The translations under genes were made by a program, and so were the position numbers. Of a stretch of 64,000 nucleotides of DNA, positions 1 through 64,000 are shown in pieces (the stretch's first letter is position 1; each line of letters starts with the position of its first letter). The DNA comes from Amyloporia xantha (Eukaryota > Basidiomycota > Agaricomycetes > Polyporales > Adustoporiaceae): positions 496,001 through 560,000 of the forward strand of contig JAYKKR010000014.1 in NCBI GenBank assembly GCA_036971615.1, in the 5' to 3' direction. Under the pieces are notes generated by a model. The model saw nothing but the letters and a program-made list of their open reading frames with translations, was not told the origin of the DNA and did no database searches.

Positions 1-235
1 GTCACTCATATCATCTATCGCATGTTCAGGATGCACTAATTAAGAGAACACCTGTAGTAACAAAGTATACGGCTGGAAATAGTTCCATGAACAATACTCT
101 CTAGTAGCGACGCTATCACTGTGACTGAGGTATGCTTTTGCCTGTCCAGTCCGTGTCACACTTCACTACATCTATCATCTCGTGAGATTCAACATGTATA
201 GTGACCTCCGCAGGAGTTGGCCGCGACGGCAGATA
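1..235. other. Left edge, no gene recognised
   Basis: No convincing coding segment is seen between the window start and the stop codon of the DUF6534 gene. It is probably 3' flank of that gene. Confidence 0.4.
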
Positions 236-1820
236 CTAAAATGAATAGTGCGAGTCAGACCAACAGAAAGCACGAGCAGAAAGTAGGTTTACCGCTCGCC
301 GCATGCCGCTAGACACGTTTAGGCTTTGATCGGTAGACGAAGAGTCTCCAGGAAAATTACGAGAGTTCAGTGACGATAGCATAGTATTCGTGTATATTCT
401 TGGTAGCACCAGAGATACAGCTACAATGTCGGTGGTGATTGGTAACAGAAGTACCGGCAAAAAGCGTTATAGCACATACCTATATGGAGTGGCTTGGGCT
501 GATTTCGCGTGAACGGAGGGTTTCAAAACTGAGTTGAAGAACTCACCGAGGACAAAAACAAGATGAGGTCAACCAGAGCAACGGTTGCTGTCAGCAAACC
601 TGTACAAAGGTGACTCAGAATCATGATCGCAATCGCTCGCTGGCAGGCCGCAGTGTCATACCATTGGTTACGGTATCTAGAGTATTACAACTGATTAGCG
701 AATGGAAAATGGCAATACACCATGAAGAATAGCTTACGCCGGATGACTTTTTCAACTATCTGGTCAGACTTGCGGAATCCAGACTTCTTCTTTCGCAAAT
801 ACCAGGATAAAACTGCCGTGATGGTAATATCACCCAGTGCTGCAGACAACAGCCATATGGTACCAGCTGCTTTCAACTTAGAAACCTTTGCGAAATCTTT
901 CACTTGGAGAAACTGAACCGCCGAGAGTAAAGCACCAGCTATTAAACACCACTGTCAGAGGAATCCATGAGGACAAGGGCGTAGGGCGAACCAAGGGTCA
1001 CAAGGCCAAAAACACATATCAAAATTGTAAACCACAGATTCTGCGTAATGATTTTGACTCTGCGTGCAAAGAAGAAATGGTTGGCGCAGCCCATGATACC
1101 CTCCAACTCGACCATTAGCTTAAAGTGATATCTGAACGTGGTGATAAACATAGTACATACCAGGATAACAGGATCTAAAAAGAATGTCGGCACATAGGCC
1201 GTTGACGTTAATACTTTTTCCAATCGTGACATATTCGCAGAACTCTCACCTGTAGCGATCACTGCATCCACCGGTTAATAATGAACAAACAATCAGATAG
1301 AAGGCAGCTTTGACCGCAGTACTTACACCAGTTTCCGTCAACGAGAACCCCAGCATTTCCCCAATTCGTCACAAAGAGATAGTACAGCCTGTGTAACCGT
1401 GAGGCGCGAATTGATTAATGTAATGCAAACGCACCACCAGATGGTGAAGATGGTGCTGAGGACATCGCAGACAACAAGGAAGTAGATGAAGAGCTTCATC
1501 CAAAGGGCGTCGCTGAATGGAATAACTTTTTATTGTTGTGCTTCATCTGGGACAAAAAACATCTTCTCACTTGGGATATCGCATGACATAAATGTACAGC
1601 TAGATCGACGTCAGGTCATTCACCAGCTATTATGGTGATTTATATGCTTACCTGGGCAATGACAACTCCAAGAAGCATGGTGCCCAAAAACGATGCTGTA
1701 GAGTCAGGGATGCATTTCAATGACTTGTCCGAGCGACGGGGAGATTACCGACCTGCAAATATGGCACCGAAGTTCTCTTGGACATTCTTGGCAACCTCAC
1801 CTACAGTCTACTGAAGCCAT
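236..1820 (-). CDS. DUF6534-type multi-pass membrane protein
   Basis: This is a multi-exon gene of a basidiomycete-expanded integral membrane family of unknown function. Several family landmarks read in order on the minus strand. An N-terminal segment FLGTMLLGVVIAQ ends at a GTAAGC donor near 1655. A membrane segment FLVVCDVLSTIFTIWW lies near 1440-1500. A block with FFFARRVKIITQN and a hydrophobic stretch is at 942-1271. The family signature LSWYLRKKKSGFRKSD is at about 770-850. The C-terminal VLPRIYTNTMLSSLNSR lies at 236-460. The start ATG at 1818-1820 is a best guess, and the first two introns were not resolved cleanly. It points away from the acyltransferase at 2.6 kb. A related locus lies at 28.5-30.6 kb. 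No role can be given beyond membrane location. Confidence 0.7.
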
Positions 1821-2554
1821 GCCGGCGGATTTTAGCACGGACAGAGTTAGGAAGTCAAGAGAAGATTTTGTTTTTGGATTTATATAAAGCACATCCAGCA
1901 CGCCTATAATAAATGTGAGACTTCAGACAGAATATAAGAGAGCATTGGACGGAACACTGCCTTCGTTTACCAGAAGTGACGATGAAACAACTCACCATCA
2001 TGGCACGTACTGCCGTCCGGGGACTTGTAAGCGTTAGCAACAATCTACGGGATCAGCTAATACGGTTTCCAAAATCGACGCCCATGTATCCCACGCAGGA
2101 TCCGAAAGACCGGTGCACGGACCCAGAGAATGGAGCAGCGAGAGGCAGTGGAGAGATAACTAAATAAGAGTATAAGGGTCGTAGATAGGCGTTAGATGGG
2201 GCCCTAAAGTCACGCCGCCGTCGACTCGGACGTGTTCAACGCCACTGTTTGTATCAGGTACCCTGAAAGATTTCATCTAATTTGACAGAAGCCTGTTGCG
2301 CGTGGAAAAAAGTCCGCGGTAAATTAGGAATGTGCGAGAACAGATTCTGATACTAACGAAGTTGGACCACTGACACTGTCTTCGAAGATCGCCGTTAGCA
2401 GTATGGTCTCAAGATTTAACGAGTGGTATGAACCATATGTAGCAGAATGAGACGCGCTATAAGAGAGGCAATCGTCAAATGAATCCAGGCAGACTTACGA
2501 TTGTGAAGCTCACAGTGCTCATTCTCTTGCTCTCCGATTCCAAATCCCAGCAAC
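1821..2554. promoter_or_regulatory. Divergent intergenic region
   Basis: This 0.7-kb stretch separates the minus-strand DUF6534 gene from the plus-strand acyltransferase, so it should hold both promoters. No clear TATA box or other motif stands out. The small open frames here show no family resemblance. Confidence 0.4.
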
Positions 2555-4369
2555 ATGTCTGAAGAATTTGTTTTCAAATCGACCGATGGAGGCAAGACAT
2601 ACACCCGAAAGCTTTGCGGTCTTGAAGCCGTCGCCTGCTCCTATGCGTGAGTTTCAATTCAGTCTCACTAGAACGTCCACACTGACACATGGAAAGCGAG
2701 GGTGATGTTTTCTTTTACCACGGTCTATGCACCATACAACTACCGTCGCCGTTGACACCTGAGGAGTTACGGGAGCATATTCTCGTATCTTGGATTCGCC
2801 TCCGGCATCTAGCTCCATCTGTTGCTCTGGAAACAGGTCGTTTGTCAGGCGGATCCTGGACCTATACCTATACAGTGCCAGAAACGCATGCAGCTGTACG
2901 AGGATGGGCCGAGAGAACAGTCGTTCTAACTACGGAGGAAGAATCGATTGTCACGAGACAAATCACGCTTGCCACGCGAATCTGGCGCCCATCATCTGGG
3001 AAGCCAGCGATGGAGTTGCATATAGCACCAGAGTGCATGAAGGACGGTAGATGGGTTATTGGGTGAGCACCTTCTCGTTTTAATCTATAGGCGGTTAAGT
3101 GGCATCGAAATGAGTATGCACTGACCATTAACAAATCAGCATTCATGGCCCTCATGCTAATTGCGATGGGCGCATTGCGATGGTCCTTATTGCGAAGCTT
3201 CTTGACTATCTTCGGGAAGGGTTGGCCCATGCCAGTAGCGATAGCACTTCGGTACTTATCTGGGGTGAAGAAACTACCCGTCTCGCTGCTTCAGCACCTG
3301 TTCTCACTGGCAAGTTCGACGATTTGATGACTTCCTTGCCAAAAATGGAAGGTGGACCACCTGCACCTCCGCCAGGTTTTGTGAGTGAATTATTATATTG
3401 ATAGCTATTAAGTTAGAGAAATCTGACAATTATTTTAGATTCCCTTCCTCCCTCCTCCGGTGGAGAATAACACAGGGAAGGGAGTGTCTATTTCTCAGAG
3501 GATTGTCTTTGACGTTGACAAGATGGCTAAGCTCAAGACTTTGTGCAAGTCCCACAGTGTTACTGTCACTCAGTTTGTTGATTCAGTGCTGGCTGTGTCC
3601 CATGTTGAAGCTGCTTTGGGCACTGCAAAAATATTGAGCAAGCAGCGGTTGGATATGGTTGTGGATCTCTATGAGAAGGCAACAAATTGGCTGGTACCCT
3701 TGACTATGAAGGATCAGGTAATTAAATATTTAATTAATATTGGGACCTGCAAATTTTGATGTTAGCCTTCTAGCGCCCTTTCTTACCTGGATACACATCT
3801 CTCTCCCCTCCCAATGGCACAGTGTTGTTTGCTGTTGATGCATTTAGTCTTGCTTTGGATATGGCCAAAATCAGAAAGGCACTTGCATTTGATGGTGAAA
3901 ACTGTATACGAGACAGTGGTCTATTCTGGACTGAAGTTGTGGGCAATTATCTTGATGTTATAAAAGGGATAAAGGTCAGACATTATTTCTTATCCTTCTT
4001 ATTGCATGACTTATATCTTTTGTCTAGTTTGGTCATGAAGAATATGTAACTCGCCAAGCAGCTTTTCAAGCATCACTAGCTGGATTTGATGTTCAGAACA
4101 TGAAGATAGCTGCATTTGCTAGTTCATCCATAGGAGATTTTGACCAACTAGGATATTTCAGAGGCCTGATGCCTTCCAGTGGTGCATTGGCTGTAACAGA
4201 AGTTTTACATGCTGTATCAGGAAATATCCCTATCATGGTTGGAATGTATTGGCAGCATGACAACAAGTTCACAGTGTATTTTCATAGTGGTGTTTCATAT
4301 TACACTGAGAGAGATATGGACATTTTAGCCAGTGCTTTCACAGAATGGATCAACCTTCTTTTATCCTGA
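2555..4369 (+). CDS. Acyl-CoA-dependent acyltransferase (condensation/alcohol acetyltransferase fold)
   Basis: Probably transfers an acyl group from a CoA thioester to an alcohol or amine of a secondary metabolite; substrate unknown. Six exons splice in phase with GT..AG introns: 2555-2646, 2697-3062, 3140-3380, 3439-3717, 3774-3974 and 4028-4369, giving 506 aa. The acyltransferase signature HxxxDG is present as HANCDG at the start of exon 3 (about residue 157). The late exons follow the fold's usual pattern (SPPNGTVLFAVDAF, then GALAVTEVLHAVSGNIP and a hydrophobic C-terminal helix). Start chosen: MSEEFVFKSTDGG, the first ATG that splices in frame. It converges on the methyltransferase-like gene at 5.2 kb. 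A second member of the same broad family lies at 41.9-54.8 kb, split by a transposon. Exons 4-6 and the 3' flank are more AT-rich than the 5' part. The exact substrate class cannot be told. Confidence 0.85.
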
Positions 4370-5191
4370 ATCTTTATCTTGTGTATATCTGCATATATAT
4401 TGGTCCATACTCCATGTCAGTTGGTTGAGGCTTCTTGTTACCTTTACATCAAGTTAGCTCTTCTCATACTTTCAAGTATAAATGTGTGATTTATTTTGCT
4501 TGCTATGATCAGTAACAATGAGATACTCAATGCTAGCTATCAAACACTGAATGTGGCTTTTAATAGTGCTGGTATACAATTAATAAAAGGTTTGAAAAAA
4601 TAGTCAACCCAACTCATCACTGTTATACAATCAGAGATTGTGAAAAAATTGATACAATTTTTGAATGCATATACCTTCACCTCAGGTTGAGGAGCCTTGC
4701 TTTATGGTTAACTTATATACAACATCTCTCCCTCAATTTATGGTATTGTGTTAATAAAATGTGTTGACTACCAATTTGGTATTTTCAACTAAGATATTTT
4801 GGCACAGAATATTGAAAGTTACATCTAGTGGAAATGATTTGAAGAAAGGTATTGCATTATGGTAAATGTGTTGAGTTAATTTATTTTCAGAGATATAGGC
4901 TCTGAAACCATTGAATGTGGCTGCCAATATTCAGGGTCAGAATACTCTAACACATCTTAGCAGTATCATGCCACTAAAAATGAAATTAGATTTTAATGCC
5001 TTCACTATATTCACAATAATACTGAACTGTTACAATTACTCTTCAATTATATCTCAGGCTTTTTTCAGAAACTACATGGTATAAAATGCATTTGAAGCTG
5101 TAGATAGACAAGCTGTAAACAGAGCACAGCTTATAAATGACATTTGATACCACTAGCAAATCAATATATACCCAAAAAATAAATGAGAACA
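4370..5191. other. AT-rich convergent intergenic region
   Basis: AT-rich sequence between two convergent genes. It should hold the 3' UTRs and polyadenylation sites of both. AATAAA-like strings occur (for example near 4581 and 4755). No gene or repeat is recognised. Confidence 0.4.
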
Positions 5192-5998
5192 TCAGTAAAC
5201 ATATGGAATCATCTTGTATGGAACCTTCTTTGCCCATTCCTCCCACTGCTCTCCAAATTGATTCTTCAACAACATATCCTCAAATGATGTACGAGCCATA
5301 ATGCTTAGAGTCCCATACATGATGAGTGCTACATATGACCATATGGCAGCCTTTCCTGCAAAGGTGTCTAGTACCTGGCACTCCCTCAACCAAGAGCCAG
5401 AGCTCAAATAGGAGATGCCAACGCCGACACTGCAGATAATCGCACTTGTATAGCTAGGGTGGCGGACATAAGAATATGGCCCTTGAGTGATAAGCTGGTG
5501 GTCGTCCTGTATGGTGACTTCATATGTGAAGAATTGACCAAGTGTGCGATAGCATTGATAGCGTATGAAGCCTCCGGTGGCTGCAAGGCCACAACCGATG
5601 AGAAACATCGGAGAGAAATCTATCTTGCCAGCAAGAGATGCAGCACCACAGATGAGCGAGTCGAGTATCTTCTGTGAGAATGGATGGGTTGGATACTGCC
5701 GCGCCAATATGACAGCAATTTCTAAGATCCCTCCTGAACAGAGGAGATACTAGCAAATATTGCTCTGTTATCAAAAAGCATACAAGCTCATTGAAAAGTT
5801 ACTCACCTTAAAGCTTGCAGAACTGACTCTCACGGTTGACGAGAAAATGCGCTCGAAAATGCTGGCATGCTTGGGGCGCTTAGCCAGCGTCACCTTCGGC
5901 TGAGGCAGAGTCAAATTAGCGTAGGTGCTCAACACACCAACACAGAGGAATGGGACTTTGAAAAGTGACATGAAAGAGTAAATAGGCAATATCTGCAA
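5192..5998 (-). CDS. Isoprenylcysteine carboxyl methyltransferase (ICMT)-like membrane methyltransferase
   Basis: Members of this family are multi-pass membrane enzymes that methylate the carboxyl group of a terminal prenylcysteine using S-adenosylmethionine. Two exons join in phase: 5998-5807 and 5749-5192, giving 249 aa, the usual length. The conserved C-terminal half is clear: GPYSYVRHPSYT followed by a hydrophobic segment, then R..FEDMLLKNQFGEQWEEW and KVPYKMIPYVY at the very end. The N-terminal exon is hydrophobic (SLFKVPFLCVGVLSTYANL). The first ATG (5998) was used; a second at 5971 is possible. Basidiomycetes often carry several ICMT paralogues, so this need not be the housekeeping copy. 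Confidence 0.85.
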
Positions 5999-6629
5999 TT
6001 TGAGACACCTCAGTACAGGCCAGAGATCATCTTATGTATCTGAAGACACCCACACATTTCAAAGATGCAGAAAATAAAGGGGTCCAAACTGTAAGAGTCT
6101 CAGAAGTCCACCAATTCAGTTACAGTCAAATGAAAGATTGATGGTAAGGGTCTACAGTAGTGGGAAATCTGTCAGCACCATGGAAGAATCAGACCACAAA
6201 GAGCCCAGCAGAAGGAAATGACAGCTAAATCAGGAGTGAAGGCATGCACAGCCATTGAACATTGTTGATATTCCTGATAATCACAACATGAATCATTATT
6301 GATAAATGGTCTACTCACACCATACCTGACACAATATCAATATAAATTAGACATGATAGATACATTCTGCTCCTATATATAATTTGAGCAGGTGACAGAT
6401 TTGTAAACAGCAGATAGGCATCAAAGTGAGGTGTCACATAAGCACTGCCACATGAGAACATGCTGATCACAGAAGCTGTGGCATTCAGCGTCTTCCATGA
6501 TGCTCAGCAGACCATAGCCTTGGTCACACGGGCACATCACCAGCTGCACATTGCCACAGCAGGAGACATGCACAATCTACACTTAGGCACAAGCATGCAT
6601 AGATAAATTCTCTGTCAATAATTAGGCAC
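5999..6629. other. Intergenic, nothing recognised
   Basis: No coding segment or known repeat is seen between the methyltransferase gene and the first retroelement-related repeat. Confidence 0.35.
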
Positions 6630-7210
6630 TCAGCATGTTCTGAGTGGCAGTTGCATACAAGACACTATCTGTTTTGTAAAAGAATATATGGTGGCTCACC
6701 ACAACTAATTCCCTACCCAGCAGCCCTGGCAAGCAGTGAGCTTGGTCATACTGAGTTGGGCACAGCGAGAGTACTGAGGAGACTGCTGTAGACGTGGGAA
6801 GCAAAAGACAAAGAGAGAAAATGAAGCAAGAAAGAGAATAATAAGCTCCACCTCTGCCCCAAGAACAGCACCAAGGCAAGTAGCTTTTACTCTGAACATC
6901 ACCATCAGCAAAAGTGCAGACTGTAGATAATCATAGATAATGTAGTTGTAACCGTAGATAAACCCAGGCAACCTATTGAAAACCTATATAATCACATGTA
7001 AAGCTTAACGGAGGTTGCCGGCAATCTGCACTTGGATTGGACAGACGTGTTTGTCCAGGGTCTATGCGACGACGACACGTGACACACGCGACTCCTGACG
7101 CGACGCGCTTTGAGCACGGTCAAAGCCTCGCGTCGCTTGGACGTATAGCAAAGCGCGGTCGCTCGCGCTTTGCTCTCGAAATTCTCATTGTCCTGGCAGG
7201 ACCAGTTTGG

Positions 7211-7332
7211 TATATATAGAGCTCCCTCTTTCTTGTTTCTCCCCATCTTCTGTTTCTCACTTTCGTACTCGATAGGTATCTACATATCTCGTATCCCTCA
7301 TCTTCTGTTTCTCACTTTCATACTCGATAGTC
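7211..7332 (+). promoter_or_regulatory. TATA-like box and 55-bp tandem duplication upstream of the retroelement gag
   Basis: TATATATAGA at 7211-7220 is followed by a 55-bp period duplication. The string catcttctgtttctcact starts at 7244 and again at 7299, each copy ending in a tactcgatag motif. Position upstream of the gag ORF suggests the retroelement promoter and leader. Confidence 0.45.
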
Positions 7333-7482
7333 TTCCCGACTTCGAGTACTTATTTTTCATCAGGAATTCCACCACGCTCGCGACCTCTCCCTGCTCGCGG
7401 ACCCAACGGTCGATTCCTGAAGCCTTCTGATCTCACTCCTGTGGTCCCCGAAACTCCCGCCTCCACAGAAACAATCCCAAAC

Positions 7483-8475
7483 ATGCCTGGTCCCGCAGAC
7501 GCGTCTGGCAGTGGTACGGTACTAGCACCCGATCTCGGAGCTACCCCGCCAATCCCGGCTACCCCTGCCACCCCTGCCGCTCCTGCTGCCCCGGTTGCCC
7601 CTGCCGCCCCCGCTGCACCTGCGGCTGCCTCTGGTAGTGTCCCAGTGACTCTCTCCATGGAGCAGCTTGCGGGACTTCTTACGCTACTCCGCCCAGCTGC
7701 AGCGGACGTGGCCTCGGCGGGAGGAACAGCTCCCTCTCAAGTAACCGCGGCATCGTTTCCAGCCTTCTCTATGGCCGCCGGCAGTCAGGTTACACCTGGT
7801 ATGTCCCTCCTTGATTTATTCCCATCCGTCAAGGCAGGCGTGCTGTTAGATATTGCACGCCATGATTTCGAGCCCAGCGACCTTTATAAGTTGGATTCCA
7901 AGTACCGAGACAAGGCCGAGCGTTCCGTGCTCGACCTCTCCGGCAGCACGCTCACAGTACGCAGTACGACAACGAAGGATTACCCATCCTTCCACTCCTT
8001 ATTCCTTCCTCTAACGGTATATTTCCGCATCCTTACGGCGTTCGCGGCCTCTAGCAGCAATGGCTCTTTTACCTATCAGGTTAGTACCGGCGCGATGGAA
8101 TACCTCTCGCAACTGGAGGTTTTCCACGAAGACTACCAATGGTCTGCAGTACTATCCTATCACATGGAGTTCCATCACCGCCGCTTACGGGAAATGGCGC
8201 GTGGTGAGTACGCTGGCTGGTCGACGATCGATGCCACTCTCCAGGTTAAACACCTTGTCGGACGTGAACGTACGCGCATCAATGCATCTCCCCGTAATGG
8301 CGCACAGAAGGCCACTGCTCCCTCGACAACTCGTGACAACTCAAATGAGGTCTGTCAACTATTCAACAAAGGGGTCTGCTCTTCTCCATGCCGGTACCGA
8401 CGAGTTCACAAATGCTCAACGGCTGGTTGCGGTGCCACGGATCATGGGGCGCACTCCTGTCCAAAATCCACTTGA
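7483..8475 (+). CDS. Gag-like protein of the Ngaro/DIRS element
   Basis: The 330-aa open frame has a Pro/Ala-rich N-terminal third (runs of PA-TPA type repeats, residues about 20-60). A central region (LLDLFPSVKAGVLLDIARHD) follows. The C-terminus is a Cys/His cluster beginning VCQLFNKGVCSSPC and ending GATDHGAHSCPKST, a zinc-knuckle-like nucleic-acid-binding motif usual for DIRS/Ngaro Gag proteins. The ATG at 7483 is the first in frame; the frame stays open upstream to 7441. It would form the particle or RNA-binding component of the retroelement. Confidence 0.7.
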   Translation: MPGPADASGSGTVLAPDLGATPPIPATPATPAAPAAPVAPAAPAAPAAASGSVPVTLSMEQLAGLLTLLRPAAADVASAGGTAPSQVTAASFPAFSMAAGSQVTPGMSLLDLFPSVKAGVLLDIARHDFEPSDLYKLDSKYRDKAERSVLDLSGSTLTVRSTTTKDYPSFHSLFLPLTVYFRILTAFAASSSNGSFTYQVSTGAMEYLSQLEVFHEDYQWSAVLSYHMEFHHRRLREMARGEYAGWSTIDATLQVKHLVGRERTRINASPRNGAQKATAPSTTRDNSNEVCQLFNKGVCSSPCRYRRVHKCSTAGCGATDHGAHSCPKST

Positions 8476-8743
8476 AGGGCTGGCAGGACGGGTGGTGCAC
8501 CTGTCTCTGCCGCCGCTCGTTCTTGCCACCCTCTGGACGAGTCACCCCGGTCCCCCAATGTCTTGGCTTCTCTCGCCTCGATACCGATACTTCTCTAATA
8601 GCCTGTCCCGTTGACAGCCCTCCGAGTTGTCCCGTTGACACTTCTACAGTTCCCATTGAACTCTCGCCGTTCTCGCTGTTGCCGCATGCTGCGCTCTTCC
8701 CACCCGGGCCCCCGCCACCTCCACGTCCTAACACCGACCCGCG

Positions 8744-10806
8744 GTGCAACACCGTCATGCACACCTCCCCGCCAAGGGTCCACGTGTCGCCTCAACGCTG
8801 CAGCACGATGCTTGGGAGTACTACTTATCAGATTATCCAGACCGCATTTTTGTATCTTCCCTTCTGCATATAATCGATTATGGTGCCTCCATTGGGTTCA
8901 TCGGCCCCGAGCATGACCAACACTGCCGCAATCTGAAAACCGCCATCGAGAACCCTGCCGTGATTGATGCTGACATTGCCTCGCTCCTCGCTCACCAGCG
9001 CATGCATGGCCCCTTCCCCAGCCCACCTCTTCCCGCTTTTCGCTGTTCCCCCTTGGGACAGTCTCTCGCAAGCGCAAGCCTGGCAAGCTCCGCGTTATCA
9101 ATCACCTCTCTTGGCCTGATACGGTGTCTGTCAACGATGGCATACCCGATTCGGAAGCCCATATCTCCTACGAATCTTTTGAGCAGGCGGTTGCGGAGCT
9201 GTCCCGGCTCGGGCGTGGCACCCTCCTTGCCAAACTCGATCTTAAGGATGCTTTCCGTCACATCCCCGTTCGCACGCAGGACTGGCACCTCCTCGGCTGC
9301 CAGTGGCAAAATTCATTCTACTACTACATCATTCTCGTCTTCGGGCTGAAGACCGCACCTTACATCTTCAACCTATTTTCAGAAGCCTTGCACTGGATCA
9401 TCCAACGCCACATCCCAGCTTCTCTTCGTCACTACCTCGACGACTTTCTTTCCCTATTCCGGCCTGGCACATCTGCATCCTACGCCAATGCCGCCATCGA
9501 CTGGATCATGGGTCTCGGCGATCTGCTTGGCTTGCATTTCCAGCACGAGAAGACCACGCGCCCCTGTACCGTACTGGAGTTTCTCGGTCTGGAGCTTGAC
9601 TCCGAGGCGATGGAAGCCCGGCTCCCCCTGGACAAGCTCGCTTACCTGCGGGAATTGCTTGCTGATTGGTCTTCGAAAGCTCGCTGCACGCTGCGTGAGC
9701 TCCAGGAGCTTGTTGGCTTCCTTCAATTTGTTTCCCAGGTCATCCCTCATTCCCGTGCCTTCATCCGTCGCCTGATTGATTTCTCGACCACTTTCCGCAG
9801 CTCCTACGCTGTCCGCTTCATCCCCGCGTATGCTCGTGCTGATCTACTCTGGTGGCGCACGTTTGTGCCTGCTTGGAATGGCATCCGCCTTCTTCACCCA
9901 TCACGACCTGCCGTTCACATTCATACCGATGCCAGCGGTACCAAGGGTATTGGTGGTGTATATGGGAATCTGTGGTTCGCTTCCCGTGTTCCCCGTCGCT
10001 TCCGGGGTACTCGGCGTGACATCCAGTTCAAGGAGCTCTATGCCGTTATTCAGGCCGTCCTTCGATGGGGCCATCAGTGGGCAGGTTGCCATATCGTGTT
10101 TCATATTGACAATGAAGTCATCGTAAATGCCGTCACTACCGAGCGAAACCGTTCCCGCCATACCATGACATTGCTGCGTCTCCTCCTAATGCTCGCTGCC
10201 TGCCTTGACTTCTCGTTTTCCGCATCGTGGCTTCCTTCTAAAGCTAACGCGCTCGCTGACGCTGCCTCTCGTTTTCAGTACTCCCACCTGTTCGAACTGG
10301 CACCGTACCTGGATCGCAAGCCTTGCTCACCAATCCCCCATCTTACTGGTTTGAAACGCACTCTCACTACTCACGACAAGTCGCATTCTACCTCTGGCAC
10401 AGGCTCGCATCCAGCACTCGCAAAACGTACTCCACAGGTCAAAAATCTTTCCTTGACTTCCTACACCTCCATCCCGCCTATCTTGCCCCCGACGGCTCCT
10501 TCTTACCCACATCGCAGCGCGCCATCATGGAATGGATCGCCTCCCTTGGTGGGCGCTCTCTGCAACCCAAAACCATTAAATCCTACCTCTGCGCCGTTCG
10601 TTCCCTGCACGTCGACGCCGACCTTCCGTTCGCCGTCTGTGAGGCACCGGTCGTGCAGCGCCTCATCCGGGGCATCAAGCGCTACCATGGGGAGCGCGAA
10701 CGTAACCCCAAACTCCCGATCACCATCGACGTCCTCCGACGGCTGTGTGCCGCCCTCCCGGCTTCACCTGTTTCGGTCTGGGATGCATCTTTCTATGCAG
10801 CTATAA
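8744..10806 (+). pseudogene. Reverse transcriptase-RNase H of the Ngaro/DIRS element (frameshifted)
   Basis: RT motifs are clear: KLRVINHLSWPD, then LLAKLDLKDAFRHIPV with the first catalytic Asp, FGLKTAPYIFN, and the active-site box YLDDF at about 9,435. RNase H follows with HIHTDASGTKGIGG, FKELYAV and HIDNE, closing at ANALADAASR near 10,265. Upstream coding (ending GPFPSPPLPAFRCSPLG) is in a different frame from the RT block, with the switch at a C-run around 9,045-9,055. The protein is therefore broken by one base. After about 10,310 the frame continues without recognisable domains because the recombinase takes over in another frame. Confidence 0.8.
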
Positions 10807-11404
10807 CCACGGCCTTTGCCGGCTTCCTTCGCTGCGGCGAGTTTACAGTTGATCGTGCCTCCTCCTTTACTCCTGCCACTAATCTTACTCGTGGTGCTGT
10901 TCAGTTTTTACCTTCAATGGATCTTCCCTCTCACGTTCTTCTATCCCTGCCTTCCTCGAAAACCGACCCTTTTCGCAAGGGTGTTTCCATCGTTATAGCT
11001 GCCGCGCCAACCGCCTCTACCTGTGCTGTCTCAGCGCTGCGCCACCTGTTCACGGTTGACCCTCAGCCGCCAAATGCTCCTCTATTCCCCGATGGCTTTG
11101 GTGCAGCCATGACTCGGGCTGGCTTCCTGTCTCGCCTCAAAGCTCTCGTTGGGACCATTGGCCTTGATGACTCCAAGTTCTCGGGCACAGCTTTCGCCGC
11201 GGGGCTGCAACTTCTGCTGCCACCGTCGGCTACTCTGACTACGAGATTCAGCAGCTTGGACGATGGCGCAGCGATGCTTACCGTCTCTACATCGACGTCC
11301 CTCGCGACCGTATGCTCCACCTCTCCTCTCGACTCCACTGGGCCGATCCTCACACTCAGCCTTTCGTGCCTCCGGCCCTTCCCTTCGTTCCCATCATAGC
11401 TTGA
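10323..11404 (+). pseudogene. Tyrosine recombinase of the Ngaro/DIRS element (frameshifted)
   Basis: A phage-integrase-type recombinase that would insert the circular cDNA. An N-terminal SAM-like domain is visible (SSTRKTYSTGQKSFLDF, LQPKTIKSYLCAVRSLH). The catalytic-domain Arg lies in FAGFLRCGEFT. The second box (GHSFRRG, the HxxR motif), followed by QLGRWRSDAYRLYID with the nucleophilic Tyr, is read only after a one-base shift near 11,178, where a G appears to be missing. The shifted frame stops at 11,402-11,404. All catalytic residues are otherwise present, so the break is recent or an assembly error. Confidence 0.8.
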
Positions 11405-11551
11405 GCTCGGCCCGGCGGCCCCATTCCGGGGTGCCCGTCACACCCCCGGAACGGTCCCAGGTCGCGCAAGAGAGTGGCGGCGACACGAAATATCATTTCG
11501 TTAGCCCATTCACGAAGGAGGGTCATAGATTTGCTGATGACCTGACAAGAA

Positions 11552-11990
11552 GCCAAAATGGCATGTGTCACCATCGGTCAGGAGTGTACAGGCTTCAAGC
11601 TTTACGGTGGATGCCACAATGAGGAGTCCAGAGAAAAAGAGTAATAAAGAAATGAAGCAAGCCCCCAACCACCTTGAGAACAGCACCAAGGCAAGTAGCT
11701 TCCATCCCGACTGTCAAGTGTGCGCATCACCCGGCAAGAAGCCAAAATGGCACGCATCACCGTCGGTCAGGAGTGTATAAGCTCCAAGCTTTGTGGTAGC
11801 CATCACAAGAGGGGGTCCAGCAAAGAAAGCAATAAAAAGACTCCTCCACCTCAAGGACAGTACCAAGGCGAGTAGCTTACGCTCTGACTGTCAAGTGCGC
11901 GCATCACCCGACGAGGAGCCAAAATGGCACGCGGCACCGTCGGTCAGGAGTGTACAAGCTCCAAGCTTTGCGGTGACCGTCGCGAGAGTA
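11552..11990 (+). repeat. Near-tandem repeat at the retroelement 3' end
   Basis: The string gccaaaatggca followed by a conserved block ending aagcttt occurs at 11,552, 11,741 and 11,918, spaced 189 and 177 bp. The intervening sequence (accaaggcaagtagctt and ctgtcaagtg) is also repeated. Part matches the 5' flank at 6,830-6,890. This is consistent with the split direct repeats of Ngaro-type elements. Confidence 0.7.
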
Positions 11991-12100
11991 GCGCGAGCAA
12001 CACGCTGGACGCAGGCGTGGAACAAGCCAGGACGAAAAGACGTGGCACGCACAAGTGCGCGGACTGTGGACATGCGTGACAGAAAATCACAACGTGACAT

Positions 12101-13289
12101 GTTACACGCTCCCCGGCTTACCTCTGCTGCAATCCATTGCCTCCATCGTCGGCGGTCTGTCCTCATTGCTCTCAAATTGCACTGCTCGTCCACTGGTCAG
12201 AGTTCGAGGGGATTATTCCAACGCTGAAGCTGTAGAGAGTTTGTTCCTGCACGAGTGCTAACATCATCAGAGGCTGCGCACCGTCTCGGCATACCCTGTC
12301 CATCCTGGTCACCCCTTCTACTCAGGGAGTACATTTGACCTCCAGACTCCCAGATGAAGTTCTGAATTTTGGATCTCACCGGCAGGCAAAATGGTTGGCA
12401 GGGCGGACAGAGGACTAGATCCCCGGTGTGTACCTCGTTGTTTCTTCAAGGGCGAAGGCTGGCTGCCGTGTGCGCGGTCGTCTGCTGTGTGTATAGCTGG
12501 AAGAGTGAATCATAGAGTATCAATGCCAAACGACTGCTGGACGACGGACCGTGCCCCGCTTTCTAACATGGTGGTCATGGCCAGGCACATATGGATGCTA
12601 CCAGCGATTGCTTGTCTTCCCCCTCTAATCGAACAGGGCCGCAATGGAGGGCCGTCCATCATGAGGTTACGAATTCCGGCATGGGCGTCCCGTTCAAAGG
12701 GAGCGCCGTGCAGTGCGTCCATTCTGATGTGAAAGAATGGAGACAGGACAACGTGAACGCCGGGCCAAATTCCATTTTGCGGCAGACGCAGATTACTCGG
12801 GACCTCGCACGCTCAGGGTACAGCGCCTGTGTAGCGGCCGCCTGCATGATGGACCCGCATCTGTGGAACAGATGATAGGCACGATGGACAGGAGCTTGTC
12901 CTCTTTACCTTCTAAATATGCTTGGGCGCCCACACGTATCCCTCCTCAGCTATCGGGGATAGCCACAATGCTGCATCCACAGGCAGAGCATTCCGCGAAC
13001 TTTTCTCACAGCCCCTTCTGTTTCGTTTTGCCGTTCACAGAGTTCCCAGGCATTTTGACGGGGCAACCCGACGTCTGCCTAATGTTTTCGTCATGCTTAC
13101 AGCGTAGCCAACGCCGTACCCGCTGTCTACATAGGACGCGAACAATAAACAAAAACAAAAAGAAGTAGGTTCAATAGCGACGAGAGCTGTCACTACCCTC
13201 CGCGGAAGGCCCACGGATTCAGGCGTCCTCCCATGGTACCACCAACATTTTCTGTCCTGTTCAGTTGGTCCCGACAAGTCTAGGCAGTC
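12101..13289. other. No gene recognised
   Basis: 1.2 kb between the retroelement and the 3' flank of the dynamin gene. Short open frames only, with no recognisable domain. Confidence 0.35.
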
Positions 13290-13757
13290 AAGCATGTGCT
13301 CTGAACGATTGTCGGACGCAGAACAGTCTGCGAAGACCGTCGAGAGAGTACTGGGAGAGTGTCATGGAAGCATTGGCAACAACAACAAGATAAAAGTGAA
13401 CTCGAGGCGATGAGGAACCCCAAGCCGCCGCTGGTGTGTAGAATATTTGGGTATGTGGTCTGTACTTTACCGAGAAGTTGTGCATATCGGTTTCCTACCA
13501 TACAAGATCTTTCATTCAGATCGCCTCAAGATAACTTAGCACTTCCCGCCGTCGTCTCATTCGTTGCAGCATATGTGCTGCATGGACGACACTGAGTTGG
13601 CTGCGTTCGTCGTGCCTTAAACTTGCCGAGGTTGCGCACGGTGACTACTTTGGTCGTTCATTGTGTCCGTTTATACTCGTCCTTCTAGTAGCGAGCAATT
13701 TATTACACATAATTACAAGGTGTATATAAGAAATTTGAATCCGAGTGGATTCCGAAT
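13290..13757. repeat. Dynamin 3' flank shared with two other places in the window
   Basis: Starting at gtgctctgaacgattgtcgg, this stretch matches 37,265-37,720 over its length. The match continues through the last dynamin exon on both sides. A shorter third match lies at 39,810-40,200, interrupted by a MITE. These are copies of sequence downstream of a dynamin-family gene rather than an LTR. Confidence 0.65.
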
Positions 13758-16700
13758 TTATATGTAGATACGACTCAATTCTACTTGTGCGTCTTCAAGC
13801 CTTCTCTTCTGTGCGAGCAATTGTTTCCTGGCGACCACGACACTGTCTTCCTCTTCTAAATACGAAGAACAACGCTCAAGTGCATCTGAGGACGCGAGGC
13901 CCAGTCGGTCCACCAGGAATGCCGGTAAGTTGCGTGCAATGTCGTAGAGGAATAGGTGATCAATTGTGAGTGGTACGTAATCGACTATACGCTACATACC
14001 AGTGAAAATCATGCGGTGACGTGGCGAGCAGAGAGTAATTGACGTACCTGATATGCGAGATGAAAGTAAGCTCGTACTTCGGCCATTAGTTGTAATTCCT
14101 CCTCGAAGTCTTCGGAAGCATTTAACTTGTAGAGGTCCTCTGGTGTAAGTCCTACCAAACCTAGTCTCGCCAGCGCAGAAAGTGCCTCTTGCTCAAGTCG
14201 TGAATATTGGTCATCATGATTACTCGGATGGGGAAATTCCGATGTGGAGGAGACGAATACCGCAGGCTCGTGAGCGGGTACTGTTGACGCAGATCCGACA
14301 GACTGAGCGGAAGTCGGTTGGGTACCGAAGGTAGTCGGAATTGGCTGAACAGGAGGTAACGGATGTAACAACATACTTGTCGGGGGCAGTATGTAGGGTG
14401 CGAACGGGTTCGAAGCTAAATAGCGACGCGTCAGAACGACCTCGATGGTTATGCTGCCCAGAAACGAGACCACTCACTCTGCGTAAACATGTTATCCTGC
14501 CTCCGGGGCGCACTAGGTGATGCAGGCGTAAGATTGCGAGCCGGTTTTTTGAGCTCCCTTCGCTTATAGTGCGACAGAATGGTCGCAGTGGTCTTCGCAA
14601 GGTCGTCTGTATTCTGGGTAAACGGTGTCGTTTCTAGTCCAAGCAGAATTTTCAAACAGACTAGTACCGCACTACGTCGTTCTTGTGCAAATTGCATGGT
14701 TGCCAGTCTACGATCCATTAGTCAGTTGAGTGACAACGATACCAATTCGATGGCAATACATACTCTATTTCCCTGGCAAATTTTCTGAAACACCCAAATC
14801 TCTCCTGGATGAGTGGCGGCAGGATGCGACAGAACTGCTTGTAAACGATATCAAAACATCTTAGGCTTTTGCTCTCCCACAACTCTTGAAACTCATGAAT
14901 GAGGGTTGTTTTCGCTGCATATGGCACGCTATTTGGTAGTTCTCGTGTTACAGATCTGTGTATATCCGTATCAAGATCAGCAGACGTCACCGAAATATGG
15001 AGTTCCATCGGTACTGGACGAAACACGAACTTTTGAATGTAACGTTTCATATCGTCCAAATCCATGAGTTTGCCACATACTCTGCAGTCCACCCCTTCAG
15101 TTGCCTCGCCAGATGCGGATCCCTCTGGGTCCTTGTATTCCTCCAGAAAATCTTCGCAGTCGTCCTCATCGTCCAGTCTGAGGAAGTCATCCGTCTGGTG
15201 TGGCCCCTCGGTTGATCTATGCAGCACGAATCTGGGAGCGGTGGCGATGATCGCGGTTTTAAATGTCCTGTATACTCGCCGATTCTCCTGAACGAGGCGC
15301 TCCGTGCATGATCCCCCATGGACATAGGCCTCTACATCGGCGCAGAAAGCGGTGGTCATACTGAGAGCCCACGATATAGGACTATTTGTAACCGCAGCGG
15401 GGAGCTTATCGAGCTCCGCTGTGTAGTCTTCAAGTTTCTTTGTAAGCTCTTCCTCGATGCGCGGGAGTCTGAAAATTGAGTACAGCAATGAGCGTCCCAT
15501 CCAAAGCAGTAAATAAATGAGGGTATCACCCTGAATCAATGAGATCTGTAAGCAAATTACTAAGGGATCTCACCAGGTTCACCGTGCCGAACCGTTCCTT
15601 GGAGAGCGCGGTCGACCACGGAGAATTCTTTGCAAAGAAAATGCGTTCTACCTCTCGGGCTTGTGCTGCTGTAATCCCGACCGCCCGTTCGTAGTCATCA
15701 GGTTGGCGGGTGCAGTAATAGCCATGTTTAAGCTGGTGACGGCGACCTTCGATAACGTCCAGCCATAGCTCTCTCGACTTCGTTGCACCAGGCGGCAGCG
15801 TGTCTGGCTTTGTTACAACACCTGGGATGTATCAGCCAGGTTGTTAATGATTTTTTGCACGCAGCTCTCAAAGAGTCAAAACCTGCCTATGGTTCGTAAA
15901 CCAGCCGGATCGACTTCTTGAGCAATGCGGGGGGCTCTCTGATTATCGATATCATCTGCGACGGAACATCACTCCCGGTGTCAATAGTAATACGACAATG
16001 ACAGGGAGGGGCATACCACTCATAGGTAATGTTACGAGAATTAAGCAATTTCCTTTGGATATACGATCTGGCGAGATTCTCCACTAGTTCAACTGTCTTA
16101 GGGTCCGCATTTTGAACGATACCTAGCGGATACCATTACTCAATGAACACTTCACTAGCACGATGGAAACATACCCGGCAGATCGATAAACGACAAGTCT
16201 GTTAGGTCAGGACCCAATATGTCCACGCAGACGACATTCTCGGAGAAAGGGTGATCGGTAGCGCAAAAATGGGTCTCAAGGTCTTCGGTTTTCATATCGC
16301 GGAAGAGGCGCATAGAAGTGTGTGGATTCAGAACCGCTGCCTGCGCGCGTCGTATCATGGGCTCGACCTCTGCCTCGTCGGTGATAGGGTCACCAAAGGG
16401 AATTTCACGAATGTCGTGACTGTGCTTCCCATTATCGTCGACTTCTTGTCTTATGGATATCTGACATGACCACGATTGTGCGGCTGATGACAGCCGGAAT
16501 TCCATGGGACAACGCGTACATGTTCCAGCGTCCCGTGGCACATGAATCTGGCGAGGAAATCGGGCAATTAAAGTGACATTATTGCTTAGCCAGATAGGTT
16601 CCGCCTTACCCCAGAGATGGCCTCTACAACACTGGATTTTCCTGCACTCTGATTTCCAATAACTGCGATACGAGGAAGATCGAGATCTATGTGTGCTCTG

Positions 16701-16850
16701 AAAACGTGCGTGTGTGAGCGAGTAGAGCAAGTACAATGAATCAATGTACCCTGCAGCATGAAGCCGTCTTATGAGGGAAAGTAGAGCTCTGCTGTGACCG
16801 CCGTAGCCGTTGGTGGATGCGGACTCGGATGCCACACCAAGCTTAAACAT
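13758..16850 (-). CDS. Dynamin-like large GTPase (one-base frameshift)
   Basis: Dynamin-family GTPases assemble on membranes and drive fission or remodelling. Minus-strand exons give an N-terminus with TNGYGGHSRALLSLIRRL, the P-loop GNQSAGKSS, GTCTRCP (switch 1), DLPG (G3) and VVTKPDTLPPG (G4). The middle/stalk region follows (RIEEELTKKLEDYTAELDKLP; LLGLETTPFTQNTDDL). The GTPase-effector domain closes the protein (DHLFLYDIARNLPAFLVDR), ending at TAA 13,758-13,760. Introns of about 45-65 bp fit throughout. One break is visible: near 16,060 an extra A (CCAAAGG) puts GNCLILVTLPMS out of frame with the preceding exon text. The paralogous fragment at the right window edge has CCAAGG and reads through. 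The gene is either a young pseudogene or carries a sequencing error; the rest looks intact. Confidence 0.85.
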
Positions 16851-17916
16851 ATTGCATATGGGTCGCCTCAGACGTTGTAGAGGAAGATATTTTCAGGGCT
16901 TGAGAGCAGGCAGCCTCTTTATGTGGATGATGTGTTAGAAGAGAAGGAAGTAGGAGTGAAGCAAAGAAGAATGTGTGAAAAGCAGTCACAGGCCCAACTT
17001 GTACGAAATATAGTCTGGCTTGAAATGCAATGCAACAGCGAGACAACGACTCTCGCTGTGCCTTATGGGAATCTTTTGCTGCAAATGCTAACTTGTTGGT
17101 GAGATGCAGTGTTCATCCCGGTCGCGAGAGCACAGGATCAAATACACGGTCACAGCTTCGTAGAGATGAGTCGCGTTAAGCAGCGTCTGAAGACTGAGTG
17201 GACGCGTGCAGGCGCAATCACATGATCCAAACGAGCATATCCAGAATTGGCTAGCAGCATCTGGATAACATTATTATGTGATATATTTCCAATCCCCGAC
17301 AAACACCACACTTGCTCGGTGAGGGCACTGAGGGGCACTCTATCCTGGACTTAGCTGTAACATCTGTAATATGTACCGCTCAAGTTTCTCTCGCGACGGA
17401 ATTGTTACCACGCTATATGATACGTGCCAATGTGTGAGCGTGGACTTCCGCACTCGCCATTCACTATTGGGCTCGTCGCCCTCCCTATGTCACATGTGGG
17501 TCCCGACTTGCGCGCAGGTATTTCTCAGCGATAAATAATGTCATAACTGGTAGTTGACCGGGTACGGTCGATTGGATGGGTGCGTAACTACAATTGCATA
17601 TATTTTGCCCATTGGACCAGCTCGCACTCAATGACAGACTGATGTAATCCTTCGGATCTTTCTGTGGTCATCTATTGCACAGTTGACGTGGATGTTTGAA
17701 TCATTCGAAGACCAGCGTATTTGTCTATGTATATCATGTAGTTTCACCGGAGGACAATGCGGCCAGCGGCCGTCTGTCAGATCTGGAAAAGCCCTTGATT
17801 TTGTATCAACCCTCGGGAGTGAGGCCTGTTATACTAATGCTGCCAAAGCTTCTGTGTAGATAAGAACGAGTTCAAGCAGTGCTGCTGTTGTATCGTGTAC
17901 TTTCTTCCGCGTCGCT
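16851..17916. other. Intergenic, nothing recognised
   Basis: About 1 kb upstream of the dynamin gene and of the plus-strand membrane-protein gene. It should contain the promoters of both. No coding segment or repeat stands out. Confidence 0.4.
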
Positions 17917-19413
17917 ATGGCTGAACCTGCTTTACCCCACTACAACAAATTCTACCTCCTTATGATCTGGCTAGAGACAGTGATATGAAGTACGTCGTCT
18001 TTTATACATCTTTGAGCTGAGTCTCGATGTACTGATATTCTTGAAATACGCAGGTATGAAGTGCGTCTTGCTAGCTTAGCTTCTAATCGTCTTCGACATT
18101 CATCCGCTCATTAGCTGCTTGATCTTCGCTACTGCTATGTGGATCATCATTCGAAAGCAAGCAGGACGTAGTCAATGGTATGTTTTTCTGTATTCTCTTT
18201 TCAGTCCATGGTCTTAAATCAACATTCGGCAGGACATTAGGGATCACGTCTAGTATATTGTTCATATTCGGTACCATGCATATAGCAATTTCCTTGTGAC
18301 AATTACTCGAAGCATTCGTCTACATTCCCGCTGATGCACCTCCGCTTTACTCTACCCTTTACTGGCTCACTGATCCTCCGATGGCTGTGTTGAAAGGCGT
18401 ACTTTATGACACAACTGTGCGTATGAATCACGTTGTGTTGCTGTCTGATGATCATGTGCCGACCTTAGATCTGGGTACAGGATCTTGTGCTGGTATCTTT
18501 CAAGATTTGTGTGCTTTTCCATGCCATGATAATCGCATTGTAGATTTGGCGACTATACATCGTATGGGATAGCAATTGGAAAATTTGTGTTCTACCGGTA
18601 AGATTTCTTGGTCTTCCGATCTATTCATGCTAATTTTCTGCAAAAGGTCATCGTCGATCTCGCTCGCATGGGTGACCTTACTCCTCTGGAACCAATTGTA
18701 TTGGACTTACGTATTGTGTTTACCAGCTGCAGCATTCGGTGCCACGGTGACCCTCAATGAGCCAGGTTCTGACCCTTACACACCTTTGGTCCATGCTTTT
18801 GGGTTGGCCGGATGGGCCCTTGACCTCTGCGTCAATATCAGCGTCACTCTTGCGATTGCAGCCAGGTTGTGGTATATGGGCCGGAAGGTTGACAAGCTGT
18901 CGAGGACGATTATTGACGGTGATCACTCAAACAGATATTCAAACAGATATATAGGTCCCATCTTCACCATCGTAGAGTCCGGCGGCATTTACGCCGCTAT
19001 GACAGTGGTGATGCTGGCAATATACCTGCGTGGAAGTCCTCTGGTACTTCCCACGGTGATTATTGTCACCCAGCTTGCCGTAAGGGTCTGTTGTCTCCAA
19101 TTATTGTCCACTGATCAGATTCCACTTCACAGGTCACGACACCTTTGCTCATCATTGTTCGTGTGGGGTTGGGTCTGACACACGGTCTACCGCGGGCTTA
19201 TACAGATGTCATGCAATCCAGGGCGACACCATCGACTTTCCATGCAACGGGAGCGCCAGCTAGCTCACATATACATAGTTCGAACCCCATTCGAATAAGT
19301 TCACGGCTCATGAAGGCGATGTCTGCCGTGATGACTCAAGCGGTGATACATATCTCATGCAAAATATCAAGATTTCGGACAGCTTACCAGCAGTGGCGAA
19401 GGTGGACATGATG
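17917..19413 (+). CDS. Multi-pass membrane protein of a basidiomycete-specific type
   Basis: Segments typical of a large agaricomycete family of seven-helix-like proteins without assigned function read in order. They are MAEPALPHYNKFYLLMIWLE at 17,917; AFVYIPADAPPLYSTLYWL near 18,315-18,380; RLYIVWDSNWKICVLP before a GTAAGA donor near 18,600; and a long hydrophobic exon (18,670-19,090) with HAFGLAGWALDLCVNISVTL and ESGGIYAAMTVVML. The family's near-terminal motif TPLLIIVRVGLGL lies at 19,140-19,180. Early exons (18,000-18,300) did not join cleanly and contain stops in the frames tried, so the 5' part may be damaged. The family resembles orphan receptors, but function is unknown. Confidence 0.5.
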
Positions 19414-19909
19414 TAAAGGTAATCGTCCCTGGTTCGGGTGGAAGCTATAAGTCCATACGTTTGTCGTGGCGGCAACGGAGAAGGCAGTAGTGAATGAGAA
19501 ATACTGTTACGTTCCTGATACCAATATTAATAGGCATCAGAGGCTTCAAGAAGTTAGTCGGGACGGGTTGGTTGCGCGCAGTACCCACCATGCATTATCC
19601 GGACGTGTGTACTCTGACCTGGAGGATTCGAAGTGGCTCAATATAGGACCATGCTGGGCATAACATTTATCTCAGGCTGTCAGTGTTCGGGAAACAGGCA
19701 CTGAGTGAATCCGGAGTCCTCAACGATCGAATCGATCTACGTCTTTATTGCGAACTCGAAAATGGGAAGGAACACTAATATATAACCATAATGGTACAAG
19801 ATAATACATATGCATTCTGGTCCCTGTGAATATCACTTGACACCTCAGCTGTAGATAAAAACTCAGGAAAACGAAGTGTATAGCCACAAAATTAGTGACG
19901 ACAAGACGA
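19414..19909. other. Intergenic, nothing recognised
   Basis: About 0.5 kb between the convergent membrane-protein gene and the DUF4470-MYND gene. Short plus-strand open frame only. Confidence 0.35.
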
Positions 19910-22900
19910 TCATGGCTTGCAGTGAGGTTTATGAACCTTCCAATGTTTCTTTTGACACGCCTCGGAGCAGTAGCGCACCTTCAAGCACCCCTTACAAGCC
20001 ATAAGCTTCGGGTTTCTCTTTCCTCTACAAACAAAACATTTGTGGGCTGCCGGATCACGAACAATCCGCTCAAGGTACGAAACCGCGAACAGTGGCGATA
20101 GTGCGACCCTGGTCACAAATGGCGCGAATGGACGCCACAGTGCCTTCTTCATCATACCTTCCGTATCTTTCCCTCTCCCGCAACTGCACAGGGGGCCGAC
20201 TTCCATCTCTTGGGACAGTGGTATTTTCCCCTGCGAGCGATACTCGCAATTTATCCCATGCTCCCACGAAGTCCGGCATCGCTCAACGAGTGGGGGTAGT
20301 AGTTGCTTCCATGCTTGCAGTTCGCCGTTAAAGGCCGGAACATGCACCAGATTGCCTTCATGGATGAGCTTAGTGAATGGGCGGTCATTTCGCTTTATGA
20401 AGTCTCGCGTCAGTGGAAGAACATAGCCATCACAAATCATAGTATGAGATGCCAGATCGAATCTCAGGTCGCTGATGAAAAATATAGTGTCGGAGTTGTT
20501 CGTCTGTTCGTCCCGCAGGCAAAAGAGTTGCATCGGAGGCCCCTGTTGAATACCTGATGACCGCACAAAGATGGAATATAAACTGTCTTTTACGGACATA
20601 AGGACGTCGTCCTTATGTTTCTTCCGCAGGGATCGCTCGCGCGCAGACATCATCAGGCTGACGTGAGAATTGAGCCATTCTCCAAGGTCCCTTGATTTTA
20701 AATCAAGAACGGGTAAGCGGGCCAGATTCAGGTAGTGAACGTTCCAAAGGCAAAGTCCATGCTCCCCTTGTGAAACTGGAAACTGGTTGAGTTTCATCCC
20801 GTCAGATTTGAACGGACCATAGACAGGCACGACAATCTGTAAAGGCCATGAGACTTGACAGTAGGTAGCATGGTAAGTCAACAATTACCTCGATGTATAA
20901 GGATTTCCTGGCTAGGCGCAGCTTATTTTGACTTCCAATGACAGGAAAAGGATACGAGACATCTTGCTGTTTCGGGCCAACGACAAGACGCATCACACAC
21001 GGCGAGACTTGTGTGATCTGTGGTATGGCGCCCGCGCCAAAAGCTCGTTTTGATTCACTGTCGTCGATAGAGACGCGGGCAGTCAAGGAAGAAACCAGCT
21101 CGCACTGTTCATCGAGGTTGATCACAACGTCGTCCACTTTACCGATACCGGCAGTCGCGTGTGGATGGGTCGGTGGGGCTTTATAGTCCATTTTGAACGG
21201 TAGAGACTGTTCGGGGAGGACGAGGACAGACGATTGATCTGCGATGTTCGCACTGAAGAGCGCGAGGCCTAGACCGAGTTTCGAAACAAGGGGAGTCGTG
21301 CCGGGACTGCTTCTCACCGAGAGGCAAACATTGAAAGCTGAAAGAGGCTCAAGTGCGAGGAGTGCAGTAGCCATGGTAAATGAAACCACGAGGGGAGAAG
21401 AACCCTGCCAGCCTTCCGGATCTTCTTTGAAAGCTACCCACGGATTGGTCTTCGGACCCATGAGGATGGCCTTTCCGAAAGCGACATGAACAGAGCAGAA
21501 CATGTTATGAGTCCATGAACTTCGGAGATCACATTGCAACGGAGGTGTTCCAATTGATTCTGCAGTTTCTTCCAGCGGAGCTAGATTGGCTCGTGGGACA
21601 GTCATGACGATGCGTATGATAGGAGGTACACTGGTCCAATGCGTAAATAAACTGAGACGCGTTGGAATGATCTTCACCCAGGGCACCGTGTGCACGCCGT
21701 GGCGGTGTAGCTGAGCGGAGAGATCCTGTCTGCTGAGCGTATCCATCGGCATAGATGTGTCAGCCGCCTGAAGTTCGAGAAATCTGTCCATCGTTTCTAG
21801 CCACCGCTCTCGAGGTATAGAAAGCCTGTCGCGAACAAGCTTCAAGAGCAGTACAAAGCTCTCTCTAACGTAATGGACGAGATTTGCTGAACCAATAGCT
21901 CTGGGAAGGTTGCGCTCTTGGAGTCTGAAGAAGGTCGAGGAATCCTCCTGCTCGAAGAGCTGATGGTACATGTCGTACAGGAACGTTCCGAGCTGGCAAG
22001 CGTCAAAGACGGGCGTTTTGTGTATGTTCACCAGTAGAGCAGCAGGATCCCCTGAGACCGGTGACTTCCAAGTAGTGACCTGGTGGAACTGTATGGAAGT
22101 AGACTTCTCCGTAGATAGCTTATTAAGCACCAGCTCGTGCGCATTGGACCGCGTGGTGAAGCCGGAAAGATAGTCGACCGGGCACACACCAACGAGGAGC
22201 CCAATGACGGCTATGTCTGCGTATAGCTGTTTAGTGAACTCCTTCGTCGCATCCTGCCCAAGGTACAGTAGTGATTCCGTATAAAGCACGCCCGATAGGA
22301 CCTTCGTCGACAGTAGCGGGCTCGCTGCGATCAGGATGTTCAGGAGCCCGATGTGGTCGACGAGGTTGGATGTGTCGATGACGTCAAAAGATGTCGGCGC
22401 ACCTCCCGGGGTGTATTCCAGATCGTTGAAATGGAGCAGCTGTGTCTTCCATTGGGCAACCGGTACATTGGTCTTTAGGTTACCCGTCTCAGTAGAGAGC
22501 TGGAGAGCGCGACACAATGCTGTGGCTTCTCCAACGCATAGACGAATGACGGGAACGTTAAGGTTGGCGGAAGATAATGCGTCGTAAAAAGCTGTGCACC
22601 ATTCGCCAAATTCAGCTTTGGCGACGTTGACCACATCTCCAACAGTGACTGAGCGTTTGGCGTTCCCATATGCAACGGCTGAGTGGAAAGGGACGAGGGG
22701 GTCTGTCCTGTACTGTAGATTACAACCTTCTCCTGCAAGAGAGTATGCGAAGGTGGGATTGAGAAGTGTGGCGGCAGCAATTTGCTTTGGGTCAGAATAG
22801 GTCACCCCGGTCTTCCAGTACCTTCTCAAGTGCTCGAAAGCGATAGGCATCGCCTGTAACATGAGTGGGCCAGCAGATCGTGCTAGGCTAGAATTTGACT

Positions 22901-23557
22901 TGGATGTCTGCAGGGTCGATTTAGCCAGCTTCGTGAAGGAATCGCGAATGGAGTCTTTTCGCTTGCGCGATAGGTCATGCATACTAGCATAATGTGACCA
23001 GTGACGGCGCAGCTCCGCTAATGTGTATTCCGTGGACATCCTGATAAAATGGCCATACTGAGACGCATTCCAGCTTTCGACATTTTCAGAGAGGCCTAGG
23101 AGCTTCTTGCATTGTTCGATTAGTAGCGAAAGTGCCTGTTTGTCGAGGTACATGTGGAAAAAGATGTCCCAAATGACAGTCGTGAAGGGCTGTTCGTCGG
23201 AAATTAAAGTGAGGAGAAGGACATTTCGAGCTACTACAGTTAGCCAGTACTATCGAATGTCGAGGTATCTGTACGTACCTAGTATCGCCGGATCCATGTC
23301 GCAGCAGGTGAAGTCCAGCTTTCGGCTCCCTACAAGGGTGAAATTGAACAAAACAGCGTTGAGACTGGAAGTGGTAGCTATATACCGGGCTTATGTTCAC
23401 AGTATATGGTGTACAGGATACTCCTTGGGTCTCCACAGCCCAGCAACAGAATATCTGCAGGCTGTGCCGGCGGTAAGTCTCTTGTTAAGCATATTGCTGC
23501 AGTGTTACCGATCGCATAAAAGAAATACTTTCCGCGCCAAAACAACGGTTGAGCCAT
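19910..23557 (-). CDS. DUF4470 and MYND-type zinc finger protein
   Basis: Four exons join in phase: 23,557-23,386; 23,329-23,279; 23,230-20,889; 20,836-19,910, giving 1163 aa. The DUF4470 domain is at the N-terminus: GNTAAICLTRDLPPAQPADI, LLLGCGDPRSILYT, RKLDFTCCDMDP and then NVLLLTLI across exons 1-3. A DUF4470-protein landmark FDVIDTSNLVDHIGLLNIL is in the middle of exon 3. The MYND finger closes the protein: CFVCRG..C..C, then CSEACQKKHW and H..HC. MYND fingers bind Pro-rich partner peptides, and many basidiomycete proteins share this architecture, but their role is not established. Start MAQPLFWRGKYFFYAIG chosen because it leads directly into the domain. The first intron donor (GGTATATAG) is the best of two options. 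A fragment of this gene's 5' end is repeated at 25.7 kb. Confidence 0.88.
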
Positions 23558-24147
23558 GCCGGTGGTGAAGATGAGAGAGAAGAGTCAGATTGCGCCGATG
23601 CAATGTCTTTGGTTGAAACGTAGATGGGAGTAGAATAGAGTTTGGTCTCCCCTACCGAAACCTAAAATGGCACCCTGTGAGAGACGGATTAGAGTTCGCA
23701 AGCCACTATGGCTGGGGAGACGCTCAATAAGCGCTGCAGCGCCTAATCCAAAGTGAGTGGATAGTTCGTCGACCTAGGATTGCCAGGAGGTTGGAACAAC
23801 AGCAGGCTTGAACATACTCAATGGACTAGGGGAGAAATGCGCATTTCCAAATAAAGTGTTGTTCTAGTGCAACTCAGCGCCAGACAGAGGTCAAACAGTA
23901 ATCAAATTCAACAAAAGCCAAGTTTACCCACCTGTAAGATCCATTCAGTTGGCGAACGTTCGCACAGAGAGACCCAGACCACTATGCGGCATCAAGGCCC
24001 ACAATGAAAAGCCTCAGTGAGGAGCTGAATCTCGACTGCCTTCATATATACAACTCCAGCAATCCCTCACCCTACATCCCACGCATTCCTCACTCCCATC
24101 GGGTTCAGCCTGCCAGTGGCTCCTCGCACGATCAAAGAGAGCACACA
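23558..24147. promoter_or_regulatory. Upstream region of the DUF4470-MYND gene, with a duplicated segment
   Basis: Non-coding. The part from 23,937 to about 24,085 (cattcag..ggcgaacg through tacatcccac) is a diverged copy of 27,573-27,735, upstream of the Vps3844-like gene. Both lie upstream of a minus-strand gene in the same orientation. Confidence 0.6.
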
Positions 24148-25400
24148 CTAGGCACAGCGACCACTCCGGGTCTTCTCCACAGCTCCGTCAATTTGGACAG
24201 AAATTCCTTGGGTGGCGATGTCAGAGGTCTGCAAGAGCGTCCCGTCAATTTCGTCATCGCCGTCCACGACCTAGTCTGCGATGGTACTTGTTAGTAGGTT
24301 CTGGGCGAACGGCAGACCGCCGCTGGCAGTCACCAGTGTAAACAGCAGCAGCAAGGGTGAGACCCGAAGAAAGTTAGGCGCATAGTCAAGTTTTGCACGA
24401 GGAAGGAAGGAGCGTAGGAACCGAAGGGCTGAGTATGTCGATGGGTAGTGGGAAACATATTCTGGATAGTTTAAGTGGGCCGCGCGTCGAGACACAATAA
24501 GACAGTGTCGCTTGTGGTCACACACAGATCCACAGATAGACTCACCAACAATGCAGACTTGCTAGCTTAGTTTCGGCTGTATATCCATCCTGCAGTTTGG
24601 GTAGATCAGCAGGATAAATCCACGCGCGCTGACAAATGGAATCGGATGCACACCAGATCGATGCCCAAGATCACATCGAGACCAGAGGTCTTGACCAGGA
24701 GTTGCGTGAAAAATTTGCTGAGGACGTTTTCACCGCCGCCCACATGTGTCAGCGCATTTGGTCCCTGTGGATGCACACCTTGCCCGCGACACCATAAAAC
24801 GGGTCAGGGACTTGCGTGCGATACCGTTGTGAGTGAGGGTATCAAGTAGGGAGATGATGGCACCGGCGATGGCTCGAGAGCTGTCGGAGAAGATAGACTT
24901 TTCATCCCTGACATAGTAGGTAAGCCGCACGCGTAATTGGGGAGCCGTTAAGTTGTGATAAAACGTACAATTAAATTGAACTTGTTCATGATGTTTGATG
25001 AGATGGCTGTGATAATCGATACTCGTGGAAACCAGTAGCACAGAGAAAGGCATTAGGCGAGCCGAGGTGTTTCATTGGCGTGAATGTGGATAGTGGGGAA
25101 CAGAAGGAGCGCATCTCATCTGCACAGGCAAATGACAGTGGGTACGAGAAATTGAAGGTGATATTCACATTGTAGAAAAGATGAAGCATTAGGAAAGCGG
25201 ATGCACACACATTGAGCTTGGGGACTAGATTGCTGAGAGGGACAAATATGTCGCCGCCATCATAGTAAGTCGACGTAATCTGATTCAGATAGAGGGAGTC
25301 GGTAGCAGTGATGGGAAAACGCTAGTAGTATGATTAGAATGCAGAGCGACGTATTGACGGTCAGCGTGCCAACAATCCATGCCGCAAACGGATAACAAGA
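24148..25400 (-). CDS. Unidentified coding-like stretch, probably a multi-exon membrane or secreted protein
   Basis: No family recognised. Several minus-strand segments look coding. ITATDSLYLNQITSTYYDGG lies near 25,240-25,310 and LSNLVPKLNVCASAFLMLHL follows. A block with SSRAIAGAIISLLDTL lies near 24,850. A hydrophobic stretch FLRVSPLLLLFTL near 24,350 precedes what looks like an intron with a perfect CTACTAAC branch site. A last exon contains DDEIDGTLLQTSDIATQ and ends at 24,148. I could not assemble one clean reading frame, so the span may be a decayed gene. Confidence 0.3.
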
Positions 25401-25724
25401 GGGCGACGACTTACGCGTTCGTTATCGAAGAGAAGTTGCAGCCCGTGCCATGTTGTAAGCAGAGAAACAAAGAAACTGTTCGCATTAGCCCCATTCACGG
25501 AATATCTCGACAAGTTGCCGGCCCAGATGTCCGTATGAACTGTCCTGCAGACTGGTCAGAATGCCAAAAAAGGAAGCAACTTCAATAAATGCGAACTTTA
25601 TCGGTCTCCAGGATATTCGCTTTGCAGCCATAGACATGTAGACCTTGCTTGGGGAGTATTTCGAATGTTATCTGGTAGGCCGCGTCTGACCTACCACACG
25701 TTCCTCGACCTGCGTTTTGGCTAA
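25401..25724. other. No gene recognised
   Basis: Short stretch between the unidentified segment and the DUF4470 5' fragment. Only short open frames. Confidence 0.3.
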
Positions 25725-25840
25725 TGAAGATACTGCTGCAGTGTTACCGATCGTATAGAAGAAAGGCTGTCCGCGCCAGCACAACGGATGATCTGCACCG
25801 GTACTGAGAATGAGACAGAAGAGTCAGATTGGGCAGTTAC
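25725..25840 (-). pseudogene. Duplicated 5' end of the DUF4470-MYND gene
   Basis: The sequence tgctgcagtgttaccgatcg and what follows match 23,490-23,605, the start region of the DUF4470-MYND gene, in the same orientation. The copy covers the N-terminal codons and the immediate upstream sequence (agagtcagattg), then similarity is lost. No downstream domain follows, so it is a truncated relic. Confidence 0.7.
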
Positions 25841-26177
25841 AACGCGCCGAGTGCCACATATACAGACACTTCGATCAACAACGCTGGGCGTTCCTGGCAC
25901 TAGACGATGTACGTACCACACCATCTGCCCTAGTCTGTCGGTAACGTGCGCATCAGCGCGGACGTACGGGTGGCACGTCTCTCGAACACTGCTACACTAT
26001 GGACGCAGCTGTTCAGCATATAGATCAACATTGTATCTTTGAGAACCGGTGCGTATATGTCTGACGCGCTGTATGCTACTTCACCTGTACACTCTATCCC
26101 AAGAGTCTGGTCGCGTCACGGATACTGGGTTCGCACTTTCACGAGCTGAGGTGGGACACGCAACTTTTCATGGATTC

Positions 26178-27407
26178 TTAGTCTTTTCGTGAAGTGGGTA
26201 CAATACCGCCAGTTAAAGTACTTGGCAGCTCCTGCTCCCCTATACCAGAAAGTAGTGCAATGGACCCTCCAACCAGAAGGATCAGAGCAACAACGGTACC
26301 CGTCAGCAGTACGAAAGGCCTGTCCGCCACCGACGAATACGCGTCAGTGAAAGGCAACATTATAGCAACTCTGTGAGACAACTCACCCGCTTACATCCTT
26401 CCGCTCACACGCACTCCCAGCCCAATTTTCTGTGCCTCCCCGCGAGTCCTTCGTTGCCGAGCACGCACATACGAAACACGACCGCCCCGCCTTGGTTGCC
26501 ATCACGCATAGACCATGCCCGCTACACGCGTTTGTCGAGTTTCCGCAAGTTTCCGCACTCATGTAACATGTGGCCACAGCGTCAATAGGCTCCGCAGGGT
26601 TAGCTATCGGGGGCGGCAGCGGACTCTGCGGCGGCTGGAACGCATATCCGTCTTGACGCTTCAAACTTGGGATCGAGGGAGGAACGGTAACGAGAGCAAG
26701 CTTGAGGTCTCTTTTCTCAAGAGCGCTGGCAAGAAAACTCCGGATAGTCTCTGAGGCGAGACGGTACTGCTCACTGTCTCTCCCGTGTTGCTCGGCGAGT
26801 GCAGAGAGTCCTGTGAGTTCCAGAGCGGCGAACTTGTCGGTGGGGATGTCGTCAGACTCAAGAAATTCGACGAGTGTAGTCATTTCGGACAGGAACGTCT
26901 GAGATGCGGAAGAAGGGACAGAGAATATGTCGATGATACGCGGGACGCCTTGTGGTAGGGAGTGTTGAGAAAAGACGTTGGAATATGCATGATGTGCGCG
27001 GCCAATATAGGCAGGAATGAGAGACGCGAGGGAGTAAATGGACGAATCTTCGAGTAAGGAGAACGATTCTTTCAGAGAGGAGGGAACGGCATCTGATTCG
27101 GATCTCATATGAGCCAACAACCACATGCATACGCACTCAGGACTGACACACCTTCTGCATCGTCCTCCGGAATACTTAGCAGAAGCGCACTGCTTAACCC
27201 TTGACCTACAAATGCCTCCTGTTGCGCCAAGTCCTGCTCTGAACCCCCATCCAAATGCTCATAGTATTCAAGTCCTAAATGGCGAGCAAGCAGAGCACTC
27301 GCATGCCGCGCAGACAGCGTTGAGGTAACATGGGGTGATGGAGACAAGTAGACGCGGACTGCCTGCGACAGTCCAGCAAAGAGTAAACAGACAGACAGCC
27401 CTCTCAT
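26178..27407 (-). CDS. Vps3844-like (DUF3844) vacuolar-sorting membrane protein
   Basis: Three exons join in phase: 27,407-27,152; 27,092-26,387; 26,319-26,178, giving 367 aa. A signal peptide is evident (MRGLSVCLLFAGLSQA). The DUF3844 C-terminal region is clear: a Cys-rich EGF-like segment (CGNSTNACSGHGLCV, CFVCACSATKD, NWAGSACERKDVSG), then one membrane helix (FVLLTGTVVALILLVGGSIA) and a short cytosolic tail. Such proteins sit in the ER/Golgi-endosome membrane system, and yeast Vps3844-type proteins are linked to vacuolar sorting. This is probably a housekeeping gene. It lies between two duplicated fragments (25.7 and 27.6 kb). Confidence 0.85.
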
Positions 27408-27572
27408 GGTGAACGTTTGAGCGAACAACCTCCGTACTACGGTAGACCACGGCTTAAGAGCGGCACAATGCATTACGTAATACTGACCTACACCGTCGAA
27501 AAGGTGCCTCAGGCTCTTGATCTCTTGATAGTCGCCCACCAATGGTTATAACGGTCCACCTTTGGTCTACCT

Positions 27573-27740
27573 GTAAGTAAGATTCATTCACTTAGCGAAC
27601 ACCCGCACAGAGACCTAGACCATTATACGACGTCAAGGCCCACAATGACAAGCCTCAGTGAATAGCTCAATCCCGACCTCACATATTTAATTCCGGTAAT
27701 TAATCCGAGGGCCTCACCATACATCCCACGTATATATAGT
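27573..27740. repeat. Copy of the segment at 23,937-24,085
   Basis: Diverged direct repeat beginning cattcacttagcgaac, with the strings cacagagacc and tcaaggcccacaatga shared with the other copy and ending at tacatcccac. It lies just upstream of the Vps3844-like gene. Confidence 0.65.
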
Positions 27741-28479
27741 ACTATAAACCTCACCGCCGCACAACTTTGAAAGCATCTCAGTCCCTCAGTCCCTCCGAGC
27801 AGGCGTACATTTACTCCCGTTAACTGCATGTCCTGCCGTCGCCTTGGAACGCGTGCTTAGCCAACGTCGGAACTGTCCTCACCGTTCGCAACGCGGCTCC
27901 ATGGGGGCAGTCTCTCTGTTCCCTGGGTAGCCGACCAACTTTGCGCTCACTTGGCGGTGGATTCTCATCCCTGTTCTGGATCTGCAGATCCCCTTGACGA
28001 TAAAGATTTGCGAAGGAACTGTTCAGAGCTCGAACATGAGAGGAACATGCAAACGGGCATTGTAAGAAAGCTGCAGGCGATCATTACTGCACAGAGAGCA
28101 TCAAATGTTACTGCTTTGCGCATGCATTGAGGACTTGCCAGTGAGCCGGCATTCTACGATCTCAGACAGAATCGCAATGCCAAATTGTTTATAATAGTAA
28201 CACGAAGAGATGGTGGATCCAGTGTCAACCGATACACAGACATAATTCTGGATATATCCATTACTTTACAAGTTCATGTCCACCCTAGATCATGTCACGC
28301 CCAATTGAAGGAAATCGCATTGAAAATGCGTACCAGAAATGTAGAAGAAAATCACGGAGTAAGATGCCTTGTCGTCCTTTTATGTAAAGCTCTGATTATT
28401 ATCGTCCAATTATCCGTCGTGAACCACTTCTGTTGTCAACTTAACAACTGTCTTCGTGTCAGTCTTCGACTGTCCGCTG
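27741..28479. other. Intergenic, nothing recognised
   Basis: No gene or repeat recognised. Confidence 0.35.
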
Positions 28480-30557
28480 GTACGTCCGAAGCTATACTGT
28501 CATGTTAGCGAGGAATGCAAGCCAGAACTTGAGATCAGTCATGTTAAGCGCAGATACTCACTTCGACCAGGGTTTGTGCGTGCGACGATTTGCACCCACG
28601 TACTCCAATGGAATGCTTAGGCTATCATTATCAGTGCCTGTCTCTTGGACGGTGAGACCCGCAGAAATGCTATATTTGCTGCTGTTCGCAAGGTAGTGCC
28701 TAGCGTTTATTCTTCACGCAACGGATTAGATAACGACAGACTCCCAACAATATGATGCATACATGGCAAGCACGGAGTTGACGTATACTACAAGTGGAAG
28801 TCACGTCAGTCAAACATTGATTCAGAGGTTTTTATAGCCTTACTCTTGCTTCCCGGAAAGTGGAAGATCGCCCAATACAGATCCTCCGTGCTTGAAGAGA
28901 TGTACTAAATACGATGGATGACGTAGTGGAATACTAGATTAGGTGACATATGGCACTTACTGACACAGCTTGCGATGTTTGTACGACTCTGTTCGAGGTC
29001 TGAAATCGTCGTTATTTTAGACAGAGATAGAACGTACGCTGTGAGGACTCCACGATTAATGGCATAGATTGTAAGCATCCGAATGAGACTCTCTGTCCTA
29101 TACACGGGAATTTAGCTCTGACACAAGTGTCACTTTCAATGGCAGCTTACTGCTTGAATCCGGTCTTCTTATCGTGTAAGATCAGGGACAATGCGACAGA
29201 TATATATATGTCCAGGACCGAAGCCGTCATTGGCTGCACGGTCGCCGTAATCTAAGAACGACCATTAGTACAAGGGCGAGCCCCGACATTAGAAAAAGTT
29301 GCCTACCTTTGTCTTCGTGAACACACCCGGCACGGTCGGATCCTCTGCACTGGTAGAACAGATACAAGGTTCAGAGGTTAAAATGGTCTACCATGACGAG
29401 TGTTGATCAAGTCATACGCTATATAGACATTGGCTTGATGAAGGCGATTTAGTAGTGCGGGATGCGACAAATATGAACGATCGAACACGAACCGAATCCA
29501 CAAGCTAAGAAATGGGACGGTCAGCGATGATGACTATATATGGATAGTCATGGTGCGCATTCACCAATTGATACCAGTGCTAAAGTCATCTACAGCGATA
29601 AGCTTGTCAACAGATTGTCCGAACCTTTCGCAGCGGGCGTACCATGATGGCGCAAATAGGCACTCTATACCATTTTTCCCGAAGAACTTTGAGGCGATCG
29701 TCAACGCCCGATCAGTGTACTATATGGGACAACACAAGTAGACAGAACTGCTCACGTCGCCATATTGTCTGCATATAGTAACTGTGACGGAGGTTATAAG
29801 TGCGATTCAATAAAACAGGATAGCGGTCTCATCGCACCATTGAACAACGAATACTGTGACTGCCTAATATATGAGGGTTTATTCATTGTCTTGATATCTC
29901 TCAGCTATGGAAGATGACTCACAGAAAGGGCGTATTCGGCCTGTCGAAATATAGTCAGGATGTAGGTCACGAATACACGCCGTTACAAGCAGGAAGGACT
30001 GACAGGACCAGAACTACAGACGGAGACAATCAAGTCAGGGCTTTTCTATCCGAGATGGAAAACCTTACCTCGGCATTGAATTGAGACTGTCTGGGTTGCC
30101 ATGACCTGCTACCACATATTTCCAAATAAACTACACCTTTTTCATCAGTAAATCATTGCGATCTCAAAAAGTTTCCACTGACATGAAGATCACAGACCGA
30201 ACTAGCGGTGTCGAGAGTCCTGGAAAGAGAGCAGTGAGTCGTAGTCTTCAAAACAACGACGGGAACAGAGTGACCATAGCGTAGCAACCTGATAGAGCAT
30301 TGTTGATTTAGAAAACATATATCCATGCCCTCTGCGTCGGTAACACGTACTAACAACTTCAGATGCATTGTATCGCTTGGGTACTCCCACATGTAATAGA
30401 TGGCCTGAGCGATAGTGATGCCATAAAATCTGTACACGCCGTTAGAATTAGTGGTATAGTCGATCTATGAAGTGGGGAGAGTTTACGAGGTCGCAAATAG
30501 ACATCCCAGAAAAAAGGAGCCGATATTGCTGTTGAGGTGAAGGTTAGGTCCTGTCAT
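28480..30557 (-). pseudogene. Second DUF6534-type membrane protein locus, probably decayed
   Basis: Family landmarks appear on the minus strand in the right order. A start MTGPNLHLNSNIGSFFLG is at 30,557. An exon GITIAQAIYYMWEYPSDTMH, followed by LKLLV, lies near 30,355-30,425. A later exon VALSLILHDKKTGFKQ sits before a GTAAGC donor near 29,150. LTIYAINRGVLTAYV lies near 29,030-29,080, and a C-terminal FWLAFLANM near 28,510. Between 29,250 and 30,340 I could not recover the expected middle exons, so the gene is probably broken or strongly diverged. The 0.2-1.8 kb locus is a better-preserved relative. Confidence 0.5.
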
Positions 30558-31487
30558 CGTCAGTGATGAGGGGCCAAGTCCTCGACCGTCTTCCAAATGG
30601 CTGGAGCATACTAGAGCGCTTTTATCTATGTTGACGGAACAGACGTGGGAGTCATCACATCCAGCGGTCCACATGAAAACCAGAATGGATTTGAGATGCC
30701 GTATAATAACAGAGATTACTCACCATCGCGAAGACTTTCATTCAGTACTTGAACAGCTCGACGTGATCAACAAACCTATGTAAATTACATCTATAAACAG
30801 CCCAGGGGACGCCGACGGGCCAAATCAGATCTGTCTTGCTAATCTGTTAGCCCGCTCAGGCATCACTGGCATCAGGATATCAACACCGATTATGAAGGCC
30901 CAGGACAACTCACCTGAGCCATCATTTACACTACAGGAAATCAGTATACTGCCAGCGTCACGTTGTATGTCATGTACGCCAGCCACTGAGCCTGGCCCCC
31001 GAGGAGCGAGTCGGAGCTCTGATAATAGACAGCGTGGGATATACGGTAACTTGAAAAAGATGTGAGGGCCAAGATGGAGCATATTGGTCCAATTTGGCCG
31101 CCGTTCCAGTATTTGGAAAGGTCCAAAGTATTTGAAACAACGTTCATCATTACTTGGCACTTCGTGGCACGCGCAGATTTAAACGGGATCTCTCCCTCCA
31201 TTACAGTCTGCAGATTCACACTGGCAGGTGGCATTTCCCGCGCATCTTCCTATTGGCAATATGCACCTCCCGACCCTGGACTCCTCAACCGTTGTGCGGA
31301 TATCTGCGCAAGTTGGGCGTGATCTGGAATCTACTCAGAGTACAGCCCCATAATCTTTATGCTGAAGTATCGACTCAGTGCAGTGCTCCTCTGAGCAATC
31401 CTAGTAGTATTCGATGACCCTGTATCTCGATAAAAAAGCCATATATATATTGAAATTCTTTTTATATAAATACGTTCTATGAATGTT
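30558..31487. other. Unassigned stretch with a minus-strand open frame
   Basis: A minus-strand frame at 30,941-31,234 contains hydrophobic runs (SFSSYRISHAVYYQSS; AQWLAYMTYNVTLAVY). It could be the remains of a membrane protein. No family recognised and no clear exon structure. A short AT dinucleotide run lies near 31,443. Confidence 0.25.
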
Positions 31488-32600
31488 CTAGAGATTACTG
31501 GAGAACCATTTGTATCCCTGGATAATAGCATACATAATCGGCACTGGGGTCTGGCAATGAGTGTTAAGGCGGTACAAAATCCTAGGGCTGTTCTCATCCA
31601 TTGCCCACACCAACCCAATAGTATATATGGTGTTGAGAACGAAATACACATTGCTGAAAAAACCAAGGAGACTGAGTGTATGGACAGCCGTGAGAAGCAG
31701 TCTCGTCTTGTACACAGAGTTGAGCATGACAGGGATGGTCGGAATTTGGAGTGCCCGGTCCTCGGTGTAGTCGCGGATGTCAGCCATAATCTAGTCCAGC
31801 ATTCGGTTGCGGTTTCACAGGATTATTTAGAAATGCATACCGAACAGCAGGTCCAGCTAATAGTAGACCAAAGCAAAGTTTGTGAGCGGGTCCAAGGAGT
31901 CGCGACATGGCCATCCAGCATGGATGTGGATAGCACGGAGTGGATCACCACGGAATATCCACACCTGCAGAGAATGATAGCGTATTCAGTACACACTCAT
32001 GAATGGGGCTGAAATTCGATAGCCTTACCCACGAATTATCCCAACCATCAGTGCTTTCATGACTGGGATCCGTTTGAGGACAAAACCTCGCTTGACTGTT
32101 GAGTGAATTCCGTTCGGCACAGCTTTCGCCTGCACGTCCGGCGACGATTCATTCCAGGAGAAAAGAGGCTTGTTCCAAAAAAGTGCCGGTATGACGAGCA
32201 ATGCCGTGATCAGCCACGTCGATAGAGGGCAGCAGATGAGAGCAATGCCGAGCAGTAAGGCGTTGAGAAGCAGAAATATGCGGGAATATGTGAAGACGGA
32301 GATGATAGCGTGGTCATTTTCCTTCTGCGCATGGGTAAGGGCAGGTGCTTGGTCACAGTAGTGATCAAAGCCGAAGCCGATGCAATCTGCAGATACCAGA
32401 ACAGCTATCTATATAACACAGTGAGCGTATTCTTCTCTGACGAGAATAAAGAAGAAACGTACAGGCCTCCAGTCTATTATGCCGTATGTCGAGTGTGAAA
32501 TGAACATTGTCAAGGCCAGAGTGGTTAGAGCACTTATCACTGGCTCTACCAGTAGAACCTCCCGGAGCTTTTGTGCAGTAGGAAGAGGAGAGGGTGTCAT
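31488..32600 (-). CDS. UbiA-type membrane prenyltransferase
   Basis: UbiA enzymes transfer a prenyl chain from a prenyl diphosphate to an acceptor inside the membrane. Four exons join in phase: 32,600-32,463; 32,408-32,029; 31,964-31,841; 31,790-31,488, giving 314 aa, a normal family length. The second Asp-rich motif is clear: MADIRDYTEDRALQIPTIPV, matching the D..D...D..GI.TlPv pattern. The first is less standard (GFGFDHYCDQAP near residue 60). Hydrophobic helices fill the rest (IFLLLNALLLGIALICC; LKRIPVMKALMVGIIRG; GFFSNVYFVLNTIYTIGLVW). No frameshift seen. Closeness to a GMC oxidoreductase suggests secondary metabolism rather than ubiquinone or heme synthesis, but the acceptor cannot be told. 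Confidence 0.75.
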
Positions 32601-34446
32601 GGCTGCGTATTGAGTAAGTCAGTATCCCTCCGGAATACGTTTCCTTTTAACGGTGCGTAAAAGGTCATACATATTTAGGTCACGGCATTGATGAGAAATG
32701 CCCATACCAGATACATGATTAGGCTACAGGCAGCTATCACGATCACACAAACTCCTGCCAATTTCATCTCGTTGTCTGCGGCGCCGCCGTAGCTGCTTAT
32801 ATTGATCTCACCGGATGCACCTCTCTGCATGCTTTCTGCATTTGATACAGATCGCAGTAACCAAGGACCACGATAAATCCTTGGGCAGTGTTTTTGTCGA
32901 CAACACAGCAGACTGTATGCCCAACACGAGCGATCGGACGTCTCACGGAGAATACGAATCAGAGCGCGCTGACCAAAATCGCAGCCTATTACTCACTTTG
33001 GATGGTGCCTTCCTCCCCCAGTGACAGTGCGAATGGCCGTTTCAGATGTATCAAAACGGTTCTGAGATCAGCTTCGGAAGAAATGGTTCAGATCAACATA
33101 AATGATAGCAAAATAGTGGACCCTGGAAGGAAATTACGACCGCGAGCGCTAAGGGAGTTTGCTCTCGGGCACAGTATTACTGTGTGGAAACTATCAGGAA
33201 ACAATCACATTGAAATGGACGTGTAACAGACGAACTCAGAGGTCAAACACTGGCATCCTGGGACGACTGCGTGTACCTGTCATAAAAATTCACGAACAAG
33301 CAAACATACTTAAGACTTACCTTCAAAACCTCACCAGTGATAGATGGAACTGAACGAGAGTGGGCGTATAGTGGTTATTTTTTCTCTCCATTTATTGTCC
33401 GCGAGGACATCGCCCTATGTAGACAGTAGGTACAGATTGGCCACGCATTACCTGTAGTATGAGTTACATCTTTCCCAACCTGCGTGCTCGGCGATACGTA
33501 GGCTTGGCGGGTGTCCTCCATTCTTCCGTTCTGTTCTCGGAACATTTTTTGTGCGAAGTTACATTTAGCAAACTAGGCAATAGATAGACTGTATGTACAA
33601 CCTTGAAGACCATTTCAACATGGCATTCGAGAATCAGAGCACCGAGTACGGTGGCACCGAATGCGTGATCGCAAAATATGCACCCATTAAGATCTGCCTG
33701 AGCCGGAAACAGGACACTCAGGCTCTGCTTTGAGAGGCAGTGCCCACCGATGCCCTGCAACAATTAGTGGAAAAGGTCTGCCTAAACTCTGCTGTCGCAG
33801 ACTGGATGAGAATCATAGAGGAGCGCCCGCCGCCAGACATGCCAATGTGAAGGTTTGAACCACGTCCGGCAGCAACGCACGCTTACGTAACCTCAGCGAC
33901 GGGCTATTCCGATCGAATGACAGGCCAAACTTAAAGAAGGCGTTCCATTCTGGATCTAGCTCAATCAGTTCCTTGCTGTCTCGTTGGCGGCGTGGGCCAC
34001 AGTTCTGCCTTGGGCGCGAGCAAGGCGGGAGAATCTTCGACTTTCCATTTGCTTGCTATGCTGTAGCTCATCGTGAATACCCAGTATCAGATCGAATCGC
34101 CTCTGTGGCAACAGCCGTTGAACGACGTGTCTCTGATCAATCTCCATATGCAGCGGCGTGTAATATGGTCTGTTCCTGTTGCATAATGAATCCTGTGTTG
34201 TCTGTCTATCTAGCTATAGGGCGCGTTCTTAATCTGTTCCGCGTTCTTGATATGACCGTGCGAGCGAAAGGGGCCGGACATAGCTTCCTTGATTCTTCTG
34301 CGCACAAGCCTGGCAGCAGAGCACGACTTTCTCCATATAGCGACCAGTCATCTCCGCAATTCCTTCACTGTCCATTCTGACCTTTCCTGAGGTCGCATCG
34401 CAGAGATTTCTCTCTTGGTTTTAGTTGCACACTCACAGAAGGCCTC
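32601..34446. other. Region between UbiA and GMC genes with coding-like minus-strand fragments
   Basis: Two spots look coding on the minus strand but were not assigned: a membrane-like string (MKLAGVCVIVIAACSLIMYL) near 32,680-32,770, and a larger area at 33,590-34,140 with ELIELDPEWNAFFKFGLSFD and AQADLNGCIFCDHAFGATVL. They may be remnants of one or two genes. The rest should hold the promoters of the divergent UbiA and GMC genes. Confidence 0.3.
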
Positions 34447-37077
34447 ATGGGGAATTTTTTGTCCAAATCGCCGCTGGTCCATGACCCTGCGACCTTGGGG
34501 ACACCACTCGGGAGCGGCGATCATGCTACCGGTCGCAGTCGTCAATTCGATTACATTGTTGTGGGAGGAGGTAAGTGCGGACGTCACGTTAAGGCCACAC
34601 TACATTCGGTCGGCTTACATTGCCTAGGGACTGCCGGTTCTGTACTTGCGTCCCGACTTTCAGAGGATCCTAGTGTCACAGTCCTCCTAGTCGAAGCAGG
34701 AAAGAGGTTAGTTAGCTTCTGTTGATACTCATGCCAGATTCAGCTGACATGTGTATGTACTCTAGCAACGAAAATGTTTTGATGAGCCGCGTCCCAGTCG
34801 GCTTCACCAAGTTGTTCGGAGGGGAATGTGATTGGGGATATGAAACCACGTGATAAAACTTTCAGACTCGTCTGTGATGACACTAAAACTATTAAGCAGA
34901 CCTCAGGCCCGGCTCAACAATCGCAATCTGTACTGGCCTAGAGGGAAGATACTAGGTGGCTCGAGGTATGTGATCGGCGTACACAAGCGCAATCCTCTGA
35001 TTGTTTTCTGTAGCGCTATCAATGCCCTTATATATCATCACTGCGCCCCGGAAGGTGGATCATGCAGAAATGTTACTCCAGCGCGTGCTGATTAGTTTGC
35101 AGACTTTGATGCTTGGGTCGAACAAGGTGCTACAGGCTGGGGTTATGAAAATATGAAGAAGTGAGTTTCGTTCATACCTACCGTTCTGCAGTAATTAAAT
35201 ATCGATGAACAGATACTTCCGCAAGGCTGAGACGTACAACCCTGCCAACGCCAATCTGCACGGTGACTCCGGGCCTTGGAAGATTAGCCATGTCGAGCTC
35301 GCTGTAAGTCTGAGTCATAACAGGTGATCTACTTGACTATCGGGCTGAGAACCCGATCAGCCGATGTCAAAGACTATTCTACAAGCGGCACAAAAGCTGG
35401 GTGTCCCTCATACACAGTAAGTATCTCAAATTCTGTAGTCTCGTATTCTGACAGCCACCAGGGACTTCAACACACCTGAGGGTACTCTTGGGGTTGGCCC
35501 TTTCGCTGCATTCATAAATGAGAAACACGAACGTATGTATCCCATGCGACTTACTCCACACATGTCTGATGCTTGGTATAGGAAACTCGACAGCTACGGC
35601 CTATCTCGATCGCACAGTCCTGCAGAGGCCAAATCTAACCGTAGCCGTGACGATCACTACTGAGAAGATTTTGTTTTCTAAAGATGCCGACGGGAGCATT
35701 CGCAGTACAGGGATACAGATCTCGTCGAACAGAAAAGGCCCGCGATATCAACTTGACGCGAAGAAAGAAGTGATCGTCTGTGCCGGTGCCATCGGTTCTC
35801 CCCAGCTGCTCATGCTGTCAGGTGTCGGTCCTGAGGCCCATCTTAAGGAGATCGGTATCCCTGTCATCAAGGACCTTCCTGCTGTCGGTCAGAATCTGCT
35901 CGATGTGAGACGATTAGCCTCTCCTGCCAACGTGCTCGTTAACTGAAGTGTGTCCTTGAAACGGCAGCACATATCTGGAGGTGCAATGATATTGAGAGCG
36001 AAGGCGGGCACTACTCTAGACAGTCTCCATCGGCCTCTGTCAGCAGCTCTGGCTCTCGTCCAGTGGATGATGTTCGGAACCGGAGTAATGTCAGCTCTTA
36101 CCAGTCAGATAGGACTGTTCGTGCGGTCGGACGATGAAAGGTGATGTTCATGTGGCTGCTATCCGCTCTTACTCATGATATCTCTAGTCTTCCCTTCGAA
36201 GCTCCTGGTCAAAAAGCGCTGAAAACTACTGACCACAGCTCTGGCTCCAAGGCGCCGGATGTCGAAATCGTAACAGTGCCATTCACAGTCATCAATGGTG
36301 GCTTCTCGCCGCCTGCTCCTGGAGTCTACGGAATCACAACGGTACCAAGTTCCCAGTATTAGCCATTGTGAAGCCGACTTATTCGTGTTTCAGGGCGCAA
36401 TTCTCCTGAAGCCTGAAAGCTCTGGAACGATACGTTTGCAGTCTGCTGATATCTGGGACAAGCCAATCATAGATGCAAAGTAAGCCGTGGCCGATTTGTC
36501 TCCACTCTCACGTTAACCATATCATACACTCCAAAGCTATTTCGCTACCGAAAGTGACCTCAACATTATACTGAGATCCACTCGGCTTATTCTCCGTCTG
36601 GCGAGGACAGAGCCTCTCGCATCCCTTCTGGACCTGAGAACCGTGTCAGAGACATCGGACTTCGGCCCCTACTGGCCTAGTGATGTGGATCCAGATAAGG
36701 TAGGAGTGTCTCGAAGTATATTGTGTACACGCTGTAACTTCTGACTGGTTGCACGGCGCAGGTGACAGATGACGACCTGAAGACTTGGATCATGAAGCAC
36801 GCTCAAACAGCGTGGCATCCGGTGCGCATTAAGTGAATGCGTATGGTCTCACCATAATGACTGAGTCTATGCCGTGCAGACATCGACAGTTAAAATGGGA
36901 CAGTTACCTGCGTCCAGTGCTGTTGATCCTGAGCTGCGCGTGCACGGGATCAGCGGTTTGCGCGTCGTCGACGCTTCTGTCTTTCCTGACCAAGTATCTG
37001 GGCATCCGTGCGCAGTGGTGGTTGCACTGGCGGAGCGAGCTGCTGACCTCATCAAAGGTAGCCGCAGCAGCCACTGA
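34447..37077 (+). CDS. GMC oxidoreductase (FAD-dependent, aryl-alcohol/choline oxidase type)
   Basis: GMC flavoenzymes oxidise alcohols, passing electrons to oxygen or another acceptor. About eleven short exons read through with normal splice sites. The FAD-binding N-terminus is split by an intron (FDYIVVGGG / GTAGSVLASRLSEDPSV, then VLLVEAG). The GMC signature-1 region follows (NLYWPRGKILGGS), and signature 2 is in KKEVIVCAGAIGSPQLLMLS. The C-terminal catalytic region has AWHPTSTVKMG and DASVFPDQVSGHPCAVVV with the conserved His, ending in AERAADLIKG. The N-terminal extension starts MGNFLSKSPLVHDPATLG. No frameshift was found. It lies about 1.8 kb from the divergent UbiA gene and may act in the same pathway; this is inference. 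Confidence 0.88.
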
Positions 37078-37264
37078 GAACAGCACGGGCTACTCGGCGG
37101 AATGTTTGAAGGTTCTCCTTTAGGTCGAGCAGGTACTACTGTATATTGTCGATACTCTATTGAGGCCTTCAGTGGCGCTTGAGCTGCTGAACTCTTGGCA
37201 CGTAAGTTTCCTGTATTCAGGAACGTGGTATTCTCCGACCCGGTTCTGCACATATGACCATCGA

Positions 37265-37930
37265 GCGTGTGCTCTGAACGATTGTCGGACGCAGAGCAGT
37301 TTGCGAAGAGATAGTTGAGAGTGTCGACAGAGTCATGGAAATGGGCATCGGAAGTCAAGTCGAGGCGATGACGAACCCCGAGACGCTGTGGGTGTGTAGA
37401 ATATCTGGGCAGTATGTGACCGTCAAATTATGCATATTCGATTTCATCTCATCCAAGAAATTCAATCAGATTGCCTCAAGACAAGTTGGCATTTTACTGT
37501 TGCCTTCTAATTCTTTGCGTCGTAGGCATTGCACGGATGGCGCCGGGTTGGCTACGTTTGTTGTCCCTCAAGCCTTGCCGAAGTCTCCTCCATCTGCGCA
37601 TGGCGATTACTTTGATCGCTCGTTGCGCCCGTCTCACTCATTCACTCCTGGTCGCGAGCACTCTCCTTACGTCTATGCTGGTGACAGATTGACACAGCGG
37701 GTATATGAGAAATTTGAGTTCAAGATGGATTTCGAACCATATATAGCTGTGACTCAATTCAACTTGTGCGTCTTCAATTCCTGTCTTCCTCTTCTAAATA
37801 TGAAGAATAATGCCCAAATGCATTTGAAGACGCGAGGCCTAGTCTGTCCACCAGGAATGCCGGTAAGTTGCAATTGCATGCAATGTCGTAGAGGAATAGG
37901 TGGTCAATTCTGAGTGATACATAGTCGATA
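37265..37930 (-). pseudogene. Relic of a dynamin-like gene 3' end and its flank
   Basis: The stretch matches 13,290-13,985. On the minus strand it encodes a decayed GTPase-effector domain (IDHLFLYDIAC, LPAFLVDRLGLASSNAF, SSYLEEED) with a small insertion and early stops. The rest corresponds to sequence downstream of the dynamin gene. No GTPase domain is nearby. Confidence 0.75.
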
Positions 37931-38214
37931 TATAGCTTCATCTAACAACTCCAAGTGGTGCTACCCCCACCTTCCACAAGATCTGATCCTAAAGCGCGAT
38001 AAGTCATCTCATCGGGTTGTCATTTGGTGCGGTCGTGATGTTTGAGGTAATCTTAGACCTCACTATATCTAAAGTGCTGGAACAGCTTTATCACCCATAT
38101 TGGATCACATTCCTGCATTCGGTGTCCGAACCTTCCAATAAGGTTTGCGTCTCGTTATATAACTGTTGTCTCATCTGCATCTTTCTCATCTAACCTTCCC
38201 AGTTGACCTCACAG

Positions 38215-38583
38215 ATGTATTTCTCACCTGCTTCAGGCCTTCTCTGTGTATGTTGCTTAGCTCTTGTCTATCGGTGGGCTAAACGACTGTGCCGAAACCC
38301 TCTTCCCCCTGGTCCTCGAGGTCTACCATTCATCGGAAACTCACTGCAAATGCCCCTTCAAAAATATCCAGCATTTATACAGACTTTGCGGTTCAAGAAG
38401 TTAGTATCGATAATGAGGAAATTCCGTTACAGGATATACGCTCAAACCGCATCAGGCGCAAGGCTCGGCCGGCGTGAGTTTCTGCGTCGTGTATACATCG
38501 ATGAAACTGTTGTCTCTAACACGACACTAGTTGCACGCGCTTTGACGAACGAACGAAGGCGATTGAGAACACAGTTGTCACGA
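38215..38583 (+). pseudogene. Truncated cytochrome P450 N-terminus
   Basis: The first about 55 residues are a P450 membrane anchor and proline hinge: a hydrophobic start (SGLLCVCCLALVYRW) and PLPPGPRGLPFIGNSLQMP, then QKYPAF. After about 38,385 the frame runs into sequence with no P450 resemblance, and no I-helix, ExxR or heme-Cys motif is found within the next kilobase. It is a fragment, probably a broken member of a once larger gene set with the GMC gene. Confidence 0.7.
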
Positions 38584-39829
38584 TAACAACTGAAGTAGTC
38601 CACGACGGAATATAGATCAGACACATACTAGCTAGTAGACGCTCCCCTTTCACAATCCTCTTGTGCCTACCAGTGTGCCGTATTCCCATGACAGTTGCCG
38701 GATCCCTGAAGCATTTTCCTTAGTCCTCCGTTCACGGCGTTGGGCTGAGGCATTATCTAGATTGTAACATTTGTATTTATTCCATCATGGTTGTCTCATT
38801 ACCACGACCAGTAAGGGAGTTGAACGAAGACGAGAACGAGACCAGAATAGAATAGACACAAGAACTTACAGGATCTTCGATTAGAGATGTCGACCGTCAC
38901 AAATTGATGCTATTTCAATAATACATAATGTTTCGTGAACATCTTCCGGGTTTCGAGGCTGTGACAAATGGACGGCCCCGCGTTGCCTCCATTCTAGAAC
39001 GCCGTGAAGTAGAAATGGTGGTCTATTCGGCGGTGTAAGGGTTTCCAGTCTCGGATTTAAAATTAATCGATCAAAACGGGGCGAGCGATTTATCTCCTGA
39101 TGAAATTCTTCTTGCGGAGATGCATGTAACCTCCATTTCCCGTTTTACATGATGTCCGCGAGAGGCCCCACTGGGCCCCACGGGACCACATTGGACCACA
39201 CAAGACCTGATGGAGACGCCTCCCGGAATTCGGAGATGCGACCTCCCTAGACCCGGCGAATCTCCACGAGCTTCTGCTCTCCCGCGGGAGTCTTGCGGGT
39301 AGATGGAGAAGTATGCCGTACTTGATGAAAAGAAGTGACAAACATTTCTGTGCTTTCGGCGCCGTCACCCAACAGCGCTACTTTCATACAATGAACTGCA
39401 CACCCGGGACTTATCCATCGTCGCATCTGTCTCGGAGAATCAGGCAGTCAGGATGTTCAAGATGGAATATTCAGACTCAGACCGACTGAGATATCGCCTT
39501 CGGGAAAAGACGAAGTGAATAGTTCCACTGGTACGAAAGCGTGGACCCGAGTACGCTATGGGTGTTATCAGAAGATGTACAGAGGCTGCCTGTTGCTGTG
39601 ACAAAATTGGGCACATTTTACCAGTTCTTCGCTCGCAACTTGACCTGTCAAAGATGACTGAGATGTTATGGAGCAGAGCGCTCCGTCTCTTCCATGGACC
39701 AAGCCGCCAGAGCCGTCCCTATGGGGTGCGAAAGAAGGCTCACACATTCCGGCGTCAGAACATAATGCTGCCGATGTCTTCAGCTGGTTCGACCGTGATT
39801 AAGAAGTCGGGTGTGTGCTCTGGGCGGTT
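38584..39829. other. No gene recognised
   Basis: 1.2 kb with short open frames only. From about 39,810 a diverged copy of the dynamin 3' flank begins (gtgtgctctg). Confidence 0.35.
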
Positions 39830-40083
39830 CATCAGAACTTTCGACATTGGCCTGACGGCCCTGACAGATCACTTGTCAGGGCAGTCAGTGCAGTCAGGGT
39901 GTCAGACCGTAAATTTGTTTGAGCTCTACAATGGCTGCCTTAGCCATGTTGCCAAAATAAATTTCAGGCTCAGGTCAGGGTGTGCTAAGCTCTCAGTCAA
40001 ATTTGCAAAATTTCCATGTTAGGCAATTTACATTTTTTTGTCAGGGCTGTCAGGGTGTCAGGCCAATGTCGAAAGTACTGATG
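39830..40083. mobile_element. MITE-like element with CATCAG termini
   Basis: The ends are inverted: CATCAGAACTTTCGACATTG at the left (39,830) mirrors caatgtcgaaagtactgatg at the right (ending 40,083). The match continues through GCC(T)GAC.. and a CCCTGACA block. Inside are many gtcagg/ctgac repeats and no ORF. It interrupts a copy of the dynamin 3' flank, so it inserted after that duplication. A 2-bp TT may be the target duplication. Confidence 0.65.
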
Positions 40084-40200
40084 TTGACGGGTCACTTTGC
40101 CAAGAGACTGCTGAGAGAGCGAAATAAGAGGGTCGTGGAAACGAGTATTGGAAAAAGCAAACTCAAGGCGATGAAACATCCCGAGAAGCCCCAGTAGGTC
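40084..40200. repeat. Third, partial copy of the dynamin 3' flank
   Basis: The string gagtattggaaaaagcaaac, followed by an aaggcgatgaaacatcccga-type block, corresponds to 13,365-13,425 and 37,335-37,385. The left part of this copy lies before the MITE at 39,810-39,829. Confidence 0.5.
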
Positions 40201-40639
40201 GCCTATATCCTTTGCGAGGATAGCTGCATGGATTGAAATTGGTTCGCTACAGATATGCTCGCTATCCAACCACAAGAACGTTCCACGACATACATGTGCG
40301 TCGTTCGGCGGAAGCTCCCTCACTTGTCAAAGCTGTGATCGAGGTGAAAGGGATCCGGACCTACCTCGGATATCAATTAACCTCCTATCTCTTTTCATCG
40401 CAGCTGGCCTAAAAGGAGGATAGACACCGAGATAAGTTTGTATCAATAATCAGTCCACCCATGCTATAGTTATGCAAGATCGATATAAAATAAGTATGAT
40501 AAATATATTTTGTGATCCGCTGTACACATTTCGCGTTAGAGGCCACGGACGTCTAGACAGCGGGTAGGCATCACGGGATGGCCCCTCATTTGCACTGCTG
40601 TATGCAGTCATTTAAACCATAAAGGATGTATCGTTCAAC
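40201..40639. other. No gene recognised
   Basis: Non-coding stretch; nothing identified. Confidence 0.3.
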
Positions 40640-41750
40640 ACCATTCACGATACCCGGAGGACAACAGCATCGAATGCAAGAGCACACCGCCAGTTCCATG
40701 TGGCATAGCAGGAGACAGACATTGCTTGCAAGCAGATGCAAATAACCCCTCCCCAGAGAATGGGACCCTCGGCATATTCTAGGCAGCAACTGCGTACAAA
40801 CACAGCCTATCTGTCCTGAAGAACAAAATGGTGACGGCTGACCACGACTGGCCCCCTGCCTCAGCAAGCAGTGGGCTTGGTATGCTCATTTGGGCACAGC
40901 AATGGAGCCCATCATAGGACACAAGTAGCAAAAGAAACAGAGAAAAAAAAGAGCAAAAGAGAGACGAATATTCATCACCTCTATCTCGAGAACGATAGCA
41001 AAGCGAGAGGTTCCGGTGACCGTTGCAATTGCAAGAAGTAGTTCGACCAGCAAAGCGTTGAGTATATACCAGAGTAGTAATAGTAACTCTCACCTCAGTG
41101 TTACTGCCGATCGCGGTGTTTTCTATAAATGGTAAGGGTCCGCGGTGGGCAGGAATTTTGCCGGGCGCGCGAAGAGGGCCCACCACATCAGGAAATGTCA
41201 AATTTGCCTTAGTGTACTTATATTGCACTTATCTGTCTTAATAAGAGAATTAAGTGCATTAAGACAAAATTAATACGATCCCTTCACTTTGAAATGGTCT
41301 TAAACCAGTCTTAAATGTCTTAAACAGGACAAAAAGTCGAAAAAAGTGTGATTAAGTGGATAAGTCAAATTTGACATTTGCTGATGCATTCGCGCGCCCT
41401 CCCCTCCCTCGCTGCGCTCGGGGGGTCCCCCGAACCGGGCGCGCTCAGGTGGGCACGCTAAAGCCTCGTTCGCGCATTCAACAAGATAGGGTGTATAATT
41501 GGGACAGGCCGGCTTCATACAAGGCTTTCCAAGTGACTGCCGTGACTTTCTGGGATGCCTTCGCTGTGGCCGGACTGATTGCCTCATATAGTAAGGTCCC
41601 TGTGCGCATGGTCCACATCTGCCGAATAAGAGCGCTGAATAGTAACAGTGGACGACTGTTACTGTTACTACTCTGGTCGCCCCTCCAAAGCGTTGAACGC
41701 GGACGGCGTGGATGCGTGACGGCCGATCACGATGTGACGATGTTACATGA
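40640..41750. repeat. Relic of Ngaro-type element termini, with a MITE nested in it
   Basis: 40,765-41,020 matches 6,640-6,900 in outline: gcagcaactgcgtacaa.., caagcagtgggcttggta, gggcacagc, then a purine-rich run and gagaacgatagcaaagc. 41,660-41,745 resembles 12,060-12,105 (ggatgcgtgac, then gatgtgacgatgttac). The two matching parts flank the MITE-like element at 41,163-41,399. No coding part of the retroelement is present. Confidence 0.5.
41163..41399. mobile_element. Second MITE-like element with CATCAG-containing inverted termini
   Basis: The left arm reads GGGCGCGCGAA, a short gap, then CATCAGGAAATGTCAAATTTG (one base more than 20 if joined with the next G, so quoted to its end). The right arm at 41,361-41,399 is its inverse, with aaatttgacatttgctgatg and then cgcgcgccc. 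The interior is AT-rich with several cttaa/ttaag strings and no ORF. Confidence 0.6.
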
Positions 41751-41900
41751 AATGTATGGATGGCCCTTCAATATGCATCAGACACATTTCGCAGTTACGA
41801 ACCATGCTGGTGGAACCAATCGGAATACTTGGAAATTCGCAACAGCAACTGTGAGCCTTGTAAATGTACATGAATTATTACACGGAAGTCATCCCGAAAA

Positions 41901-42453
41901 TCATTCCCGCTTCATAGAGAAATCTGCAGTGGCCATCATGCTCGCAAATTCAACGACTTTCGTGCTATATTCTCGCAGATACTCCTCATCCCACGCATCC
42001 GTCCACTGTAATTCAGATCAAGTATTCTGTCAATAAAATGAAGGAATAAATAGACTAACTGCGAGCTGCAAATGAATCAACCCGTTCACGCTCCAGATGT
42101 GTGCTACCCTAATATATGGTCAATGTAATTCAGAAGAAAATTGTAGAAAGAGCTCACGGTCTGAGAATGTGGGATAAGCGATGACCGAAGAACAGGTCAT
42201 CTACCTCAATGACAGGGGTGTCTGCCGCTTCGTCGCCGCCTGTGTAGTATTTGAATGGGAACAGCCGGTCAACGACCCCAATGTTGGTAATAAACAGTGC
42301 AGCTTGATTAGGCCATGTCAGAGAGGGTGCGACCCGAGGAGGCATCAGCGTAGAGATATGGGAAGTGATGTGAGGCAGATGAGGGCTCGACAAGTAGTGT
42401 GAATATTCAGTGCGAATACAATCAAGGATAGAACGGAGCTGTGGAAGCCGACC
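41901..42453 (-). pseudogene. 3' half of a second acyltransferase gene, cut off by the KDZ transposon
   Basis: The C-terminal part of a condensation/alcohol acetyltransferase-type enzyme. Starting at the transposon junction the minus strand reads QLRSILDCIRTEYSHYLSSP, then FITNIGVVDRLFPFKYY and VIEVDDLFFGHRLSHILRP at a GTGAGC donor. Short exons HIWSVNGLIHLQLA and WTDAWDEEYLREYSTKVVEF end at TGA 41,901-41,903. These match the usual end of the family (T.lG.ve, then a ..GHRL.. strand and a C-terminal helix). The exons themselves show no stop or frameshift. The 5' half is at 53,462-54,838. Confidence 0.85.
42447..42453. repeat. Left target-site duplication of the KDZ element
   Basis: GCCGACC directly outside the left inverted repeat. 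The same 7 bp lie directly outside the right one at 53,462-53,468. Confidence 0.75.
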
Positions 42454-42625
42454 CAGCTGCTTATGTACTGTTGATGCACCAACTAGCGGATAAGCCCCCA
42501 GACCCGTTATGCACCAGGCAGGCTATCTGCCTGCACCCTGGTGCATCATCTGCAGGGTCTTCGCCGGACCCTCCGGGGCCTCCTATCCTTTGCCGTGGGC
42601 TCCGTTCGGCATCACGGCTTAATGC
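42454..42625 (+). repeat. Left terminal inverted repeat of the KDZ element
   Basis: Starts CAGCTGCTTATGTA and includes agcggataagcccccagacc, a palindrome around atgcaccagg..cctggtgcat (42,509-42,546) and ends near ttcggcatcacggctt. It is nearly identical to the reverse complement of 53,290-53,461; the outermost 35 bp are more diverged than the inner part. Confidence 0.9.
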
Positions 42626-42898
42626 CAAATGTGGTAGGTACGCCATGCATTTCTGCCTCCCTTGCAAATCAGGCTTAGGTTGTCTTCTATTTGCAAGACT
42701 GTGCGCTCGATTACACTCGATCATGATCGAGCATTCAGTACAAACTTAATCTCGATGTGTAGATAACAAAATGATATACATATTGCATTGGGATACATTG
42801 TAGACAATACAGGTAGCGAGCAGCCGTCCTACCTCACCTTTCTGACCAAGAGCCAAGAAGATTCAGCATTATTAGACCATCCAGCTATCATAGACAGC

Positions 42899-45877
42899 TC
42901 ACCTTCTCTTTGATGGGCCTGCGGACGGCGCTGCAGACATGTGCTTGTGGGAAGCTGTTGATGATGCGGACACAGAGGCACTCTCATCCTCCGCAAGCCG
43001 AGACAAGACCCAACCAACGTCACTGACGGCGGCTTCCCATTCTAATATGTACTCATCAGGGAGCACCGACTGCCACCAAACTAGCGAAAGAAGGATGATG
43101 AGGAAGCCATTTTTTCCCGGTTTCTTGAGTACAGTCCAGCTGCCGGCACCATCAGTCGTCGGACGGCCATCAGGGGTAGTCTTCCGCCAGTCGGGTTGTA
43201 TCTTCCTCCACCAGGTCCACCACATTTCCGCGTAGCCTCTTTCACAAGTAATAGGGGGTATCTTCTCGAAAGCGCGGCGACCAAATTTCGTCCAGTGCGT
43301 TACCTGGGGGGGACAACTGTTGCTGTCAATCCCGTGGTTCTACGGAGGTAAGTATTACCCGACATACGCACGAAATGCCACATACTGATGTCCGCCATCC
43401 ATACAGGCGCTCCAGCACCGTCCACCATGCCACCGCCTTATTGAAATGCTCGCCAAGATCACGGCCCATCATCCAGGTGAAGGCCTCGTGCACCCAGTCT
43501 GGCCAACCGGTTGAATTGACAGCAGCGTCCGGAACCAAGCAAATAGGTGATACCTGCCGCGAGGCACCATGTGCAGGGCCTTCCGATGGCGTAGACGACG
43601 GGCCTGGAGCCTGCACCGCCGAGTCATCCACCTGCAGCAGGTGAGAGGCATGGACAGCGACATCTTCAAGATCTTCCACACTAGGACCAGCGTTTGGTTG
43701 GGCGAGATCTGAAGCAGGCGGCAGAACATTCTGTTGCTCGACGTCGTCAGGAGGGGACCGGACACTCTGTTGCCCGACGTCATCAGGAGGGAACCGAACG
43801 TTCTGTTGCTCGACGTCGTCAGGGGAAACTGGACGTTCTGTTGCTCGATGTCTTCAGGAGGGGACCGGACGTTTGCAATTCCACCATCTATCTCAGACAG
43901 CGGCACTTGCAGATGCTCCAATGGTAGGGGGGCATTGTCTCCCTGCAGGCGATCCACACGTTCGACACCCGCAGGAGGTATCAAGGCGTTGGAAGGTTGC
44001 ACCGCGGCTTCAGAGACAGTTGTCCGATTCAGCCGATTTCCAACAGGTGAGTGTGGCGAAGGCGAGGCATGGATAGAGGAGCGAGCACCGTCAGATAGGT
44101 TGATAGGAAGAGACTGTAAGAATGCTGCATTAGCAGCCATGTTGTTGAGGCGCTCCCTCTCGAATTCGGGCAAGTCAGCCAAGGAGCGCAATTCAGATTG
44201 TCTCTGCGACTCTTCCAGCGCTGAGAGCTTTGCGCGCAGAGCTGGGCCTAGATCCAAATCGTCCGCTGTCACCACCGGGAGTTGACGTGGCTGCTGTGCA
44301 TGCATTGGTGCCTCCACATGCCCGAGTGCCACGCGTGCCTCCTCATCCTCCACCTCCTCGCCCTCCACCTCATTGTTGCCTTCGTCGCCTTCCTCCCTGT
44401 CGCCATAGCCATAATCGTCACCCTCCCCAACGCCGAAGGCTGCCCCCTCCTCCTCCTCACTGGAGCTTTCGTCGTCGTCGTCAACCCTAGCCACCTGAGG
44501 TCGAGTGTGAGAAGCTTCTCCTCTCCCCTTTCCTTTCTGGCTGGCTGTACGAGGACCTGCGGAAGTGACCGTATGAGAGGATGATGACGATGCCACCGGA
44601 GTCTCGATCAATGCAGTCCCGGCTGCAGAGGGGGGAGACTGCATGCCAGCAGCCACTAGATACAGCTGCTGCATGAGTAGGGCAATTTTAAAAGAGAGAT
44701 AAGAGACTTACGGTCGGTTTTAAGAAGAAACTGCGAGAAAGAGGGTACAATATGGTTGAGAAATGTATGGGAGTCGTCTTGAGTCCAGGACAGCGGTACT
44801 TGGCCAATTGACTTGCCGGAATTGACACTGAGAATCGGGGCATAAGTTTCGAATGCCAGCAGGCCGAAAAAAAGGGTATAGACTTACGCTTTGATGAAGA
44901 AATTGACCTCGCCATCCCTCGGCGGCGCACCCACAAGCAACGTCACACAGGTGCCGGTATACTGCCCAATTAAATCCAGCAACGGCTGGACGACCTGTAC
45001 GAGATTCTGTCGAGCACTTTGGTAGCCGTTAGACACTGCGCAGTGGAATGCAGAAGTACGACTTACATCTCCTCGTCCTCCTCGATCCCGCTAGCCTCGG
45101 GCAGTAATCCTCCACGGTAGTCATCAAGCTCTTTCTGGTGCTCATCGTGCGCAGCTTGCTCTATCTCGCTCCTCATCTCGGCAGTCCTCATTGCGAGCAA
45201 TTCTCGCGCGATCTGGCCTCGGAAATTCAGGCTCTGCTGGGGGGGAAGCCCTGCAAAGGGCCATCTCTCCTCATAAACAGCGTTGACTTCATCCGCATAT
45301 TTCCCCATGAAATACTGCCATGGGGCCTTCATTCTCGGAGGAGGATCGCGTATGTTTTTGAGGGCAGTGAGAACGCTCTCCCATGGGTTTGCGGAGCGGC
45401 GCGTGTGCGTGTTCGAGCGATACCGGAGGTAGTTTTTGAGAGTCTGTAGTGTATGGTCAGCAAGCCGCCAGTGAGCAAAAGATAGCGACTCACGTCTTGC
45501 ATAGCCTTCACATACGCTCCCTTCTCTGCAAGCTGCTCCTCTGTCAACTCGGCATCGGGCTGAGTGACTGGCTGGTAAGAGGGGTTGTCCGGTTCTGTGT
45601 CCAGAGGCAATGGCCACGGATACATAGCCCAGTAATCAGCAAAGAGAGTCGACCAGAAATCCGAGCTGGCAGCCTTGCCACGAGCTTTGGCGGCCTGAAA
45701 GTCGGCGAGTCGGCCCAGAAGAAAAGTCTCGCGAGTACCGTGAATCTTGCCCTGGTTTCCAGCCTTTCCACCCTTCTTGGGCTTAGAACGGCGCGGTCGA
45801 CAGTTAGCACGAGGGGCCCCCATTGCAGCCAGGGAGAATGACCAACGGGCGGCGCCTAGTAGGACAGTGGTGGGCAT
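42899..45877 (-). CDS. Large acidic hypothetical protein carried by the KDZ element (frameshift in a repeat)
   Basis: Several exons form one gene resembling proteins often seen next to basidiomycete KDZ elements, function unknown. Exon 1 (45,877-45,494) starts MPTTVLLGAARWSFS, or MGAPRANCRPRRS further in, and is basic with SKPKKGGK. Exon 2 (from 45,443) has KAPWQYFMGKYADEVNAVY. Then come VQPLLDLIGQYTG and VNSGKSIGQVPLSWTQDD. A long Glu/Asp-rich exon (ESSSEEEEG) ends in 36-bp minisatellite repeats. The C-terminal block has AVNSTGWPDWVHEAFTWMMG and WRKIQPDWRK, closing with KKPGKNGFLIILLSLVWWQ and stop at 42,899. One minisatellite unit is 35 bp, which shifts the frame near 43,830; the downstream frame is still conserved-looking. 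The break may be real or a repeat error. Confidence 0.65.
43729..43871 (-). repeat. 36-bp coding minisatellite in the KDZ hypothetical gene
   Basis: Four units beginning ttctgttgctcgacgtc-like at 43,729, 43,765, 43,801 and 43,836. On the minus strand they encode a PPDDVEQQNVR-type repeat. The spacing is 36, 36 and 35 bp; the short unit (tcaggggaaactgg) causes a frameshift. Confidence 0.75.
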
Positions 45878-45957
45878 GCACCAGGCATCCTCGGTGTAGT
45901 CCGAGAATCATCACGTGTTGACGTGTTGACTTTCCAGTTCATTGACGACCTCTTTTC
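45878..45957. promoter_or_regulatory. Short bidirectional promoter within the KDZ element
   Basis: Only 80 bp separate the divergent starts at 45,877 (-) and 45,958 (+). It contains the paired string acgtgttgacgtgttgac (45,913-45,930). If the downstream MGAP start is used for the minus gene, the gap is about 130 bp. Confidence 0.5.
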
Positions 45958-46818
45958 ATGGCCGCCAACACAGACCCCCTGCTCGACGTGTTCGCAAGCC
46001 TCAATGTCGATGATCCGCGCCTTACTCCCCGTGGCGTCCGCCTGCCCGGAGAGAAGAACAAGATATATGTCATCTGGGAAGGCAGGGAGACTGGTCTTTT
46101 CTTGAATTGGTGAGCTTTCCAGTTTCGGAGAAGTCCCCTGCTCACCATCTGCCACAGGGGTACTGTCAAGGCCCTCACAGAAGGATGGTCAGGCGCGGCG
46201 TACAAGTCCTTTCGCGATCTGCATCAAGCACGCCGAGCGTTTGTGGATGGCCCTGAACATTATGTCCTCCCGCATGTTCGCCCTCCACCGCCCATGCCAC
46301 ATCACCCTCCAAGTGTACCAACGCCTCTCAGTGAATCGACATCTTCCGCTGCTTCGTCTTCAAACCATGCCTCCAACGATGCCCAACCTCAATGTCTGCC
46401 TCAATATGCTCGACATCTGCGTGGACACCCTGCTGCCCCTCATCGCCCTCCAAGTCCCGTCGTGCTGTATGCTCCCAGCGCTACAGCTTCGACCGAGCCA
46501 GAAGCCTCCAGCACTTCCCCACCACCAACCACGCCCGAGGCGTTGCCTCGCCAGCGTAGGCCGACTTGGGTCGTGGTCCGGGGAATCAAACCTGGTGTCT
46601 ACTTCGACCGGTAAGTGCATCCCTGCTCCCGGTATTTTTGCATGCCCTCATAAATGAACAGGTTGACAGCTATTGAATTGCTGGGGGCGAGTACATCATG
46701 CAAGATGCGCAAGTTTGATGACGACGCGAGCGCGAGGACGTACTTTATGGCTCAACAGCAGCTCGGTAAAGTAGCTGTAATCACGGACGTCGTCGCTGAC
46801 GGTGAGGACAGTGACTAG
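45958..46818 (+). CDS. Protein with two RNase H1 hybrid-binding (viroplasmin) domains, KDZ cargo
   Basis: Three exons join in phase: 45,958-46,109; 46,158-46,610; 46,662-46,818, giving 253 aa. Near the N-terminus (about residues 25-70) KIYVIWEGRETGLFLNW, then GWSGAAYKSFRDLHQARRAF matches the hybrid-binding domain of eukaryotic RNase H1 and caulimovirus viroplasmin (YvV..Gr..Gif..W...G..ga..KsF....A). A second, more diverged copy closes the protein: TWVVVRGIKPGVYFDRL, then CKMRKFDDDASARTYFMAQ. A Pro/Ser/Ala-rich linker of about 110 residues joins them. There is no RNase H nuclease domain. In RNase H1 this domain binds RNA:DNA hybrids and dsRNA, so a nucleic-acid-binding role for the transposon or host is inferred. 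Confidence 0.82.
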
Positions 46819-46981
46819 GTGCCAGCAGGCGTTGTCAGCTTCTCATTAGGGCTGTAGTGGGGCCATAGTTCTAGGTAGTGGACATGTAGCATTCGCACAA
46901 TATACTCTGTGCATTACCTAAAAAACGTCACAAGCGAGTTACACCGCGCGGACCACAAGTAAGCAAACAACAAGGTATGCA
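46819..46981. other. Convergent intergenic spacer in the KDZ element
   Basis: 163 bp between the stops of two convergent genes; nothing recognised. Confidence 0.4.
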
Positions 46982-47654
46982 CTAAGTACGCGTCTGGGCA
47001 AGCCACACCGCAAGGCACTGTGGAGACAGATTACATCCAGCTTCGAGCGCTTCAAGCCGCACTTCCACAGCCGCAATTTGCGAGCTTATTTTGAAGCTGA
47101 TGCCAGTGACCTGGCGCCAAACATTAGCGATGTCAGACTCCCGGAGCATGCGGAACGCCCTGCGTGCCACCCACGCCTGGATGTCATCTAAGATTTTGTC
47201 ACCGGCGGCAATCCAATCAGACTTGAAAGATATCCATGCGCGTAGCTCATCGGCGTTCTGCACCAGGTGAAACTCGTGCCAGAATTCGGCCATTGCTTGA
47301 TCGATGTTGTCATTATAACCCCACGTATGCAGGGCATCGGAAAGCCAAGTAGGTACTCCATCGCGAATGACGATAACCTCTACGGGGCTGCCACGAAATG
47401 AGCATGTTGAGTGTGAACGATGACGAGGCTGCTTACCGGTCGATATCACTGTTGCCTTTCACGTCCAGACCACGCGGAACTGCAGGGGCAGTAGATGGGC
47501 TTTGGGAACGACCAGACCTGTGAATACAGAGCAAAGCGGCGGAGTCAGATACGCTCAGCAAGAGCAATCCTTTTACTTACTTTTTCTTCTGATAGTACCT
47601 GTGGTTTCTGGCTGCTCGAGCAGCCTTACGCTCTTGAGGCGTGAGCGAACGCAT
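46982..47654 (-). CDS. Small hypothetical protein with a basic N-terminus, KDZ cargo
   Basis: Three exons are proposed: MRSLTPQERKAARAARNHRY.. from 47,654 to a GTAAGT donor near 47,583; RSGRSQSPSTAPAVPRGLD.. ending at a GTAAGC donor near 47,437; and VEVIVIRDGVPTWLSDALHT.. from about 47,387 to the stop at 46,982. The protein is about 200 aa. The start is rich in Arg/Lys/Ala and could contact nucleic acid. The rest is helical-looking (WHEFHLVQNADELRAW; QVTGISFKISSQIAAVEVRL) with no known domain. It lies between the viroplasmin-domain and TET/JBP genes. Confidence 0.55.
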
Positions 47655-47893
47655 CAGAGGAGGATGTAGAAGAAGCAGTAGTAAATATAGTTGAGAAGGC
47701 CAGATGTGACGAGGCGATGGTACAGGGCACGTAGGAGCAAGATGCAGGCAGACGTTTGATGTCCACGGTTGGCACGTGAGACATGTTGGAAAGACTCAAC
47801 AGTACGCACAGACCGTCTTACACACGTCTTACACGCGTCTTATTTTCGTCTTACATTCGTCTTATGCTCGTCTGACAATCTATTGCTCGAGTT
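47655..47893. promoter_or_regulatory. Spacer with short tandem strings in the KDZ element
   Basis: Between 47,811 and 47,876 a diverged 11-12-bp string of type cgtcttacacg repeats about five times (cgtcttacacacgtcttaca, then acgcgtcttat, ttcgtcttaca, ttcgtcttatg). It lies just past the TET/JBP stop and upstream of the small minus-strand gene. Confidence 0.55.
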
Positions 47894-49406
47894 CTAAGTA
47901 CATGCCATGAGGTCCGACCATTTGGACAGCATATCGAGTCCCTGACGCCACCTATTCAATCCAAACTCTACTTTTCCTCCCGCCGCCTCAAACGCCTTCT
48001 GTGACTGAAACCCGCATTCAACCCATCTGAACAGACCCCCTGCGGAAAACTGCGTGAAGGACATGCGCTGTTCATTCTCACGAATGCGTATATTTGAATG
48101 CAAAAGGAGGGCAGAGGGTATTAATATCGTAGCGCCGGGTGGAAATTCGATGACCAGCTTCAGGTCCCATAGCACCAAATGTCCTCCGAGTGCTGGGTTG
48201 AAGTTCCCTAACGCAGTGACTGTGCACCACCCCCACGGCAAGTTCTGATGGTCGGTATGTGGGTGACTAACCACGCAAGGGCCAAAGTTGAAACCGCCGG
48301 CGCCGAACGCGTTGTTTTCGAAGTTGAGCCGTAGCTGAGGGTCCCGTGTCTGTAGCCGCGATATCGTTTCCGCATAGTAGGCGTACAGTCGTGGCGCGAA
48401 CAGCTTGAGGGCGCCGTTGCCGAAGTTCGCGAGCCTGCGGACGTCTGGGTTATCAAGGAGGGAGTATAGACTTGCCAAGTTTTTGGCACTGTGCGTGAGA
48501 TTGCCGACTTTCTGCAGACGCGTTCAGAGAATTCATAGCGTCAATTGAGGGGCTACTCACTGTCTGTCCTCCGCCATACGAAATTCCCACAGAGAGCGCA
48601 GGATAGTTGCCTCTCCTATGCACCCTGCGCTTTTCCTCGAAGAATGAGCAATCGCTCGTGGCTCGCATGGCGTCGGCTGCTCGCGCCGCTACTTCATCCC
48701 AAGTAGAATCCCTCGGCTTGCCTGCCAGCACAGCGAAGACCCGGTCGTCCTTGTCTAACAGAGGTCGGCATTGCTGGCCGTCCCACTCGACGTACTCGAA
48801 GTCGGCGTGCTTGGCCAAGAATGTCGGTAGGTCCTCTTCTACGTAGTCCTCTGCCGTCTTCTCCAGGCGCCGTCCTATGAAGGCCGTCGAAGCCACTGGG
48901 ATGTCCTGCATTTCTAAAGACAGTGCTGTCGATTCTGCCTGCGTGTCTCCGATGCGCACCTCAAGATCTCGACGACACGCCTCGCCCAGCGCTGCAGTCA
49001 AGGGTGCTGGCACATAATATGTAGCAGCAGCCCGACGCCGCTTCACCGCTACAGCCTTGAGGTGAGTGTCGTTCTGCTGGCGTGCTGCGTCGCGGGCAGC
49101 CTTTCGACGTGCATGGCTACGGCGCTTCTGGTGGTACGCTTCCTTGGTGGCAGGTGGCGCAGGGGGCAGGTGCATGGATGCGCTAGGGATTCGACTGCTA
49201 GTAGCGTCTGCAGGGAGAGCAAGGGTGCCAACTGTCAGATCGTCGGGGTCGAGGGCTGGGAGGGCAGCATAGAAGTCCTCTCTCGCTACGGCGGTCTCTA
49301 GCTCTGCTGGCAGGTCGAAAGTCGGCGGTGCATAGAGCGGCTCTCCGAGTTGAAAGGACCACGGAGAATACTCCCTGCCTGAGCGCGTTGTGCGAGGTAG
49401 AGACAT
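47894..49406 (-). CDS. TET/JBP-family 2-oxoglutarate/Fe(II) dioxygenase, KDZ cargo
   Basis: TET/JBP enzymes oxidise 5-methylcytosine or thymine in DNA using Fe(II) and 2-oxoglutarate. Two exons, 49,406-48,561 and 48,511-47,894, join in phase for 487 aa. The N-terminal part is Arg/Ala-rich and probably DNA-contacting (KRRSHARRKAARDAARQQ). The catalytic domain spans the intron. It includes SVGISYGGGQT, FNFGPCVVSHPHTDHQNLPW with the iron-binding HxD, GHLVLWDLKLVIEFPPGATI, then LLHSN with the distal His, and ENEQRMSFTQFSAGGLFRW with the 2-oxoglutarate Arg. All expected ligands are present, so it is probably active. The start at MSLPRTTRSG is preferred; an in-frame ATG at 49,518 would add 37 residues. 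It is divergent from the transposase, as in other KDZ elements with TET/JBP genes. Confidence 0.9.
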
Positions 49407-49709
49407 TCCTGTAGAGTATGCGTGATTAGCGTTGGTCCATAATAGGTAATACGCGCCCTGCGCGATGCTGTGCTGTAGATGTGGTCCGGGTTCCAAAGTC
49501 GGATCCACGCTAGACATCACAGCACAGCACGGCAGGCACAAATAATGGTAACTCACTGTGTGCTGTGCGCAGGTCCGCCGTGCGTGTGCGGCCCTCATCG
49601 ACAGGTCGACAGGTGGCGGGGCCTTCCAGCCTGTATTCGCGTCCGCGTCCATGTCACGTGACATGGTTGGAACATCGCGTTCCCGGACTATCTTGCCAGC
49701 TGGTGCACC
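49407..49709. promoter_or_regulatory. Bidirectional promoter between TET/JBP and transposase genes
   Basis: 303 bp between divergent starts. It contains gtccatgtcacgtgacatgg (49,647-49,666), a near-perfect palindrome with a CACGTG-like core. Confidence 0.5.
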
Positions 49710-52700
49710 ATGTCGAAGAAGCGCAAGCGTGACACCGACGCTGCTGCCAGTGCCTCCGTGCAAGACTACCATTTCACACTGGCCGACCTCAATAAGCAGC
49801 CAGCCACTGACTTCACCGTTGACCGCTCATCAGTCGACCGACGCCGCTTCCTTCGACACGCGGACTCTGTATCACTATCCTCTACTCCATCGGCAACGCG
49901 CCCTCCCTCCCCTGTGCGCGAAGAAGGGGCCGCATTACCAGAGGGCGATGATATTGTTTACATGGAGGACTTAGGAGATTGTCCGGCCAGACGACATGAC
50001 AATTCTGTGAGTGCTTTGTGTAGTACGAATCCCATACTACGCGTGCTGATAATGGCCAGGACAATCCGATGTCCTCCTGGCTTCCCCTGAGAGATGAATT
50101 CCTCGATGAGCTGTGTCGTGCAGAGGGACGTGGTGACTTCTCTCAGTCCAACTGCCCCTGCTGTCCTTCCGGTACTCCTCCGCGTGTGGCCTCAATCCGG
50201 TGCATGGACTGTCTCACTGGGCCATTGCTGTGTGAGCCATGTGTCGTCACACGGCATCTGTGCTCCCCGCTGCACCGTGTCAAGGTGAGACTCATGCCAG
50301 AGACAATCGCGATTTACTCACAGTCTTTGTGTAGCGGTGGAATGGATATACCTTTGTTCACACTGCGTTGCGAGATCTCGGGCTCGTCATCCAGCTCGGA
50401 CATCCAGATGGGACAGCCTGCTGTTCTCCGCGCCAAACCCGTACAACGTTCACCGTCGTGCACACAAACGGCCTGCATGGTGTCTGCCTCAAGTTCTGTG
50501 CATGTGACAGGGCGGGATCTGTCGGTTCTCTCCGCCAGCAATTACTTCGCCGTGAACTCTATCCAGCTACGGTCACAGAGCCTGCAACGGCTTTCACGTT
50601 CCGCCTCCTGGAGCATTACCATATTCAAAGCGTCCAGGCAAAAATTTCCATGTACGACTACTACGAGGGCCTCGCCCGTGTCACGGACGGCTGTGGCCAG
50701 TTCAGACTGAAGAATCGCTATGCGGCGTTCATGCGCGTCGTCCATCAATGGCGACATCTCAAACTGCTCAAGCGGGGTGGGCGAGGTCATGAGCCGGCTG
50801 GTGTGAATGGGACGCGGCCAGGTGAACTTGCTGTAGAATGCCCTGCCTGTCCGATCCCTGGCATCAACCTGCCGAACAACTGGGAGGCAGTATCAGATGA
50901 TCTCCGATACCTCTATGCCCTCAATGTAGCAATTGATGCTTGCTTCCGGCTGAAGCGTCGGAATGTGTCAAGCAAGGCAAAGGACCCGGTTATTGGTGGT
51001 GGCTGGGCGTATTTTGTGGAGGATGAGGGCTACAAGTCCGAGATAGCTAAGCACCCGAATCAGGCTGAGGTAAGCCTTCTCTTTGTCTAGACGACTTGTC
51101 TGTTGATGTGTCATTCAGATATCAACATGCACTGAGCTCGCAGCATTGGATCATGCCAACACAAAGTACTCAAAGGGCTATGATGCAACGGGGGTCTGTG
51201 CAGCCATATGCGGGCGGCATGAATTCATGCTAAAGACAGGTGTCGGGGACCTTCAGAAGGGAGAGAGGTACGTAATACTAGCACCATCTTACCTACATGG
51301 CCTGACCAATTCCAAGATATGTGAACATTGATTATGTGTTTGCATCTGCTATGACCTATCACAAGCGCGTTTGCAAGACAGTGACATATGATATCGCATG
51401 TCAATGGTCGGTGCACCTGCTTGAGCGGCTCGAGTCTTTCCCCACACATCTGCAGATCCCACTTCCGGAGGGAACGATCGCCTATGCAATTCCAAAGCTG
51501 CACTGGTATGGGCATAAACGCAAGGATCACAACAAGTTCTCCCTTAATTACATGGAGGGTGTCGGACGGACTGACGGCGAGGGCATTGAGCGGCGCTGGT
51601 GGCAAATCCAGCCGATCGCCAACAGCACAAAGGGAATGGGGCCTGGTCTGAGACAGGGCATGCTGGATGATCAATGGGGTTATTCGAACTGGCGGAAGGT
51701 CATCACCTTAGGCAAGACACTGCAGTCGCGGCTGGTGAGGGCGCTGGACGCATTCGAGGAGCAAGACGAGATGTTCACTGTGTTTACGGCGTCGTTGCAG
51801 AAGGAGACAACAGAGGCTTGGGAGATGGAGGTCTCCGCATGGGAGGTTGACCGTACGCTGGCTGATCCGTATGAGAATCTGGTGTCAGGTAGGCCTCATG
51901 CTACTGGCGATGTGGCATTATCTCACGGATTGATTCAGGTCCTACCGAGGCACAGATTCGCCGCTCCATTGCTCAAGAAGAGCAGGCAGAGATCAGTGTT
52001 CGCTCGCTGCTCGTGCCTCGAGAAGTAAGTGAGGCAGCCTACCTCACCAACGCACTGGAGCTTGAAGATCGGCTGTAAGAGTTCACATTCTGGTTCTGTA
52101 CATCGAATATTGATTTGCCTGCAGTGTGCGTCTGCGGAAGGATGCCAAGAAGACGACTCCCACTCAGGAGCTGCACCTCGTTGAGCGAAGGACCGCTCTC
52201 TGGCGCAACATAAGCCGCCTGCGCGAGATCCAGGCCTTCTACATGCCTTGCGTTGGACGTTTGCTGGACAGTGGGACAGGTCTTGTGGATGCTGAACATG
52301 TCGAAGATGCCAACCTCCTGCTGCCATCGGAGCTCAGTCATGCTGAGCGTGCCACCGGTTGCTCAAGCTCATTGGCATCAAAGGAGGCCCGGCTGCGCGA
52401 GGCACAATGCCGTGACGCATTGGAAGATCTTCGCAACAAGTTACACGTCAAGGACCGCCTCCTGCAATACAAGCATGTCAATGTTCGGCACCAAGGCCCA
52501 AATACCCGCGCCCGCCAACAGCTAACCACACACCTTGACAAGATCACTGCATGCGCTGAGAAGTACCGTCGGGCACGAGGCGCCCTACTTCGTCTCACTA
52601 ATGGTGGTGCATGGCGAGAATTCAGGGTACTCAATGACGAGGACATTCAAGGAATGCAAGATGACGACCCAGACACTATGCGAAGAAGATCCAAGCGGAA

Positions 52701-53214
52701 GGGCCCAGTGGAGGGCCGTAAAAAAATTTCATGGATATGGATGGCAGCCGACGGCGGAGACGATGTAGCCCTCAATGCTGCCCTACGCATTGAGTGGCTG
52801 CGGGCCAGGGCACGAGTCAGGCGATGGGGAGAAGAAGTCAAACTGCTACCGGAGGAGATGCGGCGCGTGCTTGCATATTTTGAGTGGAAGTCGTGCTGGT
52901 GGAGAGGGAAGGCGGCCCTCAGGGTAGGTCTTGATCCCTGCCTGGAAGAAGGTCTATCTGCGTATGCAGAAGAGCAGGCTTCAATTTTCGATGGGCTGTG
53001 GCTGCAATTTTGTAAGGTATGGATTGATATCAGGGAGGAGGCAGGTGGTAGTTTGGAGCCTGAATGGCTTCTTAGTCCTGGCATTGCAGAGCTGTGCAGA
53101 ACTGACGGGGGCAACAACGAGGATGACGACGAGGATGCTGACAACATTGAGGCCCCGCGCAATTCCCTATTTGGGTATCCCGACGTTGAAGATCCTGCAG
53201 AGATGTATCTGTAG
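49710..53214 (+). CDS. CxC2-KDZ transposase
   Basis: Seven exons join in phase (49,710-50,006; 50,060-50,284; 50,335-51,069; 51,119-51,267; 51,317-51,888; 51,939-52,074; 52,125-53,214), giving 1067 aa. A basic start (MSKKRKRDTDAAASA) is followed at about residues 130-172 by the CxC2 cysteine cluster: CPCCPSGTPP, CMDC, CEPC and HLCSPLH. The KDZ catalytic region follows: ALDHANTKYSKGYDATGVC, TYDIACQWS near residue 495, and YMEGVGRTDGEGIERRWW near 555, which carry likely acidic catalytic residues. The C-terminal third is helical with an acidic tail (NNEDDDEDADNIEAP). No frameshift is present. It would cut and insert the element by recognising the inverted repeats; the stop lies about 75 bp inside the right repeat. 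Confidence 0.92.
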
Positions 53215-53289
53215 CACAGTACCCGAAATTTAATAAAATGCATGCGGATTAAGCTATTAAACAAGTGCTGCAGTGGTATTACTATATAC

Positions 53290-53461
53290 AGCACCAAGCC
53301 GTGATGCCGAACAGAGCCCACGGCGAAGGCTAGGAGCCCCGGAGGGCCCGGCAAAGACCCTGCAGATGATGCACCAGGGTGCAGGCAGATAGCCTGCCTG
53401 GTGCATAACGGGTCTGGGGGCTTATCCGCTGTTTGGTGCACCAGGTATACATAAGTTGGTG
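53290..53461 (-). repeat. Right terminal inverted repeat of the KDZ element
   Basis: Reverse complement begins CACCAACTTATGTA and then follows the left repeat with few differences, including the internal palindrome at 53,369-53,406. The outer terminal string CTTATGTA is identical in both ends. Confidence 0.9.
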
Positions 53462-53468
53462 GCCGACC
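53462..53468. repeat. Right target-site duplication of the KDZ element
   Basis: GCCGACC, identical to 42,447-42,453. The next base differs (A here, C at the left), so an 8-bp duplication would have one mismatch. Confidence 0.75.
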
Positions 53469-54838
53469 ATCTTGCCCCCTGAACACGCTGTAAGGCACCT
53501 TAATCGGTACTAACGCGGACGTGGAGGTAATATGCGAGAGTTCATTGTGGGGGGCCACCAGATATCTCATGAGAGAAATGCTAATTATCGCAATATGTGA
53601 CGGTACTTTCACAATGAAAATGTGATCACACTTACAACGTGACATCCAAGGTGACATGAGCTTCTTCCTCTCCACCTTCAATTTCGGGATTCTGGGCGAA
53701 CATCGCAAGAATCGAGGCAGCTTCGAATAAATGCGTGACGGTGTGACCGATTTGCTTCAGACCGTTCATTATGCGCTGTGAAGTCTCTCGATCAAGAGTC
53801 TTGAGCACTCTGGTCACTTTGCCGATATTGTCCACCTTCTGTCGGACCGGCCGTAAGGAGTGCGTAGGCTGAGACGTCGTCAGAAACTGCGACTCACGTC
53901 AAATGCATGCAGATGAACAACGTACCACTTTGCTGGATTGTGTATTCAGATAAGTTTGTAGCGTGCTGACTCCTTCGGTTGACCATCCAGGACGAGGTCC
54001 ACCGGTAGCGGCGATAGGCCCTGGTGCTAAATTCCTCCATTCCTCCCCCCAAGCAAGATTATTGATGTCGTGAGAACTATCTCCACGAGTTATCTCCTCG
54101 AACAAGATCCGGAATGTATTGAGATTCGGATGGGCATCGAATATAGCATGTGTGCCATGGACGAAGATAGCCATCCCTTCGCCTGTATTCTTTAGCAGAT
54201 ACAGTTTGAAGTGTTGCTTCGCCTCGTCGTGGCGCGTATACGGTAATCGGGTTGCAATCGTCTGAGTGACAAAATCATTGGGCAAAATGTCCTCCTCGAT
54301 AATTTGTAAGGTGTCAGTGGCCCAACGCTGGACCTCTAACGGACCAGAAGCAGGCGTGTACACCCATGAGCTAAGGTCCGGGTCATGAACCCCCTTCCGT
54401 ATTGTAGATGCTAGCAGAGGCGAAACAAAGCTACACAATAACGTTGTCATCATGTCCGGCTGAGGACGCTCTGACTGGCACTCACCGCAAGTAACATAGC
54501 GCTGCAACTAGCTTCTCTGCGAAGACATCGGGCGCTAACACAGTCTTGAACGTTATTCCCAAACACACATCGCCCAATCTGTAGCATAAGCAAACACAAA
54601 TATCACTCCTATGGAGTACGTGCGATACAGCGGCGAGCATACCCATCTTCGAATGCATGCCAAGCAAATATGAACGCCTCTGACCCTACCATGGGCCTGA
54701 GGAATATACGTTCAGTTACTGTAGCGATGAGCCCTCAAAAGGCAAATTCTGGACAGCATACCTTGAATAACTGGTGGCTGGTTCCTGTTCCAACAGAGTC
54801 CAAGCAGGTTCAGAAGGAGGATCGGCTGCTGAAGACAT
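53462..54838 (-). pseudogene. 5' half of the acyltransferase gene split by the KDZ transposon
   Basis: Start MSSAADPPSEPAWTLLEQ at 54,838, exon PMVGSEAFIFAWHAFEDG, then LGDVCLGITFKTVLAPDVFA, and a long exon with the acyltransferase His motif in GMAIFVHGTHAIFDAHP (HxxxD; the Gly is Ala here). The later exon reads NGLKQIGHTVTHLFEAASIL. The last exon reads LMRYLVAPHNEL and runs into the transposon after VFRGQDGR. All introns are short and normal and no internal stop was found. The remaining C-terminal part continues in frame at 42,453. The gene cannot make a normal protein now. It belongs to the same broad fold as the 2.6-kb gene and may have served a pathway with the nearby adenylation enzyme. 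Confidence 0.87.
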
Positions 54839-56429
54839 ATTGTCCACTACGAGATTGCGTCTTCAGGTATGCAGGATAAAGGGTAAGTGAAACAAGCTGT
54901 CTGTCTGGTACTACCATAACAAGTTTGTGGTCGGAGCTTTATAAAGCTCTGGTGTGAATAAGGCACCTAATTCCTGAGATACCAAACAGCTATTCGTCTC
55001 GATGTCGCAGCGGCTTCGTAGACCCTCTGATGTCCTCATAGTGGATTCCGGTATTTGATTTAGTAGACCTCAGCGTCGGGGCGAGGTAAGCAAATGTACA
55101 CAGATGCAAATGAGTTGGCAAGAAGTAATGTCTTTGTACGCAAACAGCACTGAAATTTGGAAGTTCCGAACGGAAGGCAGCCTGCTGCCTTAGGCAGGAG
55201 AATGCCAGCCCAGTAACTGAGATCCCAGGCGTCCTAATTTCCTCCGCGAGCTTCAGACTTCAGTCGCTCGGCAGCTTTACGTAAGCATGCGTTGATTGCG
55301 GCGGCCATTGAAGGGCTTTAGCCTTTAGACTGAGATCTTTTGAATCTAAGACACAAGACAACGATGCCTCGATGGAAGCTTTTGCCGGTTCTCACATCTG
55401 ACAATAGGCACATGTAAAGGGGCCACCGAACGACTGGCCACTGCTGGGACAGACAGCCTTGTCAGTTGTCACAGTATACGTACAAGATTCTTCACCCGCA
55501 TTTGGTACGGCCTCCGATACTATTCGCATGTTCTCAGTACTAGATGGGCGAATCCGTTATGTTAGACGCTCGCCTTGCCAAGACTGCCCTTATGAGCTGG
55601 CTTCCATTTGGATTGGTTCTGTACCTTTAGACTGGTATGTGGAAGCCTCAGGATGTCTGACAGAACTCTACCTCGATTCCCAGTGGCGCGAGTGCTGTTT
55701 CAAAACGACATTTTGAATTGGGCGCAGGAGGTATTTAATGATATATTGGCCTCATAAGTCATTTCTTGTATCACCGCCGAGGAGGACAGATTGGGCCCAC
55801 AAGGTCGAGCTCCTTCACATGTGTTCACACACCGCCCAGATCAGTTCACGTAGTTGCATTCAAGCAGACATTAACAATCATTACGGTAACTATCTTTTCT
55901 CACTATGGATAGTGGTATTCGTAGAGCAGTGCATCGGAATCTTCGCATAAATGTCGGTTCGGGGTTCCATTCTGGTAAGTTGAGTTGTCCAGTTCTGTAT
56001 CGCAGAGTATATTTGACGGAAGCCGCCACGTCCAGTATATTTCTTCATGAACCCAACTCATTTCATGAGGCCGGAGTCAGGTCCAGTAACCCAGATTTGA
56101 AACTTTCCTGTGCTTTGCGACACCAGTGTTTTCGTCTATCAGGAAATCTTGACGCTGACAGCGTCTTTCCACCCCTCAATCTCATGGTTGCTACTGCCTA
56201 CGTATCTCTGCCGCTACAACACAACTTCCTAGCATCACCTCAGGATAAGGTTGTTGTGATGTGCGTCTAAGTTTCAGCATTCACACGATCGTGCAATTTG
56301 GAATGTATACTGATAATTGAGCGGGAACAACTAGTTGAACAGTAGCACAGAAGACCATTTAACGAGGAGACAGGTCAATTTCCCCATGTCATCCAACCCT
56401 TGCATCTGTGACAAGACAGTCCTTTGAAG
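54839..56429. other. Intergenic, no gene recognised
   Basis: 1.6 kb between the divergent acyltransferase and adenylation-enzyme genes. Short open frames (for example 55,459-55,716 and 55,905-56,270, +) show no recognisable domain. It should contain both promoters. Confidence 0.35.
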
Positions 56430-58384
56430 ATGATGACCGCAACTACTACCGCTCGTGCCACCGTTTCTACAAACCAAATCCAAGCCGCTCCCATTTTGCA
56501 TCTCGATCCGTCTCCTCACACCTCTCGCAACGTTGAAGCTCACATCCCCGCAACCGATATCAGTCTTATCGTCGCAGCTGTATTGTCCATCCCCCATAAA
56601 TCTATTCATCATGCATTTCTCGCCCAGGCCACTTCCGCACCCAAGCAAATTGCCGTGATTGACGATTCTGGCCGGTCTCTGACTTATAGAGAGGTCGATG
56701 TCCTCTCTGCACACTTGGCGACCGCTCTGCGTTCACATGGTGTCGGTCGAGGCAGCTATGTGTGCCTAGTTGTCGAGCGTTCTGCATCCTACATCATTTC
56801 CATCCTCGCAGTCTTACGGGCAGGCACCGCGTACATCCCCCTGGACGGGCGTATAGTTACGGACATTAGCCTCGTGTCGGTCTTGCAAGACGCGTGGCCG
56901 GTGTTTACCCTGATCTCTAAATGTCATCTCGGGCGGGCGAAGCATATCTTCTTGCCCTATGCATGCTTGGAGGATATGATCACGCAGTCGCAATGTTCCG
57001 ACATTGACCCTGAATGTGAATTCGTGGATGACGTTGATCCTTCCAACAGTGCCTACGTTATTTACACCTCTGGTGAGTGTGTTGTCGGGAATCCTGCATA
57101 CTCTCTATCTAATTTCTTGGTATAGGAACTACGGGTCGACCAAAGGGTGTGGTCGTGAAGCACTCGAATGTGACCAACTGTGCGTTTTTACTAGGACGTG
57201 GTGAAGTTTTGCTCAGCCACGTAATTACAGTGCTATGCCTTTCTCCCGGCAATCTCGGTATACGACCTGGCGTGCGGGTGGCCCAGCTCTTAAATGTCGG
57301 ATTTGACATGTGCGCATGGGAGACTTTGGCATGCCTCATGAATGGCGGTACCCTATATCTCCGAGGACCTCGCAGATCAGATTGGATTGAAGTCATGAAA
57401 ACTGTCGATGTTGTTGTGTGCACACCTTCAATCTTGGAGGCACATGACCCGCGTGACTTTCCAAACATTCGAACAATTGCGACCGCCGGCGAACCGTGCT
57501 CGCAGTCATTGGCAGACAAATGGTCCATGCAGTCAACTTTCTACAATTGCTGTGGACCTACTGAGGTACGCATACAGAGAAAACCATCCGTTGTGAGCAT
57601 GACCGACCAGTTGCTTAGGTCACAATTGTGAATACTATGCATTTACACCGCACGGGCATGCCTCTTACCATTGGGAAGCCCACCCTCAACAACGCCGTAT
57701 ATATTCTAGATAGCAACCTAAATCCAGTTCCCCGTGGTACATCTGGCATTATGTGGGCTGGAGGGCTCGGCGTTTGTAAAGGGTATCTTAATCGCCCCGG
57801 CCTCAATCAAACCAAATTCCATCCAGACCCGTTCTCCCCACTAGGGTACGCTAAAAATGTCTTTGTAAAAGCTTACGCGCTCATGCTAAAGTGCGTATAC
57901 AGAGAGATGATGTATAATACTGGCGATATCGGTAGATTGAGAGACGACGGAGAAATTGACCACCTGGGCCGCGTAGATGACCAGGTCAAGGTCAAGGTTT
58001 GTTCGGCTTGCTTTCCTGCATCGGGTCCTTACTGAATAGCCGGAAGGGATTTCGCGTAGAGCTTGACGGAGTGTCCGCAGCAATGCGTACCTGTCCGGGG
58101 ATTACATCTGCATGCACTCTACTAGTAGGTCAGGAGCTCTGGGCTTTCTTGAGCCCCGAGCATATCCCCTCGGAGGAGGTTCTCCGTTTTGTATCTTGCT
58201 GGAATAGCATAATTCAGCCGTATTATGCTATTCCAGCAAGATACAAAGTGTTGCCCTCTATGCCTCTAACTAGGTCTGTCATACATTCCAATTCCGTCGT
58301 TTAAGTTTGAACACTCACCGACTCTTCAGTAATGGAAAGATTGACAAAGCATTTCTACGGCGGCTGGCAGAGTTGGACAAATGA
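56430..58384 (+). CDS. Stand-alone adenylation (AMP-binding) enzyme of NRPS type
   Basis: Adenylation domains activate an amino or other carboxylic acid as an acyl-AMP. Core motifs read in order across exons: LTYREVDVLSAHLATALR (A1-A2), VLRAGTAYIPLDG, and YVIYTSG / TTGRPKGVVVKHSNV split by an intron (A3). VGFDMCAWETLACLMNGGTL (A4 region), NCCGPTE (A5), YNTGDIGRLRDDGEIDHLGR (A7), DDQVKVK / GFRVELDGVS (A8) and NGKIDKAFL (A10, catalytic Lys) follow. The protein stops a few residues after A10, so there is no carrier, condensation or reductase domain in this frame. ATG at 56,430 chosen (a second ATG follows). No frameshift seen. It could load a separate carrier protein or form a CoA thioester; the substrate is unknown. 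Confidence 0.85.
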
Positions 58385-58989
58385 ATGCGACTCATATTCT
58401 CCAGATATTAGAAGAATTATTTACTCCCATCGTCAGGGCTGATACAAATATGAGTCTTACATGGTGTCATTTTGCTCCATATAATACCGACATCCGCTGC
58501 TTCTATTTTGGAGTGAGTCTTCGCCGACATCTGTCCTACCCCACGTATGTGTGTCTGCGCAACATGGCTCGCTTACAGTCGTGATTTTGAAAGGAGCATA
58601 GGTCCACAAGCGAAATATGAGCATAGATACAACCGCTTTTGTCAGAGGACGTACGGGAGAACTCCAACATCGAACTGTATCCATGACCCGCGCGCGAAGG
58701 ATTGCGAGTTAAGTTTTGTTCACACGGCAATCACGGAGTGAAAGGTTTTCGCATGAATATCTTGAGGGCACATGGGACAGCTAATTACCACGAGGATAGC
58801 TGTTCCCGCGAGAGAAGTAGACTAAGCCCTGGATGCCCATTTATTTAGTACACGTCCTCTCCGGGATCATCACCGGCTCGATTTAGGTTGATCGTTTGCA
58901 TTCTCCCAATGCTTATTTCTACAACCCTCTGCCGGCGCTCTCTCAGCCGAAAACCTTCATGATCTCTTCGTGCGCGTTTGGTAACTACT
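58385..58989. other. No gene recognised
   Basis: About 0.6 kb downstream of the adenylation gene. A short perfect inverted string lies just upstream in that gene: tatcttgctggaatagcat at 58,192 mirrors atgctattccagcaagata at 58,227. Confidence 0.35.
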
Positions 58990-59442
58990 CTAAATCGTCA
59001 GAGGCAGCCTGAGATTAGCAACCTGGACGGAATAACAAATGGCCGCGCTAACTTTACGCCTGTGAAGGTTGTCAACAGCCATTAAGAGGTTTCGGGAAAG
59101 GCCGCGTACTGTCAAGGTCCCTATACAGATGCCGATCAAACCCATTCTGGCGGGAGGCGGGAGCGGAGACATGTAAGTTACAGTGAATCGAGGATCAGAG
59201 AGGACAGGCGGCAACATGGAGATTGGAAATAGATTTTTGAGGGCGGCCGTGTGGTATCTTAGTGATTCAGTCGAGGTTTCTGACAAGGCAGTGACAGCTT
59301 CGGATTGTGACTCACTGCGATGGTTCTCCTTCACCATAATACCAAAGGTCACCGTAATTGGCTGGGAACCGGAACTTGGCCCCTGCCGCCCGAGATGCAG
59401 GAAGCCGTAATGTGTCTCAATTTGAGTTCCGCTAGACGGCAT
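58990..59442 (-). CDS. Hypothetical open frame of 150 aa
   Basis: A single uninterrupted minus-strand frame, MPSSGTQIETHYGFLHLGRQ to the stop at 58,990. The C-terminal half has mixed hydrophobic segments (ARMGLIGICIGTLTVRGLS). No family recognised. It may be an exon of a larger gene or chance. Confidence 0.3.
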   Translation of the reverse strand: MPSSGTQIETHYGFLHLGRQGPSSGSQPITVTFGIMVKENHRSESQSEAVTALSETSTESLRYHTAALKNLFPISMLPPVLSDPRFTVTYMSPLPPPARMGLIGICIGTLTVRGLSRNLLMAVDNLHRRKVSAAICYSVQVANLRLPLTI

Positions 59443-60576
59443 GAGGAGGTTTGGTCATCATGAGAAATCTGTTGGACCGCCAACTGAAGGATATGGATAT
59501 ACGAGCGTTGATGAATGTGTCCCTGGGCAAATTGCAATTGACGAAGGACTGCCTGTTTGCTCTAAGCAGACCTGAGCACCCTTTTGGATTGAGGACAGCC
59601 GCTACACAGCGCGACGGCGTTAACTAGCCATACTCACAGAGATGAACTTGAATGGTACGCATTAACTCCTCGTGGACCGAGGCTCTGACCCCTGAGGTCT
59701 CAGTTTCTTGGAAGCGACTAAGGATACCTTTTTAAGCGCATGTATATCTACCAGCTGCTGTCATTGTCAAAGATGGCTTGGTAGATGGAACCAAAACAGA
59801 TAGGTACCTAATAAGTGCTCGAGCTCGAGCGCTTGTGACCATAATTGAGCAGCTATAGTAGCGCCTGACGCTCTGTGCGAACAGTCTCGTCCTCTCCTTA
59901 TCTGACAAAACTCAATCTCGAACACCACGATTATCACGGCCTGCTGGGCTGGTCATAAGCATAGCTCCCTTGGAAGTTGCAAGATCCAAATAGTGACCAA
60001 TAACACAAGGCGACGCTCATTGGGGGCAAGAATGAATGTTCGGACTCCGTATATTCACACATTACAGTCCGAAACGCTACGAAATACAAGCAATGCTCCT
60101 GGATTTCCATCCAATCAGCAAGCCCTGCTCACAATGTCAGGCTTCCGGACGTTTTGGCCGGAAACTTAACCTGCTCGACGCATGCTTGCATGCCTTTTCC
60201 GAGCATGAACATCGTTCATTTCCCCCAGCGGCTCGCCTTCATGTCTTCCTCACCCCTTTGGCCACAATGTCGCATGATTAGGTTTGTTTTCCTTGCCGTA
60301 CCAATGTGATAATCGTTGATAACCCATTACACAGTGCTCCTTAAAGGAAGGATAAGCCATCGTTCCGGGACGTTCTGCGCAATGATGAAGCAACTCCGGC
60401 TCATATCAAGAGTCGCTTCCATTAGAATGCGAGCTTCCCACGATGCGATGAAGGACTCCGGATTTCCCTATATACAGTTCGTTAGCTATGACCATTCAAA
60501 TCTCCCGTGCGCACTGAAATCGCCTGATAAGCTCACTAGCAACCGCCCTTCACTTTCGCGCAAACGAAAGCCAACC
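59443..60576. other. Intergenic, nothing recognised
   Basis: Upstream region of the FMO gene; no coding segment recognised. Confidence 0.35.
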
Positions 60577-62799
60577 ATGGAAGCTAAGTTAACCGACAGG
60601 ATCTGTGTCATTGGCGCTGGACCTGCGGGACTGATCACCGCTCATACCCTCCTACAAGACAGCTTCAGCAATGTCGAAGTCTTGTCTAGAGACCCTTCTC
60701 CGGGAGGCGTATGGTGTGCTAGTCGAGTCTATCCGGGACTTATCATAAATAAGTAGGGGATTCCGTTTGAAGCTTGAATTTGACTCATTAAATGCCTTGC
60801 AGTGTTCACGGCGAATATAGGTTCTCTGCTCTAGAAATGCCTCCCCCGTCGCATGGCAAATCCCACAGGTGGCCGTCTTTCTGGAGAAGACATGCAGGCC
60901 TATATGGAAACCTTTGCGAACCGCTTCTTGGCTGGCAAAATTAGATATGGTGTTGAAATACTCAATGTGCGACTTACCGTTGATGCTAATCAAACGTCAC
61001 GACGCCTGTGGGCTGTCACCGTGGAAGATACAAAGACCAATCTGTGCACTGTGCTTGAGTACGACAAAGTAGTTCTGTGCACTGGGGTATGACTTTTCAC
61101 TGCACACGATACTTTGCGTCCACTTACCGAGCTATTGCCCACAGGGTTGCAGCAAGCCGTATATACCTACATACCTTTCGACGGACTCGGCCAAGGCAGC
61201 GAATTTCAATGGTCCTGTAGTACACTCTTCTGAGTTCCGTGCAAGGCTGGACGACTTGTTGAACTCGGGCCAACCCAGTCCAGACCATAAACGTGCATCA
61301 ATTGTGGTTGTTGGCGGTGGAAAGTCTGCACAAGAGTACGTGGTATTGTAGACGAAAGACTTGTATCAAAGTGCTCACGATCTGTACGTTACAGCATATC
61401 CGCATATTTAGCGAACCAAGGGTGCCGTGTCTCTATCGTCTTTACGACTGCAGATCCGACACTAGCATTCCCTTTCCCTCCTCCAAGTTTCCTTCGGCAA
61501 AGCCGGTATGTGGTACATGAACACATGTCTGAAGGTATACTGAACATTATTATAAGGTTGTTCTCAGTTCTTTCTCCTCATATAGAGTTGCGTTCTGGAG
61601 CGGAGTGAGTATTTAAGTTCAGGACATCGCAAAACGAAGCCTTAAGTTTGCCGATAGAAAGTTTCTACATACAACCTGGTTGGGCAGCAAGATCGTGCAT
61701 CTCGCATTTGCTTTGCTGGCTTGGTTATCGGTAAGCTGTGCGAGAGTCTAATAGATCATCCCTCCTGAAATGTTGGCTGTGCTCTGCTTGCATTATAGTT
61801 CATGGCGCTCAGAGTTCCGAAGAACTCCCCCCTGCGACGTACGCGTTCGTTTTTCTGGGGTGTGCATGCAAACGACCAAGGGGTTGGCTTTCGGAATGAA
61901 TTTCATGCTATGGTGAACAAGGGCGCGATCGAGCTTGTTGCCCCTTCCCGGGCTACAGGGTTCGGAAATGACGGCCGATCGGTCATGCTTGATGATGGCC
62001 GACTTTTGAACGCAGACACAGTTGTTGTTGCTACGGGCTATAGCTCATCGTGGACTAAAATATTCGACAGTGAGTATTTTTTCCGAGTTAATGTTAATTT
62101 GTTACCAAGCAAACCAATATCTTTTCGCAGAATGGACAATGGACGAGATTGGGTTGAGCAGGCATGAGCCAGGTCCATCAGCGAAGGAATACCAGTGGAA
62201 CTACAAGTCTATGCGAAATCCACCCTCCGCTCACCCTGACAGCGACCAATTAGCTTCATCCGTGTATCGCGGACTTGTACCAGCCAAGAATATTCTGCAC
62301 AGAGACTTTGCTATCAACGGAGCAGTTGTGAGTACCCTGTGGTATCGGTCTGCTAAATACTTTTCTCATCGTACAGATAGTTCACCACTAACAACGGCTA
62401 CATCTACGAGGTGGCTGCCCACTGGATATCTTCCTATTTCCTCGATGATAAGTTTCTACGGCTTCCACCTACTCCGGAAGAAGCCTTCCAGACCACGGAG
62501 AGGAATGCAGCATGGCTCCGAAAGCGCCACCCTGACATATTGTTGAGTGTGAACGAAAGCTATAGCTGTGATTTGGCGTTCTACTGGTACGTCCTGATGT
62601 CAGATTGTTCTGCTCATACTTCTCATGAATTGCCTATAGCTGGCCCCAGGTCGCGGACACCATGCTCAGCGATATGCAACTCCCAATCAGAAGGGGCGGA
62701 GGCAACGCATTGACATGGATATTCAAGGTAATCGACCTCAAAGAGATAGAACATCTAAGGAAGGAACGCGCAAATATGAGAATGCACACTGAAGATTGA
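60577..62799 (+). CDS. Flavin-containing monooxygenase (FMO-like), possibly frameshifted
   Basis: FMOs use FAD, NADPH and oxygen to oxygenate nucleophilic N, S or carbonyl carbon. The FAD Rossmann motif opens the protein (RICVIGAGPAGLITAHTLLQ), followed by GGVWCASRVYPGL. The FMO fingerprint FxGxxxHxxxF is present as FNGPVVHSSEF. The NADPH motif is VVVGGGKSAQD, followed by ISAYLANQGCRVSIVFTTAD. Later exons include TVVVATGYSSSW and a C-terminal RRGGGNALTWIFKVIDLKEI, with stop 62,797-62,799. One trouble spot: the exon with ALEMPPPSHGK (about 60,838) and LSGEDMQAYMETFANRFL (about 60,885) are in different frames. A one-base indel or an unseen mini-intron must lie between them. All other joins are normal. 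Confidence 0.85.
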
Positions 62800-63480
62800 T
62801 CGTACCATGCGCCGCGCACCACATTCCCAAGTAGTCAATATTGGATGCAGCATTGTTGCGTGTTATCGTGATCATTTGTCCTTTCTTACTACGCTAGTAT
62901 GTCTACTTACAGCGGATGGTACTTTTACATTGAGCGATTCATGCTATATTATTTTGCTGAATCCTGTTCATGTTTTGGCTCAGGGTGAGCTCGGATGCAA
63001 GGAGTGTGTAGGTCATAGGAAAACCCTTGAAGAATGTAGTGGTCGCAAAGTTGTGCGTAGGTGAATACGACGCGACGAGACATGAAACCGACACATCGTT
63101 AACACGTCTTCCAACTGAGATGGGCGGAGTCGATGCTGGGTCCAAGGGACAGTAAGTTAGTCATCCCCGGCCTGCTATCGTGTCTGTCTTGTAGTCAGCA
63201 TACGTGAGGTTGATGACCTATGGGCTTATTGCGGACTGAGTACGGACGGGCAGAAATACAGTGTCGGGTAAAGATTGGTCGGCCATCGCATGCGTACCTC
63301 CGAGGACCACACCGACGTCCGACATAATCCCTTGATGTTTTTGGACTGGACTGAATATATATATCTGCAACCGTCAGTTGCGCTCGAATGCGTGTATGAT
63401 TTGCGCACAGGATGAGAGGAATAGTGCAAAGCTGGGTTGCTGCGACTCTGAGTTGCTGCATGAATTTGTAGTCAGTTGGA
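62800..63480. other. Intergenic, nothing recognised
   Basis: No coding segment or repeat recognised between the FMO gene and the dynamin relic. Confidence 0.35.
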
Positions 63481-64000
63481 AACATTAGGAACAAATCGTA
63501 GGCTGAAGTTTGACGACTTCGATAGTATAATTGAAGTGGCAAGCGAAGTACTTACTGTGTCTCGGTTTGTGCTGCTGTGATCCTAACTGCCCGTTTGTCG
63601 TCATCCGAACGGCGAGTGCAGTAATAACCATGCTAGAGCTCGTGGCGACGACCCTCGATAGTGGCCAGCTACAGCTTCGCGACTTCATGGCGCCAGGCGG
63701 TAGTGTATCAGGCTTCGTCATAACACTTGACATGCATCGGCCATGGTAGTGATTTTTTGAGCGCTACGTTCATGAGTCAAATTTTGCGTACAGTTCATGA
63801 GCCGGGCGGATCGATCACTTGAGCTACACGAAGAGCTCTCTGGCTGCAGCTGTCGATCTCATCTGCGGCAGAACATAACTTCTATAAACAGAAATACGAT
63901 TTTCAAAAGGAGCACGCATACCATTCATGGGCAGTGTCACCAGGATCAAGCAATTTCCTTGGATATACAACCTGCCGAGTCTCCAATAGTTACACTATCT
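63481..64000 (-). pseudogene. Degenerate dynamin-like GTPase fragment running off the window
   Basis: Aligns with 15,640-16,090 of the dynamin gene in the same orientation: YIQGNCLILVTLPMN at the right edge, DEIDSCSQRALRVAQVIDPP, VMTKPDTLPPGAMKSR (G4) and TIEGRRHEL.HGYYCTRR. Stops (TAG) interrupt the frame after the G4 motif, and similarity ends near 63,550. The 5' part is outside the window. It helps to show where the intact frame of the main dynamin gene should run. Confidence 0.75.

Follow-up and report, generated by a model that had tools for sequence, protein, structure and literature searches.

A KDZ transposon of 11,008 bp with 5'-CA..TG-3' ends (42454–53461) interrupts the sixth of the eight exons of an acyltransferase-like gene in the window, the whole 64-kb stretch of DNA that was analysed. 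The best explanation, in which we place high confidence, is that a TET+ Kyakuja-like cut-and-paste element, moved by its transposase, landed in exon 6 of an acyltransferase-like gene that was then functional. The insertion was confirmed at base level: examination of the junctions and exons bore out the coordinates and junction peptides (VFRGQDGR and LPQLRSILD) given by the initial annotation, together with its claim that one gene was split by the element and that the frame closes when the element and one copy of the target site duplication (TSD) are left out (1,081 + 443 = 1,524 nt).

Insertion site and target site duplication

The 7-bp GCCGACC, read from the sequence, stands on the left (42447–42453) and on the right (53462–53468) of the element. 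This heptamer is not rare in the 64-kb window, where it occurs nine times against 6.05 expected and where 18 of 100 shuffles gave at least nine occurrences; the probability of an equal 7-mer at two random window positions is about 1 in 10^4 (20 of 200,000 random position pairs), and the positions tested were fixed beforehand by the inverted termini. As in such transposons generally, the transposase would make a 7-base staggered cut and gap repair would leave seven bases on each side; the duplication, the termini and the spacing relative to the paralogue are observed.

Of the 14 family copies for which both ends were examined, namely the window copy, a copy on contig C34 and 12 short copies, 13 had an exact 7-bp TSD; 11 of the 12 short copies were scored positive by script, and the C34 copy (GCACAAT at both outer sides) and window copy by eye. 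These copies came from a search of the genome with the left end, in which 40 of 195 first-look candidates were scored and 28 of the 40 proved to be paired ends belonging to these 14 copies; the ten weakest matches (78–80%), C13:8993, whose other end is missing, and a match on C18 with one end found (L046) were left out of the TSD count. No motif shared among the duplicated 7-mers of the 13 TSD-bearing copies was seen by eye. The sole copy lacking a TSD among the 14 (L038, C55:1014900–1019300) is perhaps a recombinant or deletion product.

The repetition of KDZ termini in the genome, evident from the same candidates, could have allowed an assembly join through a repeated KDZ end, in which case the gene would not really be split. 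We consider this extremely improbable, since an artefactual junction should neither create matching 7-bp sequences on both sides of the element, as in 13 of the 14 family copies, nor leave the two halves in register with the paralogue. Moreover, the flanks match only a 69–70% identical paralogue elsewhere in the genome, and both junctions lie deep inside a 929,818-bp contig. Neither outcome that the initial annotation had named as refuting, halves matching different proteins or an assembly join at a junction, was found in the homologue comparison or from the position of the junctions in the contig.

The split acyltransferase-like gene

According to its exon plan and open frame, the whole gene runs on the minus strand from 54838 to 41901. 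The 5' half (53462–54838) starts with an ATG at 54838 and consists of six exon pieces with GT..AG introns and an open frame (54838–54762, 54696–54643, 54578–54486, 54430–53926, 53868–53636 and 53580–53462), the last of which is the first part of exon 6 and includes one TSD copy. With that copy it amounts to 1,081 nt or 360 codons, and it shares 72% identity with the paralogue over 358 aa. The 3' half (41901–42446, minus strand) continues the open frame in three pieces totalling 443 nt, namely the rest of exon 6 (42446–42158), exon 7 (42108–42060) and exon 8 to the stop (42005–41901), and 139 aa of it align with the paralogue at 68% identity. The joined length of 3 × 508 nt makes 508 codons, stop included and one TSD copy counted. 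All seven introns are GT..AG, and exon-by-exon reading found no stop, frameshift or bad splice site in either half; the earlier statement that no other damage is visible is therefore right as far as frame, stops and splice sites are concerned.

The comparison with related proteins that the initial annotation had proposed for the concatenated flanks was run on the two halves separately, which addresses the same point. Among 22 fungal homologues, the 5' half matched all 22 and the 3' half 20 (the exceptions being P0021 and P0022); in all 20 the 3' match followed the 5' match in order, with a gap within 20 residues in 17, so that both halves match the same proteins collinearly. Homologues retrieved by protein search were named condensation-domain protein or alcohol acetyltransferase, many being merely hypothetical. 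Pfam detected Tri3 in two of the three homologues scanned (1.7e-5 and 2.1e-9) and a sub-threshold PapA_C match in the third, and no relevant Pfam family was matched in the paralogue. The 5' half and the paralogue both contain HAIFD, which fits HxxxD, the motif of such acyltransferases. The names of the relatives and their weak Pfam matches suggest that the gene family is acyltransferase-like. Given the nearby GMC oxidoreductase matches (35.5–35.9 and 36.9–37.1 kb) and AMP-binding ORFs (56.4–58.0 kb) in the window, it is plausible that the split gene belongs to a secondary-metabolism neighbourhood.

The uninterrupted paralogue as a reference

An uninterrupted paralogue is located on the same contig at C6:372.5–374.3 kb, about 164 kb from the split gene. 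Searches of the genome with each flank returned two places, the flank itself and adjoining stretches of the paralogue (C6:372518–372989 for the left flank and C6:373048–374278 for the right), and no further flank matches were found in the genome. On minus-strand alignment, the spacing of the flanks in the paralogue (12 positions) equals that in the window minus the element and one TSD copy. The paralogue has exons of 77, 54, 93, 505, 233, 405, 49 and 105 nt, and those of the split gene measure 77, 54, 93, 505, 233, 408 (119 + 289), 49 and 105 nt, amounting to one 3-bp indel. The paralogue encodes 506 aa with no stop, its first intron is GC..AG, and its best named full-length relatives are polypore proteins of Rhodofomes, Fibroporia and Rhodonia at 48–51% identity, which makes a polypore related to these genera the most likely host.

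Compared with the paralogue, both halves bear the mark of purifying selection: dN/dS is about 0.10 for the 5' half and 0.12 for the 3' half, and dS, near 1.65, is close to saturation. The difference at about 30% of residues, this dS and the low dN/dS together indicate an old split in which both copies were kept by selection. They also bear on the suggestion that the insertion was neutral, with the paralogue doing the same job and the split copy being a dying duplicate. This is compatible with the transposase-mediated insertion preferred here and is consistent with the complete, open frame of the paralogue; nevertheless, such divergence under selection speaks against it, as does the finding of only one other coherent, gene-sized tblastx block between the window and the 30 kb around the paralogue, the remainder being scattered short matches. 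We regard this neutral reading as rather unlikely.

Two stretches of the window on opposite strands (12593–13347 and 39543–40184) gave tblastx matches to C6:356575–357294, about 16 kb from the paralogue. These matches point to a putative second gene near both acyltransferase-like copies, and the two ORFs from the window stretches had no Pfam match.

Consequences and age of the insertion

At most, the split gene would yield residues 1–360 plus a tail encoded by the element, and it is therefore most likely a null or truncated allele. From exon 6, the frame of the 5' half runs past the junction into the element and meets a stop at 52647 (frame 52647–53580, minus strand, from sequence reading). 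It crosses the right terminus without a stop and then lies antisense to the transposase gene, open for over 200 codons, so that a long chimeric tail could be translated from a truncated transcript. The 3'-half frame extends only 26 codons upstream, nearly all of them element sequence and containing no methionine.

If not kept by selection, two intact halves bound the age of the insertion at about 0.7–1.5% substitutions per site (95%), a bound that depends on the assumed indel rate, the higher rate of 0.27 per substitution being that between the C6 (window) and C13 copies of the element. A much older unselected insertion is therefore unlikely. An older insertion, or split halves retained by selection, for example for a 5'-half product ending in the element, could draw on the read-through frame and on the lack of disabling damage in either half; nevertheless, the 3' half has only the short methionine-free extension just described, 20 of the 22 homologues hold both parts in one protein, and without selection the same divergence bound applies. 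This makes an older or selected insertion very unlikely. Under the preferred reading, an insertion of the transposon into a working gene, too little time would have passed since the event for a disabling mutation to arise.

The initial annotation had called the insertion very recent. That remains plausible and fits the intact halves, but the bound of 0.7–1.5% is not tight and the C13 copy dates a copying event. Two ways of dating were rejected. The terminal inverted repeat (TIR) arms of DNA transposons need not start out identical, so that the divergence between them is not a clock, and their outermost heptamers are unequal in the same fashion in the C34 copy and all 12 short ones. The C13 copy gives the age of a copying event and not that of the window insertion, which could be the parent. 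The further proposal that an empty-site allele may still exist found no counterpart in the assembly, where the flanks match the window locus and the paralogue, or in the protein search. With the paralogue as query, that search had no hit above 52% identity, compared with 68–72% expected of an intact allele; it confined scoring to the 7,997 candidates with the most words in common, in a collection that did not return the paralogue itself and from which the host seems to be absent.

Structure and gene content of the element

The assignment of 42454–53461 to a TET+, Kyakuja-like KDZ DNA transposon is based on its termini, TSD and domains, and the provisional name Kyakuja is drawn from the TSD, termini, cargo and likely host order. 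Comparison of the ends delimits a left TIR of about 187 nt (42454–42640, plus strand) with CAGCTGC as its outermost 7 nt, and a right TIR of about 187 nt (53275–53461, minus strand) with CACCAAC when read inward. The inverted arms align over 127 nt with 91% identity and, in a second block, over 61 nt with 82%, and the inequality of the outermost 7 nt recurs in the C34 copy and in all 12 short ones. One terminus was also searched against plasmids, with no match and little value as a test; likewise, a scan of the left end for bacterial-type promoters and terminators, which is not meaningful for a fungus, returned nothing.

The KDZ transposase gene (49710–53214, plus strand) has seven exons and an intact frame of 1,067 aa, with the KDZ catalytic domain (PF18758, 1.2e-55, full profile 1–217) and a CxC2 zinc-chelating domain (PF18803, 2.6e-39). 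On the minus strand, fold match and relatives point to a gene for a TET/JBP-type 2OG-Fe(II) dioxygenase (47894–49406) in two exons (49406–48561 and 48511–47894) encoding 487 aa. The element also contains a three-exon gene (45958–46818, plus strand) for a 253-aa protein with an RNase H1 N-terminal (Cauli_VI) domain (PF01693, 5.2e-15), and minus-strand ORFs at 43469–45877, in which two scanned ORFs (43469–44674 and 45063–45617) had no Pfam match, and at 46982–47449, also with no Pfam match. Judging from its intact KDZ transposase and TET/JBP dioxygenase genes, the element looks autonomous.

The 487-aa protein had 614 relatives at E <= 0.001; among the 120 listed, one was labelled JBP1/TET (UniRef) and three carried a PF12851 label beforehand. 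The protein itself had no Pfam match, and a PDB sequence search with it returned no TET, only two unrelated weak matches. Among 14 aligned members, Tet_JBP (PF12851) hit four, with a best value of 9.5e-7, three of the 14 having been included for their existing PF12851 label. H367 and H420 are invariant in all 14 and D369 is present in at least 90%, in agreement with HxD...H, the conserved iron-ligand motif of TET/JBP dioxygenases. An AlphaFold2 model of the second exon only (pLDDT 92) retrieved CcTet chains at ranks 1–12 and Naegleria TET chains at ranks 13–16 in Foldseek, with E from 4.8e-8, moderate TM-scores of 0.41–0.60 (query length) and 13–20% identity. The predicted structure thus argues for a TET-type fold with CcTet as the best fold match. 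From this match and published work, the protein would probably oxidise 5-methylcytosine on the element and thereby aid its escape from silencing.

Other copies and activity of the family

Searches of the genome (46.8 Mb in 60 contigs) with parts of the element recovered two further copies of high identity. The C13 copy is 99.2% identical over the first 7,547 nt, with 41 substitutions and 11 gaps relative to the window copy over about 7.5 kb, and then passes into other sequence up to the contig end. The C34 copy is about 98% identical and is broken by inserts of 1.7 and 33.5 kb. One being partial and the other interrupted, the window copy is the only uninterrupted high-identity copy that these searches found. 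More distant relatives (71–81% overall) lie on C12 (L047, 74–81%) and C55 (L048, 71–80%).

The 33.5-kb insert of the C34 copy (C34:222514–256033, L052–L055) contains ORFs with CxC- and KDZ-like stretches recognized by eye, and has inverted ends of about 297 nt and a seeming 7-bp duplication, CACATGG, with nine of ten bases matching if extended; it apparently consists of nested KDZ elements. On C13, the 1.6 kb past element position 7547 (L028, C13:1–1626) ends in CACAA/CCTAA-rich sequence at the contig end, which is perhaps a chromosome end.

The 12 short copies (L029–L040; on C5, C13, C23, C22, C55, C12 and C2) measure 2.9–3.5 kb and have only the terminal ~190 nt in common with the full element. 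The interiors of L029 and L037, for which frames were listed, hold long open, repetitive frames rich in Arg, Gly, Ser and Pro in several reading frames. Eight of the 12 fall into three groups with 99.7–99.9% identity within each group and differing TSDs, and the other four stand apart. Elements with such ends must therefore have moved very recently. The ~3-kb copies, sharing termini only, would probably be moved by the same transposase or a close relative of it, and it is possible, on sequence grounds, that the window copy mobilises them; since their termini are only about 88–94% identical to those of the window element, another transposase source could do so as well. A more far-reaching view is that the window holds an active, autonomous TET+ KDZ copy that supplies transposase in trans to still-spreading short copies, and that the insertion is still polymorphic, which we put forward as a tentative and rather doubtful proposal.

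Relation to known KDZ elements

The sections drawn on from Kojima (2025; PMC12730594) describe TET+ Kyakuja elements of Agaricomycetes, in which a KDZ transposase is combined with a TET/JBP dioxygenase, a 7-bp TSD and 5'-CA..TG-3' termini, all as in the window element. For Polyporales those sections report no TET+ lineage other than TET+ Kyakuja, and TET likely serves escape from methylation in TET+ elements (PMC12730594). The same source states that there are no TIRs in two Laccaria families, Kyakuja-1_LB and Kyakuja-2_LB, which is not a definition of the lineage. The window element, with TIRs of about 187 nt, differs from these two, and other published families may have TIRs. Relative to the TET+ Kyakuja elements covered there (PMC12730594), the window insertion adds resolution within an exon against a paralogue reference.

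KDZ1–KDZ3 of Cryptococcus neoformans, according to the portion of that study consulted (PMC12810828), are ~9–11 kb long with TIRs of 139–241 bp; their jumps into an FRR1 reporter were seen directly with short TSDs, and KDZ2 and KDZ3 were found in exons and introns. The window element resembles them in size, long TIRs and insertion in a gene with a short TSD, but has a 7-bp TSD and CxC2, in contrast to CxC1 and TSDs of 8 bp (KDZ1) or 4–8 bp (KDZ2 and KDZ3) (PMC12810828). It also carries a TET-like gene, whereas that portion mentions none for C. neoformans KDZ. For KDZ elements at large, TSD lengths of 7–8 bp (PMC12730594) and 4–8 bp (PMC12810828) are given in the respective excerpts.

In the genome of the mushroom Marasmius oreades, about half of the DNA elements belong to KDZ and Plavaka, and TIR motifs were characterised; the part of the report used describes no disruption of a single gene (PMC8290104). 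KDZ insertions in mating-type loci have been described as well (PMC12510652, in part), and a study of transposon mobility in a mushroom applied empty-site analysis, with KDZ and Kyakuja absent from its main text as far as the text was available (PMC9674265). A general literature search made without the host name found no paper on the window locus or its host. As gene disruption by KDZ, the TSD and TET cargo are all known, the window locus is a well-resolved new example.

Implications

At this locus the insertion of a TET-carrying KDZ element is resolved in full, with exact ends, an exact target, undamaged halves and an uninterrupted paralogue as reference, and long TIRs are now described for a type of element of which two families were reported to have none. 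One intact element copy together with one disrupted gene could be used for measuring transposition, excision footprints and methylation. If the element were indeed active and autonomous and its insertion polymorphic, the locus would provide a natural test bed for asking whether TET keeps its own transposon DNA unmethylated and mobile.
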